NCBI GenBank assembly: GCA_951799405.1
Contig: OX637333.1
Location: forward strand, 17,545,960-17,609,959
Source: Agapetus fuscipes
Taxonomy: Eukaryota > Arthropoda > Insecta > Trichoptera > Glossosomatidae
DNA: 64,000 nt
Reading direction: 5' to 3'
Part shown: one piece after another, positions 1 through 64,000 of the stretch
How positions within the stretch are numbered: the stretch's first letter is position 1
Layout: each line of letters starts with the position of its first letter
The notes under the pieces: generated by a model
What the model saw: the letters and a program-made list of their open reading frames with translations, nothing else
Database searches by the model: none
What the model was told of the DNA's origin: nothing
Made by a program: the position numbers and the translations under genes

Positions 1-659
1 ATCAAATTGATTGACATGCCCTTTGTCAAACTGGCATGAGTTAGCTGTGTGTTTGAGTTTATTGAATACTTTGTTTTAGCCTAGGTCAGGTTATTAAGTA
101 GAATTAATATTTAAATGGTGCTGTTAACTTGTACCTAATGTAGATGTAGCATGTAAGAGAAAGACAATAAAAGAGGAAACAACACATTATGTCACTAAAT
201 ATGTATTTCCCTTCATTCCTACCTGAACTCCACTCACTAGTAATTTTCGACGTGTCGTTTATGTCGTAAATTTGAATTTACGACGTGTATATTCGACGCG
301 TCAAATACTAGGTATAATACTCATTTTCGACGTCAAGTATTATACCTACCCAACCCTGCCTGTATTGCTTGCAATTGTCTTATAGTGGCATGAAACATGA
401 CTGCGTTTGCTATATGGCATTGTTTTGTCGGTACTGGTGCTTTTGTTTTTAGATTGTTCCAGCTGCTCTTATTGTCATGAAATGCCTTCAAACTGCTCGT
501 CCTGCTCTGAATTATCTTTTGATATCTTAAAACGGCTTGTGATACTTTTCACGATATTTTAGTGTCTGATACTGCTTGGTACCTGAAGATACCTTAAAAT
601 GCCTAAACTCACAATCTACAAAAAATCTAAGTATGGGAAAACGTTCGACCCATCGACAG
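1..659. other. non-coding, two small palindromes
   Basis: No gene recognised; it is downstream of the last visible slit exon, so probably intron. Two short inverted repeats stand out: 263-284 with 10-bp arms (GTCGTAAATT) and 310-347 with 12-bp arms (AGGTATAATACT). Both lie in a patch rich in CGACG words. Confidence 0.5.
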
Positions 660-1805
660 AACTCTAAGAAAAAAATGACTTTTGAAAATTAAAAAAAATA
701 AACTTTTTAACTTTTTTATTTTTATATATAAGACACTTTGTATGAATTTTTACTTTTTAAATATTTGTTCGAAGAAATTTTCGACAGAAAAAAAGTTTCT
801 TCCAACATTTATGCGTTTTACAAAAATGCATTTTAAATTTGAGTATGAGGCGTATAACTCCAGAATGGCCGCTTGCAGAGCAATATATTTTTTTAGTTTG
901 TATGGCGAGTATGCAAAATATACACTTGGCGGGATTGCCCTATTACATATCTTTACATTTTGTAAAATTTAAATTGTAAATGTAGCATCAAAATAGTTGA
1001 TTTTTTTACTTATAAATTTTACTTTTTTGTGTAAATCAGGTTTTTCAAAACTTTGTTTGAAAAAATTTGTCATTAAAAAAAGTTTTCTTCCAAAAAATAT
1101 TGATATTAACAAAAAAAACTTGATCATTGTGAATAAACCTTCAGAATTATAAAATAAACGCCAGGAGAATGTTTAATATTAGAGAAACCAAAAAAAACGT
1201 ATGGCAGCTACTCTTAATCCTTCATGTATTTTTTGTTTTTTTTTTAAAATATGTAAGTCTGTTTATGTTCAGGTGGCATGCTTAATTTCAATGTTCCAAC
1301 TTAATGCATGCGCCCGTTGTGCCACCTGAAAGTTATTGTTTTTTATTCTTTTCTATGGAGGTATTTACAAATTTTGTTTGAAGACTTTACTTTTAGCGAA
1401 ATAGTTTCTTCCAAAAGTTGTTAAAACTACTATGAGACATGACTGTTTCGAATATCAAGTCTGTAAATTTAAAATGGCCGCCAGCGGCAAGATTTCAATT
1501 TTCAGTCTGTATGGCAGGTATGCGAAATATGCACGTGACGTCATCCAGACCCTGACAGTTGTTTAGCCACTAACACTTTATGGGGGTGTGCAAAATTTCA
1601 GAATCGTGCTGCTAACGGTCTGGGCGCCTAAAATGGTACAAATATACAAACAAACGGACAAACGGACAAACAAACAAACAAACACCAAAAATTCTGGATA
1701 TGAGGTTTAGTCCAGTCCGTCAATAGAAACACTTGTTGGAAAAACATTTTTGCAAATTCGAAAAAAACAGACGCAAATACCCTCTCCTTTTTTATATATA
1801 AGATA
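660..1805 (+). repeat. decayed transposon tail with internal duplication
   Basis: The segment ends in a CAAACAAA-rich run followed by TTTTTATATATAAGATA, a tail type common at the 3' ends of insect retroposons. Two diverged copies of one unit are visible, about 780-955 and 1395-1560. They share TTTCTTCCAA, AATGGCCGC and a TGTATGGC-AGTATGC-AAATAT-CAC series. A short inverted repeat with CAGGTGGCA arms lies near 1270-1330. The 96-residue ORF inside it is low-complexity and matches nothing I know. Confidence 0.45.
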
Positions 1806-2832
1806 AAAATAATACATTAATAATTAATTTTTTTTTAATTATAATATAATTATAACACTAAGTATCTCTAATAATGCCAGACCTGCAGTAGATACTTTCG
1901 GTGAAATAGGTAATTGAATAACGATTTTGTCAATTACAATAACAAAACACAAAAACATTGCTCCTGTATAATTAGCTCAATGGCGTTTACAGTAAACAAG
2001 AACTAAGGCAGCGAGTTGAAAAGCTAAATTCCAATTTTTAAAAAAGAGTTCCGTTTGGTAAAGGCTGTTGATGAATAAAATCTTTTATTCCATTTTCAAA
2101 TTTTGTACCTACCAGTTTATTTTATTAATTTGATTTTGTTTAACCTCTTACAATATTTCAAACCGAACACATTTAATGAAATTTGAATATGGAACAGAAA
2201 TCTGTCAATTAGATGAAGTTGGATATGATCAATTCCCATATAAAAACGACGTTCAGCATTTCACAAATTTAAACATGTTCTCTGTTATTTTATCAACTTT
2301 TTTGTTCGCTAAAACCCTTCCCAGATTACGTACTTTATTCTGAAACGAAAGACAGCCAAAATCATTTCGTCCTTCACCATTTTATCGCATTACCAACAAA
2401 CGCTTTTTTGGTTTTATAGATACACTATTTTTGTCATTCAATTTTTGAAAATTCATTACACCATACATTTTTCTTGTGTGCAGACAGTGCAAGTAACACA
2501 AATACTACACTCATCTGAGAGGTAAAAGTGAATAAGTACTTACTTACCTAAATTTTATTTTTTTATCGCTGAAATAAAATGAAATGTGGGAGTTAATTCA
2601 ATCAGATGGAAGGATTAAAACTATTGCTAAATTGACAAAAAACAAATCAGTTCATTCTGATGATTGGTTTACAAACTAGGAGAAAAAATACACATTAAAA
2701 TCTTCTTTCTGCGATATCTCAAAATAATGAATCTGTACTTATTCAGTTTAACCTATTAGGTGGCGAAATATAGATACAACTTGGAAAGTAATGGGCTTAG
2801 ATTGTGTCCCTGGGTGACATCAGTCATTGTAC
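1806..2832. other. slit intron, nothing recognised
   Basis: AT-rich non-coding sequence directly downstream of the domain-4 LRRCT exon. No EGF-type exon, with its closely spaced cysteines, was seen on the minus strand. Confidence 0.5.
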
Positions 2833-2996
2833 CTTTGCATTGGAAGCTGGTGACTGGTGTGCTGAGTAGAAGGCGGTCCTTCATGTCGGGAGGGTCAGAG
2901 CAGCGAGCTATCCCAGGCTCCACATAGTCCACCTTCACCCACTCTGCTAGCCAGCGCAGGGAGCAGTCACAGTACAGAGGATTGGAACCCAAGGCA
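2833..2996 (-). CDS. sli: slit exon: domain 4 LRRCT cap
   Basis: Encodes the C-terminal cap of the fourth LRR domain. It has the NPLYCDC start, the tryptophans of the capping helix, the YVEPGIARC segment typical of Slit domain 4, and a closing FQCK. The four cap cysteines are present. The acceptor is TTTTCCAG before 2996. The donor is AAAG/GTACAA after 2833, at the same place as the other LRRCT donors (phase 1). Domain 4 of Slit is known for dimerisation and heparan sulfate binding. The ORF reads on past the donor, but that stretch has no EGF cysteines and is taken as intron. Confidence 0.93.
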
Positions 2997-3017
2997 CTGG
3001 AAAATACAATACATCCA

Positions 3018-3245
3018 TAATCTAAGTTGCAAAGATATATTACAATTAAGATTAAGAGTATTAAGACACATATAAGTTAGCGCTTAAACATGCCGCACGT
3101 GAACCTACAATATAAAACCCAATCTCAAATGAAATAAACCCTGCAACTTTTGCCGACCTTCCCTGAAACAGGGGCGACATTGACAAAGTGGCCCATTTTG
3201 TACAGTATGTTTGGTCAGCCTCATACCAACCGATAAGTCAAGGAA
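3018..3245 (+). repeat. family D repeat, full copy
   Basis: A full copy of the commonest repeat of the window. It starts TAATCTAAGTTGCAAAGATAT and ends ATACCAACCGATAAGTCAAGGAA, with the internal markers GCCGACCTTCCCTGAAACAG and TGGTCAGCCTCATACC. It starts only 22 bp from the exon at 2996, so its end lies beside the acceptor of the domain-4 LRRCT exon. Confidence 0.85.
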
Positions 3246-3374
3246 TATAAAGGTTAAGAGCGCTCTCGAAGATTTGTAATTTTAAAATTTGCATTCGTTT
3301 AGTTTGTATTTCTGCCAGAGCAGCGCTGTACATAAATTTGTCTTGGCAGTTCGTTCCTATTAGGTATATTAACT

Positions 3375-3780
3375 TATAATATCTGTGGACTAGAAATTAT
3401 TTTAACCAAAATAGACGTATATATCTGTCTCAACTTACTTACGAAAATGGTCATTAGTAATAAAAATAACAAAGAACTTCACAGTTGCATTTCCATGTGT
3501 ACAAAAAACTCGGCAGAACGTTTTTTTTTTTTTTTAATGTTGGTACCATTTCAAATAACGGCTGCCGACTAGACCGGAAATAGCTAGAGTTGACAGATAA
3601 CACACGTTATAAATATTGTGATCGCCAAAATTCGTGCCAAAAACTTTATCACTCATTTCATTCCATTTCAAAACGGCGCTCTCTTATCATTTGTAATTTA
3701 AAATAAATTAGCCTGATATTATTATTATTATTCATTAAAACCACTGCAACGTGTGACAGGAGAGAAACGCAAGTGGTAGC
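3375..3780 (+). repeat. family G repeat, copy 1
   Basis: Matches 58121-58606 over about 400 bp. Shared landmarks include ATCTGTGGAC, CAACTTACTTACGAAAATGG, GGTACCATT, GACCGGAAATAGCTA and CGTTATAAATATTGTGATCG. Both copies lie next to or inside a family D copy. No ORF and no clear terminal inverted repeats. Confidence 0.7.
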
Positions 3781-4322
3781 ATGTCGATGCTTAAGTTCTT
3801 GTTTGCCGTATAGACCATTAAGCTAATTTTACATGAGCAATGTTTGCATGTGTACTGGACCAATGTGTCTTAAAAACAGGAAACTGATTTCAAAAATATT
3901 TCAAACAACTCTCACATTATCGAATTTTACGTTTTTTCTTAGCTCAGATTGTGTAGAATTTGATTCTTAAGACATTAAAAAGTCATATTTGACAGAATTA
4001 GTCTATAGGGCAAACAAGAACTGGGGGAGCGAAGATGTATCAAATCAGCAAGTAAGTTTCCGCTCCTCTATGTAATAACTCATGGGTAGCTATGTCCCAC
4101 ATTTTTTCTACGCCATTTTTTATGCAATGCAGATAGGCTCAACCTTTTCAATCGTTGTATAAATTACATCACAAATATTTCATATTTCAAAAGAGGAAAG
4201 AGCGATACTAAAAATGTATTTGATTGTATGGGTAGACTGAGATGTGAATAAAAGATGAAATATCTATTAACTTCCTTAGTTTTATTTTATCAAAGAAATA
4301 ATAGTTTCAAAATTTATATTTT

Positions 4323-4450
4323 TAGTAATAATAATATCAGGATGATTTATTTTGCGAGCGCTGTTTTGTGTAAATTACACCTCAAGAGCCCTCAGCGAGC
4401 TTGGTCGTTGCTAAAGAAAGCGTCGATTCTCAATCAAGACCAAGTTGCTG
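4323..4450 (-). repeat. tRNA-derived SINE, 3' part
   Basis: Reverse-orientation 3' half of the SINE seen complete at 18085-18385. It shares the ATCATCCTGATATTATTA-type tail, the AGCGCT core and the CGACCAAGCTCGC..GAGGGCTCTTGAGG block. The tRNA-like head is missing. Confidence 0.7.
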
Positions 4451-4835
4451 TAGAGCTGGATGAACTTTGGTGACGGGTCTTGGTAATGGTTTGTGTATTT
4501 CCAGTATATTAATTCATTAGAACTTTGAAACACATGTAAATAAAAAAAAAAACAAGTTTTTAGTTACTCGTAAGCGTAACTACATAATAATGTTATGGAT
4601 ATGTGAAGGTTCCAAGGAATTTTATGAAAATAGTGGTCAATATATGTAGTGCATACACGCAGAATTTCTTAGTAAATATTTAGTTTTCACATACTGTAAA
4701 ATTGTGTTTCCTTTCTCGCAATTTCGCTTTCTTGATGACTAAAATTATTTTTTAGGGTAAGATCCGTAGGAAGTAGAATGTCGACCGATTATTTCTAAAA
4801 TAGTAATGATAAATTTCTAAGTTAAGTATCAAAGT

Positions 4836-5035
4836 CTTAATCTAAATTAAAGTTGCAAAGATATATATCATTTCAGATTCATATTAAATGCATTCCCACA
4901 AGCACACACATAGAAGTTGAACATAAGCCCTGCAACTTTTGCCGACCTTCCCAGAAACAGGGGTGACATTAGCAAAGTGAACCATCTTTGTACAGTATGG
5001 GTGGTCAGCTTCATACCAACCTATAAGTCAAGGAA
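4836..5035 (+). repeat. family D repeat, full copy
   Basis: Begins near AAAGTTGCAAAGATATAT and ends ACCAACCTATAAGTCAAGGA. The middle (GCCGACCTTCCCAGAAACAG) matches the copy at 3018, with a few differences and a shorter centre. Confidence 0.8.
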
Positions 5036-5756
5036 TGTCTTATTAACAAATTGTTGATTGCAAAAAATAATATTTATTTAAAACGTAACATGGAAAATAT
5101 TCACTGCGAAAATGTTGCGTATCACTTGCTGACCTAATTCAAAGTAGTAGAGAGTGTTTTTTATAGCTCAAAGCCAGCGCGGTATAGGGCTGCTTTCGGC
5201 GAGCTCCTGAGAGTGAATGGAAGAAAAGAGGAAAGGCATGCAATTTAAAGCCATTTGTAAAATAATAAAATAAATAGATCTTATGAAAAATAAAATTTGA
5301 AAAAAATTACAAGTAAACTTAAGATTCTATTTTTTAATATTTGAAAATTATTGGTCACAAAAAACGATTTTGTGAGATTTTATTTGGAGATACAATACAC
5401 ACTTTTTTTTAAGTTTTTGCTTCTAGATTTTTTGTTTTATTCCAGTTTTCTTAATCTCAATCAAACTTAAAATCACACTACAAACTAAAACAGGATATTA
5501 AGACCCCATAGAGCGAATACGTCCAAAACGGTGTTCTGGGTTTTAAATGTCCATTATGTTAACTTTTTTTTTTTAATCTGTTACTGTCAGAATAAAATAA
5601 AGAAATGTATACTTTACAGATTGACCGTTTCCAAAAATGATAAAAGTTATTTGAATTCTGTCAAAATGTACACAAACTTATGAAATATTACGAAATAATG
5701 CTATCTGGGTTCAATGAATAACTTGAATTTTATGAATGAAAGTATACAAAAAATAT
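5036..5756. other. slit intron, nothing recognised
   Basis: AT-rich spacer between a family D copy and the left LTR of the gypsy element. No ORF or repeat structure of note. Confidence 0.5.
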
Positions 5757-6275
5757 TGTTACGAAATTAGGGTTCAATTGTCTTTCCAAATTAAAAAATA
5801 CACAGGTCTTCTTCAATAGTTATTTATTTTACACAGTTACAAAATTTATTTTCACACTACTTTCTCGATTATTCCACTTGGTTTTGGTTCACTGATCAGA
5901 TGACTTCGATGTGTTTGTAAGTCTCTATGATACTGGCCGCTCTGCAGGCCATTTGCACCCTTTATACTCTTTAGAGCAGTATAATCTAGACCTATAGTTG
6001 CTAGAAGGTTCCAGAGTAATTATTACTTCTCGATGTTTCACGTACTACCTAGACACAACCAAAATCCTACCTACCAATGCAATACAGTATTCCTATAATT
6101 ATAACAAATACCTACTTAGCCTAGAGAATTCTACACTTATACATAATTATCGATCTTACCTACCAATACTTTTGAGGATTCTTATAACTATAATTATCCA
6201 TACTTATTTCAATATTTATATTTACATAACACTATAACTACCCATACTTATTTCAATATTTATATTTACATAACA
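5757..6275 (-). repeat. 3' LTR of the gypsy element
   Basis: 519 bp bounded by TGTTA and TAACA. It contains a tandem duplication of 44 bp (6198-6241 and 6242-6278) that spans the LTR/internal border, so the original LTR end may be TAACA at 6227-6231. TTTATACTCT near 5960 is a TATA-like box on the plus strand only, so the promoter itself is not resolved. Confidence 0.9.
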
Positions 6276-6290
6276 CTACCCCCCACCTAG
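6276..6290 (-). promoter_or_regulatory. polypurine tract
   Basis: On the minus strand AGGTGGGGGGTAG directly precedes the TGTTATG start of the 3' LTR. This is the expected place of the plus-strand primer. The tract also encodes the last residues of pol (GGG) and its TAG stop, so coding sequence runs right up to the LTR. Confidence 0.8.
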
Positions 6291-9200
6291 ACTGTTTCGT
6301 CCCGGAACAGTCTTGACTCTGTGTAGGTAGGGGCATGCTGATCCACGTCGACACCCTGTGGTCAGGAAGAAGTGGCAGTCCACGGATTTCTCCCCACTGG
6401 CTCTCGGCTGCGCTTGCTCGCAGCACACCATGACGCTGATGCCGACTCCCGAGAACACTGCTTCAATCATACTCCGGATTATCCGCCAGTCTCGATTAGC
6501 GCGGCCGCCACCCATCTTCGGTATTGCCAGACGCGCCTGCTGATCCTCCAACATGTAGTCACGCAGCTCAACAAGGCCGTCCCACAATGCCTTGTAGTCC
6601 TCTTCCAGGTTGCTGGAATCCGGGACAACCAGGCAGTATGCTTGTTGACGCCCCTTCGGTAGTCTCAGAGCTCTTCCTTGCGGGCTGCTCGAGGGTTGCG
6701 GTTCTCCGAATTTGTATCGGAAGACCCGTGCAATTCCTCTAGACATATCTAGATCTTCCGGTACACTGCATGCCAGTGTGTGGTCCCTAGTGACCTCAAA
6801 TAAGTCCTTGTGGACTTCTGTGGTCACTCCATGGCGAAACTTCTGCCCTGCCTTCGCGTTCTCCCAAAACGTCTCAAAGGCTGGTGATCTTTCGGATGCG
6901 ACGCACTGTCGTACTTTTTGGGCTGGTTGGTCATCATTATCGCCTAGGTATGGTGAGAGGCGATTGTAGTGCACGACCCTTGGTTTTCCGTTTGGTCTCT
7001 TTTTTATGCGGTAGACCACATCGTTGATGCGCTCCAAGATCTCGTACGGCCCGTCCCAGGAACGCTGAAGTTTCGGACAGTATCCTTGGCGCCTCTTGGG
7101 GTCAAAAAGCCACACCCAGTCACCAGCTTTGTACCCCATGCTGTCAGCTCTGGTGTCATAGCGCTCCTTCATTTGATCGCTGGCTTCCCCGATGTTCATG
7201 CGGACCTGATCATGGATGTCATCCAGCCTCCTGCGAAGGTCTGTCACATAGTCTTCTCCGGCTAGGTCTTCACCTGGTTTGCAGCCAAATTTGAGATCAC
7301 AAGGAAGTCGCATTTCTCGCCCAAACAGTATGCTGCTGGGAGTCTTCTTCGTCGTTTCCTGAACAGCCGACCGGTAAGCCAATAAGAACAAAGGCAGATG
7401 TCGGTCCCAGTCCCGCTGATGGCTGGACACTACTTTGGCTAAGTACCTCCCCACGGTACGGTTCATCCTTTCCACCATTCCATCAGACTGTGGATGTAGC
7501 GCAGTGGTCCTGGTCTTGTAGATCCCTAGCCGCTCACACATTTGCTGGAAGATAGCAGCTTCAAAGTTCCTTCCCTGATCAGAATGTAATTCCAGGGGTA
7601 CGCCAAACCTGCTGATAAATTCGGTAACTAGAACTTCAGTCACGGTTACGGCCTCTTGGTTAGGGATTGAGTAAGCTTCCACCCACTTGCTGAAGTAATC
7701 CATCACCACCATGATGTACTTGTTACCCTTCTCAGTTGTAGGAAATGGGCCGGCTATGTCGATGGCAATTCTTTCAAAGGGGCTGCCAACATTGTACTGA
7801 CGCATTGGTGCTCGCCTTTTCCTTTGCGGTCCATTGGCCGTTGCACAGGTTACACATTTTCGACACCAATCTTTGACGTCTTCGCTGCAGTTGATCCAGT
7901 AAAATCGCTCTTTCACTTTCTCCAGCGTCTTCTTAACGCCTAGATGTCCTCCAGAAGTTCCTCCATGCAGCAGTCCAAGGATTTCCGGTACTCGGCTCCT
8001 CGGAACGAGGGTTTGCTTTCTTCTAAGTGTGCCGTCTTCCTTCTCGATCTTTCGTTTCAGAAGCCCTCCTTCTATCACTATGGATCCCCATTGAGCCCAA
8101 TAAGCCTTGACAGTTGGTGATAAGGGGGCGAGTTTTTCCCAGGTTGGCCTTTCTCTTTCTCGCGCCCATTCCATCACATACTTCAAGTCCGGATCATTCA
8201 GTTGGTCTTGCGCCAATTTGTCATCTTGCCAGTCCTCATCTTCGGTGGTCGTCCTTTGGACAATTGCTACCTTGTCCTCCATCCTGCTGCAATGTTTGCA
8301 GTCACTGGCGCATGGTCGTCTGGATAATGCATCCGCATTTCGATGAAGCGTGCCAGGTCTATGTTCGGAGTCATAATCATACTCCTGGAGCCTTTCAATC
8401 CATCTAGCCACTTGCCCTTCTGGGTTTTTGAATTTCAGAAGCCAAACCAGTGCAGCATGATCAGTCCGTAGTGTGAATTTTCTCCCGTACAAGTATTTGC
8501 GGAAGTGTTCCACTGATTTTATCACGGCAAGAAGCTCTCGTCTGGTCACGCAATAATTTCGTTCTGGCTTGGAAAGCACTTTACTGAAGTAACCCAGAAC
8601 AGTCTCATGCCCATCCTGTATTTGGGAAAGGACACCTCCTATCCCCACATTACTAGCGTCGGTATCCAGGATGAACTTTCCATCTTTTCGTGGGTAGCTC
8701 AAGATGGGGGCACTTGTTAATCTTCCCTTAAGCTCTTCAAATGCTTGTGCGCAGGAATCACTCCAATGGAAGCGAGTGTTTTCTTCCGTAAGCTTGGTGA
8801 GCGGTTTTGCAATGTCCGCAAATCTTGGCACAAACCTCCTGTAATAAGTGCACAGCCCCAGGAAGCTCCTAGTTTCATGTTTGTCCTTCAGCACGGGCCA
8901 GTCTCTTACTGCCTTGATTTTGGCAGGGTCAACTTCAACTCCACGTTGAGAAACTATGTGTCCCAGGTAATTTACTTGTTTCTTGAACAGGTTACACTTT
9001 TTCGGGTTGAGCTTCAGTCCAGCGTCTTGTAGTCGCCCGAAAACTTGCTCCAGATTTCTCAACTGATGGTTGAAGTCCTTTCCCAGGATGATTATGTCAT
9101 CCAAGTATACAAGGCAGGTTTCCCATGACAGTCCTCGCAGCACATTCTCCATCAGCCTTTCAAACGTGGCGGGGGCATTGCATAAGCCAAATGGCATCAC

Positions 9201-10538
9201 GGTGAACTGCCAAAGTCCAGATCCAGTCGAGAATGCCGTTTTCTCCTTATCTTTGGCATCCAATTCAACTTGCCAGTAGCCACTTTTCAGGTCCAATGTG
9301 GAAAAAATGGTGCATCCTGCCAATGTGTCCAAGGTGTCGTCAATCCTTGGCAGAGGGTAACTATCCTTTTTCGTAACATCGTTGAGCAGTCTGTAGTCCA
9401 CACAAAATCTCGTGGTACCATCCTTCTTTTTCACCAGTACCACCGGGGATGTCCAAGGGCTACTTGATGGTTCTATGATGCCATCCTTGCTCATGTCTTT
9501 GATGATCTTGTCGGCTTCTTCCCGCTTTGCAAAGGGTAGTCTTCTTGGAGCCTGTTTGATTGGTCTTGCTTCTCCGGTGTCTATGCTATGTCGCACTACC
9601 TTGGTTCTTCCCAGACGGCCATTAGAGTCCTCGAAAATGTTCTGGTAGCGGCAGATCAAACTCCTCACTCTAAGTCTGTTTTCCTCGGTTAGACCTTGGG
9701 AAGCGTCGTGGACCAGGGTTTCCAATTGTGTCGATAATTTTCTTCCCTCGCATGTCATGTTTGTCATCTGTTGCACAATGGAAGTTATCCTCTCACATCT
9801 GCCCAAAACAAAACCTTCATTCATTTTAACTGGGTAGCTGTTCACATTCATGATCTTGACAGGAATGGTCTCCTGCGCGCGAATCACTGTTCTTGCCACC
9901 ATGACTCCTTTGTTAACATTGTCCATGTTCTCCGGTTCTATCATACAGATTTGGTCATTTGTACTACTGGAATCCAGGCGGGCACTCACTATCATCTCGG
10001 ATCGCCCCTTCACTTCGGTATTCTTGGCTAGGATCACACGTGCAGCCAGTTCTTTCCGTCTTTGCAGGATGACTTCTTCATTTTCAATTTTAATGGCACC
10101 TTTTTTTAAATTTAAGCTGCACCCAAATCTGTCCAGTATGTCCATTCCCAATATAACGTCTTCTTCAATGTTGGCCACCAACGTCCGATGATCAAAAGTG
10201 GTGCTGCCAATTTGGAAGGTGGCAATCGTCTCCCCATACACCTGTGCTGACTCTCCCGTGGCGGTGTGCAGAGACCACTTTGTTGGTGCAATCTGCTTAC
10301 CTCGTGCCACTATGTCGCGTCTCAGAATTGTCCTGGTTGCTCCCGTGTCCACCAGTAGTTCACGGGTTACTCCATCTATTATGCCATTGATAAAAATGCT
10401 GCTGGCTTTTCCTCTCACAGTTGCGACAGTAGCAGCAGATTTCAGGGCCTCTCCAGCGCGGGTCAACGGTTGCCCCTTCCCATTAACCCTTTCTAGTTTT
10501 CCGCAGCCTGTTTTCTGGGTTTCTGAGGCTTGGGACAC
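6276..10538 (-). CDS. pol: gypsy Pol: PR-RT-RNaseH-IN plus macrodomain and CCCH finger
   Basis: 1420 residues from the frame opening. Aspartic protease has DTG at 64-66. Reverse transcriptase has YLDD at 478-481. RNase H starts at LDTDAS (~624). The integrase zinc finger is H858, H865, C895, C898; its catalytic triad is D927, D987 and E1023 (D-x35-E). Beyond integrase there are about 200 extra residues. Residues ~1237-1372 look like a TARG1/Poa1p-type macrodomain: KDLFEV, LACSVPEDLDMSRGIARVF, then LAIPKMGGG..DW. Residues 1388-1406 form a C-x7-C-x5-C-x3-H finger. The two TARG1 catalytic positions (Lys and Asp) look replaced, so ADP-ribose binding without hydrolysis is more likely than catalysis. 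The frame lies -1 relative to gag with a 46-bp overlap. The start is set by the open frame, so it is not a true initiation site. Confidence 0.95.
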   Translation of the reverse strand: MSQASETQKTGCGKLERVNGKGQPLTRAGEALKSAATVATVRGKASSIFINGIIDGVTRELLVDTGATRTILRRDIVARGKQIAPTKWSLHTATGESAQVYGETIATFQIGSTTFDHRTLVANIEEDVILGMDILDRFGCSLNLKKGAIKIENEEVILQRRKELAARVILAKNTEVKGRSEMIVSARLDSSSTNDQICMIEPENMDNVNKGVMVARTVIRAQETIPVKIMNVNSYPVKMNEGFVLGRCERITSIVQQMTNMTCEGRKLSTQLETLVHDASQGLTEENRLRVRSLICRYQNIFEDSNGRLGRTKVVRHSIDTGEARPIKQAPRRLPFAKREEADKIIKDMSKDGIIEPSSSPWTSPVVLVKKKDGTTRFCVDYRLLNDVTKKDSYPLPRIDDTLDTLAGCTIFSTLDLKSGYWQVELDAKDKEKTAFSTGSGLWQFTVMPFGLCNAPATFERLMENVLRGLSWETCLVYLDDIIILGKDFNHQLRNLEQVFGRLQDAGLKLNPKKCNLFKKQVNYLGHIVSQRGVEVDPAKIKAVRDWPVLKDKHETRSFLGLCTYYRRFVPRFADIAKPLTKLTEENTRFHWSDSCAQAFEELKGRLTSAPILSYPRKDGKFILDTDASNVGIGGVLSQIQDGHETVLGYFSKVLSKPERNYCVTRRELLAVIKSVEHFRKYLYGRKFTLRTDHAALVWLLKFKNPEGQVARWIERLQEYDYDSEHRPGTLHRNADALSRRPCASDCKHCSRMEDKVAIVQRTTTEDEDWQDDKLAQDQLNDPDLKYVMEWARERERPTWEKLAPLSPTVKAYWAQWGSIVIEGGLLKRKIEKEDGTLRRKQTLVPRSRVPEILGLLHGGTSGGHLGVKKTLEKVKERFYWINCSEDVKDWCRKCVTCATANGPQRKRRAPMRQYNVGSPFERIAIDIAGPFPTTEKGNKYIMVVMDYFSKWVEAYSIPNQEAVTVTEVLVTEFISRFGVPLELHSDQGRNFEAAIFQQMCERLGIYKTRTTALHPQSDGMVERMNRTVGRYLAKVVSSHQRDWDRHLPLFLLAYRSAVQETTKKTPSSILFGREMRLPCDLKFGCKPGEDLAGEDYVTDLRRRLDDIHDQVRMNIGEASDQMKERYDTRADSMGYKAGDWVWLFDPKRRQGYCPKLQRSWDGPYEILERINDVVYRIKKRPNGKPRVVHYNRLSPYLGDNDDQPAQKVRQCVASERSPAFETFWENAKAGQKFRHGVTTEVHKDLFEVTRDHTLACSVPEDLDMSRGIARVFRYKFGEPQPSSSPQGRALRLPKGRQQAYCLVVPDSSNLEEDYKALWDGLVELRDYMLEDQQARLAIPKMGGGRANRDWRIIRSMIEAVFSGVGISVMVCCEQAQPRASGEKSVDCHFFLTTGCRRGSACPYLHRVKTVPGRNSLGGG

Positions 10539-11842
10539 TTGGTGCTAAGGTGGCCCAGCTGTCCGCAGTTCCAGCAGCGTGGGTCTCGTCTTCGAGGTCT
10601 CAGACGTTCCAGCACTTTTTCAATTAGCTCCTCGGTTGTAGGTAGCTTGACCTCCTCTGCCTCGACTGCACGAACCCTGGCGTGGCCCCTGATGGACTGT
10701 TTGACAGCCTCAAACTCGAGAGCTTGGCTGAGCGCCTCGTTCAAAGCCTTGGGATGGGCCAGTTTTACGGCTTGTTGCGTCTCCCATTCCCGCAATCCAT
10801 TTAGGAACTTGTCCACTGCCAAGCTCTCACAGATGTCGTCGGAGGCTGTCGGGTAAGCGTCTCGTACCAGGCGGGCGATGTCCATTTCAAACTCCTGGAG
10901 GCTCTCGTTGGGCTTCTGCACCCTTGTGTTCAGCTGCGACTTGTACAGCTGCTCCAGGCACTTGTGGCCATAGCGCATATCCAAGCGCTGCTTCAGCTGC
11001 CCAAAGTCACCACGGTTGTCCAGGGGTATGGCCTGCAGAACCCTGAGAGCGTCTCCTCGGAGCGACAGGCTGAGAACCGAAGCCTTCTTCTGCTGGCTCC
11101 AGGCTCCCATCATGGCAGCCGTCTCAAAGAGGGTCAAGTATTCCTCCCACGACGTCTTCCCGTCGAAGGTTGGGAGGTTGTGCTTGGCTAGGGAAGGGTC
11201 ATCATCCCCTCTTGTGATCCTGGTTGGAGTTGAGCATCCCTGGTCGGTCTCGTCGTGAAGGCCGCCTTTGGGGGAGATTCTGGTGGACTCCATCTGGCAC
11301 TTGTCAGCCAGCTCGGCACGCAGACGGTCTTCCAGGTTTGACATCCGAGTCTCCATTTCCCCCTTCAGGGCCGAGAGGTTGGTTGTCATCTTCTCCTCTA
11401 TTTCTCCTTTCAGGGTTGTGAGACTATCCGCTATCTCCGCCTTCAGGGTCCTGGCGTTGTCAGCCATCTCCGCCTTCAGGTCTTCCCTCAGGGTCTTGGA
11501 ATTGTCAGCCATTTTCTCCTCCAGGGTCCTGGCGTTGTCAGCCATCTTCTCCTCCAGCCCGGTCAGGTCCTCCTTCAGGGTCTTGGCGTTGTCAGCCATC
11601 TCAGTCTTCAGTCCTGTCAGGTTACTGTTGATGCTGATATTTAGCTCGTCCAAGGCGCGGTCCCCTCCAGACGCCATGACAAAATATGCCGGGTCTTCGC
11701 CTGACTGTTCTAAGGCCTCCATGAGGCGTGCCTGTAAGGCCGCCTTCCCTCCTGAGGTCTCCAGGTCCCTCTCCAGAAGCTCATTTTTAAGCTCAGTGAC
11801 TTTGAGGTCCTTGATGTTCACTTTGGTTGCCATTTTTTTCAA
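10493..11842 (-). CDS. gag: gypsy Gag with N-terminal SAP-like domain
   Basis: 449 residues. Residues ~12-45 fit a SAP motif (LKVTELKNELLERDL..GGKAALQARL), a short helix-loop-helix DNA-binding fold. About 75-185 is a coiled coil made of repeated 8-13-residue units with the core MADN-TL. Then comes a Ty3-type gag/capsid region with LPTFDGKTSWEEYL and ALRVLQAIP. A CCHC zinc knuckle (CWNCGQLGHLSTKC) lies near residue 428. The ORF starts at an ATG preceded by a 645-nt leader and ends TAG at 10493. Gag forms the particle and packages element RNA; the SAP domain might tether it to chromatin (inference). Confidence 0.93.
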   Translation of the reverse strand: MKKMATKVNIKDLKVTELKNELLERDLETSGGKAALQARLMEALEQSGEDPAYFVMASGGDRALDELNISINSNLTGLKTEMADNAKTLKEDLTGLEEKMADNARTLEEKMADNSKTLREDLKAEMADNARTLKAEIADSLTTLKGEIEEKMTTNLSALKGEMETRMSNLEDRLRAELADKCQMESTRISPKGGLHDETDQGCSTPTRITRGDDDPSLAKHNLPTFDGKTSWEEYLTLFETAAMMGAWSQQKKASVLSLSLRGDALRVLQAIPLDNRGDFGQLKQRLDMRYGHKCLEQLYKSQLNTRVQKPNESLQEFEMDIARLVRDAYPTASDDICESLAVDKFLNGLREWETQQAVKLAHPKALNEALSQALEFEAVKQSIRGHARVRAVEAEEVKLPTTEELIEKVLERLRPRRRDPRCWNCGQLGHLSTKCPKPQKPRKQAAEN

Positions 11843-12487
11843 AATTTACTTCAAAACGAAAATATTTTTAAATTTATTTAATACACGTTTTGAGTTTTAT
11901 ATATATAGCTGTTTTGAATACGTACTTTAGCAAAATAATAATTTATCTGATTACACTGATTGGTAGGTACTGTCTTTTAATATTTATTTTTAATTCACCA
12001 ATATTTTTAACATAATAATGTCTGATAGTACATAATTATTTATTTCGTCTCAAGTCTTTCAAACACACAGGTAGGTACTTAATGTACATTCACACGCTTG
12101 TAAACAAAGGATAGTTATTCAAAAACTTTTTCTCGATGAATCTGGAACGTTCTTTTGTAATATTTTTCAAGATTTTTATTTATTTATTTTATTTTTTTAA
12201 TCACACACAATAATAAAAAAACTATGGTCCAATTTGATGACTTTCTCAATGCGGTAAAATAGTCATTATGTTATGTCCAGAATTATGTCCAGAATTATGT
12301 TCCATATGATGTTCCAGAATTTATAAGCAACTTGCTTTTGCGTCTTTTCTTTTAACAAAAATTTATTTAAACACTTGTTTTCACAAAAGTCAGTTCACAC
12401 AAAGTTCAATTTGAATAAAGTTCATTTTAACACTATTTAATTTATTTTATTTATTTTTAGACAGAAGATCTTAATTTTTCTTGACAA
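11843..12487 (-). other. gypsy 5' leader
   Basis: AT-rich untranslated leader between the primer-binding site and gag. It has a tandem repeat of ATTATGTCCAGA near 12273-12300 and no ORF of note. Confidence 0.7.
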
Positions 12488-12504
12488 CCCCACACCTGAC
12501 ACCA
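12488..12504 (-). promoter_or_regulatory. primer-binding site, probably tRNA-Leu
   Basis: Two bases inside the 5' LTR the minus strand reads TGGTGTCAGGTGTGGGG. It starts with the TGG complementary to a tRNA CCA end. tRNA-Leu 3' ends of the type CCCACTCCTGACACCA would pair with one mismatch; this match rests on remembered tRNA sequences. Confidence 0.65.
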
Positions 12505-12506
12505 AT

Positions 12507-12881
12507 TGTTACGAAATTAGGGTTCAATTGTCTTTCCAAATTAAAAAATACACAGGTCTTCTTCAATAGTTATTTATTTTACACAGTTACAAAATTTATT
12601 TTCACACTACTTTCTCGATTATTCCACTTGGTTTTGGTTCACTGATCAGATGACTTCGATGTGTTTGTAAGTCTCTATGATACTGGCCGCTCTGCAGGCC
12701 ATTTGCACCCTTTATACTCTTTAGAGCAGTATAATCTAGACCTATAGTTGCTAGAAGGTTCCAGAGTAATTATTACTTCTCGATGTTTCACGTACTACCT
12801 AGACACAACCAAAATCCTACCTACCAATGCAATACAGTATTCCTATAATTATAACAAATACCTACTTAGCCTAGAGAATTC
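12507..12881 (-). repeat. 5' LTR of the gypsy element, truncated
   Basis: 375 bp identical to 5757-6131. It then stops inside GAATTC, where the 3' LTR continues for another 144 bp. The missing part is the first third of U3. Confidence 0.92.
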
Positions 12882-13392
12882 GAATATGAATAGTAAGTTT
12901 ATTAATCAAACTCAAAGTTGACCGCATTTTTTTTTCGTGATAATGCATGTTAATTTAACAAAATACAATAAAAAAACAGCTCCGAAAATTCCATACAATT
13001 TTGTTAGGCGAAAAGCTATAGAATAAAAGCGGCTGTTTATTTCGTTTCAACGACATTCGAGCTTAAGATGCAGAGCCGAGAGCACGTCCCATTGTCTAAG
13101 AAATTTCCGGCGCGTGAGCTTACGCATACAACACCCGATTTTGACGTGTGTGTGTGAATCCATTGGCTCACGCACCAGGGTCGCAATCTTTAACTTAGGG
13201 TTTTTTTCTTGATTTCAAAAAAAAAATATCGATAGTTTTGAAGTTGAACCATTCTTTTTTATAAATAGTTTTGTGAATTATAATCGTCTTCACCAACCAA
13301 ATTTGTCTGGCTAGACAATAACGCGGCAAGAAGCTTCACTATACCTATGTGTTGCTTAGTTAAGTTGAGTTGATCATATATTTGTGTTCTTT
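12882..13392. other. slit intron, nothing recognised
   Basis: AT-rich with a GC-richer patch near 13060-13190. No ORF or known element. Confidence 0.45.
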
Positions 13393-13575
13393 AACTTGTA
13401 GGTTGGCATGTGGCTGACCACCCATGCTGTAAAAAATGTTTTTACTTGCCAATGTCACCGCTATTTCAGAGAAAGTAAAAAAAAAATGTATGTAGGTACA
13501 CATGCAACATGTGTAAGCGTGAATTTAGATGTGCCTGCATATTATAGGCGTGCATTAAATATGAAGAAGCCTTGA
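13393..13575 (-). repeat. family D repeat, diverged
   Basis: Reverse-orientation copy with GTAGGTTGGCATGTGGCTGACCACC at one end. The palindromic ACATGTGTAAGCGTGAA core is recognisable and the far end is decayed. Confidence 0.65.
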
Positions 13576-13644
13576 ATGTCAATACATCTTTGTAACAGAG
13601 ATCGAATAAGCCATATTGAAAACGACCAAAGTCCGTCGATATTG

Positions 13645-13905
13645 AAAATGAGGCAACTCTGCAGAGGCTCTGGCCACCCCTAGCGGAATGGTGACAGAGT
13701 TACAGTTACAGTCTGTAATAATCTATAATCGAAGTTGCAAAGCTAAATTAACAATCAAAACTCGTATCAAATGCATCCCACAAACACGTGTTAGTTCGCG
13801 CTTACAAATGCTGAATGTGAACTTACAAATAAAAACCAAACTAGAAAATGAACAAATAAATAAAGTGGAAATATATCTACAGAGGTACTGGCCACCCCTA
13901 GCGGA
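13645..13905 (+). repeat. RTE 3' end joined to family D copy
   Basis: 13645-13690 encodes the last residues of an RTE ORF2 (RQLCRGSGHP and a stop), the same end as the minus-strand RTE piece at 53822. After a 30-bp linker rich in GTTACAG the sequence continues as a family D copy (CGAAGTTGCAAAG..CGCTTACAAATGCTG). A second short CTGGCCACCCCTAGCGGAAT lies at 13890. Confidence 0.6.
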
Positions 13906-14511
13906 ATAAAGACTAGATACAAGTAGCCAAAAATATTGAGAACTCATGCTGCAGTCATTTAGGGCGTTGCTTAAATTACAATTTTAAAACATTAAATAAT
14001 TGGTAAGATTTCTAATAATGAAGAAAATGTGAAACATTTTTTTTAAATTAGTTTTCGGTGAACGAGGAGTAACCCTGTGCAATAGAAATTTGTGAAAGGG
14101 ACATCGCCATCCCAGATCTGTACACATATAGTATAATTTGAGGCAATGTAACATTATTAGTCAAAATAAATGACACCAAAAATCATTTTTGCGTGCAGAA
14201 CTTGTATTTATCATATCACGTCAAAGTAGAAAGGGACAAACATATTTCTGTCTCACGGCTCTCATCTACCAGACAGAGGGAAAAGTATTGAACACAAGAT
14301 GTTGTGACACACAATGCAAAAACTAATAATTTTTTGCCTTGTGTGTCACGACAGTATGTGCTCAAATCTTTAATCCTTAATTTATACTTTCATTGTACTG
14401 TTTATGTGAGACTTGCCTTTTATTTGGATTTCGAGAATGGAGAGCAAACCATAACACTAGGTATATATAGCGCTCAAAACTCACCGGCGTTTGAGGACGG
14501 TAGCCTCTTAA

Positions 14512-15383
14512 GGCCCGGTTGTTGGTAGTTGACAGCTGGTTTACAGTTAGCGACAGGTAATTTTAAGCCGGCTGTTTGTTTAAGCGCTCCGATTTTAGCG
14601 CCGGCTAAAAAATGGGTTGTTTTATGAAAAATTTAGCCCCAGCTAAAAATTAACCGACTGCTAAAAACCATAGACCATATATATATATTGTTTTCTATGG
14701 TAGGTACACAACACGAAAAATATTACTATTGAGTGGCCATAAAAGTTTGATTTAACGATGCCTGTGCAGCACATTGGCAGCACTGCGCAGAAGAAAATAA
14801 ATAATACACAAGTGACACACGCTTCGACCTGTTCAGAATTTCTACGCTGTGTATTTACAAATATTGATAAAAATGGAAGTTAGTCCAACCAGCCAGATTA
14901 CGCTCTCTTTGGTCATTTGAAATCTTGCACGGAATTCGTTGTCATCCCAACACTCCAACTCAAAAGCACGAGGGCGATAAACTTTTGGTTTTCGCGACAG
15001 TAAATATTCAAAAACTTCGTCCGAGCTTTCACTGTCCATGGCAATGTCAATGATGAATCTTCTGATTTCAGACGCCATATTAATTATATATTCTATGATT
15101 TTATTGTAAACTGTAAGCGCAAACCGTCGGATATGATTACGAAACGTACGAAACTTCAAAGCACTCGTATTTGAGAGAGTTTGACAGCTGTGTAACAGCC
15201 GGTCTAAAGTTAGCCCGAGAAATTCGGACAGGTTCGTTTTTAAGCCGGCTGTCAAAAAACAGACCGGTTGTCTAATTGACCTTTTCTTAAAACAACCGTT
15301 TTTTGTGCAAACCGGAGATTTTAAGCAGCCGGTTGGCATTTTTAGCCCTGGCTAATTTTAGCCGGAGATGGTACAACCGGCCC
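14512..15383 (-). mobile_element. PIF/Harbinger-type non-autonomous element
   Basis: 872 bp with terminal inverted repeats GGCCCGGTTGT and GGGCCGGTTGT and a perfect TAA target duplication (14509-14511, 15384-15386). Sub-terminal sequence is full of AGCCGGCT and TTAGCC motifs on both sides, as in transposase-bound ends. Confidence 0.85.
14842..15078 (-). pseudogene. Harbinger transposase, N-terminal stub
   Basis: 78 residues from MASEIRRF. The stretch PRAFELECWDDNEFRARFQ-TKESV is the conserved N-terminal part of PIF/Harbinger nucleases, just upstream of the catalytic DDE domain. It ends shortly after WLVGL, so the catalytic core is deleted and the element cannot mobilise itself. The longer open frame upstream (to 15339) is terminal repeat sequence and is left out. 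Confidence 0.75.
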
Positions 15384-15399
15384 TAAGTGTATTAGTAAT

Positions 15400-15901
<502 letters not shown>

Positions 15902-16242
15902 CTCTATGATATCTCCTCCTCAGTTGATCATCCACCTGAGTGAGAATTTAAACAGTGGCTTATGTTTCTGTTAAACTAATTCATACAGTAGCAAGTCGTG
16001 CATTGCTTGGAATTCTTCTTTTAGTATGACTTCTATCAATGATTAATGATCGTCATGGCTGTTATTCCAGATGATGCCACTCACTTTGATGTTATTGTAA
16101 AGTAAGTTTTTTAACCACAATTGCCTTCATGAAGTTCTTTTCCCTTGGATAAAAAAATGGAGTAGGTGGTATTTTTTTCCATTTATAAAAAATGTTCCTA
16201 AGCTACATCCTCTTAATCTATGATCAGTGTATTTTTACTTAC

Positions 16243-16530
16243 ATGTGTGTGATTGATACCAAATCCTTAAAGATCCCATCAGGCAGAGTTGATAGCCTGT
16301 TGCCGTGGAGACTGAGGATCCTGAGTGAGCCCAGACCCAACAAAGCCCCGCCCTGCACGCATCTCAGCTGGTTGTAGTTGATGATCAGTGTTGACAGCTG
16401 GCGCAGGGCTGAGAACGTTCCATTTGGGATCACCGACAGTTGGTTGTTACTCAGATCCAAGCGAGTCAGAGCTGTCAGATGACGCAGATGTTCGGCTTTT
16501 ATGGATGATATATTGTTGGAATCCAAATAT
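16243..16530 (-). CDS. sli: slit exon: domain 4 LRRs 1-4
   Basis: 95 complete codons with four LRRs (YLDSNNISSI, RLDLSNNQLSVI, TLIINYNQLRCV, ILSLHGNRLSTL). Acceptor TCTTGCAG before 16530; donor CAT/GTAAGT after 16243. Phase 2 at both ends. It joins the LRRCT exon 13.2 kb downstream to give the SITHIALGSNP-type bridge expected in Slit. Confidence 0.95.
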
Positions 16531-16682
16531 CTGCAAGAGCAAAAGTAAGGTAAGTGTGGTATTTGTTTTTCAATTATTTTTATCAAGGACTTCCAAATTT
16601 GAAGCATTTACTGGTACAACAAAAGGTGTTTATTTGTGCTTTGGCCTTATTAATGCTCCATCAAACATGGCTCTAGTCCATA

Positions 16683-17250
16683 GTTATAAGGTATAGAGAT
16701 GAAGTCCAGACCAAAATAATGTCCCCTATTTTTTGGACTGAAGCGCTGAACGTCGATCCGCGTGCAATTGTAATGCTCGGTTTTGGTCTCATTACTTCGT
16801 CAGCGCTCGGATCGTAAACATCTCGTTAAAAGTGGTTTGCTGTGTGAAAGGATGCAAAAATAGGTCCGAAAAAATATTAAAATGGATGGAAGCACATTTC
16901 TTGGACGAAGTGGCAACACTTCGGACTCGTAAATGGAAGGTTGTGGATTCGGATCCTGGCGGAGCACAAAAATATACCATTTATTTTTCGAATGTGCTCT
17001 TCGCTGGGTTGAAAAAATTCATAAACCTTTACCAAAGACCGGTCACTTAAAGGTCCATCTAACCTTACAACAACTGGGTCTTGCTTGAGAATTGGCGCTT
17101 TCTATAGCGACGACCAAGCTCGCAGAGGGCTCTTGAGGTGTGATACACACAAAAACAGCGCTCACCAAATAAATCATCCTAATATTATTATATTATTTTC
17201 ACATGTAATTTTACGTTTTTAATATGCTAATTAATGTTTATTTTCAATAA
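16683..17250 (+). repeat. THAP-like first-exon repeat interrupted by a SINE
   Basis: 16683-16900 and 17198-17250 match a contiguous copy at 45526-45790. The end of the left part encodes VCCVKGCKNRSEK, which resembles the start of a THAP zinc finger (C-x4-C). The frame is broken. The remaining ~150 bp would be promoter or terminal sequence of a THAP-type transposon or gene. Confidence 0.5.
16901..17197 (+). mobile_element. tRNA-derived SINE, copy nested in repeat
   Basis: Same family as 18085-18385. The A-box region is degenerate (GGACGAAGTGG) and the B box is GATTCGGATCC. It ends in a TATTATTATATTATT tail. ATTTC occurs at both borders, consistent with a short target duplication. The copy at 45.7 kb preserves the empty site. 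Confidence 0.8.
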
Positions 17251-17904
17251 CTATAAAAAATCAATGAAAAGTATAAAAAAATAATTTTCATGTAGAAAAA
17301 ATAAAACTAATCAAAATAAATGTTTTGAAATAAAAAAAAGTAAGGAATTATTCATAACAACAGTGGAAATCTCCATTTAAGGTATCTCCGTAAATAAAAT
17401 TATTTTGAATTGGTATTTTATGGGAAAAAATACCTAATTTCATGTGTTAATTTAATCTGAAAAAAAAATACTACCTTACCATTCAAAATACGGGCTATTT
17501 TGGTCATCAAAATTGGGCGCGCTGACCTCTCAATCACCCTTAAGCATACAGAAAAAATTTCAGCTGCATTCCTCTTCGCCATTTTTAAAGAAAAGAAAAA
17601 AACTTTTTTGAGATATCTTGCGAAAGAACATTATTTTTTTCGGCAGCGTTTTTTAATTTGTTGGACTGTCCATATTTTCTTGAACCCAGTAGGTATACAT
17701 ATATGATCTCTAAATTCTACTGTCTCCTTTGTAACTTTGGTCACAAATATTTGACAAAAGTAAGACAAAAGCTCGAAAATCTTTATCCATAAAAATGTAT
17801 TGAAATTGACATTTGCAACATTCTTTTATACTAAAATTATGACTTAAGTCTGGTTTTTGGATAAAACCATCTCATGAATAAGGTTGTTTTGTAACTGGAC
17901 TTAC

Positions 17905-18037
17905 AGTTGTGTGGTTTCAGCGGGTATGTTTGGTGGTAGAGTGTTGAGACCGGCCTTGGAGCAGCGCACCACAGTCCCAGCACATTTACAGTGAGCGGGA
18001 CAGTAGCCTCCAACCAAACAGCCTTCTTCTGAGTCAC
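17905..18037 (-). CDS. sli: slit exon: domain 4 LRRNT cap
   Basis: Encodes SDSEEGCLVGGYCPAHCKC..TVVRCSKAGL and ends PAETTQL: the four-cysteine N-terminal cap of LRR domain 4. Acceptor CTACAG, phase 1, completing serine with the domain-3 LRRCT exon. Donor AACT/GTAAGT, phase 2. Confidence 0.94.
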
Positions 18038-18084
18038 CTGTAGACATACAAAGAACAAGCAATCAGTAATGGAGAGTAATTGGA

Positions 18085-18385
18085 CCGGTCCGTAGTCCAG
18101 TGGCAACACTTAAAACTCGTAAATGGAAGGTTGTGGATTCAGATCCCGGCGGAGCACAAAAAATATACCATTTATATTTCGAATGTGCTCTTCGCTGAGT
18201 TGAAAAATTCATAAACCTTTACCAAAGACCGGTCACTGAAAGGTCCATCCAACCTTACAACAACTGGGTCTTGTTTGAGAATTGGCGCTTTCTACAGCGA
18301 CGACCAAGCTCGCAGAGGGCTCTTGAGGTGTAATTTACACAAAACAGCGCTCGCAAAATAAATCATCCTGATATTATTATTGTTA
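18085..18385 (+). mobile_element. tRNA-derived SINE, full copy
   Basis: A box TAGTCCAGTGG at 18093-18103 and B box GATTCAGATCC at 18136-18146, 43 nt apart as in tRNA genes. A 240-bp body follows, ending AAATAAATCATCC and a (TAT)n tail. Pol III transcription from the internal promoter is expected. Copies also lie at 4323 and 16901. Confidence 0.85.
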
Positions 18386-18703
18386 TCATTAATGGACCCA
18401 GATCAGACCTCTGGCTCACACCACTTGTTCTACTTTAGTGTTAGAAGCTGGTGTGTTGAGAAGTTCTGTTGGACCATTTTGTAGCATTTTTACATTACTA
18501 ATAAGGTGCATGTTAAAATTTAGATGAATGAAATTGTGCAAAATCTTGTGGCGTCAAACGATTCCAGGATTGAGAATTATTTTTTCTCTCAACTATAAAG
18601 CTACAGCTCTAATAAAGTCTTGATCTTCCATAATCTGTATCATAACTGATTCATCTCAATCCAACTTGCCAAAGCCAAAGTCATCAAGACTTTAAATTTC
18701 AGA

Positions 18704-19161
18704 AGTTTTTTTTTTTTTTTTTTTTAAGGAATCCTGTGCGGTACTTAGGCTCCCCAATTCTTAAAAGTCTTGGGGGTCTATGTCACTCTGGAAGGGTGCC
18801 GTTATATGGTGTCGCGCCTAGTTTCAAGGCGCGAACAAATTTTTAAAAACCCGGGAATCTCGAAAGCAATGATGGCTAGCGCTGCAAGCAAAAAACCATC
18901 CCGCACGAAGATTCCCGAGCGCGCGCGGAAAAACCCGAGGATCGCGCGGGGCGGAAACGAGCAGAGAGCGGAGGGAAGAGATGTTCGTACTTGCACTTGT
19001 ACGGACGGCCTCGAGAAGACGTGACGTGTCGGCCGGTGGTGGGCGAGGGAGGACTCACCACCCATCACGGAAGCCACATCATGGAAGAGTTCAAGTAAAA
19101 CTCCCACCTTCCCAAATTCCCTTTCCCATTCCTTCCAACATTCCTTCCATAACCCCAGCAC
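18704..19161 (-). mobile_element. poly(A) retroposon 3' end, family uncertain
   Basis: A run of about 20 T on the plus strand (18705-18726) is the poly(A) tail of a minus-strand insertion. The GC-rich body carries a 119-residue open frame ending ETRRDTI that could be the end of a LINE ORF2 (GLWKECWKEWEREFGKVGVL), but I cannot place it in a clade. Confidence 0.45.
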
Positions 19162-19214
19162 ACATATTTAATCTTGAGATAACTGTATTTGTTTAAATTT
19201 TAGAATATTAAAAA

Positions 19215-20502
19215 TGTGACCGCGTTGTGCGCGTCGACATTTTGAATTTCTAGAAAGTTTTTTTTGTTTAATCTGTAAACATCCGATAGAATAATAAGAT
19301 AATTATTATTCTAAATGGTTTTTAATGTCTATTACTGCACATTGGTGATTTGTTTTCCCAGAACTGTAGATTTATTTGAACCGATTTCGTAGATTCAGTC
19401 ACGAAGCATACCGCGAGGCTTTCCCGCGTCTGTACGCTTGTTACCTTGCATTTATCTCTCAAATTCATCTAATTACTATTGCGTGAGTTCAATTAGCATT
19501 CATAATTGTGAATCATCAAATCAGATTTACAATTGATTTCATTGAATTTTTTTTTACGAGATTCTCTTCGAGAAGATACGTGTCCAGGCATAATGGATTC
19601 AACCATTATCACCTGTAAGCTTATTTGTTATTGTGTAGAATCATTACGCTTCAATTTGTATTTGGATTTACATAATTGAATAATTTCCCTGGGAAATTTG
19701 CACGTGGTTCATCCACGAAGGCATGCCCGTTGTGCATGGAATTCTTTAGTAATGCATTGATAAATATAGGTAATCCAATAGACTTGATTTGCCGCTTATT
19801 AGAGCACCGAATAATTAGAAATAGAACAATATTTCTCATGTATGATTGATACAATTAAGTTGAATGTTTGTCTTCTCTCTGTGGATAATTTGAGCATGAA
19901 GCTTTGTTCAATGAGTGTGTTTGCAGATGTTCCTCATTGTTGTTATTAAATAAGTGAATACCTACGAGTATTATGTGTTAGAGAAATACATTTTGTTTTC
20001 TCGAGCGTCTCGAGCGCCATCTTGTTTTGTTGTTTACAAGCAATCTCTATTTGTTCTAGAAGCTTTCTGACGCCATCTTTGATATTATAAAGTCACAAGA
20101 TTGTTTTTACTTTTATTAATGAAAGTTTATGTCTACCTTTGTGGTAGTGGTAATTTTTAATAACCATCAATAAAACAAATAAAATTAGATAATGAGAATT
20201 TTATTAAATAAGTTTTTCGTAATTTTGCGAGATACTTCATCGATAATAGAACTATGAGTTACCTCCTCTGTAAATGTTGTTCTTCTGTGTAAAGAATGAT
20301 TTCTTTTAAATAAACCACATTCCTCTTTTACCTTTTTGTTTCTCTTTGCTGTATAGTTGGAACTTCTTTTTCAGACTGTAGTCAAACCCACCTACCAGAC
20401 ACCCCTGAGACGAGGCAGTCCATGCTCACACACCAACCCTGAGGTTAGCCGGAGGGTTTCAAACAGCGGACGCTCGACGCAGTCGGGGCGACGCCGTTAC
20501 AA
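19215..20502 (+). repeat. possible solo LTR
   Basis: Starts TGTGACCGCGTTG and ends GGCGACGCCGTTACA; the two ends are imperfect inverted repeats. Inside are a TATTATAAAG box near 20083 and AATAAA signals at 20170-20185, in LTR-like order. No target duplication is visible and no internal retroviral sequence is present, so the call is tentative. Confidence 0.4.
20054..20067 (+). promoter_or_regulatory. heat-shock-element-like motif
   Basis: TTCTAGAAGCTTTC closely fits the nTTCnnGAAnnTTC heat-shock element and lies about 16 bp before a TATTATAAAG box. It would be the promoter of the candidate LTR. Confidence 0.35.
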
Positions 20503-20982
20503 TACAAATTATATACAAAAAGTTATATACAAATTATATATAAAAAGGTTATATACAAATAATTGATTAAAAAATAATGGTTTTATAAAAATTTATACAT
20601 CTTTCAATACAATTGATCAAAAGTGATCAAATGGTTCAATAAATAGTGTATCCTGTAGTCAGTGTTATTTATTTATTTAAATCAATTAACGGCTTGGCCT
20701 TTTACAATTACAAAAAAAATACATTTAAAAAATCATTGCATATATAAAGATAGAACAATCTTGAAACTTAAAGTAAAAGTAAAAACTCTATATAATCTTA
20801 AAATTGGAGAAAACTATAAAAACTACTAAAAAAACCATAAAAAAGCTAAAATGTAATCCTTGCATATACTCGTAAAATAAAATAAAATAAAAATAAAAAC
20901 ATATTAAACATAAACATAAAATAAAAAACTATAACATAACATAAACAAAATGAAATATCTTTTAAAACAAGAGAACAGTAAT

Positions 20983-23843
20983 TTAATCAACAAGTACAAA
21001 GTAAGACCTGGCAGCTGGATGAAATATTTTTTTTATCAAAGTCCTGAATGAAGAGAGATCCAAATCAAATATGTCAATATCCGACAAATATTCATTGCCC
21101 AGTCGATGTAAGCGGGGAATTATTGTCGATCTTATATAATTTGTTTTGTGGTTGTCTATATAGAACAACTCGCGATTTCTAGTACATCGTGTAGGTATAC
21201 GGAATTTTATGAGCTGCAACAAATCAGGGTTGTCAAAACAATTATTTATAATTTTAAACAAAAAAGTTAAATCCCCAATAATTCTTCTGTCCTCAAGAGA
21301 TTCAATGTGTAATCTTATTTTCAAATTTTCGTAATCTAAATCATGTCGAGGTATACCCAATTTGTAATTTATGAACCTTAAAAATTTATGTTGAATCCGC
21401 TCCATATTGTTGAAATGGACATTGTAACTGGGAGACCATATTTGGGAATTGAACTCCAGCTGACTACGGACTAATGACTTATAAAGTATTGCAATTGCGT
21501 TTACATTTGTGAAATCGCCAACAGTGCGAAGGACAAAGCCCAATGTTTGCAATGCTTTTCCGGTCATTTTTGTTATGTGGCTCACAAAAGATAATTTCTC
21601 ATCAAAGATAATCCCAAGATCTCTTATTTCCGTTACCCTGTCCAGTTTGTCATTTTCGATACAGTGGTTGAAGTGCATGGGATTTTGGTTTCGAGAAAAA
21701 GTTATACATTGACATTTTTCAACATTTAAGAATAATTTATTTCTGTGACACCAACTGCCCAGTTCATTTAAATTGTTCTGAAGTATATAGCAGTCACCTA
21801 CATGTTCTATTCTTTTGAATATTTTGAGATCATCAGCAAAAAACAAACATTCTACATCCCTCATCTCGCCAGCCAGATCATTAATATAAATGAGGAAAAG
21901 TATTGGTGCAAGATGGCTCCCTTGCGGCAAGCCGCTTGTTGCCTCAAAACTATTTGAAATGGTATCCTTTATCTTAACTCGCAACAATCGCCCCGATAAG
22001 TAGCTTCTAAACCATTCTAGCAGAGCACCCGTCAATCCTAAAACGGATAGCTTATTAAGAAGGATGCTATGAGGCACCTTGTCGAATGCCTTGCTGAAGT
22101 CCGTATATATGCTGTCCATTTGACATCCATGTGCAAGACTTTCGGCTATAGCATTTTCATAAATAGCTAGATTTGACAGAGTTGACCTGCCCGAAATAAA
22201 TCCATGTTGTTGAGGCTCAATGATACGAGATATAGAAGGCATAATTTGTTCCAGCACAAGAGACTCAAATAGTTTCGCCATAGAGGATTGAAGGCATATT
22301 GGTCTGTAGTTTGAGATATCCGTTTTGTCACCTTTCTTGAAAACTGGTGTGATATTGCCAATCTTCCACACAGATGGAAAAACTGCGTTTTGTAAAGATT
22401 TGTTAAAAATTATCAGAAGAGGGATAATAAGAGCATCGGCACATCTTCTCAAAAAAATTGGTGGTACATTATCGGGGCCGCATGATTTCTTTACATCAAG
22501 TTGGAATAATTTAATTTCTAATTTTGTTATTGGAATATGACATTGAGACAGGTCAATCATTTTATTACCAACACGACAGGGATCAGTCACATTAGGCAAA
22601 TTGTCTACATAAACATTACTAAAGTAATCAGCAAATTTGTTAACAATGTTGTTTACTTCACTTACACGTTCATGATCTAGAAACATCTGTACTGGGTAAT
22701 CATTATCACTATTGGACAATGACTTTTTAAATTTCCATAAACTTTTAGCGTCGGTCGTTGTATTCTCTGCTATTTTTATATAATTGGTATAACATACCAC
22801 CTTTAATGTATTGCACTTGGTTCTTAGGTTTCTAAACGCATTGTAATGCTTAATATTAGATGATTCTTTGTAAGTTCTGTGTGCCGCCTTCTTCTCCTGG
22901 ATCATCTCAATGAGTTCACGTGAGAACCATATAGGATATGTGCTAGCTCTGTATTTCTCATGTGGTATAAATTTATTTATAGTATCGTATAGAATGCCAT
23001 AAAACACAGCGATCACATATTCAATGTCCTCATTTTGTAGAAATGACCAGTCGCATTTGAAAAGAAAGTCAATCGCACTATCATAGTCCCCCTTGTTATA
23101 GTTGAATGAGAAGGTTTCCCTACTGTTACATTTTGTAGTTTTCAGAAATATATTAACATGTAATGGAGGATGATGAGTGTCAACTGGTACTAATTCATCA
23201 TTGGATAGATCTACAAATAAATTATCAATGTTAGAAAAAACTAGATCGAGAAGGCGATTTCTAGAATTGCAGATAAAGTTTCGCTGAGTTAATCCCAGAA
23301 AAATAGTTGATTCTATTAGTTCTCTGGCGCCTTCATTGTTATCTTCATTAACTGGAAATGTGCCTATATTTGGTGACCATTTGACTCTGGGTAAGTTGAA
23401 GTCTCCAAACAATAGGAAACTGGCTGTTGGGTGTTTGCTCTGTATTCTCTCTACCTCTTCACAATACACTTTGTAACATTCTGATGGTGATGCTGGTGGG
23501 ATATAAACGTTCCCAATTATGATTTGATAATGATGTACTTTAATTAAGACAAACAATTGTTCAATGCTATTATTATGGATCCTGATCGATATGGATGAAA
23601 TATTCTTTTTCACTGCAATTAAAACTCCTCCTCCCCTCTCCTTTCTGCTCGTGATTTGGTTCCGATCGCATCTATACATATTGTATGCAGAGAAGGACAA
23701 TTCAGACGATTTAATTGTGCTATCAAGCCATGTTTCTGTTAATACATAAATACAATGATTCAAAACTGGTATGTTTTGACGTAATGTTGTTAATTTAGAT
23801 CTTACACCTCTTATATTTTGAGAATAAATGCTGATATTATTTA
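20983..23843 (-). CDS. LINE ORF2: AP endonuclease and reverse transcriptase
   Basis: The frame is open from just after the ORF1 stop: ISIYSQNIRGVRSKL is the first strand of the endonuclease, so no N-terminal leader exists. Endonuclease landmarks are TETWLDS, RGGGVLIAV, IIGNVYIPP, LFGDFNLP and DTHHPPL. RT landmarks are NYRPICLQS, YTDFSKAFDKV, GLPQGSHLAPILF and FFADDLK. The C-terminal region continues to FVLVD at 20983. No ATG occurs near the start, which fits production as an ORF1-ORF2 fusion by -1 frameshifting. The ORF has no stops and could be functional. Confidence 0.92.
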
Positions 23844-24536
23844 GTTTTTTTTGATGTCCCGGGCTATCATTGGTGTTCCGTTAACAAACCTGATTACAAG
23901 ATCAGTTTCTCCCTTTTTTCTTCTGCTCTCCAACTCATCCCATGTCTCTTTTAGGATAGCTCTTTGCATCTGTGTGAGGTCCTGTTTAACTCGGATATGC
24001 TTAGGAAGCCGAAACCTGCTAAAAAAGATCGTTCTTGCGTCTTCACTGTCATTTAAAGTTATCTTGACAGGTCTTGCTTTATCCTTCTGCCTGATACCAA
24101 GTCGTTGTATTCTTGCTATAGGTATGTTGCTCAAAGATTCAATGCCATGGATTATTTTTCTTGTCTGATCTAAATCTTCAGTATTCTGTTCACGTCCAGG
24201 AAGATCTGCGCTCACCTCTGGAACGTTGAAAATTAATATGTTTTTCGAACGTGAATCTCTTTCTGCCAGTTCAGCTAAAGTGTTGCATACTTCCGCCGTC
24301 TTGCCCGATGAGCCAGTGATTTCAAGATGAGCTAACCTTTCTTTAAGATGTCTAATTTCTGCTTCTTGACTGGCGATCTTGGCTGTAGCAGTACTCATTG
24401 CGGCCATGAATTCAATTGAAATAGGAGTAACTTTTCCAATAAGATCTCTAGTGAATTTTCCATTGTCAGTCATGAGCTGGGATAGGACACAAGCAGCGTT
24501 TTTCACCATAGTAATTATCTCCTGTGCATCCATCAC
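23841..24536 (-). CDS. LINE ORF1: coiled-coil/RRM RNA-binding protein
   Basis: 231 residues from ATG at 24536. Roughly residues 45-75 form a coiled coil (IASQEAEIRHLKERLAHLE). It is followed by an RRM-type region with RSKNILIFNVPE, ARIQRLGIR and ARPVKITLNDSEDA. A C-terminal domain has IRVKQDLTQMQRAILKETWDELESRR and GETDLVIRFVNGTPMI. This is the ORF1p plan of RNA-chaperone proteins in many LINEs. The stop TAA follows a run of eight A. Confidence 0.88.
   Translation of the reverse strand: MMDAQEIITMVKNAACVLSQLMTDNGKFTRDLIGKVTPISIEFMAAMSTATAKIASQEAEIRHLKERLAHLEITGSSGKTAEVCNTLAELAERDSRSKNILIFNVPEVSADLPGREQNTEDLDQTRKIIHGIESLSNIPIARIQRLGIRQKDKARPVKITLNDSEDARTIFFSRFRLPKHIRVKQDLTQMQRAILKETWDELESRRKKGETDLVIRFVNGTPMIARDIKKN
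23844..23850 (-). promoter_or_regulatory. -1 ribosomal frameshift site A AAA AAC
   Basis: In the ORF1 frame the end reads ATC AAA AAA AAC TAA. The heptamer A AAA AAC is in the correct X XXY YYZ register; slipping back one base skips the stop and enters ORF2 exactly in frame (CTA AAT AAT). The same heptamer works at the MMTV gag-pro junction. Confidence 0.75.
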
Positions 24537-25067
24537 AAATATTTAAGAATAAGCGTACTTTTGGGATTTATTGATAGATTTATACAAAACAAGTATTGTG
24601 GCAACCCTGTTTGCACAGTAGTTGTGTTAGTGTATCTCGCTGCCTATTGGTGTGGTGCCAGGTAGTTATGACTGACCAGCTTGTCTAGGATTGGATGATT
24701 TTTTGACGTCACCACTGATTTGCGAAAATAATCTGTATTGTTTTTATAACTGATTCAAGTTTTTTTTTTTTTTATGAGATGAAATATCATACTTTCACTG
24801 TTTATTGAAGGCTGCGATTTATCCAGGATGTAAAAGTGTCTTCAAGGTACACAGTATGCACAATTCTTTTCAATTTAGTAAACTTTTTATAGAGATTTTT
24901 GAAATAATTAGGAGCTAATTTGACAACCGTTATTAAATACATGCGATGATATTATATGAATGTTATGACTGAAGGCTTTTAAAAAAAAATAATAATAATA
25001 TCCTTGTCATACACTGTTCGGTGAATGTTAAAGCACTTTATTTATAGATTGAAGAAGGGTAATTTAC

Positions 25068-25228
25068 TTGAGCATTTGAAGTCATGTGGTGCAACTTCAG
25101 TGAGAGGTGTGGACCTCAGTCTTGCTGGTTGCTGACATGTGGCCCCACTTCCCAGTCTGCTGCCTCGCAGCCAGCTGCCCAACCAAGACAGGTGACAGTT
25201 GCAGTTGAAAGGATTGTCCTCCAGAGAT
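25068..25228 (-). CDS. sli: slit exon: domain 3 LRRCT cap
   Basis: SLEDNPFNCNCHLSWLGSWL at the start and HDFKCSS at the end, with four cap cysteines. Acceptor TTTTTCAAG before 25228, phase 2; donor CTCAA/GTAAAT, phase 1. The acceptor AAG is weaker than the usual CAG. Confidence 0.94.
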
Positions 25229-25514
25229 CTTGAAAAATAGGTGCGCATCTTGAATATAGGTCACTACAGGTTGTAGTCTTATGAAGAAGTAATTTAACTC
25301 TCAATAAGTTAACTCCAACAGCTGATTCAAAATAAAAAAATATTCCAAATCTTCAATGACAACTAACAACTTTATTGTTCACAAGGACTTGCAATTAGAA
25401 AAAATAGTCAGGGCCTCTTGCATTTTATCTGCTTACAGTGAAAATCAACCTAATGTTACTATAAGTTGACAGCCAGTTGGGCCAGAATCACGAGACTTGG
25501 AAGAGGCACATTTA

Positions 25515-26005
25515 GGCCATGTTCGGGGAGCTCGTTTGACCACTGTGAAAACTTACAGTAAAAATCACGTTCAAGGAGGAGTGCGGGGAGGTCGGTTGCT
25601 AAATACCCCGAACGATTATAAGCAAAGTTCATATGTCAACTAGACAGCAGCTGTCAAAACTCAGCAGAATGGATGTAGATTTATCTCAAAATGCATTATG
25701 GAGTCATGATTCTGATATTTTCAGCAAAATTTTCAATTGTTGAAGTGCTTATGAAAGCTCGAATCTATTAATTCACATTAATAATTGTTGATAATATTTG
25801 TGTTACTAAGGTTAGCAGTCAGTTGTTGGAAAAGTATGGAATCATTGGTGTGAAGTTTAAAAAGCTTACACCGACCCACCTTTGCAAATAAGCAAAATTA
25901 GCAAACGGCCGAGTGCTTCGATGCATGACGTCATCACTTATGATAAACTTCCCAAATATTTTATGAGCGCTCAAGGTGCTTAAAGGGCGATCCCCGAGCA
26001 CGGCC
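25515..26005. mobile_element. MITE, TSD TTA, GTTCGGGGAG-type ends
   Basis: 491 bp with ends GGCCATGTTCGGGGAG and GGCCGTGCTCGGGGAT as inverted repeats and a TTA duplication on both sides, as in PIF/Harbinger MITEs. A related copy in opposite orientation is at 61502-61950. It lies in the 840-bp slit intron, 63 bp from the exon at 26069. Confidence 0.82.
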
Positions 26006-26068
26006 TTAGGAGGCTGAATCTAAATGGGGAAAGGATTAGACAAAATAAATGATATACATAAGACTTAC

Positions 26069-26140
26069 AATGAATGGAGAGCTGTAAGATGGTCAAACGA
26101 TCCAGGCATCACACATGTAATTGCGTTGTCAGTCAAAGAT
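26069..26140 (-). CDS. sli: slit exon: domain 3 LRR 4
   Basis: 72-bp single-LRR exon: SLTDNAITCVMPGSFDHL-ALHSL with the split leucine codons. The cysteine in ITCVMPGSF is conserved in Slit domain 3. Acceptor TTTTACAG, donor CATT/GTAAGT, phase 2 on both sides. Confidence 0.94.
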
Positions 26141-26382
26141 CTGTAAAAGATTCACAAAATTCTTATAGTGATAACACTTTAAGAATTTATTATATTTATA
26201 AAGTATAAAGTATTTTGCAAACTTTGCTGGTTTTTGAATTATTATAACTATGTTGTTATTCACATATATTACATGTATAACTGTTTGTTTGTCTAATAAA
26301 AAAATAAAAAAAATAATAAAAAAAACACTAATACACGTATGCTACACTAAAAAGAGCATCTTAAGGATAAATGTATTCTTAC

Positions 26383-26601
26383 AGAATTCTCAGACTGTGT
26401 AATCCAAGGAACATCTTATTGGTAACAGCTTTGAGTTGGTTTCCGTCCAGCAGTAATTCTTGAAGTTGTGATGCTCCTTCAAATGCATTTTCTTCAATGT
26501 TTCTAACTCCAGCTCTTTGCAGATCAAGTCTCAGGAGAGCTGGTAACCTTCCAAGTAAGCCATCTGATCTGATGCTGCCCAATCGGTTATCACTCATGAT
26601 T
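26383..26601 (-). CDS. sli: slit exon: domain 3 LRRs 1-3
   Basis: Three LRRs: IMSDNRLGSI, RLDLQRAGVRNI and ELLLDGNQLKAV, ending NKMFLGLHSLRIL. NAFEGAS and NKMFLGLH are near-invariant Slit domain-3 words. Acceptor TCTTCCAG, donor TTCT/GTAAGA, phase 2 on both sides. Confidence 0.95.
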
Positions 26602-26712
26602 CTGGAAGACATTTCACATTTTATAAATAAAATAAATAATAGAGGACTGAGTTGTGATCCTTGAGGGAGGCCAAACAATGATTAAACTAATTAATGATAG
26701 AATGATACTTAC

Positions 26713-26854
26713 AGTTGTGATGTATGTATGGGGACATCTCTTGGGATTTCCACAAGTCCCAAAGATGAGCAAGTAAGTATGGACCCTCTGCAGGAGCATG
26801 GAGAAGGGCACGGAACTTCCATGGGACAGCCATCACCCAACTGGGATTCTCCAC
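26713..26854 (-). CDS. sli: slit exon: domain 3 LRRNT cap
   Basis: GESQLGDGCPMEVPCPSPC followed by SCRGSILTC and EIPRDVPIHTSQL. The cysteine cap and the EIPRD-P-HT motif are typical of Slit domain 3. Acceptor GTTTAG, phase 1; donor AACT/GTAAGT, phase 2. The intron to the next exon is only 111 bp. Confidence 0.94.
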
Positions 26855-27182
26855 CTAAACATCATTTACACAAGGGTCAATAAGTTTTTTTTATGAAAAC
26901 TAATTAAGAAGTATTTACAAAAGTTATTGACATTAAAAAAATATATTACTGATTTCCTCCTCAATTCCTACATTTAAGCTTCAATTGATTGAATTTAATG
27001 CCAAGCAGATTAATCCCATTCAGTGTCTCAGTACCACAAAGCCAAACGAGACCAGGAAGGCAACAAATGCGATGGATGAAAGGTGTCAACTCAGATGTAG
27101 CAAGAGCAAAGGCGAAAGACAGCCAAAGTGAAGTAGAATCTGGATACAGCCATGGAACATTCAAGGAGTTCGAGTTCAGCCT

Positions 27183-27605
27183 TAACATTTTTTTTATAAT
27201 GGCAATAGTTTTTGAGTAAATATGGAAAAACTGAAACTATTTCATGCATTAAATTTTAATTAAATCAAAGAACACAGTTTTTCCATATTTACTCAAAAAC
27301 TATTGACATAATAAAAAAAATGTTGAGTATGAAACCTAAACAATGTATAGTTCTGTAATTAAAAAGCAAAAAAAAAATTCCAAAATACAGCACACACGAA
27401 AAAAAAGCTAAAAATAAAAAAAAAACGCGTTTTTTTAAATATTTTTTTGTGGTGGCAATCCTTAAATTATATATTTTGTTCAAGTTTTAAAATTAAGATA
27501 AAAAAATAATAAACATGCTTGATTTTTTTCATTACTGTAACTATTTTTCTAAGACCATAAAGTGTAAGAAACAAAAATGGCAGATTTAGCTTTATAACAC
27601 GCCTT
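27183..27605. mobile_element. fold-back element, one arm truncated
   Basis: The right arm (27263-27600) resembles the right arm of the palindrome at 32828-33500: CAGTTTTTCCATATT, CAAAAACTATT, TTCCAAAATACA, AAAACGCGTTTTTT and a CATAAAGTGTAAGAAAC end. The left arm is present only for about 55 bp (27187-27245) and pairs with the start of the right arm. Confidence 0.65.
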
Positions 27606-27688
27606 AAGAGGGTCATCAAATTTTGCCAATAGTTAAAGATTTTGATCTTCAAAATAAATGCATTTATGAAGGCAGAATGATAGCTTAC

Positions 27689-27849
27689 CTTTGCACTTCA
27701 CCACATCTCTCAGCATCTCTAGACGCCTCCTGTGCAACCTCTTGGGTGAGTCACATTTCACTCCTGAAGTCTCAATGGGATTGCGCTGGAGGTAATCAGA
27801 GATCCACAACAGATGACAGTCACAGACAAACGGGTTACGGGCAAGGTGT
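27689..27849 (-). CDS. sli: slit exon: domain 2 LRRCT cap
   Basis: [20 protein letters not shown], then [10 protein letters not shown] and VVKCKG. The NPIETSGxxC segment is a Slit domain-2 signature. Acceptor TTTTGCAG before 27849, phase 2; donor AAAG/GTAAGC, phase 1. Domain 2 carries the Robo Ig1 binding face. Confidence 0.95.
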
Positions 27850-28009
27850 CTGCAAAACAAATTAGGAAAATTTATCAAGTCCAAAATGTGAAAAAAGATT
27901 CAAAATTGAAAATCAAACGCATCCAAAATAATGAGAAACTACAGAGCATTTACAAGATCCCAAATTTAAATGCTAAGGTTGTGATGATCCAAGCTTTTCA
28001 TCAAAAATA

Positions 28010-29880
28010 AAATAAAATAATTGAAGTTCCTATGCATGTAGGCGTATCAAACATGTGTAGGAAGATTTTTCTTGTCCATACGTATTTTTTTTTCTATGGG
28101 ATTACATATTTAAGTTCTGGGAGGGGGATGCAAGTCAGCCCTGGACCACCGGGAGAAAGGGATTCGGGTCGTGACAGTCAATTGGGAAGCACGGGCTTAT
28201 ATGTATCTTAAATCTGAGCTAAACAAATTCGAAACAAAATATTTAAATTAAAATCGGGTTTTAATTCGGAAGAAAATTTAAATAGACTAAAAAGATTTTT
28301 CTCTTCATAAAGACGCCGGGCTTCAAGCGAATCGTTCGTTCGGAATTTAAGGGAGAATAAGTATTTACGTGGTTTTCATAATAATAAAATATTTGCCGAC
28401 ATAATATTCCGGGAGTGTATCTTTCATGTGTCTGTCTAAAACTAAAAGTATGCTAAATATGTAATTACCGTAAATCGCAGTGATTCTCAAACTTTCAAAC
28501 ATAAAAATAACTTCTGATTGAAATTTTGAATAAAATAAAATTAAACCAGTGGTTGCTGAACGGGAAGGCGCATTTAATTATATACTAATAAAATCCATTA
28601 ATTCGCGTAAACACATAGTTTGCTGAGCTGCTTCGCAGAAGGATGAGAGATTTCAAATTATTTTCTAACACACTAAACTAATCCAATTAACTTGCGTTTT
28701 AAAATGTATTCAATTTTCACATTTTGAAAATGATTTGTTGCCTATGTTTCAGTCCGAGGGACTGCTGTTGCCAAGTACTCCGATCTTAATTATTACATTT
28801 CGTACCTACTGTAAATAAAATGTTTGTCTTTCAGGTCAAAAGGGGTGAATTCAACATAGCTTTCAATCAAGGGGCGCAAATGTCCTGAAATGCTTATAAA
28901 TTGTTATCTTTTTCCACAGCCTTGCAGTTACTAACAAACACACCTTCTCTCTCACAGAACACCTGTGTCAGAAATAATTGAACGCTGTTTGTTTAATATC
29001 TGAAATATTTGAACCTAAGGGTTCTTTTCTGCTATGAAGGAGTTCGCATTGTGTTGGAAGTGAAAGCTTTCGGCTTCCAAAACTTTCCATCAAAACTATA
29101 AATCCAATGTTGACTGACAAGGAGCCATGCTCCGGAGCACGTCCTATGTTTCCTTTGGTTCATAGCTTGACCTCTCCTCCGGCCATGTTTTTTCTGCGTC
29201 CTCAACATCATCACTGAACGAGGGACGAGGTTACAACCAGACTTATATCACGACTTGGATAAAGCTTCCATTGTTCCTCTGTTATGAGCTGGAGTCAACT
29301 GACGTCATTCTAACATCACAACACCTAGTTCCTGCTGGATTCAGACACCAAAAATACAGTGCGAGCCTCGACATGGCGTTCGAGTTTTAAAAAGTCTCCA
29401 TTCATTGTTTTTTGGCGTTCGGTTATTTCATGACGCGGAGTAAGGTTAGGGCCAGTCCCTTCTAAAATATCCTTCCCGTGAGCCGTTATTATTGTACTTG
29501 TCTTTGAAATAAATTCATCTGCATTAACTGGCGTCAAAATTAAATAAACGAATCTCGCGGTTATTTTGTCAGAAATAAAATCGAACGCGCTACTACGCGA
29601 ATGCAAAATCTTGCATAATTCGGCATTGTAACCTTTGGGCTAGCTAATTAAATTCAATAAAATATTAGTAAACTAGGCACCACCTGTATTTCGTCCTCAC
29701 CATCATGAAAGAATTTGGGTCCACTACGAAGGTAGGTTTGAGACAGTAAAACAAAAAATCACACAACGTTCTGTCTCTACCTATCGCACAACGGGGGGGG
29801 GGTCATAACCGTAAAATAGACGATCACACAAATGCATAAAGATTATTGGCCATAATCTTATAATTTTCACCTAAGAGTGA
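28010..29880. other. slit intron, nothing recognised
   Basis: About 1.9 kb without a recognisable gene. Mixed, mildly GC-richer patches near 28100-28200 and 29330-29640 look like old retroelement sequence but give no domain in any frame. Confidence 0.4.
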
Positions 29881-30117
29881 ATTGACCGGTTCACTCCAGT
29901 TGAACCGTGAAAAAGGATTGTTCCTTTTTCGAAGGGAGTTTTTCCATAGGTCGGTTTCATTTAAGCTGGGCCGTGACCATGGATCTCTTCATTTCCTCCG
30001 GATTTATTTTGAGGAAGTCAGGTTCGATTCAGTCGAGCCGTGACCATGGATCCCTTTATTTTCCTCAGGAGATTATTCTGAGGAAGGCAGATTCATTTCA
30101 AGGTGGAGATGAACCAG
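29881..30117 (+). repeat. three diverged ~67-bp tandem units
   Basis: GCCGTGACCATGGATC recurs at 29970 and 30037, with a degenerate version (ACCGTGAAAAAGGATTG) near 29905. Two of the units carry a small hairpin such as CCTCAGGAGATTATTCTGAGG. A 73-residue frame runs through them but is only the translated repeat. Confidence 0.6.
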
Positions 30118-30437
30118 GTATGTACTAAGGATTTTTACTTTCATCTATTAGAGCTACATTTATTGAAGATCAGCAATTATCATGACTATTTTTACTAAAG
30201 ATGCTTGTTCTTGTTTTTGTATCCAGTATACATTCTTGTATTTCGTTTTACAATGATCACTTGGAAATGTGTTTTCATCTCTTTATTACCATTTTCCAAC
30301 AGCCGTTCCCAATTTTACAAATTAACAATGACTTGATCTGATTTATGGAAATAAGATAAAATGGGAGACAGGATGAGATCTGCGGGTCGGCTAATATTAT
30401 ATACTTAACTGTTAAATGAAAAAGACATAAGACTTAC

Positions 30438-30509
30438 AATGTTTGTATACTCATCATGGAGTCAAACGTTCCATTTGCCAGTGTTTGTATCTTGTTGTCG
30501 TAGAGAGAT
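30438..30509 (-). CDS. sli: slit exon: domain 2 LRR 5
   Basis: 72 bp: SLYDNKIQTLANGTFDSM followed by SIQTL. Matches Slit domain 2 (YDN-IQ-LANGTFD). Acceptor TTTTAG, donor CATT/GTAAGT, phase 2 on both sides. It is separated from the preceding LRR exon by a 79-bp intron. Confidence 0.95.
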
Positions 30510-30588
30510 CTAAAACACAAACAAATTGTGAAACATCCCATCAAAACTCTTGCTCATCACAGCTAGCTACACTTTATTTTATACTTAC

Positions 30589-30660
30589 AGTAAGTTCAAG
30601 CTGTGGAGATCTCTGAATGTATCTTTTCGGATGCAAGATATTTCATTAGAGTTCAGCAAC
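30589..30660 (-). CDS. sli: slit exon: domain 2 LRR 4
   Basis: 72 bp: [20 protein letters not shown], a nearly invariant Slit word, then LNLL. Acceptor GTACAG, donor TACT/GTAAGT. Phase 2 on both sides. Confidence 0.96.
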
Positions 30661-30720
30661 CTGTACGTTAAAACAAAAGGTTTCTATAAATACAGGAAAT
30701 CAGTCATACGTCAAAGATAC

Positions 30721-31017
30721 TGTAACAAATATGTGTCTGTGGTATATAGTATGTAATTGTATGATTGTTCGTTATTGTTTAATTATTAGCTCAAATATTC
30801 TCAATTATAATATTCTAGCATGGTCTCGCGTGTGCTCTTATAAACCTAGAAATAGAGACTGAGACGCTATACAGTATTTTTGCACTTGTAACGGAGCTGT
30901 CGAGCAATACAGTACAAAAGATAGCTCTGTGAACGAACCCAATGTGAATGGAATCTTAAAATAAATTGTGTGAAATAAATCAAAGCTTTTATTAAATTGA
31001 ACCTGTAAAACGCAACA
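30721..31017 (+). repeat. solo LTR, 297 bp
   Basis: TGTAACAAATATG at one end and AAACGCAACA at the other, flanked by the 4-bp duplication ATAC (30717-30720 and 31018-31021). Contains TTATAAA near 30838 and AATAAA signals near 30960-30980, in promoter-then-polyA order on the plus strand. Confidence 0.75.
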
Positions 31018-31617
31018 ATACAGTTGTCCACAGATTCTACTGAATGTAGATGACAGTTAAAGGGGAGCGCTTCTGTGATGTTAGGCCCTACAAACTAGGA
31101 AAATAAATTTATTTTATTTTATTTTTGCTGACAAAAGACTCCTTAAACTTCCACAACTCAGCTGACTTCACCTTGAAGTATCAAAAGTGAACAATTAAGA
31201 TGGTCAACATTCATTATAGTCCGTTTAGCAATAAATAGATACTTTTTTCCCTAATCTAGCATTGTTTTTAAGAATCCTATGCAGGAGACTCCCTATATTT
31301 CAGAGACTCTGGGGGCCAAGACACTTGTTGTAGGGCCGCAGAGGTGTTGTTGATGTGGCGGTTGATGTCCTGATCCTTTGTAGCAGGACTGTTAACTGCG
31401 TAATGCTGTGCTGTGTGTTGTGTGTTGTGTTAGCTTTGTTTTGAGACACTGAAAGGAAGTGCGATTGATATTGGTTTGGAATAGGACAGGCTTAAATTGT
31501 GGTACGAAGCAGATACAGGTAACTCGTTCTATAAGCGGGCAGTTTGGCAAAGGAATGAGTTGTGAAAACACCAATTTTTCATTGTCTACATTTATAAGGA
31601 ATTTGAAATATTCTTAC

Positions 31618-31689
31618 AAAAGCTGCAGGGAGATCAGTCCATGGAACACTCCAGATGGTAGCTCTTTTATTTTATTGCCATATAAAACC
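31618..31689 (-). CDS. sli: slit exon: domain 2 LRR 3
   Basis: 72 bp: [20 protein letters not shown] then LQLL. This LRR lies on the concave Robo-binding surface in known Slit structures. Acceptor TTTTCAG, donor CTTTT/GTAAGA, phase 2. Confidence 0.95.
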
Positions 31690-32000
31690 CTGAAAATAAA
31701 AAACAAATATATTTTTAATTTTCGTCACTATGGTCAATCGGACAAGGCAGTGGCAATGAAATTCACGTTTTTGAAACCATTATGAGTCCCGTCGTGCCTT
31801 ATTTTTTTTACTTTGATTCTGGTTCAACAAATGTCTAAATCTAAATAAAAATATAAATCTATGCTGCAAAGATATTGTAATGTTTTTGGGTTCGAAAAGT
31901 CTCTAAATTAAAACATACAGGCATGGAAGTATATTCAATGGAAGGGCTATGAATATGATTTAGTACCAATCGACATGATGCAACGTCTTTGACACCATAC

Positions 32001-32398
32001 TGTTACGAATTTAGGGTTCAAAAGTCTTTCAATTAAAAATACTGGTCTTCTTATACAGTTGTTTATTTTACACTTTTAATAATTTATTTTCACAAAGGTG
32101 GTCTCGACTATTACATTACACTTTTTTTGTTTACTGGTTTTGGTTCAATGTATGTAGTTGTAACGCTCGTAGAACACTGGCTCTGCAAGCCACTCGCACC
32201 CTTCTTATACTCTTCAAAACAGTAGAATCTAGACCTATATTCGCTAGACAGTTCCAGAAAGGCGTAGTAATCATTATTTCTCGATGCTTCACATATTTTT
32301 ATTCAATGATTCCTACCCACACAATATAATACAGAATTCCTATAACTATTACTAATACCTACTTATTTTAAATATTTATATTTCATATTTACATAACA
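32001..32398 (-). repeat. solo LTR related to the gypsy element
   Basis: Starts TGTTACGAATTTAGGGTTCA and ends TTACATAACA, matching the LTR at 5757 along its length with divergence. Flanked by a perfect ATAC duplication (31997-32000, 32399-32402). Orientation is taken from the similarity to the minus-strand element. Confidence 0.85.
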
Positions 32399-32827
32399 AT
32401 ACATTGTTAATAGTGCTGTCTCGCTCACGACATATGAAATGCTTTTGTTATTTTCTATGTAAGTAACGTGTCTCTAGTCCGTCTTCAATCTATTTACACA
32501 TTACCATGGAATCACCATGGCAACAGACTTTGTTAGTAGTGCTGTTGAAAGTATTAAAATATCTGATAAATTCCGAATTCAAAAATGTTCCCACCTCATT
32601 GTGTACTGGATGATTTTCACAAGTATCTATTACCGCGAGCATAGAAGTTACATACTTGAAGAAACAAGTACCTATATATTTGAACATCACTAGTTCTAGA
32701 AATGGCTGCCACTTTCGCGAACAAAATATTTCGACAAACGAAAAATAAATTTTATCAACATAGGTAATCATATAGAATAGTGATTAAAGTGAAATATTAT
32801 TCCATGTTCTTTAAGGCTGTGCTAAAA

Positions 32828-33500
32828 AAAAAATCCCGTTGTTTTTAAAAATATGTTTCTTATACTTTATGGCCTTAGTAAACGAGTGACATTAATAAAA
32901 AAAATCACGTTTGTTAAATAATTTTTAATCTTAATTTTAGAGTTATTTTTTTTTATAAAACTTAAAAAATGACGCCACGAAAAAATAATCAAAAAAACTT
33001 CGTTTTTTGCTAGCATTTTGTTGTTTTGTATTTTGGAAATATTTTTTTTCTTTATAATTATAGAATGATACAAATTCTAGTTGGTGACGTGCAATTTTTA
33101 ATAGAATAATGTGAATAGTTTTTGCGATAATATGAAAAAACTGAAACTAATTAACTTATTAAATTCTTGAAAACAGTTTTTTCATATTATCGCAAAAACT
33201 ATTCACATTATTCTATTAAAAATCGCACCACAAACTAGAATTTGTATCATTCTATAATTATAAAGAAAAAAAATATTTCCAAAATACAAAACAACAAAAT
33301 GCTAGCAAAAAAAAAAAAAAAACGAGTTTTTTGATTATTTTTTCGTGGCGTCATTTTTTAAGTTTTATAAAAAAAAAATAACTCTTAAATTAAGAATAAA
33401 AATTATTTAACACGCGTGATTTTTTTTATTAATGTCACTCGTTTACTAAAGCCATAAAGTATAAGAAACATATTTTTCAAAACAACGGGATTTTTTTTTT
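32828..33500. mobile_element. fold-back element, ~310-bp arms
   Basis: A near-perfect inverted repeat centred near 33157: each arm runs from the spacer CTGAAACTAATTAACTTATT outwards through CATATTATCGCAAAAACTATT, AGAATTTGTATCATTCTATA, TTCGTGGCGTCATTTTTTAAG and CATAAAGTATAAGAAACATA. No ORF of note; very AT-rich. Relative at 27183-27605. Confidence 0.8.
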
Positions 33501-33509
33501 GACCGGAGT

Positions 33510-34120
33510 CTTAACACATTTGGTCTCTTTTGTGTAGGCACGTTTAGAAAATACCCAGTTTGGGATTTATATAGATTTTTTTTCCAATTAGGTAACACAC
33601 CTGTTGACAGTTGGAAGGTTACCGAAAGATTGAATTTGGATTTTTGTATGATGAGTGGGGTAGCGTATTTCTAATTCTCAAAGTATTGATTTCTCAGCCC
33701 ATCCAGTTCTATATATCCAGGAGCATTTTAAGCTATTTCGGGTAGGGTCCAACGCTGCTCATGCCCCCCCCTCCCCCCTCCCCCCCTCCCCCCCAAATAA
33801 GTAGGTAATGACATTTTTTTAAACACAATTTAATGACAATCGAAATACCTACGCAAAAATGCTAGGCTGGTTTGTTATTGTTTTGGTTTGGCGTGCAGTG
33901 TGGTACGGGTAGGTACTAATACCTACCTACCTACTAGGATTGGCGTGGCAGCAGACTCACATCCACGGCTTGGCGGCAAAGCCGCACGTGAAGACATAAT
34001 TTTATTATTTACAACAATTTTTTGCAATAGGTATAATTTTTTTGTAATTTCTTTCAAAAGTACATACCTACCTAATTTTTTTTTATAGTGAAGAATTATT
34101 TCTCATGTTTTTTAATTTTT
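33510..34120. other. slit intron with C-rich tract
   Basis: No gene seen. 33763-33794 is nearly pure C with a few T on the plus strand, a low-complexity tract. TACCTACCTACC-type repeats lie near 33915. Confidence 0.5.
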
Positions 34121-34149
34121 TTTTTCAAGAGGAGCTAAGTACTGTAAAA

Positions 34150-34862
34150 AAATTAACCCAAAAGGGTCCCCGCAGGGCCCCTTGGGCCTTGCAGCCCTGT
34201 CCGCTGCGGGCACTGCGGACCCCCCTTAAACTGGCACTGTATATATTTATGCATACAAGTCTTCTTTCAGGATCTTTATTTGCACTTAATTTATTTTTAC
34301 AATTTCTATTTATTTTTAACACTTTTGGTTACACAAATTTATTTTCACAGTTTAGTATCGCTTACACGCTTCAAATCAAAGGCAACTATCTCACTGGCTT
34401 AGCGCACTCAATTTTACGCCTTATATACTTCACAGACAGAACTCTCCAGTGACTAATTTTGCCAGCACATTCGCAAACATTCTACCAACTTCAAGAGTAC
34501 AAAAGGATCATTTAATTTCTAGATTTCTAAGGGTCTGTTGCACCAACCAACAATCAATATTTGATTGAAACATCAAATTTGATTGCTTAGTTCTGGTAAG
34601 GACCTCGGTTAAATATTTCTCGAAAGTTGGTAAAAATGTGATGGAATTTGAACAGGAAATATGATTCACATCAGCTGACTTACGTATATGCAATCAATTG
34701 TTTGATTTGAAAGGGAGAACTCACACTTAATTTTGATTTTCGTCTGATTGGAGTTTGGTGCAACAGGCCCTTAGGCCTATAATTATTGCTACCTACGGTG
34801 TACACCTATATTAATCTACTTTTGACATAACATTATAATAACTATTACTACCTACGATGTAC
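34150..34862 (-). repeat. possible diverged gypsy LTR, interrupted by a MITE
   Basis: Order of words resembles the LTR at 5757: TCTTCTTTCAGG, TTTATTTGCAC, TTATTTTCACAG, CTTATATACTTC and a CATAACATT end near 34830. A GC-rich patch (34160-34210) sits at the inner side. Borders are not defined. Confidence 0.3.
34530..34771. mobile_element. MITE with TGTTGCACCAA ends
   Basis: 242 bp with inverted ends AGGGTCTGTTGCACCAA and AGGGCCTGTTGCACCAA, flanked by TA on both sides. Such ends are widespread in insect MITEs. Confidence 0.75.
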
Positions 34863-34871
34863 ATCTATATT

Positions 34872-35064
34872 AATCTACATTACAATATGTATCATTTGAG
34901 ATTCATGTTAAATGCATTCCCACAAGCAGACACGCATAATTTCGCGCTCACACATGCCGCATGTGTGGACCTACAATATAAAAAACCCAATTCTCAAATG
35001 GACAAAAGCCCTGCAACTCTTGCCGACCTTCCCTGAAACAGGGGTGACATTGGCAAAGTGATCC
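34872..35064 (+). repeat. family D repeat copy
   Basis: GAGATTCATGTTAAATGCATTCCCACAAG, CGCTCACACATGCCGCATG and GCCGACCTTCCCTGAAACAG are present; it stops after GGCAAAGTGATCCATT. A second partial copy follows at 35184-35275. Confidence 0.75.
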
Positions 35065-35278
35065 ATTGTCATTGGGAAATTAATAGTTCTTAATTCATAA
35101 CAAAAATTAATGAAATAATTAATTGAAAAAGTTAAATGTTTCTGAAACAGGCAAAAATAGGATAGTGAATTATAATCTGTATAATCTATAATCTAAGTTG
35201 CAAAGATACATTAATATTTCAAATTCATATTAAATGACACATGTAAATTCATGCTTACACCTGATTTGCCGTTGAGCC

Positions 35279-35775
35279 TTGTGTGTAAAAGTGAATATTG
35301 AAACCAGTGCCCTGGATCTTTTTATAACCTACAATAAAATTATGAGTTCTCTTCTTGACGAGCATGTTCCGCTGCGAACTACATCACGTCGACAAAGACG
35401 CTCAAAGAGCTGGCTTGATGAGGAATGTCGACAAACAAAGAGATCTATGTGTAGACAAGCAAGAATGTATAGATCTTGCCGTTGTCTGAACGGACTGAAG
35501 ATTGGCGCACTGAGAACACTACAGTATTGTGAGGATTAAACATTCCCAATATCGAATACAAAAACTGGAATCAGAAAGAAGGAATCCTAGCTCACTGTGG
35601 AAATCAATCAATGCTATCTTTGGCTATATACAATGCTCTTCCTATAAACATGGTAGATTTCAGACTGCGCAAGTGGGGGGAAAGAGTTCATCAAGACTCA
35701 AGAGTATCATTGAAGTGTGGTGTGCCACAGTGGTCCGTCCTCAGCCCGCTTCTATTTACACCTGATCAGCTGTTC
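35279..35775 (+). pseudogene. LINE ORF2 fragment, broken
   Basis: Plus-strand frames give SWLDEECRQTKRSMCRQAR, then NPSSLWKSINAIFG, then GVPQWSVLSPLLF. These are the linker and the RT GVPQGSVLGPLLF motif of a LINE ORF2, with frameshifts, a large deletion between them, and the motif glycine changed to W. Not functional. Confidence 0.75.
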
Positions 35776-35880
35776 ACATCCTGCCATGCTTTCTAGCTTG
35801 CCATCTGTTAATACAATTTCAAAAAAGTTAAAGACTTCCCGCTCAGGAAAGTCAAGACATGATTGATGGAGTGAACTTAC

Positions 35881-36024
35881 AGAGACGTGAGGCTTTTGAG
35901 ACCGGCAAAACTATCAGAAGCAATCTTGGCGATCTTGTTGTTGCTGAGATCAATTCTGCGCAGGCGGCGGTGAGCTGAGAAGGCGCGCGGCTGCACTTCT
36001 GTCAGGAAGTTCTGCTCCAAGCGA
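35881..36024 (-). CDS. sli: slit exon: domain 2 LRRs 1-2
   Basis: Two LRRs: [20 protein letters not shown] then [22 protein letters not shown]. The RLEQN and RRIDLSNN words are Slit domain-2 signatures. Acceptor TTCCAG, donor TCTCT/GTAAGT, phase 2 on both sides. Confidence 0.96.
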
Positions 36025-36699
36025 CTGGAAGATGTACAACAATTGTTAAATCATAATTAAATCTGCAAAGAACTTCAACAGGACTGGTGCTCTTTCCAAA
36101 AATAGATTTTTGTCATTAGCTTTCAAACACAGTTGGTATTTTGTGTGAAAAACATACATACAGCAATCAGCTGCTTACACGCTGCCATGGTTTATCGCTT
36201 TCTTTATTCAAATAGATATGGTTAGATCAAGCGACAGCTTTTGAGTTGCTACAAATTAAGATTTCTCTGCTTTTGAGAGATTTTGCATTTCCTTTTGCCA
36301 AGCTGCATCCGCACCCGATTGATTCATAGACCACAGTACTGGGGTGGAAGGCTCGTCGACCATCGGTAGATTTCACCATAGCTATTTGAAGATAGAACAG
36401 AATAAAACATGGGGGTGCCTGAGCACCTGATCATTGTCCTATATAAAATGGACCAGCTGTTGATATGCTGCCATGTTTTATTTCATCCTATCTTAAAATA
36501 GATATGGTAAGATCTATCAACGTTCCTCGGGATTTCCACCACTGCTGTCCTTAGTATTCTTGTTTTCTTATTATATAATTCATCACGCTCTTTTTTGGTG
36601 ATCTAGCAACAATAAATCGTTTCAGTAACATCAAACCACTTACAAGGGCAGTCACTTTGCCATGCTGTTGCTTTTTCCTTCTCCTTCTAGCTATCCTTT

Positions 36700-36775
36700 A
36701 TTATATTACTCCAGGCCGTCGTCATCGGTCCTCCCACGGATCAGCGCATTCTACCACTACGCTACCGTGCCGATG
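36700..36775 (-). repeat. tRNA-like SINE head, incomplete
   Basis: The minus strand reads CACGGTAGCGTAGTGGTAG, with an A box TAGCGTAGTGG at 36754-36764. The B box is missing where it would be expected; the sequence turns AT-rich at CTGGAGT. Probably a truncated tRNA-derived SINE. Confidence 0.35.
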
Positions 36776-36887
36776 GGACAAAGCTCGAGATAGAACATAC
36801 TTAAAGAAGTCCTGCTTTCAAATTCGACTTGGGGTGGTTTTTTTTCTTTTTTTTTCCTTTTGTTTTTAAAGTTAAATTTTTGAAGAG

Positions 36888-37131
36888 GAATGAATTTCAA
36901 CACACTTTACTTCTTGGCCAGAAACAGGTATTTATTTAGACCAGCAATTAATAATTTAAAATATAACCGGGAAACAAAATTTTGTTGAAAGGTTTTTACA
37001 AATATACATGGCCAAAGACGATTTTACATAATAAATAATGGAGATTTTCAACAAAATTGCTTTTTTTTTTATCCAATATTTTGAAATACCTACGTATAAG
37101 CAATTTTACAGATTTAGGGATGTACCTATAT
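36888..37131 (+). repeat. family F repeat, copy 1
   Basis: CTTGGCCAGAAACAGGTATTTATTTAGACC at the start and CAATTTTACAGATTTAGGGATGTACCTAT at the end. Other copies at 37155-37331 and 38345-38590. All three run directly into the start of a family D copy. Confidence 0.7.
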
Positions 37132-37154
37132 AATCTAAGTTGCAAAGATATACA

Positions 37155-37331
37155 GCATTTTTAAAATACAACAGGGAAGTAAAAAAACCGTTGAAAGGTT
37201 TTTAGAAATATAGATGGCAAAAATGATTTTACACAATAAATAATTGAAATTTTCAACAAAATTGCTTTTTTTATCCAAAATTTTTAAATACCTACGTACA
37301 AGCAATTCGAGAGATTTAGGGATGTACCCAT
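37155..37331 (+). repeat. family F repeat, copy 2 (5' shortened)
   Basis: Matches copy 1 from AAAATACAACAGGGAAG through AAGCAATTCGAGAGATTTAGG. It is flanked on both sides by the ATAATCTAAGTTGCAAAGATATA word, so F and D look duplicated together. Confidence 0.65.
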
Positions 37332-37395
37332 ATAATCTAAGTTGCAAAGATATATAGCATTTAAGTTATATATTAAATGCATCTATCTAAAATCT

Positions 37396-37662
37396 AAATC
37401 TATAATCTAAGTTGCAAAATATAGTACATTTGTATTCATGTTAAATGCATTCCCTCAAGCACACACTTATAAGTTCGCGCTTACACATGCTTCATGTGTC
37501 CTTACACTATAAAAACACAATCTCTAATGAACATAAGCTCTGCAACTCTTGCCCATCTTCCCTCAAACAGGGGTGACGTTGGCAAAGTGAACCATTTTTA
37601 CAGTATACCCATACTGTAAAAATGGTCACCCGGTCAGCCTCATACCAACCTATAAGACAAGG
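37396..37662 (+). repeat. family D repeat, full copy
   Basis: ATAATCTAAGTTGCAAAATATAG to ATACCAACCTATAAGACAAGGAA. It holds an extra inverted TACAGTATACCCATACTGTA in the middle of the TACAGTATGGGT segment. Confidence 0.75.
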
Positions 37663-37683
37663 AAATTGTTTCGATTTCTATTC

Positions 37684-38340
37684 TTTATAATCTGTAATCT
37701 ATGTTGCAAAGCTATATTACATAAAATAACAAAGTAACAAAACAGCACAGTGACAAAAAAGCACAGTGACATAACAGCACAGTGACAAAACAGCACGGTG
37801 ACAAAACAGCACAGTGACAAAACGGCATATTGACAAAAAAGCACGGTGACAAAACAGCACAGTGACATAACAGCACAGTGACAAAACAGCACAGAGACAA
37901 AAAATGACGGTGACAAAACAACACAGTGACAAATCAGCACAATGACCAAACAACACGGTGACAAAACAACACGGTAACAAAACAGCACAGTGACAAAACA
38001 ACACGGTGACAAAACAACACGGTAACAAAACAGCACAGTGACAAAACAGCACAGTGACAAAACAGCACAGTGACAAAGTAGCTCAGTGACCAAACAGCAT
38101 AGTGACATTACAACACGGTCACTTAACAGCACAATGACAAAAAAACACGGTGTCAAAACAACACAGTGACAAAACAGCACAGTGACAAATCAGCACAGTG
38201 TCAAAACAGCACAGTGACAGAGCACAAGTACACTAGCAGACTCGTAAAAGTTCACGCTTACAAATGCTGCATGTGGACTTACAACATAAAAACCCAACTC
38301 AAATGAACATAAGTGCAACTCTTGCCGACCTTCCTCCAAA
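37684..38340 (+). repeat. family D copy carrying a 16-bp minisatellite
   Basis: The D start (GTAATCTATGTTGCAAAGCTATATTACAT) is at 37690 and the D continuation (AAAGTTCACGCTTACAAATGCTGC) resumes at 38247. Between them (37722-38220) lie about 31 copies of AAACAGCACAGTGACA with variants. The open frames over it are translated repeat only. Confidence 0.85.
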
Positions 38341-38344
38341 CGAA

Positions 38345-38590
38345 ATTTCAATTTCACCAAATTTAATTTCCTGGCCAGAAATAGGTATTTATTTAGACCA
38401 GCAGTTAAAATAATTTAAAATATAAAGGGGAAGAAACAATTTCGTTGAAAGCTTTTTAGATATATTTAGGCAAAAAACGATTTTACATAATAAACAATGG
38501 AAATTTTCGACAAAATTACTTCTTTTTATCCAAAATTCTCAAGTACCTACGTACAAAGAATTTGAGAGATTTAGAGATGTACCTTTATAA
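38345..38590 (+). repeat. family F repeat, copy 3
   Basis: TTTCCTGGCCAGAAATAGGTATTTATTTAG to GAGATTTAGAGATGTACC; again ends at the start of a family D copy. Confidence 0.7.
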
Positions 38591-38905
38591 TTTAAGTTGC
38601 AAAGATATATAGCATTTAAGTTTTATATTAAATGCAAACTTACCTATCTAAAATCTAAATCTATTATCTAAGTTGCAAAGATTTATTACATTTGAGGTTT
38701 ATATTACATGCATTCTCACAGGCACACACGTATAAGTTCGCGCTTACACATGCTGCATGTGAACTTACAACATAAAAACGCCATCTCAAATGAACATTAG
38801 CCCTGCAACTCTTGCCGATCTTCCCTGAAACAGGGGTGACGTTGCCATAGTGACTATTTTTGTTACAGTATGGGTGGTCAGCCTCATACCAACCTATAGG
38901 TCAAA
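38591..38905 (+). repeat. family D repeat, full copy with doubled start
   Basis: TTTAAGTTGCAAAGATATATAGC at 38592 and TTATCTAAGTTGCAAAGATT at 38660 are two starts. The rest runs once to ACCAACCTATAGGTCAA. Confidence 0.75.
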
Positions 38906-39415
38906 TTTTTTTATATTTGCATACACTATCAATGTATTTATTATATTAAGGTTTATTAATTTATTGACATTTAAAAATCTTGCAATAGAGTTCCTCCCAG
39001 CGTGTTGATAGCTGTGAGGGTGCACTGTAATAAGGGTGACCTGTTGTGCACAATTAAAAAAAAAAAAAAAAAAAACCGTTTACAGTGCGGGATATTCCCA
39101 GTATTTTTTTGTAATGGCGGATTTTTATAAATTTATTTTATCAAAGCCTAACAAATCTAAGTAAGTAAATGTTCTTTTACAAAAATTTCGTGTTTTATTT
39201 TACATGTTTTTTAATACTACGAAGTTTAATGCGAGGAAACTATGTGCAATATAAACATTTCACAAATGTTAAGGGGTTGGGCTGCGTAGCAGCCAGGGGC
39301 AACGCCCCTAGTATATTTATATAGCTTTGAATGAGCGGACAAGTGTATTGGGGCCTACAAGATGGGTATGAGGGAGGTTTTAGCCGGAGAGGACGGTGCA
39401 ATATAACATGCTCAC

Positions 39416-39548
39416 AGTTCTGTGGTGTCTGGGGGTAGAGTGGAAGGCAGGCGGCTGAGGGTCTTCTCCCTGCAGTCCACAGAGCCGTCTATGCAGCGAC
39501 ATGCAACCGGACAGGGGGGCTCTGTCTGGCACTCCTCGGGATCCTCAT
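39416..39548 (-). CDS. sli: slit exon: domain 2 LRRNT cap
   Basis: DEDPEECQTEPPCPVACRC, IDGSVDCREKTLSRLP and LPPDTTEL. DCREK and the LP-D-T motif match Slit domain 2. Acceptor TCCCCCAG, phase 1, completing aspartate with the preceding exon; donor AACT/GTGAGC, phase 2. Confidence 0.95.
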
Positions 39549-39636
39549 CTGGGGGAGAAATTAAAGATAATTTAAATGTGTCGAGAGTTGATAAAGCCAT
39601 TTTATTATTCTGTCATTGTTGAATGTCGAGGGATGA

Positions 39637-40507
39637 TGATGATGATGAGTTGATGATTTCTTTATAGCGCCGTTTCGTGATGTAGTCACTCCAAGGGCGC
39701 TGGTGCAAACGATGCCAGAAATTTGCTTGTCTTCAGTGCATTCCAGAACTTGCCATGGTCCTCTAGCTCTCTCACATGATGTGGCAGGTGGTTCCAGGCC
39801 AGAGGGCCAGCAACTGCAAATGCACGCTCTCCAAATAATGTGTTAACTCTTCTTATAGGTTCTTCAATTCTTGATTTGGCTCCAGTCTCAGCCAAGCGCA
39901 GTGTAAGGCTTTTTTTGCCGAGGGTGACTGGTTTGATTAAATCAGCGAGATATTTGAGTGTTTTTCCAAATAAAGCTTTGTGGACCATCGTGCACACTTT
40001 GAACTCGATGCGCTCCGGTATACGGAGCCAGTGAAGCTTGTGGAGAAGAGGAATAATGTGTGTAAATTTCGACTGACCAGAAATCATGCGAGCGCACGCA
40101 TTTACAACCAATTGTAGCCTATTCAATTGACATTTTGGTTGGCCTGCATATAAGCTATTGCAGTAGTCTATTTTTGATACCACAAATGCATTTACTAAAG
40201 CTTTCCTTGCTTCCATTGGTAGACAGTTATTAACAAGCTTCATTTGCCGTAATCCGTAGAAACTCAAACTAACAGTCTTACTTATTTGAACTTTCATAGT
40301 CAGACAACTGTCTAGGTGAACTCCTAGGAGTTTGATACAAGAAGAAGGCAAAATGTCAACATTAGACAATTTTATAGGGGTGTTGTTGTCTATCATGTGT
40401 GCTCTCTTTGGAGAAGTCATCCACATTACTTCAGTTTTTTCTTGGTTTAGCATCAACCGATGCGTAGACATCCAAAACCATATATCTTCTATGCAAACAG
40501 AGGGCTA
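39637..40507 (-). mobile_element. LINE 3' end, L2/CR1-like, 5' truncated
   Basis: A 261-codon open frame (39686-40471, extendable upstream through VCIEDIWFWM) encodes the end of an RT and the C-terminal region. Marks are KTEVMWM, NSLYAGQPK, RLQLVVNACARMI, HWLRIPERIEFK and GERAFAVAGPLAWNHLP. The 3' end has a (TCATCA)n tail near 39637. It has no stops and so is fairly recent, but it is 5' truncated and inserted in slit intron sequence. Confidence 0.88.
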
Positions 40508-40516
40508 GGGTTTCTC

Positions 40517-40776
40517 TAAAAATCTAAATCTAAATCTAAGCTGCAAAGATATGTATCATTTGAGATTAATATTAAATGCATTCCCACAAGCAGACATGCA
40601 TAATTTCGCGCTTACACATGCTGCATGTAGACCTACAATATAAAAACCCCAATCTCAAATGAACATAAGCCCTGCAACTCTTGCCGACCTTCCCTGAATC
40701 AGAGGTGACATTGGCAAAGTGAACCATTTTTTACAGTATGGGTGGTCAGCCGCATACCAACCTATCAGTCAAGGAG
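40517..40776 (+). repeat. family D repeat, full copy
   Basis: AATCTAAGCTGCAAAGATATG to ACCAACCTATCAGTCAAGGA. Adjacent to the truncated 5' end of the LINE. Confidence 0.8.
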
Positions 40777-40867
40777 TACAAGCAATTAATACAATCAAAT
40801 ATATAAAACAAATAAATTCTAAGCAATTAAACAGTAAAAAATTAAAAAGCTACAACACATATTTTTT

Positions 40868-41095
40868 AAATTTAAAAGCCTCAGCTTTAACCGCCAGCAT
40901 TACAGATCAACCGCCATTTCTTTCGATCCTTGCATACTTCTTTCATTTCATCCAGAGCCATAACCTTTTTCATACAAGCTCTCCTTTTATTATGACTCTG
41001 GATATCCCATTCACTCGCTATTTCGAAAATTTGGTCCATCCATACCTTTCTCGGTCTTCCTCTTCCACGACATCCATGAATTCGTTTCTCAATTT
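40868..41095 (-). pseudogene. RTE LINE ORF2 C-terminus
   Basis: Minus strand encodes GRPRKVWMD, EWDIQSHNKRRACMKKVM and CKDRKKWR, the end of an RTE-type ORF2. It is closely related to the piece at 53822. It lies between two family D copies in opposite orientation. Confidence 0.75.
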
Positions 41096-41151
41096 TTTTT
41101 AATTTTAAATTAAAATATTGTATTTGTTTTTAATGTTTATCCATATTATTC

Positions 41152-41387
41152 CTTGACTTATAGGTTGGTATGAGGCTGACCACCCATACTGTAAAAAATG
41201 GTTCACTTTGCCAATGTTACCCCTGTTTCAGGGAAGGTCGGCAAAAGTTGTGGGGCTTATGTTCATTTGAGGTTTGGATTTTATTTGTAAGTACACATTC
41301 AGCATTTGTAAGCGCGAACTACACTTGTTGGTTTGTGGGCTTACATCTGAGAGCTTTAAATGAATATATCCTTGCAACTTAGATTAT
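41152..41387 (-). repeat. family D repeat, full copy, reversed
   Basis: CCTTGACTTATAGGTTGGTATGAGG to ATCCTTGCAACTTAGATTA, followed by a (TTA)n run at 41383-41405. Confidence 0.82.
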
Positions 41388-41487
41388 TATTATTATTATT
41401 ATTATATTTTGCTCAGTGAGATAAAATTTGGAAAGACCGGAGTGTGAGTAACAGCAACTAGATAAAGCTGGCCAGGAGTCTGGTCCA

Positions 41488-41625
41488 CTATATTATATTG
41501 CTGAAACATGGACCATAAAAACTGTACAAATGAGACAAATTGATGTGTTTGGAATGTGGTGCTGGAGACGCATGCTCCGAATTCCATGGACAGGTAGACG
41601 TACCAACGAGTTCATTCGTGTGTAG
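41488..41625 (+). pseudogene. RTE-like ORF2 fragment
   Basis: Plus strand encodes AETWTIKTVQMRQIDVFGMW, CWRRMLRIPWTGRRTNEFIR and a stop: the ExWT...WRRMLRIPWT region of RTE/BovB-type LINEs. Confidence 0.7.
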
Positions 41626-41887
41626 CTAGGCTGGGACGAATTGACTCTATACACATGTACACAACATATTCTTTAATTCTTTATAGCTTATTGTAACTTT
41701 GTATTGTTTTCTGAGGGCGTGGCCTAACCAAACTTGGAGAAACTCGGTGTTAAAAAGAAACAAGACCACAACTCCTATAATTCATACATCTGTGATCTTA
41801 ATTCAGTGTAAGCCATGTACGACTGTAGTATTAATTTACTATCATGCATCATTTACACGTATTGATCAGTCATTGGTGAGCTCCCAC

Positions 41888-42126
41888 CTGCGCAGGTTCC
41901 CTTGTGGGGCGGGATCCTGTGCAACTGCTGCGCGCCGCCCCTGCAGGGCCCCGGGGCAGGGCTCTGCAGCCTGGGCCTCGCCCTCAGGGCCGCGCCCAGG
42001 GCAGCCGCGCGGCAGCCGGAGCAGCGCAGCGGGTTGCCGGCTAGGCGCAGGGCCCGCAGACGGGGGGCCGCCATGGTGGACAGGCCGTCTAGGTGCAGCG
42101 TGGTCAGGTTGTTGTCGTTCAGGGTC
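41888..42126 (-). CDS. sli: slit exon: domain 1 last LRR and divergent LRRCT
   Basis: TLNDNNLTTLHLDGLS, then LRALRLAGNPLRCSGC, GPCRGG and GTCAG. The LRR matches Slit domain 1 (TLN-NNLT). The cap keeps four cysteines but has CSGC in place of CDC and lacks the usual tryptophan. The exon is very GC-rich, rich in Ala, Arg and Pro, against an AT-rich surround. Acceptor TGTTTCCAG, donor GCAG/GTGGGA. The split codon (G/AT, Asp) joins the domain-2 LRRNT exon in frame, which supports the assignment in spite of the poor cap match. Confidence 0.82.
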
Positions 42127-43104
42127 CTGGAAACAGGGATCATAAGGATTAATAATGTGAATTCAACAATGAGGTCTATGATCTGCACGAGGTTGGTGTA
42201 ACTATGTTACATATATAGTGTACCTTCTTGCCACATTATTCCCGAAGGCTTTCGCACGTGGCGAGTGGAATCTATTTTGATGTTTGTTTGAGAAATAAAA
42301 ATGGATAAACTGTGCTGGCATTTCCTGTACATGGACCTTTTAAGAATACAGCGTTGTCACCCGGCAGGGCTGCAAAGAAAAAGGCATACAGTTATTTTGT
42401 CATTGGCTGCTAGCTACGATATTCACATACAAGATTGACGTTAATTTTCCGGGAGAAAAAAGTTTCAAATTCAAAAATGTTCCAACCTCATCATAATAAG
42501 CTACTTAGGTTGTATTCTATATATGTAGTCATGGAGTTAGTAATTGTAATATCGATGTATCAAGTGCTATTTAGTCGTTTGAAACACCTCATCTTAAATC
42601 TATCTTTCTACATCTATCTATCTATCTATCTATCTATCTACAATATTATAACATTCAACGGCCTCCCCATACAAAATGAATGTGCGTTAATGGGTGAATA
42701 ACTGAAGCACTCCTCTACAGATGCACATCATATTCACACCAAATATTATTCAGAACTTCGGACGTGTCTGTCTTTTATCAAAGGTCTTAAAATTTATATT
42801 TTTTCAGTAAATAAATACGATCGATTTCAACACCTTTTTATGTAAAACCTTTGCGTGAAACAAAACTCATTTTGACATTCGAATTTCAAATAAATTGCCA
42901 GCACATAGGCTTCGAAGTCGCCATACAAGTCAATATTTTTTTGGTTGAATTCCGTTGAGTACCTACCTATATTCATTATTTATTTCAAAATATACTTCAA
43001 CCAGTTATAACATGTATTTTGTAGAAATAATTACGATCGATTAGGTCAACCTTTTATATGAAACCATACTTTTTGCCGCATTTAATTTTTTTTATATTAT
43101 TACA
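42127..43104. other. slit intron or upstream region, microsatellite
   Basis: No LRR exon for the earlier repeats of domain 1 was found. 42600-42643 is an (ATCT)n microsatellite. ACGATCGATT occurs twice, about 210 bp apart (42820, 43030), in a weak duplication. Confidence 0.45.
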
Positions 43105-43352
43105 ATATATAATCTAAGTTGCATAGATGCAATAACATTTATAATTCATATTCAATGCAAGCCCCACGGAGACATGAGTGAGTCCGTGCTTACAAATTCT
43201 GCATGTGTAATTACAAATAAAAATTTCAGCCTCTCATGACCATAAGCCCTACAACTTTTGCCGACCTTTTCAGAAACAGGGGGAACATTTGTTAAGAGAA
43301 TCCATTTTTTGCGATATGGGTATTCAGGCTCATACTTCCCTATAATTCAAGG
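43105..43352 (+). repeat. family D repeat, diverged copy
   Basis: ATAATCTAAGTTGCATAGATGC to TATAATTCAAGGAAT. Shorter pieces of the same repeat follow at 43395-43500, 43508-43590 and 43803-43860. Confidence 0.7.
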
Positions 43353-44476
43353 AATTTGAGTTTAAAAAATCCTTAAACAAAGTTAATCTTAATTTATAAT
43401 ATAAAGTTGCAAAAAAAAGTTCTTAATGATTCAAATTGAATGCATACCCACAAGCTGGCAAATGTCATTTCAAGCTAACTTATAATTGTGGCGCTTGATG
43501 TTTTTAATATTAGAATTTATAATCTAAGTTGCACAGATACAATAACTTTTATAATTCATATTCAATGCATGCCCCTATGGAGACACGATTTTTTTAATCC
43601 ACGATTTCGCAAATCTGTGAATGAAGCACTAATTCAGTTGTACCTTTAATTTGGCAATATAATGTCTGTCTTTTCTTTATAAGCACCTAACTGAAATTAA
43701 CTTATCTCTTACAAATTCTAACACTACAGGTTCTTCAACTGCAAAAAGTGTTTTCAAATTCAACTTAAATGCGTTTTCTATGGATCCAAGATACTCAGAA
43801 CATCTAATCTAATCTAAGTTGCAAAGATATGTTACATTGGAGATTCACATTACATGCACATAACATGAAAAGAGCTCAATTATCTTTTTACCGCCAAAAT
43901 TTATCAAATTACTTCTTAAAGCATTATATTCACATAAAGAAGTTAAGGTAAAAATGATTGCAAAGCCAGACTTAAAACTGCCCGTAGGGCCTAGCAGCCA
44001 ACCGTGCGACAGCACGGTCGGTCTGCTAGTTTTGTTATAAAATATTCACCCCCGTATTCTCGATCAAAACTGACTTAAGTGCCTAACTCAAGTGCTACAC
44101 TAACTCAAGGGTCGACCTTCTGGAGCGTTTTGTTTCACAAATAACAATAAAGTAGTACTTACTTGGTCTAGTGCCCAACTTAGTGGAGATGTACGGCTCA
44201 GTCATTGGCTCTCGAAAAAACCCAGCTCTGTAATTGGTCAGTAACTTCCGACCAATATTCGGCGTACTTCATTCTTATCATTGCCGCTTCTTTCAAATTT
44301 CAATGCCATATCAGCTGTGCATAAAACTTGACAACAAGTAAGTATGTATAACGCACTTACTAATTTAAGTAAACCGTAAGTAAAAAATTGTTTGTTTACA
44401 ATTTCTATTAGTTTTTTAAAATACATTTATGGAATATCCAATGTAAAGTGTTTTGATCGATTTCAGCGCCAAAAAG

Positions 44477-44590
44477 ATGTTGTTTTCTCCAGCGGAAAAG
44501 GAGCTGCTGGTGGCTCTGATTAAAGAAAAACCTGTAATAGAAGATAAAAAAACAGATCGAAGAAATTGTTGGCTTTGCAACCCTCAATGA
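44477..44590 (+). pseudogene. Harbinger Myb/SANT-like protein, N-terminal stub
   Basis: 37 residues: MLFSPAEKELLVALIKEKPV then IEDKKTD. This is the start of the MSANTD-type trihelix protein that Harbinger elements encode beside the transposase, where it helps DNA binding and nuclear import. It is cut off after the first helix. Confidence 0.65.
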
Positions 44591-44630
44591 GCAACGGCAA
44601 AACTGTATACAGAACGACGCATTTTTTCAA

Positions 44631-44852
44631 TCAAAAACGTCTTCTAAATTCTTCCTCTTCGTAATACGTAAATGGGTCTTTACAGTCTCTGATATATTTT
44701 CTTGGGACACTATTTTTGGACAAAACAATGTTATTATACTCGTTGAAGTCGACTTCATCATAAGAATTCATTATTTTATGTAAGTAATTCACAACCAAAC
44801 AAAAACTGTGCTGATGAAATGCGGCGGAATATTTTGACAATTCATCTGTCAT
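44631..44852 (-). pseudogene. Harbinger transposase, N-terminal stub
   Basis: 73 residues, with PRKYIRDCKDPFTYYEEEEF then RRRF at the end. This is the same N-terminal segment that is kept in the element at 14512. It stops exactly where the transposase would continue into RFRFSK. Confidence 0.68.
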
Positions 44853-45525
44853 TGCAGTATGGTCCTAGACCAAACCGGAGAACAAACCCAATTCTGATGG
44901 TCAAACAATGTAAATATACTCGTCAAAACAATTTTAATACACTCGTAAAAATCGTGTTCATAGTAAGAATTCATTTTTTCATGTAAATTCACAATCAAAC
45001 AAAAAATGTGATAACAATGAAATATGACGGAATATTTTGACAGCGCTTAAGCGTTGGCTAATAGGTATACCTGTCGACCTTACTAACCAAAGTGTTAGTT
45101 TTTGGAGCACTTTAGCGTTACTTTTACGTATTGTTCTTGAAATGAATTTCCCCAATCTAAGCGCTAGTTTGCCCTTAAGTTAGTGCTAGTTTTGATCGTG
45201 AATACGGGGGTTAGTCTGTTTTAATGTATGCAAAAATATGTTTCGAACATATGCGAATCATTGAGAATGAATTAAAGTGATGAACTTGTTCTATTTATAT
45301 TAAACCTAAAACAAAATGATATATTTTGGATTTAAATAGATTTTTGTGATTTTTTCGATTTAAAATTTGAGATCACGTAAAGTGTCAACGGTGCTTAATG
45401 TTAATTTTTTCAATATTTTTTTTTTAGTTTACAGAAGGACAACTCATTTTCGTGAAAACCTCGAAAAAAAAATTTCACACCTAATCAATACTTTCTTTTT
45501 AGGCTTCGGCTACATAGAGTTATAA

Positions 45526-45790
45526 AGGTATAGAGATGAAGTCCAGACCAAAATAATGTCGCCTATTTTTTGGACTGAAGCGCTGAACCTCGATCCGCGT
45601 GAAATTGTAATGCTCGGTTTTGCCCTCATTACTTCGTCAGCGCTCGGATCGTTAACATCTCAATAAAAATGGTTTTCTGAGTGAAAGGATGCAAAAATAG
45701 GTCCGAAAAAAATTAAAAAGTGGATGGAATCACATTTCACAAGTAATTTTATGTTTTTTATATGCTTATTAACGTTTTATTTATATTTTG
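45526..45790 (+). repeat. THAP-like first-exon repeat, uninterrupted copy
   Basis: Matches 16683-16900 plus 17198-17250 without the SINE. It has GTCCAGACCAAAATAATGTC, GACTGAAGCGCTGAAC and GTGAAAGGATGCAAAAATAGG. ATGGTTTTCTGAGTG replaces the VCC codons and carries a stop. GGAATCACATTTCACAAG could encode GITFHK, a THAP-like word, in another frame. Confidence 0.55.
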
Positions 45791-45904
45791 AACGAATTAT
45801 TAACAGTCGCGTGCTAGAGGAGCGCGTTCACTAGATAGATAGTGTTCCAGCGTGTGTAAGAAAGGGACAACAGCGCCCAGGGTTGTACTCAAAATAATGA
45901 CATG

Positions 45905-47958
45905 ACTAAATAATGACAATGGACATGCTGTCGGTGGACATTATGTCGGGGGAACATTTTGTCCATGGACATTGTATCGGTGGACATTATGTCGGTGGGA
46001 CATATGTCGGTGGGCATTCTTTCCGTGGACATTCTGTCGGTGGACATTCTGTCGGTTGACATTATGTCGGGTGAACATTTTGTCCATGGACATTGTATCG
46101 TTGGACATTATGTCGGTGGCACATATGTCGGTGGGCATTCTTTCCGTGGACATTCTGTCGGTGGACATTCTGTCGGTTGACATTCTGCCGGTGGACATTT
46201 TGTCGGGGAACATGTTTGTCCGTGGACATTGTATCGGTGGACATTGTGTCGATGGACATTCTATCGGGTAGACATTTTGCCCGTGGACATTGTATCGGTG
46301 GACATTTTGTCGCGTGGACATTGCATCGGAGGACATTATGTCGGTGGACATTTCGTCGCGTGGACATTGTATCGGTGGACATTATGTCGGTGGACATTTT
46401 GTCAGGTGAACATTCTGTCGGGTGAACATTTTGTCCGTGGACATTGTATCAGTGGACATTATGTCGGTGGGACATATGTCAGTGGACATTCTTTCCGTGG
46501 ACATTTTGTGGGTGGACATTTTGTCGCGTGGACATTATGTCGGTGGGACATTATGTCAGTGGACATTCTTTCCGTGAATATTCTGTCGATAGACATTCTG
46601 TCGGTTGACATTCTGCCGGTGGACATTTTGTCGGGGGCCATGTTTGTCGGGGGCCATGTTTGTCCGTGGACATTGTATCGGTGGACATTGTGTTGGTGGA
46701 CATTTTGTCGGGTGGACATTCTGTCGGGTGAACATTTTGTCCGTGGACATTGTATCGGTGGACATTATGTCGGTGAGACATATGTCAGTGGACATTCTTT
46801 CCGTGGACATTTTGTGGGTGTAGTCGGAGGACATGTTTGTCCGTGGATATTGTATCGGTGGACATTGTGTCGGTGGACATTCTGTCGGGTGGACATTTTG
46901 TCCGTGGACATTGTATCGGTGGACATTATGTCGGTGAGACATATGTCAGTGGACATTCTTTCCGTGGACATTTTGTGGGTGGACATTTTGTCGGGGGACA
47001 TGTTTGTCCGTGGATATTGTATCGGTGGACATTGTGTCGGTGGACATTCTGTCGGGTGGACATTTTGTCCGTGGACATTGTATTTGTTTGGTATTTGGTA
47101 TTTGCATTGGTGGGCATTATGTCGGTGGACATTTTGTCGCGGGGACATTCTGTCGTGTGAACATTTTGTCCGTGGACATTGTATCGGTGGACATTATGTC
47201 GGTGGACATTTTGTCGGGTGGACATTCTGTCGGGTGAACATTTTGTCCGTGGGCATTGTATCGGTGCACATTATGTCGGTGGACATTTTGTTGCGTGGAC
47301 ATTTTGTCGCGTGGACATTTTTTCACGTGGACATTTTGTCCGTGGACATTGTGTCGATGCACATTCTGTTGGTTGACATTCTGTCGGGGGACATTTTGTC
47401 GGTGGACATTTTGTCGGGTGGAAATTTTATCAGGGGGACATTTTGTCGCGAGGACATTGTATCGGTGGACATTATGTCGGTGGACATTTTGTCGGGTGGA
47501 CATTCTGTCGGGTGAACATTTTGTCCGTGGGCATTGTATCGGTGCACATTATGTCGGTGGACATTTTGTTGCGTGGACATTTTGTCGCGTGGACATTTTT
47601 TCACGTGGACATTTTGTCCGTGGACATTGTGTCGATGCACATTCTGTTGGTTGACATTCTGTCGGGGGACATTTTGTCGGTGGACATTTTGTCGGGTGGA
47701 AATTTTATCAGGGGGACATTTTGTCCGTGTACATTATGACGGTGGACATTTTGTCGCGTGGACATTTCGTGGCGTGGACATTTTGTCACGTGGACATTTC
47801 GTCCGTGAACATTATGTCGATGGACATTCTGTTGGTGGACATTCTGTCGGTGGACATTTTGTCGGTGGACATTTGGTCGGGTGGAAATTTTGTCGGGGGG
47901 ACATTTTGTCCGTGTACATTATGTCGGTGGACATTCTATCAATGTACATTTTATCGTC
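45905..47958. repeat. 2-kb minisatellite, 15-16-bp unit
   Basis: About 130 units of GGACATTTTGTCGGT with variants (ATTCTGTCGGTGG, ATTGTATCGGTGG, CATATGTCGGTGG). Units combine into higher-order blocks, for example a 121-bp block at 45957/46078 and a 278-bp block at 47178/47456 that is almost identical. Long open frames on both strands (up to 428 codons, VDILSG-type repeats) are by-products of the repeat. Confidence 0.92.
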
Positions 47959-48655
47959 GCACCGATTAATTTTACTCGTCCCGTAACCATATACAAGTTA
48001 TATTTTGATTTTAAATAATTAAATATGAAAATCTTTTTTGTTTTTATTATTTATTCGTACCCTGAATCGGCTCTGGTAATATTTTTTTGCCAGGGCGATC
48101 TGTGACCGTTTTGATCGTAAAAGTTCTGTACACAAATGGATTTTGGTGTCATTGGTTTGAACTAATCATATAACATCGCGTAAAAACCATATATGTGTGT
48201 ACAGAAATTTATGCCCATTCGTTTCATAACACCCATTGGTACATCGTGTCGGCAGAGCAAGACAAAGATATACTGTCTTCGCATACAATGTAAAAAACAT
48301 CTGTCAGATGGACAATAAAGTATTCAACACAAACGTGCCCGGCTCAAGATGCAAAAAATGATTTTTTTGTGTACTACATGTGTAGACACTGTGTGACCAA
48401 TATTTGAATTTGTCATTTGACCCTTCTAGAGTTGGCTCCATATTTCGTCTTTTCTTTTGTATGGAACACGTAGTCTATTTCTTAATATGTCAATGTTCGG
48501 CTAGCAAGAAAGTAAAAATGTTTGCAATGGCACTCCTGGAGTGTGGTTTAGTTTTCATAGTTTTTTTCGGCTCATCCTCTTCAAATTATTAGTAAGTACA
48601 TTATTTTAGCAGTAGGTATCCACCATCACCATCGGCGCTACAACCCGGTGTGGGT
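47959..48655. other. spacer, nothing recognised
   Basis: AT-rich sequence between the minisatellite and the LINE 3' end. No ORF or repeat that I recognise. Confidence 0.45.
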
Positions 48656-49366
48656 GTTTATTTATTTATTTAACAAATATATGTATGACTGACAGTGAGA
48701 CACCAAAACGTCACAATACATATAACATGGCATACATACGAGAACAATATACAGATCCACAGATACATTATTCTACGCATCCATACGTCGTTCTAATATA
48801 CATACAGACTCAGATAGTAAGCGATCCACACCAGTTGTAAATATATCCAGGTGTGGGGCTGAGGAGGCCAGAGTATTGAGCAGCGACAGCGCACGCACTA
48901 CCCAAGACTGACGGAGAACATTGGTTCGGCAGGCGGGAATCATGAAAAGATCATGTCTTCTTGCTCTATTATAATTGCTGGGGGCGTAAAGCTGTAGAGT
49001 CCGTCCCAGCAGTGGCGAGCAATCAATTTTTCCACGAAGTATGTTAATTATAAATTTCAGTTTGGCCATATCTCGTCTCAACTCTAATGAATAGAATCCG
49101 AGATGACCTTGAAGAAACTTTGTGGGGTATAAGAAGGGATAATACCCAAAGTTGCTTTTATAGAGGTGCCTTAAAAATGCTTTTTGCACCTGTTCTAAAA
49201 TCAGAATATAATAGGACTCATGAGGACTCCATAGGACGCTATTCGTCTCAAGGATATTGCGCACCAGGGCCGCATATAGTGTTTTGGTGGCAGCACAGGA
49301 AAGGGCAGTGGAGTTTCTGATAACAAAGCCCAGTCTTTGGTACGCCATGTCTCATGTTGGGTGTGC
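48656..49366 (-). pseudogene. LINE ORF2 C-terminal half (3' part of a split LINE)
   Basis: 191-codon frame from MAYQRLGFVIRNSTALSC through TLYAALVRNILETNSVLWSP to LLSESVCILERRMDA, typical of the region after the RT domain. The 3' end shows TTTATTTATTTATTT on the plus strand. Its RT half lies at 50258-51583; a frameshift sits just before the first methionine. Confidence 0.85.
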
Positions 49367-50257
49367 GCTCTAAATAGTTATTTATGCCACTGCCAAGTAA
49401 TGATAGTCTTTTTAACACGAGTGCTAGTTTGCACAATAGAAAGCACGAGTGTTACAAAGACTAATTACGTGCAGTGGCATACAATACTTTTTCTACGACC
49501 AGAAGTAAATAAAACCTTACCTTTGTCAAAACGTGTGATTTATCATTCCCTTCGATTATCTAATCTAACCTAAGTTGTAAAAATAAATTATATTTAGGTT
49601 TCATATTGAATTCATGCCCACAAGCCGACACATATGTATAAGGTCGCGCTTTTACATCCTGCATATAAGCTTAAACATTCAAACCCAAAACTCAAATAAA
49701 CATATGCCCTGCAGTTGTATTGGCAGGTGAACCAAATTTGTACAGCATAGGTGATCAACCTCATACTCACCTATTAACCAAGTAACTTTTTGAGTTTGTT
49801 TATTTTTTGCGGTGAAATTTTTTGTATTGTTTTCCTTTCAAGCCTTTTATTTTCCATTGAAAAAAGGAAAGCTTTATTTGGAGCAATCCGATAAATAAAT
49901 TCGATAAATTTTAGCATTATTAACAATTTTTATTTGACTCTACACATAAAATATACTTATTTATTTTCATCTGAACAGGGCTGAAAGTCTCATCACCACG
50001 GTAATTCCTACCTACCGAATATCACTAATATTGTATGAAGCCTAATCAGCTGATCGCTTGCGGCCATCTTGGATTGACAGGTCTTCATACCCCCATACAA
50101 GGTTGACATTTGAAATTAAAAAATGGTTCCAATTCTGACAATGCGCATGCGCACATGTTCATTTTAACACGGTTACCGGTTGCATAATGTAACATTATGC
50201 AACGGGTGTAGAAATGTATGGCATTGTGATTGCGTTAGCCGTTTTGTAATTAGTAAA
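49367..50257. other. foreign DNA splitting the LINE
   Basis: 891 bp between the two LINE halves. It contains an imperfect hairpin (49386-49478, arms GCCACTGC..TAGTCTTT..TAACAC), a family D copy (49560-49785) and a perfect 25-bp palindrome GTTGCATAATGTAACATTATGCAAC (50179-50203). Borders have no clear target duplication. Confidence 0.55.
49560..49785 (+). repeat. family D repeat, diverged copy
   Basis: TCTAACCTAAGTTGTAAAAATA to ACTCACCTATTAACCAAG, with a deletion where the GCCGACCTTCC segment should be. Confidence 0.65.
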
Positions 50258-51583
50258 TTACCAAATGGGAGTAGAAAAATTTAGTTGTGCATCAAATAAT
50301 GTGCCCAAATCTCGAATTTCGTGCACTCTTTCAATATGATCACCATCTATTAGATAATGATGATTAATCGGTGAGTGTAATCGGCAGTACGACATAATTT
50401 GGCATTTTTTGTGGTTGAAGAACAATTTGTTATCAATGCTCCATTGGTAAACTGCATCGATGTCGTTTTGCAGAGATAAAGTGTCGGAGTAACACCGTAT
50501 GGTTTTAAAAAATTTCACGTCATCTGCAAACAGTAAAATATCTGAGCTAGAGATGACGCTTGGTAGGTCATTAATAAATAGCACAAAAAGAAAAGTGCCT
50601 AAGTTTGAACCCTGACTTATGCCAGAGCGTTTCAGATATGGGTCAGACATGTACTGTCCATATTTAACGAATTGCATTCGGTCTGATAGATAGCTAGCAA
50701 AAAGTTTAAGTAACTTCGGAACAAATCCCATAGTGCCTAGTTTTATGAGTAGTATGTCATTGTCAATCCTATCAAAGGCCTTCTGATAATCCAAATATAC
50801 TACATCTACCTGGTTCTTAGAGTCTAGTTCATGGGACAATATATCAATGAGAATCCCTAAATTTGTTGTAACTGATCTCTGCGGTAAGAATGCGTGTTGG
50901 TTGGCAGTGATAAACGGTAAGCATTGAGGCAGTAGTTTGTCGTGCAGTATCATTTCAAATATCTTTGCCAGTGCACAAAGTATGGCAATGGGTCTATAAT
51001 TTTCAACTTTACTTTTTTGACCAGATTTGTGAATAGGGACAACACGAGACTTTTTCCAAGTTGCGGGATAGATGCCCGTCTGTAGCACCGAGTTAAAAAT
51101 ATAAAGGAGGGGTTCAATTAATTGGTCGAGGCATCCTTTGATGAAAAATGAGGTTATGGCATCGGGACCTGCGGAAGAACTAGGCTTCAGCTTATTCACC
51201 ACCTTTCTAACATCGATCTCATCTATGGAGTGAACATTAACAATCCGACTATCTCCCGGAGTGCTGGTGTTAGCCATAGTTGGGTTAAGGGTTGGGACAT
51301 TTGGTAAAAATACCGACTGGAAATGCTCAGCAAACGCTGCAGCAGCATCAATTACTTCACACTCATTATCGTCATACGTACCTTTGGTTTCCAAGCCTCC
51401 TCGATTTCGTAACATATTGACAAAGTTCCAAAATTTGGAGGGGTTCTTTTTAAGTTCAAGTGAAATTTCCTGAGCGTATTGTTTATGGGCGTTTGTAATA
51501 CTGACTTTTATCTTAACGACGCTGTCCCAATATTTTCGAACAGTTGCTGAAATTCGCCGTTTTTTAGTGTTTTCGAGGTTTAT
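50258..51583 (-). pseudogene. LINE ORF2 reverse transcriptase (5' part of a split LINE)
   Basis: Open from LENTKKRRISATVRKYWD (about 51583) to NFSTPIW at 50258. RT motifs are NYRPIAILCALAK, YLDYQKAFDRI, SGISQGSNLGTFLF and LLFADDVKFF. The endonuclease is missing (5' truncation) and the frame ends at the insertion border. It is a different family from the LINE at 20660. Confidence 0.87.
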
Positions 51584-52628
51584 TTATGTATATTATTAAC
51601 GACAATAATGAATTTTGATGCTTAGAAATAGAAAATGGCAAGTATTAACTTTAATTATTTTATATTAAAATTAAAATAAAAGCTCAATTTAAAATACTAA
51701 AAATTAAATACGGGAAGTCGATTACGCATTTCTACAAAAAAGGCATTTTTGAACTCTCATTAACTAGTACATACGTCAATTTTTTGTATTTTAAATGTTC
51801 TACAATATTGTAGAAAATATTGTTGTTAACAATGCTAATTGACGATTTTTTTTGTTTTTTGTAAATTGAAAGTAAAATCAACACTTTTAGGAACCCCAAA
51901 AATGTGCCGTAAATATAAATTTTTAGTGCTCAAAAACTAGCTTTTCTGTTTTGTTTTCTGTTTTTTCTTACTGTTATAATCAAAGTTCACATAATAATCT
52001 GTTGGTTTCTGTATATATTAATAATTACAATCATTTTCTGTATTTTATTAAGATTTTTAAAAGATGACTTAAATTTGCCCAAATACAAGCGGAAAATAAT
52101 TCAGTGTGAGATGGATCGTTGACGGGAGAGCACGCTTGTCGTTTCTGCGGAAAAAAAATATGACTTAAAATCAAAATGCCGATATGCAAGAGTAAAAAAA
52201 AACCTCAGCTATGTTTTAAAAGGTGTTTATGTACAAAATATATATAAATTAAAAAGGTAAATCAACTTTAACTTTGTATCAAAGCGATATTTCGTACTTT
52301 TACATTCTCTCTCGGAGATCTCCCGCGTATCACAGTGAGTGAAGTAACTTTGAAAGTGCGTAATGTCAATACATATTACATAGTATCGTATTATCAAATG
52401 CAATATGTTTTAAATATTTTTTGTAAATCTCTGATAATTCACTGCTAGACATAGGTCTCCAGTATATGCTTTTACTTTTACATGACATTTCATATCGAAA
52501 ACATATTTAGGAAACAAAAAGGAAGTCCCGCATCCCAATTGTCCCAAAAACCTAAAATTGAGATTGATTAGGAATTGAACCATAAACAGATACTTGTCAA
52601 TAATTATTAACTTTTATAGTTATATCTA
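51584..52628. other. spacer, nothing recognised
   Basis: Very AT-rich, without ORFs or repeats that I recognise, up to the poly(T) run at 52629. Confidence 0.45.
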
Positions 52629-53545
52629 ATTTTTTTTTTTTTAAATAGTTTATTCAACAAAACAGGAAAATACATTAAAATATATAAAACAATAATAAAA
52701 ATATATACAATTGATGTTGTACCTTCCCAATTACAATGTTGACATTAAATATAAGTATTAAAAATAAAAAGAATATAAAAAAGAATATAAATATAAATAC
52801 TAATGACAATATGATATTTTTTCATACAATGTTGACATTAAATATAAGTATTAAAATAAAAAAAATAAAAAAAGAATATAAATATCAATACTAATGATAG
52901 TAAGATATTTTTCCTTTTTTTTTTCAAACACAAAATATAAAATATAAAAACCTATTAAAATAATCATGATAACCGTAATGACACCAAACAATAAAAGATA
53001 AAAACAGAATTACATATATCAAATCAGCCTTACATTCACTTGAACATGCCAATATTTTCAATTATAATTTTAATTTTTCCCACTCACTAATACCTACACA
53101 CTGAAATTCTAGTCAAAATTCATTATATTTCATGAACACGTTTCTATTATTATTACAATTACAATTATTATTATTATTATTATTATTTTACATCATTAAT
53201 CAAGAATTAAGGGCAAAGTATGGCCGTCGTTAACTTTTTCAAAGTATTGGTCGATTGGTAAAAAATATCCAGTTCACTAAACTTTTCATTGAACAACCGC
53301 GAAGCTCTCAAGAGGAATGAGTTTCCGTATGAATTTGTTTTGTGAGACGGAATATAGAGCTGGATTTTGGTGTTTCTTGACGTCATCCTAGGCACTCGGA
53401 TTCCCACTTCAGACAGGAGTTCGGAGCAAGACACGTTACCCCGGATGAGTTTGAATAGGAACATTAGGTCCAGAATACTCCGTCTCGCTTGGAGCGAAAA
53501 CAAACCATAGTGTTGCAGCGCCGTATGATAGTCGGCATAATAACG
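52629..53545 (-). mobile_element. LINE 3' end with poly(A)
   Basis: A T-run at 52629-52642 is the poly(A) end. The AT-rich 3' UTR contains a tandem duplication of about 90 bp (52735-52825 and 52827-52910, core GTTGACATTAAATATAAGTA). 53207-53545 encodes the last ~110 residues of an ORF2: YGLFSLQARRSILDLMFLFK, ELLSEVGIRVPRM and NSFLLRASRLFN. The rest is missing. Confidence 0.78.
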
Positions 53546-53639
53546 CCATATTTTCAGTAGGCATGGCCAGAATCTTTATAGAGTCTCTTCCACTTATTCT
53601 TATCTTTGCATCTATATATAAATAGTCTACAACGAAGTT

Positions 53640-53745
53640 TTATTAACAGTTAAGATTCATATTAGAGACATACTTACAATCAAAATTATGTATGTGTGTG
53701 CATACACATGCTGTATGTGTAATTACAAAAAAAACAAATTGACAT
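53640..53745 (+). repeat. family D fragment
   Basis: TAAGATTCATATTAGAGACATACTTAC and CATACACATGCTGTATGTGTAATTACAA are the D core. It adjoins the 3' end of the RTE piece, as at 13.7 kb. Confidence 0.55.
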
Positions 53746-53821
53746 AAATGATAGTTTGGTATCAGCATGTTGTAGTATAAGGTTAGGTTACAGCTGTAAC
53801 TGTAACTCTGTCGCCATTCCG

Positions 53822-54451
53822 CTAGGGGTGGCCAGAGCCTTTGCAGAGCTGCCTCCATTTTTTCCTATCCTTACATACCTCTTTAAATTCATTCAAATCC
53901 ATCACCTTTTTCATGCATTTTCTTCTTTTATGGTCACTTTGTATATCCCATTCTTTCACAATCTCCCCAATCTGATCACTCCATACTTTTCTCGGTCATC
54001 CCTTCCCTCTTTTTCCTTTCACACTTTCTTTGTATACATACTTTGTCAGTCTATCATCATTCATTCTTTCCACATGCCCAAACCATCTCATCACATTCTT
54101 TTGTACCTTAACTTTCACATCCTCTTTCAAATTACATTCTTTTTTTACCCATTCATTCCTAACTCTATCCCTCAGAGTTTTTCCTGTCATGCTTCTCAAA
54201 TGCTTCATTTCCACCGTACATACTTTACTCATTTCGCTATCGTTCACTGTCCATACTTCACTTCCATACATCAAAGTCGGTAACAATATGCCATTGTGTA
54301 CTGCCATTCTCAGATCCATCGTCAATCGCTTGTTCTTTGCTATTCTTCCTATTGCACCGACCAATTGCTTTCCGCGCAGTGTAAACAAACCAAGATGTTG
54401 TAAACAAATCTTTATCTCACATGCCAGTTTTGAAAAATGTATTGGATTCAT
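53822..54451 (-). pseudogene. RTE LINE ORF2 C-terminus, one stop
   Basis: Reads LPTLMYGSEVWTVNDSEMSK, VEMKHLRSMTGKTLRDRVRN and RWFGHVERMNDDRLTK, then KGKRGKG, a TGA stop at a conserved arginine, PRKVWSDQIGEIVKEWDIQS and CKDRKKWRQLCKGSGHP. One point change (CGA to TGA) interrupts an otherwise open frame. It is 5' truncated. Confidence 0.86.
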
Positions 54452-54906
54452 TCTGTAACTGAATATTAATAATTTGTAGGTTGTTGTTGTATTTGTAACT
54501 AAAAAACTAATAAAGATTTAAAAAAAACACTGTTTTTTTTCTACATGTTGTTTTTATTTATGTAAATTATTATGTGCAACTGTGGCCGTTTTATCCCCGA
54601 ATGTGAATCATTGGCATATGTAAACATTTTTGATTCTGACGACACCAACTAGGGCTTACTCGAGACTCGCCCAGTTGTGTGCCGGAGCACCAGCTCTGAT
54701 TCAAGGGAATAAAACTCCGATGATCAATGGTCAGCTGCTACTAATTTATTCAGTCATTGATTTCTCCTTTTATAGTGCAAAGTCGTACATACTTTTTCCT
54801 TTTTAGGCGACCACAATAATTATATAAATCTAGAAATTTCCTTGCAATGTTTCACATTTAACAATAATTCTTGAAATATCTCATCAGCACATTCCATCTT
54901 ATACGT
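54452..54906. other. spacer, nothing recognised
   Basis: No gene or element identified before the hAT MITE. Confidence 0.4.
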
Positions 54907-54997
54907 CAGCGTTTTTCAACCTGTGGGTCGCGACTCCCTGGGGGGTCGCGGAACCTCTGTAGAGGGGTCGCGTCATGAAAAAGGTTGAAAAACACTG
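54907..54997. mobile_element. hAT MITE, 91 bp, SPIN-like
   Basis: Inverted ends CAGCGTTTTTCAACC and CAGTGTTTTTCAACC. The 8-bp flanks TTATACGT and TTATACAT differ at one base, as expected for a hAT target duplication. CAACCTGTGGGTCGCGACTCC resembles the start of SPIN-type hAT elements as I remember them. Confidence 0.85.
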
Positions 54998-57004
54998 TTA
55001 TACATTATTTCTTTACAAAGCATTATTGAGAAAATCAATTAATACTAGGTCTCACTGACAATGCATTACTTGACAAATTCAAAGAATTGATAATTATATA
55101 AATCTAGATTGTTCCATACATTACTTAGACAAAACAATATTATTTGAAATACAAGATCAGCTAATTCTTTCTTGCACGTTCCTTCCTGACATCGCATATT
55201 TGAATTATTCAAAGAATTATTTTAAATAACAAAAATGTGAGTACATAATGTGGCTACCTTCTGCGGTTCTGGAACAATCTATGATTTTATGGACTTATGT
55301 TAAAAAGTATTTTTAACAATTTTTTTGCACAAAGAAAATGACCAAATTTGTGCCTATTATTATGAAAAACTAATATGAATTGCAATATTTTATTTGCCAG
55401 AAGTACTTTTTAGAAGTTCGAGTCAGAATTCTCCCTCTTTTTAGTCGTAATTTTCACTCTGACATCGATATAAATAAAATTTATTTATATTGATGCACTC
55501 TGGACATAGCCATAAAAACAGTTTATAAAGAAAAAAGTGAAAACCTAAAAAACATAGGTCTTGAAAATTGTTTTCATTTTTCCGCTACGATGTATTTATT
55601 ACCCGTCGACATGACGTCTACAAAATGTTATCCCATATTGCACTATTGGATATCGCTGTGCGAAGAGCTCAGAGCCTTAGCCCATGTATCGCGTGTGTGA
55701 AAGAGAGACAGAGTGTAAACAGTTAGTGTGTTCTTGGCTTGATCGACGTTTAAAAAGAAATGTGACATCGTGTGAAAAGATTCAACGACAACTGTATATG
55801 CTATTGTAAAGAGCCCCCAAACACATTTGACATTTGTATCATATTTTTAAGTGTGTACAAATACTGGACTAGAGAATTTTTTTGTTTTATGCGTTGCAAC
55901 GTTTGTCTGTTCGAGATTCGAAAAACTTTAAATTTTGATTATGTTAAAACGGGACAGGGCCCTTAATACAATAAAATAAAAATTGCTTTGTTTTAATTCA
56001 CATGAGTTTATTTTTGGACACGACCAGTTTCGGGAGAAGCAGTACCTCCCATCTTCTTGTACGTAATCTCTGGAATTCAGTAAGGCTAAAACTATTGGCA
56101 AAGCGTTTCCAGTCGCGATGATGGCGAGCTTTAAGCGCAATGTCCCTGATCATATTATCACACTAGTAATAGACTGGGTACGCCCGACTACATGTTTGAG
56201 CTCGGATTTTCTTTGGTATACAAAGGTCAAACACACTGTGGACAGCATTATTAAAAAAATCAATTATATTTTGTATCCATGGTTGTTGTCTATCGTATGA
56301 TTTTTATTAGGTGCTTAAAATATTTTATTTTATTTTGTATGATTTGTAAGATTTATTGTTTTTAAAAAAATAGCTCTTATTTCATTAATGAATTTTATCC
56401 TAATGTATTAACTATTTTATTTTTGGACTTTTTTTTTATATTCTTATATTTATTAATTTAATTCATTTTACCTATTTGACTTACATATTGACTATTTTAA
56501 AACTGTGTTAAAAAAATTTACTACCTGAGGATGACTATATTGGTCGAAAACGTTTGTAATAATTGAAATATTTAAAAATTAGTAATTTTGAATATTACAT
56601 ATTTGTGAAAATAAACAGTGGTTTAAAGTTTAACAAGGTGTTATTTAATTAAATAACAAAAAAAAAAATACATATATTAATAATAAATCAATGGTTGTAT
56701 CCACATCAGTATGTTCATAAATAGGGCTAAAGTCGATTTCCGAAATCAAACTGTAATGTTGCAGAAAGTCCGCTTTGAGAAAGTTCCAATCCAAAGATTG
56801 GTCCATGTTAGATGGATAAATTATCGTCGCTGGCTACAAAAACTGGTACTGAACCTGTACAAGAAGAGGGGGGTGATGCGCGTCAATCCTAACCAGCTCA
56901 TCACCAGGCTCGGCACAACGCACGGTCAGCCTCCTGGAGGAGTTGCCTCTCACTATCCCTCACTATCCCTCGCAAGTCCTTCCCCACTCCATGCCTCCAT
57001 CAGC
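54998..57004. other. spacer with an unassigned transposon trace
   Basis: No host gene. GACACGACCAGTTTCGGGAGAAG near 56020 and CCTGAGGATGACTATATTGGTC near 56525 are word types seen near some insect retroelements, but no domain is encoded. A palindrome with ATATAAATA arms lies near 55475. The 152-codon frame starting at 56711 matches nothing I know and runs into the next MITE. Confidence 0.4.
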
Positions 57005-57413
57005 CAGGCCCGGATTAAGGGCGGTTCGAGCGGTACAACCGAACCAGGGCCACCACACTCAGGGGGCCCCCACAGGTTCACCAAAACTCTTATATTTTTA
57101 TTAGTGCCCAGGTCTTTCCGGGCATTTGTGACCAAAGGGGTCCTCGATGACAGACTTAATAGAAATTAGTTTACAAGCATTACAACAAAATATGTTTGTG
57201 ATGTAAGTCTTATGAGGCATACGCTACCAAGCCCCCCCCCCCCCCTAATGATAACAAAAATATTGTATAGAAAAAACTTCCACATACTTTTTTTTCGGAA
57301 AATATATGCATCTTTGAAGTATTGGAAAAGTTGGAGGGAAGAGAAGGGGGGCATATAGGGGGTCCCAAGCTTTAACCTGCACCAGGGCCCCCAAAGGGGC
57401 TAATCCGGGCCTG
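57005..57413. mobile_element. MITE with CAGGCCCGGATTA ends
   Basis: 409 bp bounded by perfect 13-bp inverted repeats CAGGCCCGGATTA. The ends are GC-rich with GGGCC words, the centre AT-rich with a C-run at 57230-57245. CAG..CTG ends suggest hAT. Flanks CCATCAGC and ATCAAAGC are not a clean duplication. Confidence 0.75.
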
Positions 57414-57947
57414 ATCAAAGCTTTGGCCTCCCAGCACTACTTCTGCCACTGAGTTTGGTGGAGTAGATCCTTTTTATTGTTGACGTTTCGTTCATTTCAA
57501 ATAGGTAAAACAGAAAACTACGAACTTTCACTATATTCAAACAGATGGCATGTTCAAGAACCTTTACTTATCCGAGATCTCAGGAAATATGTTGAAACAC
57601 AGAAATGCTTTTGATCAAAGAAATGACTGAAAAACTACATTAAATAAAAACTAATTCATAAATTAGAGGCATTATATCGCATTACATATAGGAAGAACAT
57701 GCACTAGTAGGCAGGTGAGTGAGTGTTGTGTAGATGTTGAGATTATGGTAAACGTCGCGTGTCCAAATACAGTGTATTAAGGGTCTTTCCCCGGGTTCCC
57801 GAGAGAGTAGTGATCAGTGGACAATCGCCATTGCCGTCTACTAACATACAGTTAACAGCTTATTCTCAATGTTGAACAGGTTTGGTATTAGGTACCTACC
57901 TTAAATGTTTATTTGAGGGAGATGTTTTTTGAGGCAAGAACAGTGCT
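57414..57947. other. spacer, nothing recognised
   Basis: No ORF or repeat recognised. Confidence 0.4.
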
Positions 57948-58676
57948 GCCATCTAAATCTAAGCTGCATAGATATTATATCAATTACCATTTTAGATTCA
58001 TATCAAACGACTTCCCACAAGCACAAGTTCGCGCTAACACATTCCGCATGTGGACGTACAATATTAAAACCCAATCTGAAAATTAATGAACATAAGCCTC
58101 GCAACTCTAGCCGACATTGACTAATAACATCTGTGGACAAGAAGTTATTTTAAAGAAAATAGACATATTTATATATGTCTCAACTTACTTACGAAAATGG
58201 TCATTAGTTAGAAAGAGAACAAAGATATTCACAGTTGCATTTTCGTTTGCACAAAAAACTCAACAAAGGGCCAAAAAAATAAACTTGAATGTTGGTACCA
58301 TTGCAAAAACTGGCTGTCGATTTGACCGGAAATAGCTAAAATTGGTAGATAACACGCGTTATAAATATTGTGATCGTCAAAATTGATGCCAGTATTTTAT
58401 ATTTTCAAAGTGTATAATCATATTTTAATTTAATCACTCATTTCATTATAACCATTGTAATATTTTATGCGTTATATTTGTAATTGTTTCCGCCGTACAT
58501 TCGGGGTACCACTGCAACGTTTGACACAAGAGGAGCGCAAGAGGGAACAAGTATATGAACCAATTCAGTACTTTAGTTACCGCTCCCCTATATTATAACT
58601 CCATGCTTGCCGAACTTCCCCGAAACTGGGATTTTTACAGTATGGGTGGTCAGCCTCATACCAACCTATAAGTCAA
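57948..58676 (+). repeat. family D copy split by family G copy
   Basis: 57948-58118 is the first part of D (AATCTAAGCTGCATAGATAT to CGCAACTCTAGCCGAC). 58607-58676 is its last part (CTTGCCGAACTTCCCCGAAAC to ACCTATAAGTCAAAG). The G repeat lies between them, so G went into D. Confidence 0.7.
58121..58606 (+). repeat. family G repeat, copy 2
   Basis: Matches 3375-3780 and beyond. It shares CATCTGTGGACAAGAAGTTATTTTAA, CAACTTACTTACGAAAATGG, GTTGGTACCATT and the GCTCCCCTATATTATAACTC end, which also has a weak match near 4060. Confidence 0.7.
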
Positions 58677-59028
58677 AGTTTATAAATATTATTACGTGCG
58701 AAAAAATGAGGTGACAGGTTAGAACGGCATAGTGACACAACAACATATGACATAAAGACAAATGACGTAACAACATATGACATAAAGGCAGTGTTCGGGG
58801 AGCGCGCTTCAAGCGCTTCAAGCCAACTTCAAGCACTCTAGTCGAGCTAGACGTATGAAACCTTACCTCATCGACTACCAGGCAGAGACATGGTCAAGCT
58901 GGTAGTTTGCATCGAGTACGTGATTTTTTCACAGATCTGCCTTTTCCTATCCTGGAGCGTTTTGGATGCGGCCTCATCAAAGAGGCCCAAAAAATGGTGC
59001 AAACTACCTCATCGACTACCAGGCAGAA

Positions 59029-60305
59029 ACTAGTACAAACTAATGCTCCATATTAATTACCTGCTTTTTGCATAAAAAAAATATTCCAAACCTGGAGCGT
59101 TTTGAATGCGGCCATTTTTTTGTAAATTATAAAAAACGATCTTTTGAAGTTAGTTGTATGAGCCATGGAAATAAAGTAAAAAAATATGATATTACATACA
59201 TTACTTGCAATAAGAGGATAAACATACTACAAATTTGTATTTTCAACCCTTCTTGTTCAGGAGAAAAGGGGGTAAAATGTTATTTTGTACAATATATTTT
59301 ATAACTCAAAAACAAAATAGAAAATATGATATTTTTGTACGTCAAATATAAGAACATAAATTTTTATACAATAATAATTTCTTACATATTCTTGCTATCT
59401 GCTGTAGTTTCAGAGCATTTTCTAAAAAACTTTACGGCAGTTCCCGTTTTTGGTTCAAAATTCGGTTTGAACGCCTTAGTATTTTATTTTAAAAATTTAT
59501 AAAAAATACCATCACCTAGAAGATTAAATTTCCTTTAAAATTGTATGAAAATTTAATATTTTATTGTGAAAGGATTGTATGTTATAGCGGTTTAACTTTT
59601 GTAACGTATTTTGATGGTTGTATATAAGTACCTACCTATCTAGCACGAGTATCTGCGTAATATTATGATGATTTCATATTATCATCATAATATCACGCAA
59701 AATATGTTACCACAAGATTAACCGCTATTCTGTTCAAACCTTTCACGATAAAATAGTTTATATCCATACAGTTTTACAGGCAATTTAATCTTCTAGGGGA
59801 TGGTATTTTTTATATATTTTTACAATCAAACACTAAGGCGTTCAAACCGGATTTTGACCAAAAAACGGGAAACGCTGTAACGGTTTTTGGGAAAATATTT
59901 CACTTCAAACTTTATTTTCTCTGAAACTATAGCAGATGGCAAGAATATGTAAGAGGTCATTATTGTATAAAAATTTATGTTTCTATATTTTACGTACAAA
60001 AATATCATATTTTCTTTTTTGTTTTTGAGTTATAAAATATATTGTAACAAATAACATTTTACCCCTCTTTCTCCTGAACAAGAAGGGTTGGAAATACAAA
60101 TTTGTAGTATGTTTATCCTCTTATTACAAGTAATGTATGTAGTATCATATTTTTTTACTTTATTTCCATGGCTCATACAACTAACTTCAAAAGATCGTTT
60201 TTTATAATTTACAAAAAAATGGCCGCATTCAAAACGCTCCAGGTTTGGAATATTAATTTTTGTGCTAAAAGCAGGTAATAAATGTGGAGCATCACCTCTT
60301 ACTAG
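59029..60305. mobile_element. giant palindrome (fold-back element)
   Basis: Arms of about 600 bp pair around a centre near 59665 (TAATATTATGATGAT/ATCATCATAATAT). Matching marks are CCAAACCTGGAGCGTTTTGAATGCGGCC (59084, 60245), TCAACCCTTCTTGTTC, TGCTGTAGTTTCAGA and TTAATCTTCTAG. The arms differ by many substitutions and small gaps, so this is an old inverted repeat and unlikely to be an assembly fold-over. Confidence 0.82.
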
Positions 60306-60348
60306 TCTCTTACTAGATCAGCATCAGCCTCTTACTAGAAAACGGGCA

Positions 60349-61488
60349 AGATGCCCGTTTTCACCAAGAATATTTAAAGATAAAGTGCTGTTTAAAAATA
60401 TTTAGGTACCAGTTTTGTTTTCACCAGCATTTAAGAACCTCTTAACTCGCTAATAACTTCTTATATTTGCGAGCCCGATATTCCGCTCCCTAAACTGTCT
60501 CTTACGCTAAAGGACACTTTAGCGCCCTGTCAGTGAGGTTATGTCATGTTTAAACTGCAAATAAGTGTATATGGACGCCGATATCCTTGTTTTTTTAGAA
60601 ACTCTTGAGGATATAGAAGTTGCTAGGACTTATCTACGTCCAAAAAGTTTTGAGAAAGGTAAAAAAATGTCGATAAGAATGACATCGATTTTTGGTGCGG
60701 ATATCGGCTGTCAAAAATACAATCATGTAGCTCCTTGCTGGATAAAATTGTAGTAATTTTTATATTTTCGGACAACAGAGCTGTACACATATAGTTTTGG
60801 TAAAGATGTTGTGGAATAACTATTATCGTCCATGAATTTATTACGTATTTAAAAACATCGATCTTTTACATTGATCGATGTTTATAGGTACCTACCATAA
60901 ATTTGTCATATCACAGGCCTTATGATATCCTTCAGATGGATTGTTACTTATTGTTTTGTACAGAAACAATTCAGTGACACCATGTTTCTTCTTTAATTTG
61001 ATAATTGATTGGTGACCGCCGTATATTTGAAAATGCCGATTTTACATGTCAAATGTGAATTGTCAACAAAAACAAAACCGCATCTGAATGCATCTGCAGA
61101 CTACAAGCCGGCAACATTACGCTTTTTTTTATAGTGTGTGCATATCAAAATATACTATGTACACACCATTGTAAAGAGAAAAATTCAATTAACAAATAAT
61201 ATTTGCAGCGTAAATGGTAGATATTATTATAAACATAAAATATTCATGTGTTGTTTTTATTTGAAATGTGTATATTATTTTATAAACCATAAAATACATT
61301 TCGAATTTACAAAAATCGAGTTTCACAACACTAGTGGTTTGCTAAACAGGCTCCTAGCTAGGTGGCCGATTTTTAGGTGACAGTTTCACTCGTGAAACTC
61401 AACGGTGCTAGGTACCCGTTTAAAGAGTCTCTTATATTTAAATACTTTTAGCTAGGTGACGGTTTAGGAGGAGTCGGTGAAAACGGGC
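60349..61488. mobile_element. TIR element, AAGATGCCCGTTTTCACC ends
   Basis: 1140 bp with perfect 18-bp inverted ends AAGATGCCCGTTTTCACC. The left end is itself part of a local palindrome (GAAAACGGGC..GCCCGTTTTC). A 62-codon frame (60565-60753, DADILVFLETLEDIEVARTY) might be a transposase N-terminus but is not recognisable. Confidence 0.65.
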
Positions 61489-61501
61489 ATCTTAGAAATG
61501 A

Positions 61502-61950
61502 GGTGTTCGGGGAGCTCATCGTAAGCAAATATTATGAGCTATGATGTCACGCACGACACCTTGGCCGTTCGCTATTTTCGCTTTTTTGCGAAGGTGGGTC
61601 GGCTTAAGCGTTCTTAACTTCACACCAATGGTTCATACCGTTCCACTGACAGTTGACAGCTAACCTCAACAACACGAATATTAGACACTATTATTAATGT
61701 TAAATAATGGATTCGAGATATCAAAAGCTCTTCAATAATTGAAAATTCTGCTGGAAATATTAGAATCATGGCTCAATAATGCGTTTTAAGATAAATCTGC
61801 ATCCGTTCTGCCGAGCTTTGACCTGCTGCTGTCTGGTTGACATATAAAATTCGCTTTTTATCGTTCGGTGAGGTTTGCGATCGAGCTACCCCCACCACGA
61901 TTTTTACTGTAAGGGTTCAAAGTGCTCAAGCTAGCTCCCCGAACACGGCC
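61502..61950. mobile_element. MITE, second copy of the 25515 family
   Basis: Reverse-orientation relative of 25515-26005. Shared parts are GTGTTCGGGGAGCTC ends, GCGAAGGTGGGTCGG, TCTGCATCC-TTCTG, GTTGACATAT-AA-TTCGC and TTTTTACTGTAAG. It also shares the target preference for A/T triplets. Confidence 0.72.
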
Positions 61951-62266
61951 AAAGACAAATGACGGAACAACAAATGACAGAATATCACAAACAAAGCTCA
62001 CGTCACAATGACAATAGTCAAAGAAAAGTGCTTACTCGCTTTACTAATAACTTGCTTACTGCGTTCGTGAGGCATTATGTATATTAGTAGGAGGGCGATT
62101 ATCGAAACATGACCGCCCGCGCCCCCTTAATGCTAAAACAGGGTTTGCCGTTGCCTGCTCGCATAACCGGCAATCCGTAATGGCCGCTTTTACTAGAAAA
62201 GAAGGCAATTTGGGTAGAGGAAAGAATTATTTCGTTGATAGAGGTGAAAAAAGTAGAAAAGCATAC

Positions 62267-62582
62267 TGTTACGATTTTAGGGTTCAAAAGTCTTTCAATT
62301 AATAACACTAGTCTTCTTTTAAAATTATTTATTTTACACTTTTAAAATTCATCTTCACAAAGATAGTCTCGATTATTCCATTACACTTGGTTTCTGTTCA
62401 CTGGTCAAGTTGGTTCAATGTATTTGTAAAGCTGGCAGGAGACTGACTCTGCAAGCGACTTGCATCCTTTTTTTACTCTTCAAAACAGTACTATCTAGAA
62501 CTATATTCACTAGACAGTTCCAGATTCAAGTAGGTACGTGGTAATCATTATTTCTAGATGCTTCAAGTATTTTATTCAATTA
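62267..62582 (-). repeat. gypsy-family LTR, truncated
   Basis: TGTTACGATTTTAGGGTTCA at the start, preceded by ATAC. It is close to the solo LTR at 32001 and ends abruptly after TATTTTATTCAATT, where another element begins (CTAGCTGACCCGGCAG). Confidence 0.75.
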
Positions 62583-63166
62583 CTAGCTGACCCGGCAGAT
62601 TTTTTCCTGCCTTTATTTTTATAAATGAGATTCAATAGTTTTGTGGATTTGTAAATTTGGGAATGGCTGTCCTTCAGAAAATGGAAAAGATGAGCGAAGA
62701 AATCTTATTTTGAAGTGATCATTGTAACTATTATAGTGAGACGGCATCGCCCAATAACTTAAAACAATTGAGCGTGCATATTTTCATGGACATTATATCA
62801 AATGAAATTGGGCTCATTTAAAGATATTGAAGTACTATGGATTGCAGTTATGAAAGATGTTGTAGCTTAAATTTCAGGAGGTGCATTTGAAAGTTTTATA
62901 TCTTTTGTCATTTTCACACTGTAATTGGTATTTCAAGCATAATTTCATTGCTTAATACCAATAAAAGAATGCTGTCATTCTATTGGGCAGAAGCAAACCT
63001 TTTCTGTGTACATTTCAAATATAATTAAATTATCATTTATAGGTTTAAATGATGCTTTAAGTAAAGCTAGTTGCAATCGTTGATGTACAGTGTATGTATA
63101 CATATTGATTGATATTAGAAGAAGTAAAATCAATAAGATAATTTAGGGTAGATCATTGTTTTGGAT
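62583..63166. other. spacer starting with CTAGCTGACCCGGCAG
   Basis: The first 20 bases resemble a word (CTAGCTGACCCGGC) found at the start of a widespread insect repeat. The rest is AT-rich and unassigned. Confidence 0.35.
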
Positions 63167-63322
63167 GTCCATATATATTATTGTTTATTGATTTTGAAAA
63201 CATAATTTATTGTGTATGTTCCTTGACTTATAGGTTGGTTTGCGGTCCATATATATTATTGTTTATTGATTTTGAAAACATAATTTATTGTGTATGTTCC
63301 TTGACTTATAGGTTGGTTTGCG
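63167..63322 (-). repeat. 78-bp tandem duplication
   Basis: GTCCATATATATTATTGTTT through CTTATAGGTTGGTTTGCG occurs twice in a row with no visible difference. The duplication includes the border and first 25 bp of a family D copy, so it is recent. Confidence 0.85.
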
Positions 63323-63797
63323 GCTGACCACCCATGCTGCAGAAAATGATTCACTTTGCCAATGGCACACCTGTTTCAGGGAAGGTTGGCAAGAGTTGTA
63401 GGGCTTATGTTTATTTCGGATTAGGTTTTTATATTGTAGGTCCACATGCGGCATGTGTTAGTGTGAAATTATGCATGTCTGCTTGTGGGAATGCATTCAA
63501 TGTGAATCTCAAATGATACATATCTTTACAACTTAGATTTAGATCATTGTGTTTATGCTCCTTAACTTATAGGTTGGTATGCGGCTGACCACTCATGCTG
63601 TAGAAAATGGTTCACTTTCCAATATCATTCCTGTTTCAGGAAAGGTCGGTCAGAGTTGTAGGGTGTTTGTTTATTTGAGATTTGGGTTTTAATATTGTAG
63701 GTTCACATGTGGCATGTGCAAGCGCGAACTTATACATGTGTGCTTGTGAGAATGCATATTTTGTGAATCACCAATACCTTTGCAACTTAGATTCGGA
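63298..63797 (-). repeat. two family D copies in tandem, reversed
   Basis: 63298-63540 and 63563-63797 both run from CTTATAGGTTGGT to TTGCAACTTAGATT in reverse orientation. They are separate, similarly diverged copies. Confidence 0.8.
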
Positions 63798-64000
63798 AAA
63801 AAATGTAATCCTTTTTTCACAATTTATTGATGATACAAACTTCATATTTTCTTAATTTTGTTCATTTTAGCTTTGATTTGTTACCTCGTATGAACGATTC
63901 GAGCTCAAGTTTGCACATATAAAGTTGAATATTTAGTAAGAAGATCGAGTATGTAGTAAAACTTGGTTCACTTTGTGGCAGGAGTTTCAAAGTTTATGTA

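Follow-up and report, generated by a model that had tools for sequence, protein, structure and literature searches.

The DNA analysed here (the window) is a 64,000-nucleotide stretch of the Agapetus fuscipes genome, and on its minus strand lies a Ty3/gypsy LTR retrotransposon (5757-12881) with LTRs, gag and pol. The 3' LTR (5757..6275, minus strand) is 519 bp long, with TGTTA...TAACA ends read by eye, and the 5' LTR (12507..12881, minus strand) about 375 bp, that is, ~144 bp shorter. The repeated segment (5755-6131 versus 12505-12881) shows no difference over its 377 bp (100% identity), which marks a recent insertion. The missing ~144 bp belong to U3 and the element may have inserted already shortened; AATAT is found at or adjoining both outer LTR ends and is a possible target-site duplication. 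A likely primer binding site (TGGTGTCAGGTGTGGGG, 12488..12504, minus strand), assigned from the sequence, sits 2 nt internal to the 5' LTR. The likely polypurine tract, a purine-rich stretch (GGTGGGGGGTAG, 6276..6287, minus strand), overlaps the 3' end of pol, including the stop codon, which abuts the 3' LTR. Two segments elsewhere in the window (32002-32387 and 62268-62524) have about 74% identity to parts of the element's LTR and are probably older, related LTR remnants.

The gag ORF (10493..11833, minus strand) encodes a SAP domain, a Retrotrans_gag domain and a CCHC knuckle (Pfam E-values of 2.8e-8, 3.4e-5 and 1.6e-5, respectively). The SAP domain is at the start of Gag; SAP is also listed for two relatives from Aromia moschata (P0025 and P0026). 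The pol ORF (6276..10538, minus strand) is unbroken, encodes 1420 amino acids and overlaps gag, arithmetic from the ORF coordinates placing it in the -1 frame relative to gag. A candidate protease motif, LVDTGATRT, is visible in the sequence. Reverse transcriptase and RNase H (8139..9752, minus strand; RVT_1, E 1.1e-37; RT_RNaseH_2, E 5.6e-35) are followed by integrase (6939..8138, minus strand), comprising an H2C2 zinc domain, the rve core and a p58/SH3-like C-terminal domain (1.4e-18, 6.1e-16 and 6.2e-13). The Pol order RT-RNase H-integrase, with RVT_1, RNase H, H2C2 and rve matches all below 1e-15, together with the LTRs, the primer binding site and gag, identifies the element as Ty3/gypsy. 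No chromodomain was found in its integrase or tail by Pfam at E-values up to 1, and the element is not classed as a chromovirus.

The window also contains an open non-LTR retrotransposon (20983-24536) with a 926-aa ORF that matches RVT_1 and has a weak endonuclease match (26.7 bits, just below the cut-off of 27.4); a 231-aa ORF with no Pfam match precedes it. At 45920-47956 there is a 2-kb minisatellite, with a 15-bp unit (TGGACATTTTGTCGG), that has ORFs of more than 100 codons on both strands.

The initial annotation had proposed that a macrodomain of TARG1/Poa1p type and a CCCH zinc finger are fused to Pol behind the integrase, and profile and fold matches now bear this out. The macrodomain (tail residues 38-174; 6417..6827, minus strand) is assigned by sequence homology and predicted fold, and its closest match in both sequence and structure, the latter from the predicted fold, is human TARG1 (OARD1/C6orf130). 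The window's own domain matches TARG1 with an E-value of 7.7e-11 and a profile built from nine sequences of the lineage does so with one of 2.1e-44, whilst the Pfam Macro model alone would miss the window's domain. Downstream of it lies the finger (C-x7-C-x5-C-x3-H; 6321..6377, minus strand), which retains all four ligand positions and matches PF00642 at an E-value of 2.1e-4 (21.6 bits against a cut-off of 20.5).

How widely is this arrangement found? A protein search with the window tail identified one distant relative (one of 378 candidates) and one near-copy (one of 97), and a search with the tail of the first relative, which carries an Erysiphe label, identified 52 proteins among 328 candidates. 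These comprise pol proteins, two Erysiphe pulchra records, many beetle gene models and macro proteins without listed pol domains; the beetle gene models in the lineage come from Molorchus minor (Cerambycidae) and A. moschata. With the window, P0003 and human TARG1 included there were 56 domain rows, and removal of 21 near-duplicates left 35, among them TARG1. Counts and trees leave out three Molorchus rows that are truncated or damaged (P0033, P0034 and P0045) and so use 32. Fifteen of these are pol rows, the window's among them, and 12 are macro proteins for which no pol domain is listed (P0039 and 11 from named insects); the rest are TARG1, two P0031 domains, P0044 and P0054. In two pol rows, P0007 (Molorchus) and P0024 (Aromia), the gene model covers just part of pol, and a domain scan found no pol domains in P0036, P0037, P0038, P0042 and P0050, the last being a near-duplicate of a fifth member of the 12. 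P0002 and P0032 are from the assembly of E. pulchra, a powdery mildew; the lineage is otherwise insect-associated, and these two records may reflect either arthropod contamination or horizontal transfer.

Of the 15 pols, 13 have the finger motif, the exceptions being P0032 and P0035; it is absent from the 13 macro proteins that lack pol domains (the 12 plus P0031). An FxxFM stretch lies ahead of the macrodomain in 12 of the 15 pols; it reads FETFW in the window and is absent from P0032 and P0035. Conservation of the tail in related elements, which the initial annotation had set as a check, is thus seen at the protein level. In the 32-row tree, the 15 Pol macrodomains form a single clade (support 100/99), and 13 of them still do so when the long-branch rows P0001 and P0022 are left out. 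For the 13 elements whose integrase is complete, the integrase and macrodomain trees agree in their close groups, their deeper branches being unresolved. The monophyly of the Pol macrodomains and these shared groups indicate that the tail descends with the element, and a single capture followed by such descent is the simplest account of the main lineage.

A TARG1-like gene of an insect is the probable donor. There are relatives in humans and bacteria as well, and we favour an insect source because beetle macro proteins fall on one branch with the pol clade (support 97/91 without the long branches; weak, 67/79, with them). The insect proteins (Tribolium LOC661444, Tenebrio, Anoplophora, aphid LOC100166845 and others) have the same TARG1-class domain; the best insect match to each of the 15 element macrodomains is 34-51% identical, and is a beetle protein for 13 of them. 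Unlike the elements, they have no pol domains (from the search listing, with five scanned) and no CCCH motif. Elsewhere, six TARG1-like loci were found in bacterial and archaeal genomes, the macrodomain alignment matched one distant locus in viral contigs, and P0002 had no matches in the viral contigs searched.

The catalytic dyad of TARG1 consists of Lys84 and Asp125 (PMC9411070 and PMC7050489, in excerpts, the latter writing Glu125). Numbering here follows solved structures (4j5r covers 12-152), which identify Lys84 as the lysine of YLITK, not that of VAVLK. The initial annotation had noted altered catalytic positions in the window copy, and this was confirmed: Lys84 is replaced by Pro (codon at 6621..6623, minus strand) and Asp125 by Ala (6498..6500, minus strand), and the window copy therefore lacks the pair that marks an active TARG1 enzyme. 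His32 is also replaced, by Cys (6768..6770, minus strand). In the 14 other pols, Lys84 and His32 are each kept in all and Asp125 in 13; with the window included, Asp20 and Gly43 are present in all 15, Lys84 and His32 in 14 and Asp125 in 13. Lys84, Asp125 and His32 are likewise intact in each of the 12 macro proteins that have no listed pol domain. Glycine loops and Asp20 generally hold the phosphates and adenine in macrodomains, and the window copy keeps Asp20, Gly43-Ile44-Ala45, Gly121 and Gly123. It has lost 13 of 42 near-invariant columns. P0022, with Asp125 changed to Asn and a deletion in a loop, has lost 13 of 47; the other 13 pols have lost between 0 and 7 of 42 to 49. With active-site loops altered in two of the 15 (the window and P0022), hydrolysis is evidently not required everywhere.

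Since Lys84, Asp125 and His32 are kept in most pols, the lineage is predicted to retain TARG1-type chemistry. The initial annotation's reading of the domain as more likely a binder than a hydrolase accordingly suits the window copy but not the lineage, in which 14 of 15 members keep Lys84 and 13 of 15 Asp125. For the window copy, the residues present would make the Lys84/Asp125 route unavailable, leaving binding, decay or other chemistry. The last of these has a precedent: excerpts of PMC9411070 describe Streptomyces SCO6735 as lacking equivalents of both residues and yet being active on ADP-ribosylated DNA and protein, so that loss of Lys84 and Asp125 alone does not exclude activity. That the altered window domain is still a hydrolase by way of other residues is nevertheless highly improbable, SCO6735 having an essential glutamine at the Lys84 position where the window has proline.

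Integrase averages 74.9% identity and the macrodomain 54.9% across 66 pairs that exclude the window; across the 12 pairs that include it, the values are 71.8% and 39.4%. The window's end branch measures 1.68-1.95 in the macrodomain (median 0.39) and 0.29 in integrase (median 0.14). The macrodomain thus outpaces integrase within the lineage and, by arithmetic on the branches, the window is about twice as fast again; faster change in the macrodomain than in integrase is compatible with weaker constraint. One could suppose that the module has become dispensable in the window's sublineage, its pocket drifting, whilst other relatives still use it. The long end branch and the lost near-invariant columns agree with this, as does P0003, a sequence on a 996-bp contig from another source; it is 99% identical to the window copy, differs at two tail residues and has identical pocket changes, which are therefore probably not private to the window copy. 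Against it, the frame is open and the predicted fold confident after long divergence, and the finger retains its four ligand positions. By a rough calculation, a neutral window branch (1.67 changes per site) would be expected to produce about 13 stop codons in the domain, whereas none is present (P about 2e-6), indicating that frame and predicted fold have been kept and the catalytic site lost. We regard a drifting passenger as distinctly unlikely.

What is retained in the pocket suggests another possibility. The C-terminus of gypsy integrases is the site of chromodomains and, in one alga, of a Tudor domain: according to excerpts of PMC12477816, chromoviruses and Ectocarpus Gypsy-10 (Tudor) likewise carry an extra domain behind integrase, a histone reader there and a macrodomain here. 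By analogy of position, the macrodomain might act in targeting, binding ADP-ribosylated chromatin or PARP at breaks and tethering integrase, with hydrolysis beside the point. Retention of Asp20 and the glycines alongside loss of His32, Lys84 and Asp125 is the pattern expected of a binder. Most members, however, have the full dyad, which would be superfluous in a pure reader, and we think a targeting role rather unlikely. An eraser delivered with integrase is favoured over it.

Two further proteins bear on how often a macrodomain has entered gypsy Pol. P0054 is a gypsy Pol with a TARG1-class macrodomain (residues 1195-1332) that has the dyad and lies behind integrase, with no finger. It is 54% identical to the window in RT and 45% in integrase, and its macrodomain groups with aphid macro proteins (88/85 in the 32-row tree; 81/66 without P0001 and P0022); it is probably an independent capture in another gypsy lineage. 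P0044 (Rhynchophorus ferrugineus LOC143201674, an NCBI gene model) is a different gypsy Pol, 42% identical to the window in RT, in which a TARG1-class macrodomain (residues 601-742) with Lys84 and Asp125 kept sits after RNase H and before the H2C2 domain of integrase. It may group with the main clade (80/71 in the tree without P0001 and P0022). In AU tests without the same two rows, a single clade of the main lineage, P0054 and P0044 was rejected (p 0.012), whilst one of the main lineage and P0054 alone was not rejected at 5% (p 0.068). Two or three captures of a macrodomain into gypsy Pol are therefore likely.

Among the titles and abstract openings listed by full-text literature searches, with subscription journals and Repbase outside their coverage, none names a gypsy Pol with a macrodomain. 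The NADAR fold is unrelated to the macrodomain. As here, NADAR places an ADP-ribose-related domain in a retrotransposon, in Ectocarpus Gypsy and in oyster Tx1 LINEs; in the former it differs from the window element in being in the N-terminal region of Pol and of suggested bacterial origin (PMC12477816, excerpts). Some fish epsilon-like endogenous retroviruses do have a macro domain, but in additional ORFs and in vertebrates (Basta et al. 2009 as cited in excerpts of PMC4977317), and orchid gypsy elements have an ORF for an AlkB-type RNA demethylase (PMC9289625). Excerpts of PMC8195603 and PMC12859917 are not about macrodomains in Pol. TARG1 itself, of the ALC1-like macrodomain class, shares Lys84, Asp125, His32 and Asp20 with most of the lineage; it is a stand-alone host enzyme, whereas the element's domain sits at the C-terminus of Pol, mostly with a CCCH finger, and lacks the dyad in the window copy. 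Substrates of TARG1 are acyl-ADPr esters, modified proteins and, at the ends of nucleic acids, ADPr-phosphoesters (PMC7050489, excerpts). Extra domains in gypsy Pol are thus already known; the TARG1-class domain, its conserved dyad and the probable repeat captures appear to be new.

Antiviral defence, the repair of DNA breaks and retrotransposon control have all been connected with PARPs and ADP-ribosylation, which RNA viruses counter with macrodomains; PARP2 has reportedly been placed at LINE-1 integration sites by Miyoshi and colleagues in 2019. We propose, with confidence evenly balanced, that a gypsy lineage captured an insect TARG1-like macrodomain once and that, behind integrase, it serves as a delivered eraser of mono-ADP-ribose at integration. 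From the fusion, homology, predicted fold, conservation and residue pattern we infer how delivery, substrate, timing and benefit might fit together. The module, as part of Gag-Pol, would arrive together with integrase or as a product cleaved from Pol, and in most members would carry out TARG1-like removal of mono-ADP-ribose from integrase, nearby histones or DNA ends. It would do so as PARPs of the host react to gaps at integration, or it may act on the element's nucleic acid, and the finger would hold on to RNA or DNA of the element. The window copy, its predicted fold and glycine loops kept and its catalytic residues gone, would bind ADP-ribose without cleavage or be losing function.

More tentatively, and with rather more doubt than belief, it can be proposed that Ty3/gypsy elements captured TARG1-type erasers into Pol repeatedly, two or three times, and that reversing host ADP-ribosylation is a recurrent need of insect retrotransposition. 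If repeated capture is true, it would be a means by which retroelements oppose PARP-based restriction or the action of PARPs where they integrate. A lineage with a host-derived eraser tied to integrase, together with a naturally altered copy, would offer a direct test of whether retroelements overcome ADP-ribosylation or exploit it.
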